From the NCBI GenBank assembly GCA_002083985.1, contig MTER01000022.1:1-12301 (forward strand): a DNA stretch of 12,301 nt, given 5' to 3'. A program made the position numbers and the translations under genes. How positions within the stretch are numbered: position 1 is the first letter of the stretch; each line of letters starts with the position of its first letter. Under the pieces are notes generated by a model that made no database searches, was not told the origin of the DNA, and saw only the letters and a program-made list of their open reading frames with translations. This document shows, one piece after another, positions 1 to 12,301 of this stretch. This DNA is from Candidatus Altarchaeales archaeon A3 (GTDB taxonomy: Archaea > Altiarchaeota > Altiarchaeia > Altiarchaeales > Altiarchaeaceae).

Positions 1-6
1 ACCACT

Positions 7-408
7 ATGAAAACCCACGAAGAAGTAAAAAACTGGTTAAAAAAGGCAATGAATGATTATAAGACAGCCAGAAACCTTTTAAGTTTTCCCCAGGAAGAAA
101 TTATAACCGACACTATGTGCTTTCATTGTCAGCAATTTGTAGAAAAAAGTTCTAAAGCTTTTTTTATATTTAAAAATGTAGAGTTTAAAAGAACACATAA
201 TTTAGAATACCTCATAAAATTATGTTCAGATTTAGATCCGGATTTTGAATTTCTATCTGAGAAAACTACAACACTTACTGATTATGCGGTTAAAATTAGG
301 CATCCTGATGAATTTTATATTCCCTCTGTTGAAGAAGCAAAAGAATGCTTTGAGATTGCTTTAAAAGTTAAGGGCTTTATATACAACAAACTGAATTTAT
401 CGTATTGA
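7..408 (+). CDS. HEPN domain protein (COG2250-like)
   Basis: A 133-residue all-helical protein that matches the HEPN family pattern: an N-terminal W-x3-A-x2-DY-x2-A helix (residues 10-21), the diagnostic FHCQQFVEKSSKA stretch (39-51), a TH pair (63-64) and YAVKIRHP (93-100), which corresponds to the usual Y-x4-RYP. HEPN proteins are normally encoded beside a minimal nucleotidyltransferase (MNT) and act in toxin-antitoxin or nucleotide-modification modules. Such a partner would lie upstream of the window and is not visible. The R-x4-6-H RNase motif of toxic HEPN proteins is not apparent, so ribonuclease activity should not be assumed. The ATG at 7 gives a full-length domain. A run of nine T residues directly after the stop suggests the transcript ends here. 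Family assignment is firm; biological role is unknown. Confidence 0.85.
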   Translation: MKTHEEVKNWLKKAMNDYKTARNLLSFPQEEIITDTMCFHCQQFVEKSSKAFFIFKNVEFKRTHNLEYLIKLCSDLDPDFEFLSEKTTTLTDYAVKIRHPDEFYIPSVEEAKECFEIALKVKGFIYNKLNLSY

Positions 409-434
409 TTTTTTTTTCATTCCTTTTTTCTTTT
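409..434 (+). terminator. Oligo-T terminator after the HEPN gene
   Basis: Nine consecutive T residues (409-417) follow immediately after the HEPN stop codon, with further T runs at 424-429 and 431-434. Oligo-T tracts on the coding strand without an obligatory hairpin are the known intrinsic terminators of archaeal RNA polymerase. The placement between the HEPN stop and the ubiX promoter fits termination, but this is inferred from sequence only. Confidence 0.5.
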
Positions 435-449
435 GGACAAAACAATTCC

Positions 450-466
450 TTAAATAGATTAAATAA
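450..466 (+). promoter_or_regulatory. Putative TATA box of the ubiX-HAD unit
   Basis: The AT-rich sequence TTAAATAGATTAAATAA precedes the ubiX ATG (480). Its first half is centred about 26 bases upstream of that ATG, the usual archaeal distance between TATA box and transcription start. No Shine-Dalgarno-like sequence lies before the ATG, so a leaderless transcript is plausible. The background is AT-rich, so chance matches are easy. Confidence 0.4.
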
Positions 467-479
467 CACATCCATCAAA

Positions 480-1058
480 ATGCGTATCGTAGTCGGAATT
501 ACCGGAGCAAGCGGAGCAGTCATTGCCAAACGATTTTTGGAAATTTTAAAAAATTTAAAGATAGAAACAGATTTGCTCATTACTGATGAAGGTAAAGCAG
601 TAATAAAAAATGAAATTGTAAATGAAGCATTAGAAGAAATTGAAAATCTGGCAACAAAAATTTTTAACATAAATGATTTTTCAGCAGATATTGCAAGCGG
701 TTCTAATTGTCATGGGAAAAACAAAAGAGAGGCAATAGTTATAATTCCCTGTTCAATGAATACTGTTGCAAAAATTGCCAGCGGAATTTCAGATAATTTA
801 ATTTTAAGAGTATGCGATGTTATGCTTAAAGAAAACAAAAAGGTAATTGTTGTTCCGAGGGAATGCCCTCTTAATTATAATCATCTGGAAAATTTGTTAA
901 AATTAAAGCGTCTGAATGTAATTATTATTCCGCCTGTGCTGACATTTTATCATGAGCCAAAAACAATAAAAGATATGGTTGATTTTGTAATTGGAAAAAT
1001 TTTGGATAATTTGGATATCAAACATAATTTAATCAAAAGATGGAAAAATTTTAAATGA
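480..1058 (+). CDS. ubiX: Flavin prenyltransferase UbiX-like
   Basis: A 192-residue protein with all the hallmarks of UbiX/Pad1, which joins a dimethylallyl group to reduced FMN to make the prenylated flavin used by UbiD-type decarboxylases. Visible motifs are the N-terminal FMN/phosphate loop VGITGASGAVIAKR (residues 5-18), PCSMNTVAKIASGISDNLILR (90-110), the basic/acidic stretch VVPRECPL (124-131), HLENLLKL (135-142) and the C-terminal PPVLTFYHEPKTIKDMVDF (151-169). Length equals the family norm. The reading frame stays open back to a TTG at 405, but homology starts at the ATG at 480, so that start is chosen. The stop overlaps the start of the following HAD gene (ATGA), indicating co-transcription and translational coupling. 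No UbiD partner is present in this window. Family identity is very likely. Confidence 0.93.
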   Translation: MRIVVGITGASGAVIAKRFLEILKNLKIETDLLITDEGKAVIKNEIVNEALEEIENLATKIFNINDFSADIASGSNCHGKNKREAIVIIPCSMNTVAKIASGISDNLILRVCDVMLKENKKVIVVPRECPLNYNHLENLLKLKRLNVIIIPPVLTFYHEPKTIKDMVDFVIGKILDNLDIKHNLIKRWKNFK

Positions 1059-1705
1059 AAACCTACATAATTGACTTTCATGGCACAATAGTGAAGGGCT
1101 ACGATCTGGAATACAAATTTTATCAGGAAATTTTTGCAAACAAAAGCGTAAAGATAAAGGCGGAATTATTCCTGCGTCTGGCTGATATGTATATTCACAA
1201 AAAAAAAGACGATTTAAGTGAAATTTATAATGTTTTTGAGGACTGCCTTAATGCCTTAAATTTAAAAGAAGACGAGGTTGAAAAATGTATGAATAAGTCA
1301 GCAGGTAAATTTTCCGTCCCGGAAGATGTTAGTTATACATTAAAAAATTTAGAAAATAAAATTATCATAAGCAGGGGGATTGAAAATTTAATAAAAATTG
1401 CCTTAAAGGACTATGACATTAATGTCTATGGAAATTTACTTGAAAGAAGCAAAAACAGATGGAAAATAAGAAGAGACATAATGACTGCAAACGATAAATT
1501 AATGAAATTGAAGGAAATTTGTAAAAAAGAGAACTGCGGAAAATTAATTGTGCTCGGCAACGGAAACAGTGATATTGAAATTTTAAAATACGCTGATGTT
1601 CCTGTTGTAACCAGCAATGCACCAAAACAAATAAAAAAATTAGTCATTGAAAAAAACGGACTGATTTTGAAAAAAGGAAAATTTTATGAAATGCTGGATT
1701 TATAA
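1055..1705 (+). CDS. HAD-superfamily protein with atypical catalytic motifs
   Basis: A 216-residue protein with the HAD hydrolase layout: motif I near the N terminus (IIDFHGTIV, nucleophile Asp7), a helical cap region (about 20-100), motif II as IIIS (Ser106), a candidate motif III lysine near 148 (TANDKLMKLK) and motif IV LGNGNSDIEILKYAD (167-181). Two expected acidic residues are replaced: the second Asp of the DxD motif is His9, and the usual GDG of motif IV reads GNG (Asn169). Asp173 remains. In classical HAD phosphatases the Asp at the His9 position is the general acid/base, so ordinary phosphatase activity may be weak or altered. The gene starts within the ubiX stop codon (ATGA overlap), implying a linked function. 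Acting on a prenyl phosphate that feeds UbiX is one idea, but it is inference. It is convergent with the CPBP protease gene, five bases away. Confidence 0.82.
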   Translation: MKTYIIDFHGTIVKGYDLEYKFYQEIFANKSVKIKAELFLRLADMYIHKKKDDLSEIYNVFEDCLNALNLKEDEVEKCMNKSAGKFSVPEDVSYTLKNLENKIIISRGIENLIKIALKDYDINVYGNLLERSKNRWKIRRDIMTANDKLMKLKEICKKENCGKLIVLGNGNSDIEILKYADVPVVTSNAPKQIKKLVIEKNGLILKKGKFYEMLDL

Positions 1706-1710
1706 TAAAT

Positions 1711-2631
1711 TTATAACCCAAAGAAGCATAGCATCAACATCTGAATAGTATTATAAGTTGAATGAACAATGATTGCTGTTGTTGTATTTGTAAATTTTCT
1801 CACATAGCCCAAAATAATACCTATTGTAAATATAAGAAAAAGCATCCATAACGCAGGATACTGTACATGAAGGAATGTAAAAAGCAATGCGGTCAATATA
1901 ATTCCAAATTTCGGTTGTAATGCTCCTCTGAATAAAATTTCCTCGCAAATTCCGGCAGACAAGCCAATAATAAACGCATTTTGAATGCTTATTAAATTTT
2001 TGAGCCAGTCAATATTCTCTTCCTCAAGCCCGAAATGCTGGAAAATTAAAGAGAAAACTATAACTACGCCTATAAGTCCGATACCAGCACTAAATCCGAA
2101 TAAGATATTGGAAAAAGTTGGCTTTTGGACGCCTAAACCATTCAATGTCTCCTTTAAATTTCTCCGTGTTAAATATCCGTAACCGAATATTGCAATTGCC
2201 AAATAAAAAAGTTCATTGATAACTACATCAAGTATATTTAATTGCGTATTAATTTCTGTTTTGAACAGACCTTGTCCGGTTTCGCTCATCCACAAGAAAG
2301 AAATAACCGCTACAAAAAGAATGCAGAAAAATAGCAGAATTGCAAAGTAATGACGGGGATTTTTGGACTCAATGTTCAGGTGCAAGATTTTTATTATCAT
2401 TTCTCTAAATTTTTTATGCAACAACAATAAAATCAGAAAACTTGCGAGGATAAATAAAACTGAAATAAATAGTGAAGTGAATAAAACAAATATTCCGCTT
2501 AAAAAAAAAGTAAGGAAGCACAGAAAGGTAAGAATGCGATTAAATATCCAAAAAAATTGAGCTTTAAGTTTATTTAAAGCAATTATTAAAATTAAAAAAG
2601 GAAAAAAAATTAAATAAATAAAAAGGTCCAT
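1711..2631 (-). CDS. CPBP family intramembrane metalloprotease (CAAX/Abi type)
   Basis: A 306-residue, very hydrophobic protein with roughly eight predicted membrane-spanning stretches. The C-terminal half carries the three CPBP (Rce1/Abi) motifs: EEILFRG (residues 230-236), FTFLH (251-255) and HSTYN (290-294). These Glu and His residues form the active site of the family, which includes type II CAAX prenyl endopeptidases and bacteriocin-immunity or phage-abortive relatives. The substrate cannot be predicted. A GTG directly before the ATG could add one residue (to 2634); the ATG at 2631 is preferred. The upstream minus-strand gene for a small membrane protein ends about 40 bases away, so the two may share a transcript. 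Family assignment is strong. Confidence 0.9.
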   Translation of the reverse strand: MDLFIYLIFFPFLILIIALNKLKAQFFWIFNRILTFLCFLTFFLSGIFVLFTSLFISVLFILASFLILLLLHKKFREMIIKILHLNIESKNPRHYFAILLFFCILFVAVISFLWMSETGQGLFKTEINTQLNILDVVINELFYLAIAIFGYGYLTRRNLKETLNGLGVQKPTFSNILFGFSAGIGLIGVVIVFSLIFQHFGLEEENIDWLKNLISIQNAFIIGLSAGICEEILFRGALQPKFGIILTALLFTFLHVQYPALWMLFLIFTIGIILGYVRKFTNTTTAIIVHSTYNTIQMLMLCFFGL

Positions 2632-2673
2632 CACAAATTTAAAGTCATATATTCATACTTGCTTTCGTATGTC

Positions 2674-2958
2674 TTATGCGTACAATGCAAAGACAATTCC
2701 TAACAAAACCAGACCAATTGCTACAACTGCTACTCCCAATACAATTCCTTTAATCAATAAATCCACAAATCCTGCATATAACATTACCAGTGCAGCAAAA
2801 ATCACGATACCTGCAACAACCATTCCAACTCCGTATAATTTTTCCTTACTACATCCTCCTTTCTCTTCTGATTCTTCACACTTACAGGTATCTTCTTTCG
2901 TATCTGTTGTTTCCCCATCAACCTTTTCCTCTTTTACATTTTTTGTTTCTTCTGCCAT
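2674..2958 (-). CDS. Small two-helix membrane protein, acidic Cys-containing N terminus
   Basis: A 94-residue protein of unknown family. Residues 1-40 are very hydrophilic and rich in Glu, Lys, Asp and Thr, with three cysteines (25, 27, 36) in a CKC...GGC arrangement. Residues 41-64 and 69-91 are hydrophobic helices joined by a tight loop, giving a hairpin in the membrane. The split between a charged, low-complexity tail and clean hydrophobic segments, a proper ATG and a nearby TATA-like sequence support a real gene over the opposite-strand reading, which is only Ser/Thr/Pro low complexity. The cysteines could bind metal or form disulfides, but nothing proves this. It lies upstream of the CPBP protease on the same strand and could be its partner or substrate; that is speculation. 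Confidence 0.7.
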   Translation of the reverse strand: MAEETKNVKEEKVDGETTDTKEDTCKCEESEEKGGCSKEKLYGVGMVVAGIVIFAALVMLYAGFVDLLIKGIVLGVAVVAIGLVLLGIVFALYA

Positions 2959-2973
2959 TTTAAAAATTTTATT

Positions 2974-2984
2974 TTTATAAATAT
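2974..2984 (-). promoter_or_regulatory. Putative TATA box of the small membrane protein gene
   Basis: On the minus strand ATATTTATAAA lies about 20 bases upstream of the ATG at 2958. The spacing is slightly short for a leaderless transcript starting exactly at the ATG. It sits between the start codon and the duplicated hairpin at 2991-3050, so the hairpins would lie just upstream of the TATA box, where archaeal regulators often bind. Confidence 0.3.
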
Positions 2985-2990
2985 GAGAGT

Positions 2991-3050
2991 GTCACAAAAA
3001 TCTTATGGATTTTTGAAATAGTCAAAAATGCTTAAAGCATTTTTGATATA
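2991..3050. repeat. Tandem duplication of a 30-base hairpin unit
   Basis: Two adjacent 30-base units (2991-3020 and 3021-3050) share the pattern GTCA-hairpin-GAAATA or GATATA. Unit 1 contains the perfect inverted repeat CAAAAATC (2995-3002) / GATTTTTG (3008-3015). Unit 2 contains TCAAAAATGCT (3022-3032) / AGCATTTTTGA (3036-3046), eleven paired bases around a three-base loop. The outer stem CAAAAAT/ATTTTTG is conserved while the inner bases differ but still pair. The pair lies between divergent genes, so it could be an operator for one or both, a structured 5' leader, or a small repeat family. Confidence 0.6.
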
Positions 3051-3171
3051 GCGAAATTATTTTAAATTTTAATGTTTATTAATTATGAAAGATATATTAA
3101 ATTTTAAATATATAAATAAATTTTATGAATGTTTTGAATATTTAATTTGAGTAATAATTGTTAAATATTTT

Positions 3172-3190
3172 CTATTTAAATTTAAAAATA
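3172..3190 (+). promoter_or_regulatory. Putative TATA region of fen
   Basis: The sequence ATTTAAATTTAAAAAT is centred about 26 bases before the ATG at 3206. No Shine-Dalgarno-like purine run precedes the ATG. The whole intergenic stretch 3060-3200 is extremely AT-rich, so the exact element cannot be fixed. Confidence 0.3.
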
Positions 3191-3205
3191 AATTTTGTCC
3201 ATAAA

Positions 3206-4174
3206 ATGGGTGTTGATTTAAGAGACATAGTTACGGCAAAGACAATAGAAATTTCGGAATTGAGGAACAAACTGCTCGCAATTGATGCGTTCAATGCAAT
3301 TTATCAGTTTTTATCTGCCCTAAGACAGAGTGATGGCACATCTTTAAAGGACTCTCATGACAATATAACATCTCATTTATCCGGACTTTTTTACAGAACA
3401 ATAAAACTGATGAAATTCGGAATAAAGCCAATATATGTATTTGACGGAAAGCCGGTTGATTTAAAATTTAAAACATTGGAGAAAAGAAGCAGTGCAAAGG
3501 AAGCGGCAAAAGAGAAATGGAAAGAAGCGATAGAAGATGGCAATATGGAAGATGCAAGAAAATTTGCGAAAAGAACATCAACACTGACTGGAGAGATGGT
3601 TACAGAATCAAAAAATTTACTGACTGCAATGGGAATTCCCTGCGTTCAGGCAGTTAATGACGGAGAGGCACTATGTGCACATATCTGTAAAAAAGGAGAT
3701 GTTTATGCGGTTGCAACACAGGATTATGATGCACTGCTATTCGGCGCTCCGAAGACATTAAGAAATTTAACATTTACAGGGGACAAGGAATTAGAGATGC
3801 TAAATTTGGCAGATGTGCTTAAAAATTTGGAAATTAGCAGAGAACAATTAATAGATATCGGAATTTTGGTTGGAACCGACTTTAATGACGGGGTTAATGG
3901 AATCGGGCCGAAAACAGCACTTAAAATAGTAAAAAGCGGGAAATTTCCAATGGAAAAATTTAACTTTGATGTCCAGGATATAAGAAAAATTTTTACAAAT
4001 CCGAATGTAAGCGATGAGTACAATATTGAATTTACTGACTACAATGAGGATGAAATTTTTAAAATTTTGTGCGACGAACACGACTTTTCGCGGGAAAGAG
4101 CAAAGAATGGAATAGAGGAATTAAGAAAGGCAAAAGAAGAGTCAAGACAGAAGGGACTGAATGCGTGGTTTTAG
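3206..4174 (+). CDS. fen: Flap endonuclease 1 (FEN1/XPG family)
   Basis: A 322-residue structure-specific nuclease that removes 5' flaps during Okazaki-fragment maturation and repair. It has the canonical MGV start, the N-nuclease domain with AIDAFNAIYQFL (Asp27) and YVFDGKPVDLK (Asp80), the I-nuclease domain with NDGEALCA (Asp152, Glu154), ATQDYDALLFG (Asp173, Asp175) and VGTDFNDGVNGIGPKTA (Asp225 plus helix-hairpin-helix). It ends with QKGLNAWF, a consensus PCNA-interacting peptide. Six of the seven metal-binding acids are unchanged; the first Glu of the usual SEGEA/SEAEA is Asp152. The frame is open upstream to 3158, but the conserved Gly2 shows the real start is 3206. Length fits archaeal FEN1, and the gene stands alone. 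Confidence 0.96.
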   Translation: MGVDLRDIVTAKTIEISELRNKLLAIDAFNAIYQFLSALRQSDGTSLKDSHDNITSHLSGLFYRTIKLMKFGIKPIYVFDGKPVDLKFKTLEKRSSAKEAAKEKWKEAIEDGNMEDARKFAKRTSTLTGEMVTESKNLLTAMGIPCVQAVNDGEALCAHICKKGDVYAVATQDYDALLFGAPKTLRNLTFTGDKELEMLNLADVLKNLEISREQLIDIGILVGTDFNDGVNGIGPKTALKIVKSGKFPMEKFNFDVQDIRKIFTNPNVSDEYNIEFTDYNEDEIFKILCDEHDFSRERAKNGIEELRKAKEESRQKGLNAWF

Positions 4175-4193
4175 TAAAATTTTAACTTAAAAA

Positions 4194-4205
4194 TTTAATT
4201 ATAAT
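4194..4205 (+). promoter_or_regulatory. Putative TATA box of the toxin-antitoxin-like operon
   Basis: TTTAATTATAAT is centred about 26 bases upstream of the ATG at 4226. The preceding AAATTTT...AAAATTT inverted repeat (about 4178-4197) could be an autoregulatory site for the XRE protein, but it is low-complexity and may be coincidence. Confidence 0.35.
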
Positions 4206-4225
4206 CAATAAAGGATGAGACAAAA

Positions 4226-5326
4226 ATGAAAGAAAAGAAAAATTTTAAGATTAAATTAGTTCCGGATGTGTTAAAGGCACTTCGGGAAACATCAGGATAT
4301 TCTATTGACGAAGTAGCAAAAAAACTTAAAACAAGTGAGGAAAAAGTCAAAGCAGGAGAAGGGGGAAAATCTTCTGTTACTTTAACACAGATTAAAAAAC
4401 TTGCGGACATGTATGATCGTCCACTTGTAGTATTTTTTTCGGACTCTGTACTTAAACTCCCAGATTTAATTGACTATAGAATTAACCGTGAAAAAAAATT
4501 AACTCCTCAAGTATATTCAGCTGAAAGAAGAGCAAAATATCTTTCCGAGCAAATAAAGGACTTAAGCAATAAAGAAAGTCAAATTCCATCTTTTCCGGAA
4601 AAATTAAGTCCTGAAGAATTAGCAAAGGAGTTTAAAAAATATTTAAGGACTGATAGCACAAAGTTTGAAAAACCGCAAAAAAAATTGACATATTATAAAA
4701 AGATCCTGGAAGACATTTTAACTACAGTTATTATAGAATATCCATTGAAAGCAGATGATGTAAGAGCATTTAGTATATTTTCAGATATTTCCGCAATAGT
4801 TCTAAATGAAGATGATAAACCCTCAATAAAATTGTTTTCTCTTTTTCACGAGGTCTGTCATTTGCTTAAAAGAAATGCAGGAATATGCTCATTAGATATT
4901 GAAGAGGATGATCAAGGAATAGAGACATATTGTAATCAATTTGCTGCTGAATTTTTAATCCCATCAGATGATTTAAAAAATGAAGTTAAAAAATTTATGC
5001 GAATTGATGAAGAAGAAATTAATAAACTTACTGAAACTTATGAGGTAAGTAAACAAACTATGATGATTCGTCTATTGAGATTGGGATACATTGAGAAAGA
5101 AACATATCGCGCATTTAAAGATGAAATAAATGAGAAAAAAATAGAGGTTGTATCGGAGCAAAAGAAATTTGGTCGCAGAAATTGGGATAAAATTTACTTA
5201 AATCGCATAGGGAACTTGTCTCTTCAAGAGGTAAAAAAAGCATACAATAAAGAAAATATCACTTTTTATGAAGCTTCGGATATTTTGGATTTAAAAACAA
5301 AATATACTGAAAGATTTATAACATAA
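4226..5326 (+). CDS. XRE-HTH / ImmA-IrrE metalloprotease fusion, antitoxin-like
   Basis: A 366-residue two-domain protein. Residues about 12-72 form an XRE-type helix-turn-helix (SGYSIDEVAKKLKTSEEKV, then TLTQIKKLADMYDRPLVVFF). Residues about 160-300 form the ImmA/IrrE (COG2856) zinc peptidase, with FHEVCHLL giving the HExxH site (His208, Glu209, His212) and ETYCNQFAAEFLIP (233-246) supplying the downstream Glu region. The segment 262-289 (EEINKLTETYEVSKQTMMIRLLRLG) and a C-terminal tail about 328-360 are typical of the long fusion form. Such proteins act as repressors and antitoxins, or as proteases cleaving repressors. Only eight bases separate its stop from the next gene, a PIN-like nuclease, supporting a two-gene type II toxin-antitoxin operon. 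The role is inferred from family context. Confidence 0.9.
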   Translation: MKEKKNFKIKLVPDVLKALRETSGYSIDEVAKKLKTSEEKVKAGEGGKSSVTLTQIKKLADMYDRPLVVFFSDSVLKLPDLIDYRINREKKLTPQVYSAERRAKYLSEQIKDLSNKESQIPSFPEKLSPEELAKEFKKYLRTDSTKFEKPQKKLTYYKKILEDILTTVIIEYPLKADDVRAFSIFSDISAIVLNEDDKPSIKLFSLFHEVCHLLKRNAGICSLDIEEDDQGIETYCNQFAAEFLIPSDDLKNEVKKFMRIDEEEINKLTETYEVSKQTMMIRLLRLGYIEKETYRAFKDEINEKKIEVVSEQKKFGRRNWDKIYLNRIGNLSLQEVKKAYNKENITFYEASDILDLKTKYTERFIT

Positions 5327-5334
5327 TAACAATC

Positions 5335-5844
5335 ATGGAAAAACAAGAAAGATTATTTTATAAAACCATCTATTGTATAGATAGCAATTCACTAATAAAT
5401 ATTACAAGATATCCTGGATACCCGAGAGAACTATTCCCATCCATTTGGAATAAATTAGAAAACATGGTTAATGAAAGCGAGCTTATTTCACAGGTAGAAG
5501 TATTTAGAGAACTAAAAAGAAAAGAGGATAAGATATTGGAATGGTGCAAACAGAATAAAAATATGTTTAAAGATATTAACGAACGCCAAATAAAGGAAGT
5601 TAAAAATGTCAAAACAAAATATAACCCTAATTACTGGGAAATGAAAACAAATGACAAATCAGGTCATTGGGCAGATCCATGGTTAATATCATTAAGTATT
5701 TGTGAGAAAACAAATACAGCAACTATAATTATTGTAACAGATGAAAAGAATGCAGAAAACCATATCCCTTATATTGCAAATTATTTTAATATTCGATGCT
5801 TAAATCTGATAGGTTTCTTTAAAAATATAGGGATTAAATGCTAA
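5335..5844 (+). CDS. DUF4411 PIN-like nuclease, probable toxin
   Basis: A 169-residue protein with the DUF4411 pattern: YCIDSNSLINITRYPGYP (residues 13-30), LFPSIWNKLENMV (33-45), VEVFRELKR (54-62), HWADPWLISLS (111-121), IIVTDEKN (132-139) and a C-terminal IPYIANYFNIRCLNLIGFF. Acidic residues expected in a PIN active site are visible at Asp16, Glu59, Asp114 and Asp136, consistent with a metal-dependent RNase. In known genomes this family is commonly encoded next to an XRE-ImmA/IrrE protein, as here (eight-base gap, same strand), so it is the likely toxin of the pair. No RNA target can be read from sequence. All key residues are present, so it appears intact. Confidence 0.85.
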   Translation: MEKQERLFYKTIYCIDSNSLINITRYPGYPRELFPSIWNKLENMVNESELISQVEVFRELKRKEDKILEWCKQNKNMFKDINERQIKEVKNVKTKYNPNYWEMKTNDKSGHWADPWLISLSICEKTNTATIIIVTDEKNAENHIPYIANYFNIRCLNLIGFFKNIGIKC

Positions 5845-5891
5845 CATAAAATTAATTCGTTTAAAAATTTAGTAAATTAAAGTGAAATAAA

Positions 5892-6002
5892 ATGAAAACA
5901 ATAATCTTGTGCGGAGGGAAAGGAAATCAGTTGAACTTTTCTCTTTTTAAAAAAGAGAAAATACTCCGAAAAGAGAAAAAAGTAAGCATTATAAAAATTT
6001 AA
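5892..6002 (+). pseudogene. Decayed copy of the manC 5' end (36-codon ORF)
   Basis: An ATG at 5892 opens a 36-codon frame whose first 11 residues, MKTIILCGGKG, are identical to the start of ManC at 6025. Over the first 34 bases there are four differences, all at third codon positions and silent. Homology fades at codons 12-14 (NQL versus TRL, losing the catalytic Arg) and then the sequence turns into a T/A-rich palindrome. This looks like the stub of a second sugar-phosphate nucleotidyltransferase gene or an old partial duplication. It could also be translated as a leader peptide, though nothing shows that. The manC TATA-like box falls in its last codons. Confidence 0.6.
5937..5980 (+). repeat. 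Palindrome with duplicated right arm in the manC leader
   Basis: TTTTCTCTTTTT (5937-5948) is followed after one base by its exact complement AAAAAGAGAAAA (5950-5961). A second copy of the right arm, AAAAGAGAAAA, follows at about 5970-5980. The left arm could therefore pair with either right arm in an RNA, but not both at once. The element sits between the manC-like stub and the manC promoter region. Confidence 0.5.
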
Positions 6003-6004
6003 AA
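5989..6004 (+). promoter_or_regulatory. Putative TATA box of manC
   Basis: TTATAAAAATTTAAAA is centred about 28 bases upstream of the manC ATG at 6025 and is a good archaeal TATA-box match. There is no Shine-Dalgarno-like sequence before the ATG, so a leaderless or nearly leaderless transcript is likely. If transcription starts here, the upstream palindrome would not be in the main mRNA. Confidence 0.45.
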
Positions 6005-6024
6005 ATTAGATTAATAAATTTCAG

Positions 6025-7410
6025 ATGAAAACCATAATTTTGTGCGGGGGAAAAGGAACTCGTTTATGGCCGTTAAGCAGGGAACAACTTCCAAAGCAGT
6101 TTATAAAAATTTTTGACGATAAATCACTTTTCCAGAGAACGGTTGAAAGGGCAACGCTATTTTCGGCAGAAGAAGAAATTTTTATTGTAACAAATAAGGA
6201 CTATAAATTCAGGGTTCTGGATGAATTAAAGGAAATAAAAATCAGCATTCCCGAAAGAAATATTCTTTTGGAACCATCGGGAAAGAATACACTTCCGGCG
6301 ATTTATCTGGGAATCAAAAAGATAAGTGAAATTTATGGTGACTGTAATGTCCAAATTGTTCCTTCCGATCATATTATAAATGCAAACGAGACATACATAG
6401 AGGCATTTAAAACAGGAGAAAATCTGGCAAATTCCGAATTAGTAACATTTGGGATAAAACCAACCTCGCCGCATACAGGTTATGGATATATCGGAACAGG
6501 AGAAAGGACCAAAAAAGGAAATAATGCCTGCTGCAAGGTCAGTGAGTTTAAGGAAAAGCCGGATTTGGAAACAGCTAAAAAGTATGTAAGGGAAGGATAT
6601 TTATGGAACAGCGGAATGTTCATCTTTAATACAAAAATTTTTACAGAAGCAATTAGGAAATTAACTCCTGAAATTTACACTGCATTTGAAAGCAGCGGGA
6701 GTTTAGCTGAAATTTACAAAAAGATTCCTGAAATTTCCGTTGATTATGGAATTATTGAAAAGGCAAAAAATGTATATGTTGTTCCTTTAAATACCTCGTG
6801 GAATGATTTGGGAAGTTTTGATGCGATATATGATGTTTATGACAAAGACGAGGATGGAAATGCAGGAACCGGGGAGCGTATTTGCATTGATTCCTCAAAA
6901 AATTTAGTCATAACAAAGCGACTGACTGCGTTGGTGGGGGTTGAAAATTTATCAGTTATTGACTCTGACGATGCTTTATTGATTGCAAAAAGAGGAGAAA
7001 CGGAAAAAGTTAAGGAAATTTTTAAAATTTTGAAAAATAAGGGAGATGAACGGGCAATTACTGATAAAACATCTTATCGTCCCTGGGGGCAGTATACTGT
7101 ATTAGAGGATGGAGAAAGATACAAGATAAAGCACATTGTTGTTCTGCCGAAAAAACGACTAAGTTTGCAGATGCATTATCACAGAAGCGAACACTGGATA
7201 GTTGTCAGGGGAATGGCTAAAATTGTTGTTGATGGCAAGGAAATGTTTTTGAGAAACGGGGAAAGTACATTCATTCCTTCGGGATTCGCCCACCGGCTCG
7301 AAAATCCGGGAAAGGTGATTTTAGAGATAATGGAAGTGCAGATAGGAGAATATCTCGGAGAGGATGATATTGAAAGATTTGAAGTCGGAAGAGGAAAAGA
7401 AAAAGTGTGA
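6025..7410 (+). CDS. manC: Mannose-1-phosphate guanylyltransferase / mannose-6-phosphate isomerase
   Basis: A 461-residue bifunctional ManC/AlgA-type enzyme making GDP-mannose for glycans and glycolipids. The N-terminal nucleotidyltransferase domain has the signature LCGGKGTRLWPLSREQLPKQ (residues 6-25, Arg13 and Lys24), EPSGKNTLPAI (83-93), VPSDH (112-116), FKEKP (175-179), LWNSGMFIF (193-201) and SWNDLGSFDAIYD (258-270). The C-terminal type II isomerase cupin begins at RPWGQYTVLE (352-361) and holds the metal-binding QMHYHRSEHW (382-391), His423 in FAHRLENPG, and EIMEVQIGEYLGEDDI (434-449). Length and domain order match the family, so both activities are predicted. It stands alone on the plus strand, convergent with rrp41. 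A decayed copy of its first codons lies 133 bases upstream. Confidence 0.96.
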   Translation: MKTIILCGGKGTRLWPLSREQLPKQFIKIFDDKSLFQRTVERATLFSAEEEIFIVTNKDYKFRVLDELKEIKISIPERNILLEPSGKNTLPAIYLGIKKISEIYGDCNVQIVPSDHIINANETYIEAFKTGENLANSELVTFGIKPTSPHTGYGYIGTGERTKKGNNACCKVSEFKEKPDLETAKKYVREGYLWNSGMFIFNTKIFTEAIRKLTPEIYTAFESSGSLAEIYKKIPEISVDYGIIEKAKNVYVVPLNTSWNDLGSFDAIYDVYDKDEDGNAGTGERICIDSSKNLVITKRLTALVGVENLSVIDSDDALLIAKRGETEKVKEIFKILKNKGDERAITDKTSYRPWGQYTVLEDGERYKIKHIVVLPKKRLSLQMHYHRSEHWIVVRGMAKIVVDGKEMFLRNGESTFIPSGFAHRLENPGKVILEIMEVQIGEYLGEDDIERFEVGRGKEKV

Positions 7411-7819
7411 AATTTAACAAAAGTTTCCCATTTGAAAATATGACTTTTACAGTCATCATTTTATCCAAAAATTTTTGAAAATTCCTATAAGATTATATCA
7501 AAAATTGTATTTACTCAATAAAGAGTGGAGATTATTCGGATTTTTTGACAGTTATGGGTGATTTACCACTTAATATTGAGCAAGTTCCAAAAATTCAAAA
7601 ATAATGTGATGAAATATGGAACTTTTGTGGATTTATTGTATGATAATTTGGAATTTTGAGTGGCAAATTAGTACAATTCAACAAACTTGCCCTCAACACA
7701 TCGTTTTCACGAAATGGGAAACTTTTGATTTAAAATCAATATAGAACAAGGACATAAGACAATATAAAATTAAATAAATTTTTGTCCCTGATTTTTATAT
7801 CACATAACCCTTAACCAAC
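7411..7819. other. Non-coding stretch between manC and rrp41
   Basis: About 410 bases between convergent genes with no convincing reading frame on either strand. It contains a small inverted repeat ATGACT/AGTCAT (7440-7456) shortly after the manC stop, possibly a weak terminator. It also contains copy 1 of the dispersed repeat (7513-7588), a related fragment GGAACTTTTGTGG (7619-7631) and the short palindrome TTGATTT-A-AAATCAA (7725-7739). The rest is AT-rich sequence with no recognisable RNA gene. Confidence 0.6.
7513..7588 (+). repeat. Dispersed intergenic repeat, copy 1
   Basis: The 74 bases from 7514 to 7587 match 10848-10921 at roughly 85%, including the blocks GATTTTTTGAC or its near equivalent, GTGATTTAC and CTTAATATTGAGCAAGTTC. 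The ends are imperfect inverted repeats: ACTCAATAAAGAGTGG on the left and CCACTTAATATTGAGC on the right. Both copies are intergenic, which fits a MITE-like element or a conserved structured RNA. No open reading frame is present. Confidence 0.7.
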
Positions 7820-8539
7820 TCATTTACTCATCTTTATTTTTATACTTTTCGTATACTTCTTTTGCATTTCATAGACCTTCATAGCACCATCAACTGTTAA
7901 ATCAAGCGATTTAATAAATTCTTCCTTTGTCAAAACCCCATCCATTTGCAATAATACGATTTCTTTATTTTTTGGAATAATTGCAACAGGTAAATCACAA
8001 TCACCGTAATTATCCTCCTCTTTACATAAATCCAGAACAATTTCACCATTAATTTTTCCGGTCGTGCATCCTGCAACTAAATCCTTCATCGGAACTCCTG
8101 CATCCGCCAATGCCAGTGAGGCAGCAGTTATTCCCGCAATCCTTGTTCCGGCATCAGCCCGCAAAATTTCAATATATACATTTATCTGCGTATTCGGGAA
8201 TTCTTCTAATAGTACTACTGAACATAGTGCTTCGGTTATTACCTTTGAAATTTCAACTGATCTTCTGTCGGGACCCGGTCTTTTCCTGTCTTCAACACTA
8301 AACGGCGCCATATTATAATCGCACTTTAAAATTGCTTTGGTGGAGTCCTCTTCAAATCTCGGAATTACTTCTCTTGGCCCATAAACACCTGCAAGAACCT
8401 TATTCTTCCCCCATTCAACATACGCCGAACCCTGTGCATTCTTTAGGACTCCGACTTTCATTTTTATATCTCTCAGTTCATCCCATTTTCTTCCGTCTAT
8501 TCTAATCCCATCAATAATTAATTTTTTTTCTGTTTCCAT
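7820..8539 (-). CDS. rrp41: Archaeal exosome subunit Rrp41 (RNase PH family)
   Basis: A 239-residue RNase PH-fold protein, the catalytic 3'-5' phosphorolytic subunit of the archaeal exosome. Diagnostic stretches are IRIDGRKWDELRDI (residues 12-25), GSAYVEWGKNKVLAGVYGP (37-55), CDYNMAPFS (73-81), RKRPGPDRRSVEIS (85-98), RADAGTRIAGITAASLALADAGVP (127-150) and the catalytic acidic cluster EEDNYGDCDLPVA (174-186, with Asp176, Asp180 and Asp182). Length fits Rrp41 and residues are intact. Unusually for archaea it is not followed by rrp42 or preceded by rrp4 or SBDS here: manC faces it downstream and a transglutaminase gene diverges upstream. The other exosome genes must be elsewhere, or are missing. 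ATG at 8539 chosen; a TATA box lies 26 bases before it. Confidence 0.95.
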   Translation of the reverse strand: METEKKLIIDGIRIDGRKWDELRDIKMKVGVLKNAQGSAYVEWGKNKVLAGVYGPREVIPRFEEDSTKAILKCDYNMAPFSVEDRKRPGPDRRSVEISKVITEALCSVVLLEEFPNTQINVYIEILRADAGTRIAGITAASLALADAGVPMKDLVAGCTTGKINGEIVLDLCKEEDNYGDCDLPVAIIPKNKEIVLLQMDGVLTKEEFIKSLDLTVDGAMKVYEMQKKYTKSIKIKMSK

Positions 8540-8560
8540 ATTGTGATATAATAAAATTTA

Positions 8561-8570
8561 ATATTTAAAT
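8561..8570 (-). promoter_or_regulatory. Putative TATA box of rrp41
   Basis: On the minus strand ATTTAAATAT is centred about 26 bases upstream of the rrp41 ATG (8539). The sequence between box and ATG has no Shine-Dalgarno match, consistent with a leaderless mRNA. Confidence 0.4.
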
Positions 8571-8642
8571 ATTTGAAATGAAATTTAATTTATAAATTAT
8601 GAACGAATTATTAATAATCTCTCAAAATTTATCGTAACGAAA

Positions 8643-10391
8643 ATGAAACTTTATAGTAATAAAATTTTCACCTCGTTTCACTCGGAGATTTCAAAAACAG
8701 GACAAGTTTTTGAAATGGCGGCAATAACAATATTTATGCTATCAGTTATCTTATCCTATTCGTCTGCTGAAATTACACATTCTACTATAAATTTAACTTA
8801 TGAAGGAAATTTTGAAAAAGAAACAGCAAAAGATATAACCTCACTTCGTTCGGAGATTTCAAAAGCAAGTTTTGAAATAACCTTAATTACAGAAATGCCT
8901 TTGAGCGATGACACGCAAAAAGTCCAAAAAATTTATTCCTGTAAAAATTATTCTATTGAGACCAAAAATGGAAAAGAAACAATAAAAATAAATGTCGGTT
9001 CTACAGATAACTATTCGTTAAATTTCATTGTTGAGAAAAAATTTTATGAAATTAAATTTAATAATGAAAGTAATAATGAAGGAAATGAGTCCGAAATACA
9101 AAATTTTCCCGGCAATATCGGAAATGTTGAATGGAACGAAGAAATAAAGAAAAATGCGGAAAACATTACCTGCGATGTCCATGATGATAACCCGTCTGTT
9201 GAGACCGCAATCAAGGTCTTCAAAATTGCAAAATTTGTTCGTGAATATATCACTTATGATTACAATTCGGAAAATTTATCTGCAAAGGATGTATTTAGGT
9301 ATAAAAAAGCAAGATGTATGGGATACACAAATTTATTTATTGCGATGTGCAGAAGCATAGGAATTCCTGCAAGAGCCATCGGCGGAGTAGCCGCTACAAA
9401 CCATGGATTTGAAAGACACAGCTATGCAGAGGTCTTTATTAATGAGCAATGGATTTCGATAGACCCGACTTTTGGACAATTTCCTGCAGATGCGTCACAT
9501 ATAGCAATTTACAAAGATAATGAAGCAAGAGGAATCAGTGTTGAACTAAAATTTCTCGGAAAAAATGTCTCGCATACGGGAACTATGGATGCAAAATTTA
9601 TAGCATACAAAGATGAAAATTTAATAAGCGGAAAAATCATTAACAAAAATTTAACTGGAAAAAACTCAGTTATGCAGCTCAATGCCGAACTGACAAACGG
9701 CAAAAATTTTTATGTATTTGGAGTATGCAAAATTTCATCAAAGTTAAAAGCAGATGAAGATGAAAAAATTTTCTATTTATCACCTTATGAAAAAAAGAAC
9801 ATAACCTTCATAGTTTTCGTTCCGGAACAAGAAGGAAATTTTTTATATTTTTATAGTGCAGGTGTCTGGTGCAGTGATTTGAACTTGACAACAAATTTTA
9901 CCGTTGATACTGATAAAACGGGAAATATTTATGAGGGCGTTGTGATTGAAAATATAAACACACATTCAAAGGAAATTGAGCTGAAAAATTTAAATGAAGA
10001 AAGCGAAAACATGGTTGATATTAGTATAATCGTGCAGGATAAAGATAAAAACATAAAAAGTATGTGGGAAAATAAATCTCTTATTATTGAAAAAGGTGCG
10101 GATTATGTTTTAAAGTACGATATTGAATATCCTGCTCAAAATTTTACATTGGGAGTAAAATGTGCCGGCGAGAACTTTTCTGACAATAAGGAGGTTGTTG
10201 TTAATGTCGGAGGGGGCGTAGATAATGGGATTGGCGATGCGGGGGATGAAATTTCAAATCAATATCAAAATTTTATTATAGAAAATTTATGGTTAATTGT
10301 ATTTGGTTGTTTGATTATTATGGTTGTTTTAATTTACTTTAAATTTAAGAAAAATAAGTCCCTACTTAAACATAAAAATCCGAATAGTTAA
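8643..10391 (+). CDS. Exported, membrane-anchored transglutaminase-like protein
   Basis: A 582-residue protein with an N-terminal hydrophobic signal segment (about 26-42), a transglutaminase-like cysteine protease domain (about 165-290) and a C-terminal transmembrane helix (about 547-567) followed by a Lys-rich tail, so most of it should be outside the cell. The catalytic triad is visible: Cys225 in ARCMGYTNLF, His259 in ERHSYAEVF and Asp274 in SIDPTFGQF. Residues about 295-540 look like beta-rich, adhesion-type domains with many Asn-x-Ser/Thr sites. Two in-frame copies of a palindromic element add residues 10-25 and 66-79. The first lies between the basic N terminus and the hydrophobic core of the signal. 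A start at Met25 (8715) would give a shorter, cleaner signal peptide. Likely role: cell-surface proteolysis or crosslinking; substrate unknown. Confidence 0.85.
   Translation: MKLYSNKIFTSFHSEISKTGQVFEMAAITIFMLSVILSYSSAEITHSTINLTYEGNFEKETAKDITSLRSEISKASFEITLITEMPLSDDTQKVQKIYSCKNYSIETKNGKETIKINVGSTDNYSLNFIVEKKFYEIKFNNESNNEGNESEIQNFPGNIGNVEWNEEIKKNAENITCDVHDDNPSVETAIKVFKIAKFVREYITYDYNSENLSAKDVFRYKKARCMGYTNLFIAMCRSIGIPARAIGGVAATNHGFERHSYAEVFINEQWISIDPTFGQFPADASHIAIYKDNEARGISVELKFLGKNVSHTGTMDAKFIAYKDENLISGKIINKNLTGKNSVMQLNAELTNGKNFYVFGVCKISSKLKADEDEKIFYLSPYEKKNITFIVFVPEQEGNFLYFYSAGVWCSDLNLTTNFTVDTDKTGNIYEGVVIENINTHSKEIELKNLNEESENMVDISIIVQDKDKNIKSMWENKSLIIEKGADYVLKYDIEYPAQNFTLGVKCAGENFSDNKEVVVNVGGGVDNGIGDAGDEISNQYQNFIIENLWLIVFGCLIIMVVLIYFKFKKNKSLLKHKNPNS
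8670..8716 (+). repeat. Coding palindromic element, copy A
   Basis: ACCTCGTTTCACTCGGAG followed by a perfect 11-base inverted repeat, ATTTCAAAAAC (8688-8698) / GTTTTTGAAAT (8706-8716), around a seven-base loop. In the transglutaminase frame it reads TSFHSEISKTGQVFEM (residues 10-25). Removing it would join the basic start MKLYSNKIF to the hydrophobic stretch AAITIFMLSVIL, which makes an ordinary signal peptide. Confidence 0.75.
8838..8878 (+). repeat. Coding palindromic element, copy B
   Basis: ACCTCACTTCGTTCGGAG, then the inverted repeat ATTTCAAAA (8856-8864) / TTTTGAAAT (8870-8878) with a five-base loop. It is read in the same frame as copies A and C, giving TSLRSEISKASFEI (transglutaminase residues 66-79). 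The first 27 bases match copy C except for one base (GAGATTTC versus GATATTTC). Confidence 0.8.
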
Positions 10392-10394
10392 ATT

Positions 10395-10739
10395 TTAGGT
10401 GTTCGCCATTTTAATCATAGCGTCAATATATTCTTGGGTTCTCATCAAGTCGTTTCACTTCATTTGTTACACGCAGTATAGATTGAAGTTCAGGGATTAA
10501 TATATCTTGAAACTCTATGAACTCCAGAACATTTAAGAACTTTTCCAAAATATCAAGTCGTTTGTTGTCATGAATTGGTATTTCCAGTCCTCTTCTAACA
10601 TCGCGATATTCTTTTCGGAGTTTTGGAAGATTATTAACAAATCAGCCCATTCCAAAATTCCGTTACCTGCAAACTCTCTAAAAAACCGATTGTTGGCTTT
10701 TATAGTTTTTTTTAATCTAATGAGGGGTATCCTATGGTG
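10395..10739 (-). pseudogene. Frameshifted gene remnant of unknown family
   Basis: No intact frame exists, but the minus strand reads as a continuous helical protein if two frameshifts are allowed. Segment 1 (10739 to about 10635) gives RIPLIRLKKTIKANNRFF then REFAGNGILEWADLL. Segment 2 (about 10632 to 10440) gives LPKLRKEYRDVRRGLEIP, HDNKRLDILEKFLNVLEF and PELQSILRVTNEVKRLDE. Segment 3 (about 10438 to 10395) gives TQEYIDAMIKMANT and a stop. Composition is protein-like throughout, with alternating hydrophobic and charged residues. A stop lies just upstream of segment 1 and no start codon is seen, so the 5' end is lost. I do not recognise the family. Confidence 0.55.
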
Positions 10740-10840
10740 TTAAATTTGTATAAAAATTTGTAAAAAAGTTCTTTCTATTTTTTTATTCTTTTATTTTTTA
10801 TAGAAATTGAAAAAATCACTGACATTTCAACCATCTCAAA
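10740..10840. other. T-rich non-coding sequence
   Basis: A very AT-rich stretch with long T runs on the plus strand (about 10775-10800), flanked by the short inverted repeat TTCTAT/ATAGAA. It could terminate plus-strand transcription coming from the transglutaminase gene. No coding potential or recognisable RNA is seen. Confidence 0.4.
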
Positions 10841-10959
10841 GAATATGCTCAATAAGAGTGGATGTTATTTGTGATTTTTTGACGGTTACGAGTGATTTAC
10901 TCCTTAATATTGAGCAAGTTCATAATTATTAATAAATCCACTTAATATTGAGCATATTC
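10841..10959 (+). repeat. Dispersed intergenic repeat, copy 2, with terminal inverted repeats
   Basis: About 119 bases bounded by GAATATGCTCAATA...GTGG (10841-10861) and its inverse CCAC...TATTGAGCATATTC (10938-10959). The outer 14 bases pair perfectly. Inside, 10848-10921 is the same sequence as copy 1 at 7514-7587, and CTTAATATTGAGCA occurs twice (about 10903 and 10941) as a direct repeat. There is no open reading frame and no clear target-site duplication. It resembles a MITE or a structured repeat. Confidence 0.7.
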
Positions 10960-11034
10960 CATTTACTTATTAAATTTCATTAATTTTAAAATTTGATTTG
11001 AAAGTTAATTATTTACAAATTTTATAAATATAAA

Positions 11035-11691
11035 ATGAATGTCGAATTACTATCCATCACCCCTGATGCAGAAAAGCTGATAGAAACGGCTGGTCGCACC
11101 GCTTACCAGTCATTAAATAAACAGAGAGATGGCACAGAAAAGACATTTGTCAAAATGTTGGTCAAAAGAGGGCATCTTTCTGTCCTGGAACACGCTTATG
11201 CAACATTCAGAATTTCTGGTGTTTCTAGGGCATTTACGCATCAGTTAGTAAGACACCGCCTATGTTCCTTTACCCAGCAGTCGCAAAGATATGTGAGCGA
11301 GGAAAATTTTAATTACACAGAACCGGAATCTATTAAGAATGATCCGAAGGCACATAAGCTTTTTACTAAATTTATGGATGACGCAAAATCACTTTATATG
11401 AAATTACAAAAATCAGGGCTTAAAAATGAAGACGCAAGATTTGTGCTGCCTAATGCTGTTGATAGTGCCATAGTAGTTACTGCAAATTTCAGGGAATGGA
11501 GACATATAATTGAATTACGGGGAAAGCCGGATGCGCAATGGGAAATAAGAAAAGCAGCGGTTGAAATTTTAAAAATACTTAAAACCCACGCACCTGAGGC
11601 ATTTGAGGACTTTGAGATTGATGAAGAGAGGGAAATTATAACCTCACTTCGTTCGGATATTTCAAAAATCTCTGCGGTTTTTAAAACATGA
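11035..11691 (+). CDS. thyX: Flavin-dependent thymidylate synthase ThyX
   Basis: A 218-residue FAD-dependent enzyme that makes dTMP from dUMP using methylene-tetrahydrofolate and NAD(P)H. The signature RHRLCSFTQQSQRY (residues 73-86) matches RHRxxSxxxxSxRY. Other conserved parts are AGRTAYQS (19-26), HLSVLEHAYATF (47-58), RFVLPNA (135-141) and NFREWRHIIELRGKPDAQWEIR (151-172). The catalytic core ends near THAPEAFEDFEID (184-196). The remaining 20 or so residues are atypical: EEREIITSLRSDISKISAVFKT is largely encoded by copy C of the palindromic element, and the stop codon overlaps the end of a MITE-like element. The core appears intact, so the enzyme should work. The ATG at 11035 gives the usual N terminus. 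It converges with the metF-like gene. Confidence 0.95.
   Translation: MNVELLSITPDAEKLIETAGRTAYQSLNKQRDGTEKTFVKMLVKRGHLSVLEHAYATFRISGVSRAFTHQLVRHRLCSFTQQSQRYVSEENFNYTEPESIKNDPKAHKLFTKFMDDAKSLYMKLQKSGLKNEDARFVLPNAVDSAIVVTANFREWRHIIELRGKPDAQWEIRKAAVEILKILKTHAPEAFEDFEIDEEREIITSLRSDISKISAVFKT
11641..11687 (+). repeat. Coding palindromic element, copy C (thyX 3' end)
   Basis: ACCTCACTTCGTTCGGATATTTCAAAA matches copy B with one difference over 27 bases. It is followed by a less perfect inverse arm (ATTTCAAAAA / TTTTTAAAAC). The frame is the same as in copies A and B and reads TSLRSDISKISAVFKT. It forms the non-conserved C-terminal tail of ThyX. Confidence 0.75.
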
Positions 11692-11756
11692 CTTACGCAA
11701 TTCACCTTGTAAAAGAACTTATAAAGATAAGAATTCGTATCTGTTTTGCGTAAGTC
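11690..11756. mobile_element. MITE-like element with 11-base inverted repeats
   Basis: A 67-base unit bounded by perfect terminal inverted repeats GACTTACGCAA (11690-11700) and TTGCGTAAGTC (11746-11756). The middle holds a near-palindrome, AGATAAGAATTCGTATCT (11725-11742), with a single mismatched pair. Ends of this GACTTACGCA type resemble those of transposon-derived MITEs. No transposase is encoded and no clear target duplication is seen. Its first bases form part of the thyX TGA stop codon, and as a transcribed hairpin it could also terminate thyX mRNA. Confidence 0.55.
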
Positions 11757-11800
11757 CTACAAAATAAGAAAAAAGATAGTCAAAAATAAAAAATTTGTGC

Positions 11801-12301
11801 TTACAATCCCGATTTATCCATAATTTTCTTCATTGCATGCAAATTTCCAACAGGCATTATATGGACACCTTTAACCCCTATACCTTTAATTTTATCAACT
11901 AAGTCAACACACAAATTTACCCCTGCTTCTTCAATGAGCCCTTTTTGCCCTGTTTCTTTTTGCTTTTTCCTTGCCTCATTTACTTCATTCAGAAATTTTT
12001 CACCGACAACTATTCCGGGTAAAGTAAGTAAATATTTAAACATACCGTAACTCCATATCGGAACTATTCCAACAAGAACTTTGTCAGATATTTTTTCACC
12101 CATCATTTTTTCGTATAAATTTAGAAAATTTGTTATCGGATCTATGCTAAATACTCCCTGCGTCTGAAAGAAATCCACGCCTGCAATTAATTTTCTCTTA
12201 ACTTTATAAATTTCTCCGTCAAGTGGCGATGAAGTCGGGCTTAAACTTGCTCCGATGAAAAAATTTGTCTTTGCATTTAAATTTTTGTTTTCATAATTTG
12301 T
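11801..12301 (-). CDS. metF: Methylenetetrahydrofolate reductase-like (MetF/COG0685), C-terminal part
   Basis: The last 166 residues of a TIM-barrel protein whose start lies beyond the window. The frame is open to the edge, so the GTG near 12178 is internal. Recognisable parts: NFFIGASLSPTSSP followed by YKVKRKLIAGVDFFQTQGVF, the family's KrKieAGAdF-x-TQ-xF block; LVGIVPIWSYGMFKYLLTLPGIVVG; GLIEEAGVNLCVDLVDKIKG; and GVKGVHIMPVGN near the end. MetF interconverts methylene- and methyl-tetrahydrofolate, in C1 assimilation or methionine synthesis. Together with ThyX it suggests folate-type C1 carriers. The two genes converge with about 110 bases between their stops, which include the MITE-like element. 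Confidence 0.88.
   Translation of the reverse strand, partial: TNYENKNLNAKTNFFIGASLSPTSSPLDGEIYKVKRKLIAGVDFFQTQGVFSIDPITNFLNLYEKMMGEKISDKVLVGIVPIWSYGMFKYLLTLPGIVVGEKFLNEVNEARKKQKETGQKGLIEEAGVNLCVDLVDKIKGIGVKGVHIMPVGNLHAMKKIMDKSGL

Follow-up and report, generated by a model that had tools for sequence, protein, structure and literature searches.

Why should three short palindromic segments lie within two unrelated protein-coding genes of an archaeon? The window analyzed here (12,301 nucleotides) is one entire contig of a Candidatus Altiarchaeum MAG, and the three palindromic copies that an earlier note on this DNA had placed in frame within unrelated genes are present, in open reading frames (ORFs) of 582 and 218 codons. 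Two lie in the gene for a transglutaminase-like protein (PF01841; 8643..10391, + strand; 582 aa), whose putative signal peptide and C-terminal membrane segment were both recognized by reading the sequence itself, and the third lies in the gene for ThyX (PF02511; 11035..11691, + strand; 218 aa). The folding, GA-rich strand of each copy is the - strand. Unit A (8669..8716; 48 bp, 16 codons) occupies the signal-peptide region and consists of hairpin 1 (8669-8687), with the inner stem GT/AC, and hairpin 2 (8688-8716; ATTTCAAAAAC / GTTTTTGAAAT), with perfect 11-nt arms at 8688-8698 and 8706-8716; it is coding only if translation starts at ATG 8643, and a start at ATG 8715 would put it in the leader. 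Unit B (8837..8878; 42 bp or 14 codons) lies further inside the same protein, adds ITSLRSEISKASFE and is made of hairpin 1 (8837-8855) and hairpin 2 (8856-8878; ATTTCAAAA / TTTTGAAAT). Unit C (11640..11687; 48 bp) forms the C-terminal tail of ThyX (TSLRSDISKISAVFK); its hairpin 2 is imperfect, and the outer arm may extend to 11689. The limits of all three were set from the comparison with empty sites and from the hairpin ends. Directly behind unit C lies a MITE-like element (11690..11756; 67 bp, no strand assigned) with 11-bp perfect terminal inverted repeats; the ThyX stop codon (11689-11691) ends in the first two bases, GA, of this element. Seven exact-ended copies of this element occur in 61 contigs of the same genome, and none in 20 contigs of genome G001 or 20 of genome G003.

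The three segments are copies of one dispersed unit, which measures 42-50 bp in 92 of 110 distinct units (those with a hairpin 2 score of at least 7). The earlier note had spoken of a palindromic element; dispersed and palindromic it is, yet it is not a single palindrome, as it consists of two adjacent hairpins with covarying stems. Hairpin 1 (n-TCCGA-RY-loop-RY-GAGGT-n') reads on the folding strand n-T-CC-GA-RY-(RNA or RNNA loop)-RY-GA-GG-T-n', with the constant bases unpaired and the varying bases paired. The adjoining hairpin 2 has the form ATTT..loop..AAAT and a stem of very variable sequence. The sequence CTTCGTTCGGANATTTC, searched at up to 2 mismatches, is strongly over-represented in its own genome (153 matches against 1 for the reversed pattern). 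The hairpin-1 pattern gives 172, 66, 68 and 282 matches in four same-genus genomes (588 in total; reversed control, 0) and 0-9 per genome in 25 other genomes of the phylum (36 in total, 19 of them inspected individually); the units are thus nearly restricted to the genus among the phylum genomes searched. These whole-genome counts come from pattern searches of entire assemblies, separate from a 946-kb set that was scanned with both inner pairs obligatory and at most one mismatch in the constant bases. That scan found 205 matches (135 in the own genome, G000; 46 in G003; 24 in G001) against 3 in one dinucleotide shuffle; at two mismatches discrimination was lost (39 real, 32 shuffled). The set comprises 61 of the 209 contigs of the own genome (559 kb: 20 taken regardless of matches, 40 match-bearing and the window) and the first twenty contigs by number of G001 (one limited to 20 kb of its 52 kb) and of G003, and unit densities in it are biased because contigs were partly chosen for matches. 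One match, L139:2167, is ordinary conserved sequence in an orthologue and was taken as a chance match outside the 110 units; L136:5114 in the ORF list is a doubtful unit.

Support for hairpin 1 comes from covariation. In 76 non-redundant copies, chosen without any pairing requirement, the outer pair is Watson-Crick in 64 (permutation mean 32), the first inner pair in 70 (mean 39) and the second in 68 (mean 51.5), and for each of the three the observed value was reached in 0 of 5000 permutations. Hairpin 1 rests on this result because nearest-neighbor folding does not predict it as drawn: for unit B only hairpin 2 is predicted, and for a unit in an iron-containing alcohol dehydrogenase (Fe-ADH) gene the prediction is an alternative pairing between its two parts. 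Hairpin 1 may resemble the sheared-GA/GNA hairpin motif, for which the literature search found no pertinent paper. Hairpin 2 was analyzed in 194 of the 205 copies (11 had a short flank or N) and scores at least 8 in 155, against 2 of 194 shuffled, and at least 6 in 180, against 21. We also considered whether hairpin 2 might derive from the sequence at its insertion site, but a comparison by eye of units B, Fe-ADH and MetG gave no match that held throughout, and this was dropped. Copy A had been called diverged, and it does differ from B and C; since the differences are partly compensating (GT/AC for AC/GT in the inner stem), A represents a variant of the structure, and decay alone does not describe it. 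What had been read as several waves of spread is better put as many co-existing structural subfamilies.

Orthologues carry empty sites. Unit B is missing, exactly and over its whole 42 bp, from all three same-genus transglutaminase orthologues, and it corresponds to an exact 14-aa gap in 8/8 aligned database homologues (nine sequences including the query, from 32 homologues). Three same-genus orthologues also lack the Fe-ADH unit (42 bp), a methionyl-tRNA synthetase unit (48 bp) and all four units of a glycogen-debranching enzyme. Two ThyX orthologues (L097 and L098), together with the second ThyX of the same MAG (L100), end differently and without unit C. Conservation of the segments in orthologues, which would have spoken against an insertion, was therefore not found in those compared. 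The Fe-ADH insert is carried by none of 39 aligned homologues (40 sequences including the query, from 120 listed of 723 found); an AlphaFold2 model of the protein has a mean pLDDT of 92.8, with residues 298-310 as the sole segment below 50 and the insert at 296-309. The name glycerol-1-phosphate dehydrogenase was rejected for this host, whose only Pfam assignment is to iron-containing alcohol dehydrogenases.

A T precedes the unit in 74 of the 76 non-redundant copies, and T or AT stands on both sides, so that a possible target duplication looks the same as a unit that itself ends in AT. One MITE occurs in 15 copies without a unit and 21 with one, at the junction TTTT^CACC. Units form head-to-tail arrays, and sister units in two unrelated genes are identical at 40 of 42 positions. 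Such comparisons show that the units are dispersed, copied whole and inserted nearly always just behind T. We consider it very probable that they are a non-autonomous mobile element family of the genus Candidatus Altiarchaeum, built of two adjacent hairpins and mostly 42-50 bp long. A mobilizing enzyme would recognize a folded single strand, probably of DNA, by its shape, and would insert it on the 3' side of T or AT, duplicating the target little if at all. Because a unit typically ends in AT, each insertion would supply a fresh target, and arrays could arise in this way. Gene-disrupting insertions would mostly be lost, while the in-gene units that survive would be translated, giving flexible loops some 14-16 residues long. 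In our opinion the units are selfish elements with almost no effect on host fitness.

Several known systems behave similarly. In mitochondria (Allomyces), double-hairpin elements form neighboring hairpins with complementary substitutions, also within genes. The Repetitive Hairpin-forming Elements of sponges are described in the same terms in PMC2800124. As in these, the sequence of the Altiarchaeum unit varies while pairing is kept in two adjacent hairpins; those elements are organellar, however, and their hosts unrelated, and the likeness meant here is one of architecture. Rickettsia palindromic elements (RPEs) occur as in-frame insertions in a wide range of unrelated metabolic genes, according to PMC10969869 and PMC3733652; the former gives their size as about 150 bp, and the latter equates RPE-4 and RPE-6 with short CGTC REPs. 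The unit appears to behave in the same way, as a dispersed palindrome inserted in frame in unrelated genes and missing from orthologues, but it is archaeal, mostly 42-50 bp long and made of two hairpins with covarying stems; the likeness meant here is again one of behavior. Like archaeal MITEs, it is small, non-autonomous and present in high copy; unlike them, it has two side-by-side hairpins in place of terminal inverted repeats that enclose the whole element, any target duplication would be at most 1-2 bp, and it inserts into MITEs. The earlier note knew of no archaeal version, and no description was found in listings of the open-licence PMC literature either; the 20 papers listed, of 55 matching the sequence words of the unit, seem unrelated, judged from titles and abstracts.

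The units could instead be remnants or derivatives of IS200/IS605-type elements (REP/RAYT), in which a Y1 HUH transposase cuts a folded strand, its gene being lost or in MAG gaps. In favor of this reading, IS200/IS605 elements also insert next to a short target that is duplicated barely or not at all, the unit lying behind it. REPs (GTAG with RAYT, or CGTC) are portrayed in PMC3733652 as a constant motif with a variable stem, in tandem groups and mostly intergenic, with some copies intragenic and in frame, including in tRNA synthetase genes; the unit likewise has a constant part beside a variable hairpin, tandem groups, a mostly intergenic distribution and a copy in a tRNA synthetase gene. CGTC REPs, according to the same paper, likewise have no dedicated transposase. 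The unit nevertheless lacks both marks of REP/RAYT membership. PF01797, the Y1 transposase, was found in 0/4 same-genus genomes (MAGs 65-87% complete), though the control search was positive in 5/14 named genomes, and by inspection the consensus end bears no GTAG or CGTC tag, its constant bases being TCCGA..GAGGT, which flank a small stem-loop, and its ends T/AT. In place of a short unpaired motif, the constant part forms a hairpin whose stem covaries and whose mismatches are conserved. We regard this derivation as rather unlikely. As genus-wide partners, both the Y1 transposase and reverse transcriptase were rejected, the latter being present in only 1/4 same-genus genomes. Viral carriers were also rejected: two exact 17-mer matches in a viral collection were judged to be at chance level (an estimate made without a control), and no adjacent hairpin 2 was seen by eye at either. 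It is possible, and we suggest it tentatively, that the family is a distinct minimal transposon in which a candidate non-Y1 archaeal enzyme recognizes a folded single strand by shape only, and which steadily adds peptides to housekeeping enzymes; the recognized features would then be the tandem G-A mismatches and the purine-rich loop of 3-4 bases, with the stem sequence nearly free.

The earlier note had also presented the units as insertions in coding sequence. In-frame gene copies do exist, but most of the family is intergenic: of 181 collapsed loci, 160 fall outside any called gene, and 62 of the 160 are at the edge of a contig. Units also sit inside MITEs, which have carried them along. 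Another reading takes the units for sites in RNA or DNA that serve the host (in transcript processing, termination or protein binding) and are kept by selection, with the gene copies as by-products. Shape kept by compensatory changes would fit such a role, as would loci that are somewhat rarer than expected between divergent genes (14/98 against 86/366 gaps) and commoner between convergent ones (20/98 against 53/366). The positional bias is weak, though, units occur in housekeeping genes whose orthologues lack them, in MITEs and in arrays, and no Rfam family was matched in 8600-11760 of the window at E up to 5; we hold a host function to be improbable.

Within genes, as sequence comparison shows, most retained units preserve the frame. 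Among the 18 distinct units that lie in long ORFs (150 codons or more), 14 have a length divisible by 3, whereas only 24 of the 92 units found elsewhere do (p=5.5e-5). The four exceptions measure 41, 43, 46 and 52 bp, and three of them are near ORF ends; the 46-bp exception is borne by a MITE and occurs twice, close to the beginning of one ORF and midway along a second, which is short and contains N. The single reading frame that had been claimed holds for the three window copies, all read as T-S-(L/F)-(R/H)-S-(E/D)-I-S-K; across the genome no fewer than two frames are in use (TSLRSEISK and NLTSFGD), and a few units are on the other strand. That in-gene units add no peptide, being removed from the message like introns or skipped by ribosomes as in byp-like elements, is suggested by hairpins within housekeeping genes and by a stop codon that one 35-bp unit introduces in the MobB array. 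Such removal or bypass would need neither lengths in multiples of 3 nor open frames, and all six units outside the MobB array in the orthologue-flank test have multiple-of-3 lengths; this explanation is very improbable. Convergent low complexity, that is, AT-rich palindromes near a chance word, agrees with the A/T-rich hairpin arms, but in our view it is refuted by the match counts (205 against 3 shuffled; 588 against 0 in the four genomes), and the empty orthologue sites leave it practically no probability.

Coding palindromes, known in Rickettsia and some REP-rich bacteria, are thereby extended to archaea, where sister species preserve the empty sites. Nature has here provided a set of insertions, each about 14-16 residues long, in methionyl-tRNA synthetase, Fe-ADH, ThyX and the glycogen-debranching enzyme, and because these are well-studied enzymes, the tolerance of proteins to new peptides is directly measurable. 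An architecture that conserves shape while its sequence is free to vary clearly predicts a mobilizing enzyme that would bind one folded strand.

The three palindromic segments reported in the earlier note are confirmed in the window, one complete 12,301-base contig of a source MAG of 1.45 Mb (209 contigs, completeness estimated at 65%). They are units of a double-hairpin repeat element, read in a common frame: units A (8669–8716) and B (8837–8878) in a transglutaminase-like protein (8643–10391) and unit C (11640–11687) in ThyX (11035–11691). Unit B is internal to its protein and would be translated along with the rest of the gene. Unit A (48 bp) falls in the signal-peptide region if translation starts at ATG 8643 and in the leader RNA if it starts at ATG 8715. 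With the former start, the leader before SSAE would be 23 residues once unit A is subtracted; by eye, leaders of about 21–24 residues occur in five of eight transglutaminase homologues (P0122–P0126) and differ in the others. Unit C forms the tail of ThyX, and the stop codon (11689–11691) straddles its junction with an adjoining 67-bp MITE-like element (11690–11756; terminal inverted repeats GACTTACGCAA/TTGCGTAAGTC), which completes that codon. This element has seven exact-ended copies among the own-genome contigs examined and none in the contigs examined from the same-genus genomes G001 and G003. The ThyX orthologues L097 and L098 have C-termini without unit C. The unit is likewise missing from L100 (G000:C28:5377–5985; 88% identical), another ThyX of this MAG that represents either a paralogue or a second strain in the bin. 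Among named matches, ThyX is closest to Candidatus Altarchaeum HURL_140 (88%), with CG2_30_32_3053 (72%) lower in the ranking, and the source MAG is accordingly taken to belong to Candidatus Altiarchaeum. A 119-bp stretch of the window (10841–10959) has perfect 14-bp inverted ends (GAATATGCTCAATA) and is single-copy in the sequence examined.

The core is over-represented in the source genome (153 matches at up to two mismatches vs one for the reversed pattern). With CCTCACTTCGTTCGGA at up to one mismatch, 102, 26, 48 and 137 matches were found in the source genome and the same-genus G001, G002 and G003; one of 27 genomes tested outside the genus was positive (G026, three matches). For a wider hairpin-1 pattern the numbers in these genomes were 172, 66, 68 and 282 (controls 0), and each of 25 other genomes of the phylum had 0–9 (36 in total vs 10 in controls; most in G019, G026 and G012, with 9, 7 and 6). 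A complete double-hairpin unit is present at one of 19 out-of-genus loci inspected (L175 of G026). The genus thus harbours most of the family, though not strictly all of it. At L163 and L181 (G012) and L185 (G026), which represent other families of the class, the mini-hairpin core is shared within another repeat-like context, GAAGTT-CCGARCGRAGCGAGG-AATTTGGGC.

In the first alignment, the core was embedded in several distinct longer contexts. In most copies the base preceding ACCTC is complementary to the base following CGGA, and the 7–8 bases between these motifs hold a two-pair stem with compensating variants (AC/GT, GC/GC, AT/AT, GT/AC). On the complementary strand, hairpin 1 reads n-TCCGA-RY-loop-RY-GAGGT-n'; its loops (GAA, AACA, ATCA, GTAA, GGA and others) are nearly always of RNA or RNNA form. 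Among 76 non-redundant copies, selected without any pairing requirement, Watson–Crick pairs occur in 64 (outer), 70 (first inner) and 68 (second inner), counts never reached when the 3' letters were permuted 5000 times; since permutation leaves relatedness among copies in place, what matters is how many different pair types occur. Sheared-GA motifs are stable in single-stranded DNA, and hairpin 1 would fit them through its GNA loops and its GA mismatches, which stand in tandem between C-G and R-Y pairs. A second hairpin directly adjoins hairpin 1, scoring at least 8 in 155 of 194 copies (2 of 194 shuffled) and at least 6 in 180 (21 shuffled). Its outer stem is mostly ATTT..AAAT and its inner part highly variable (e.g., ATTTCAAAA, ATGTTCGGAC, ATTTCCAAAAAC). 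Nearest-neighbour folding predicted hairpin 2 in unit B, hairpin 1 as drawn being absent from the prediction, and paired the two halves of the unit in an Fe-alcohol dehydrogenase (Fe-ADH) family gene with each other.

The inserts are not conserved in the orthologues compared: DNA alignments with three same-genus orthologues per gene (families by Pfam) revealed sites without the unit. Clean gaps were found at unit B (42 bp) and, in L068, both in the Fe-ADH gene (42 bp) and at site three of a glycogen-debranching enzyme gene (45 bp). Adjacent bases have diverged at the 45-bp gap of the first debranching-enzyme site and in methionyl-tRNA synthetase (L055), where a 48-bp unit is missing from orthologues. 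The gap at the second debranching-enzyme site (81–84 bp) reads as two 42-bp units, the second degenerate and recognised by eye. Insert B is absent from all eight transglutaminase homologues, including P0126, named Ca. Altiarchaeum hamiconexum, and the Fe-ADH insert from all 39 homologues aligned. In an AlphaFold2 model (mean pLDDT 92.8), this insert (residues 296–309) lies between helical regions and nearly coincides with the sole segment below 50 (residues 298–310), a prediction that fits a flexible, tolerated loop.

The Fe-ADH unit agrees at 40 of 42 bases with a unit in an unrelated gene for a RACo-like protein, and whole units are therefore copied. A MITE family with ends TGTTGC..GCAACA (L023:146 and similar, L029, L034) has forms of 46, 69 and about 100–125 bp, the long ones carrying the double-hairpin unit; 15 copies of 46–71 bp lack it and 21 longer copies have it. 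The 69-bp MITE of the source genome occurs without and with a 46-bp unit (junction TTTT^CACC); the unit thus inserted into a MITE, which spread afterwards. Units also form arrays: five lie head to tail, 48 bp apart, in a putative 200-codon ORF on the opposite strand (L136 4906–5114, G003:C15), and four near-tandem units lie in a MobB gene (L050 1703–1849, G000:C98; spacings 45, 35, 45), where the 35-bp spacing introduces a stop codon, reflecting either a broken gene or a misassembly.

For the placement of copies, neighbours were collapsed and any long ORF was called a gene. Of the resulting 181 loci, 21 fall inside such genes, which cover 76% of the sequence; genes are therefore either strongly avoided or cleared of units by selection. 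The other loci are at contig edges (62, one side without a called gene) or in unidirectional (64), convergent (20) or divergent (14) intervals. The commonest unit lengths, 46 and 47, account for 44 of 110 distinct units. Lengths divisible by three make up 14 of 18 distinct units inside ORFs of at least 150 codons vs 24 of 92 outside (Fisher p = 5.5e-5), or 14 of 20 vs 28 of 82 counted by distinct hairpin 2. Of the four exceptions, those of 41, 43 and 52 bp lie at residues 5/216, 480/501 and 759/766; the MITE-borne 46-bp unit lies at residue 10/393 in L060 and, in L043, at residue 83/168 of an ORF that contains Ns. Because choosing long ORFs favours open frames, a frame-independent test was added, in which nine of 205 copies have, on their two sides and in any frame, separate parts of a single orthologous protein from another species. 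Six of these have lengths divisible by three (MetG, Fe-ADH, three in the debranching enzyme, transglutaminase B), and two lie in the MobB array; the ninth, at L139, was taken as a chance match. The single frame proposed by the earlier note applies to the window copies and not genome-wide, where the TSLRSEISK and NLTSFGD frames are both used. The GA-rich strand lies opposite the coding strand in 15 in-gene units vs 2 (16 vs 5 with another gene call); stop codons alone predict about 62:45, so the bias may be genuine, though the numbers are small and some ORFs doubtful.

T precedes the unit in 74 of 76 copies. Units as a rule also end in AT, which makes a 1–2 bp target duplication indistinguishable from none. 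Given the covariation, the arrays and no clear sign of target duplication, we favour a mechanism in which one folded DNA strand would be recognised by its shape and inserted 3' of T or AT; we hold its specific single-strand DNA step tentatively, at slightly below an even chance. No Y1 transposase was found in the four same-genus genomes, and a reverse transcriptase (PF00078) was found in just one of the four, the source genome (L189, G000:C124:2411–3010).

In-frame intragenic palindromes are described as RPEs in Rickettsia (PMC3733652; PMC10969869; their presence is treated in PMC2694212) and as intragenic REPs in several bacteria, including in tRNA synthetase genes (PMC3733652). The likeness to RPEs drawn earlier holds for the in-frame palindromic inserts and the orthologues without them. 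Complementary substitutions, as in this archaeal unit, also mark mitochondrial hairpin and double-hairpin elements (PMC2800124). No archaeal precedent appeared among the matches listed from the open-licence PMC literature. The kind of element is already known from RPEs, REPs and mitochondrial hairpins; this variant is new, and the system that mobilises it is possibly new as well.
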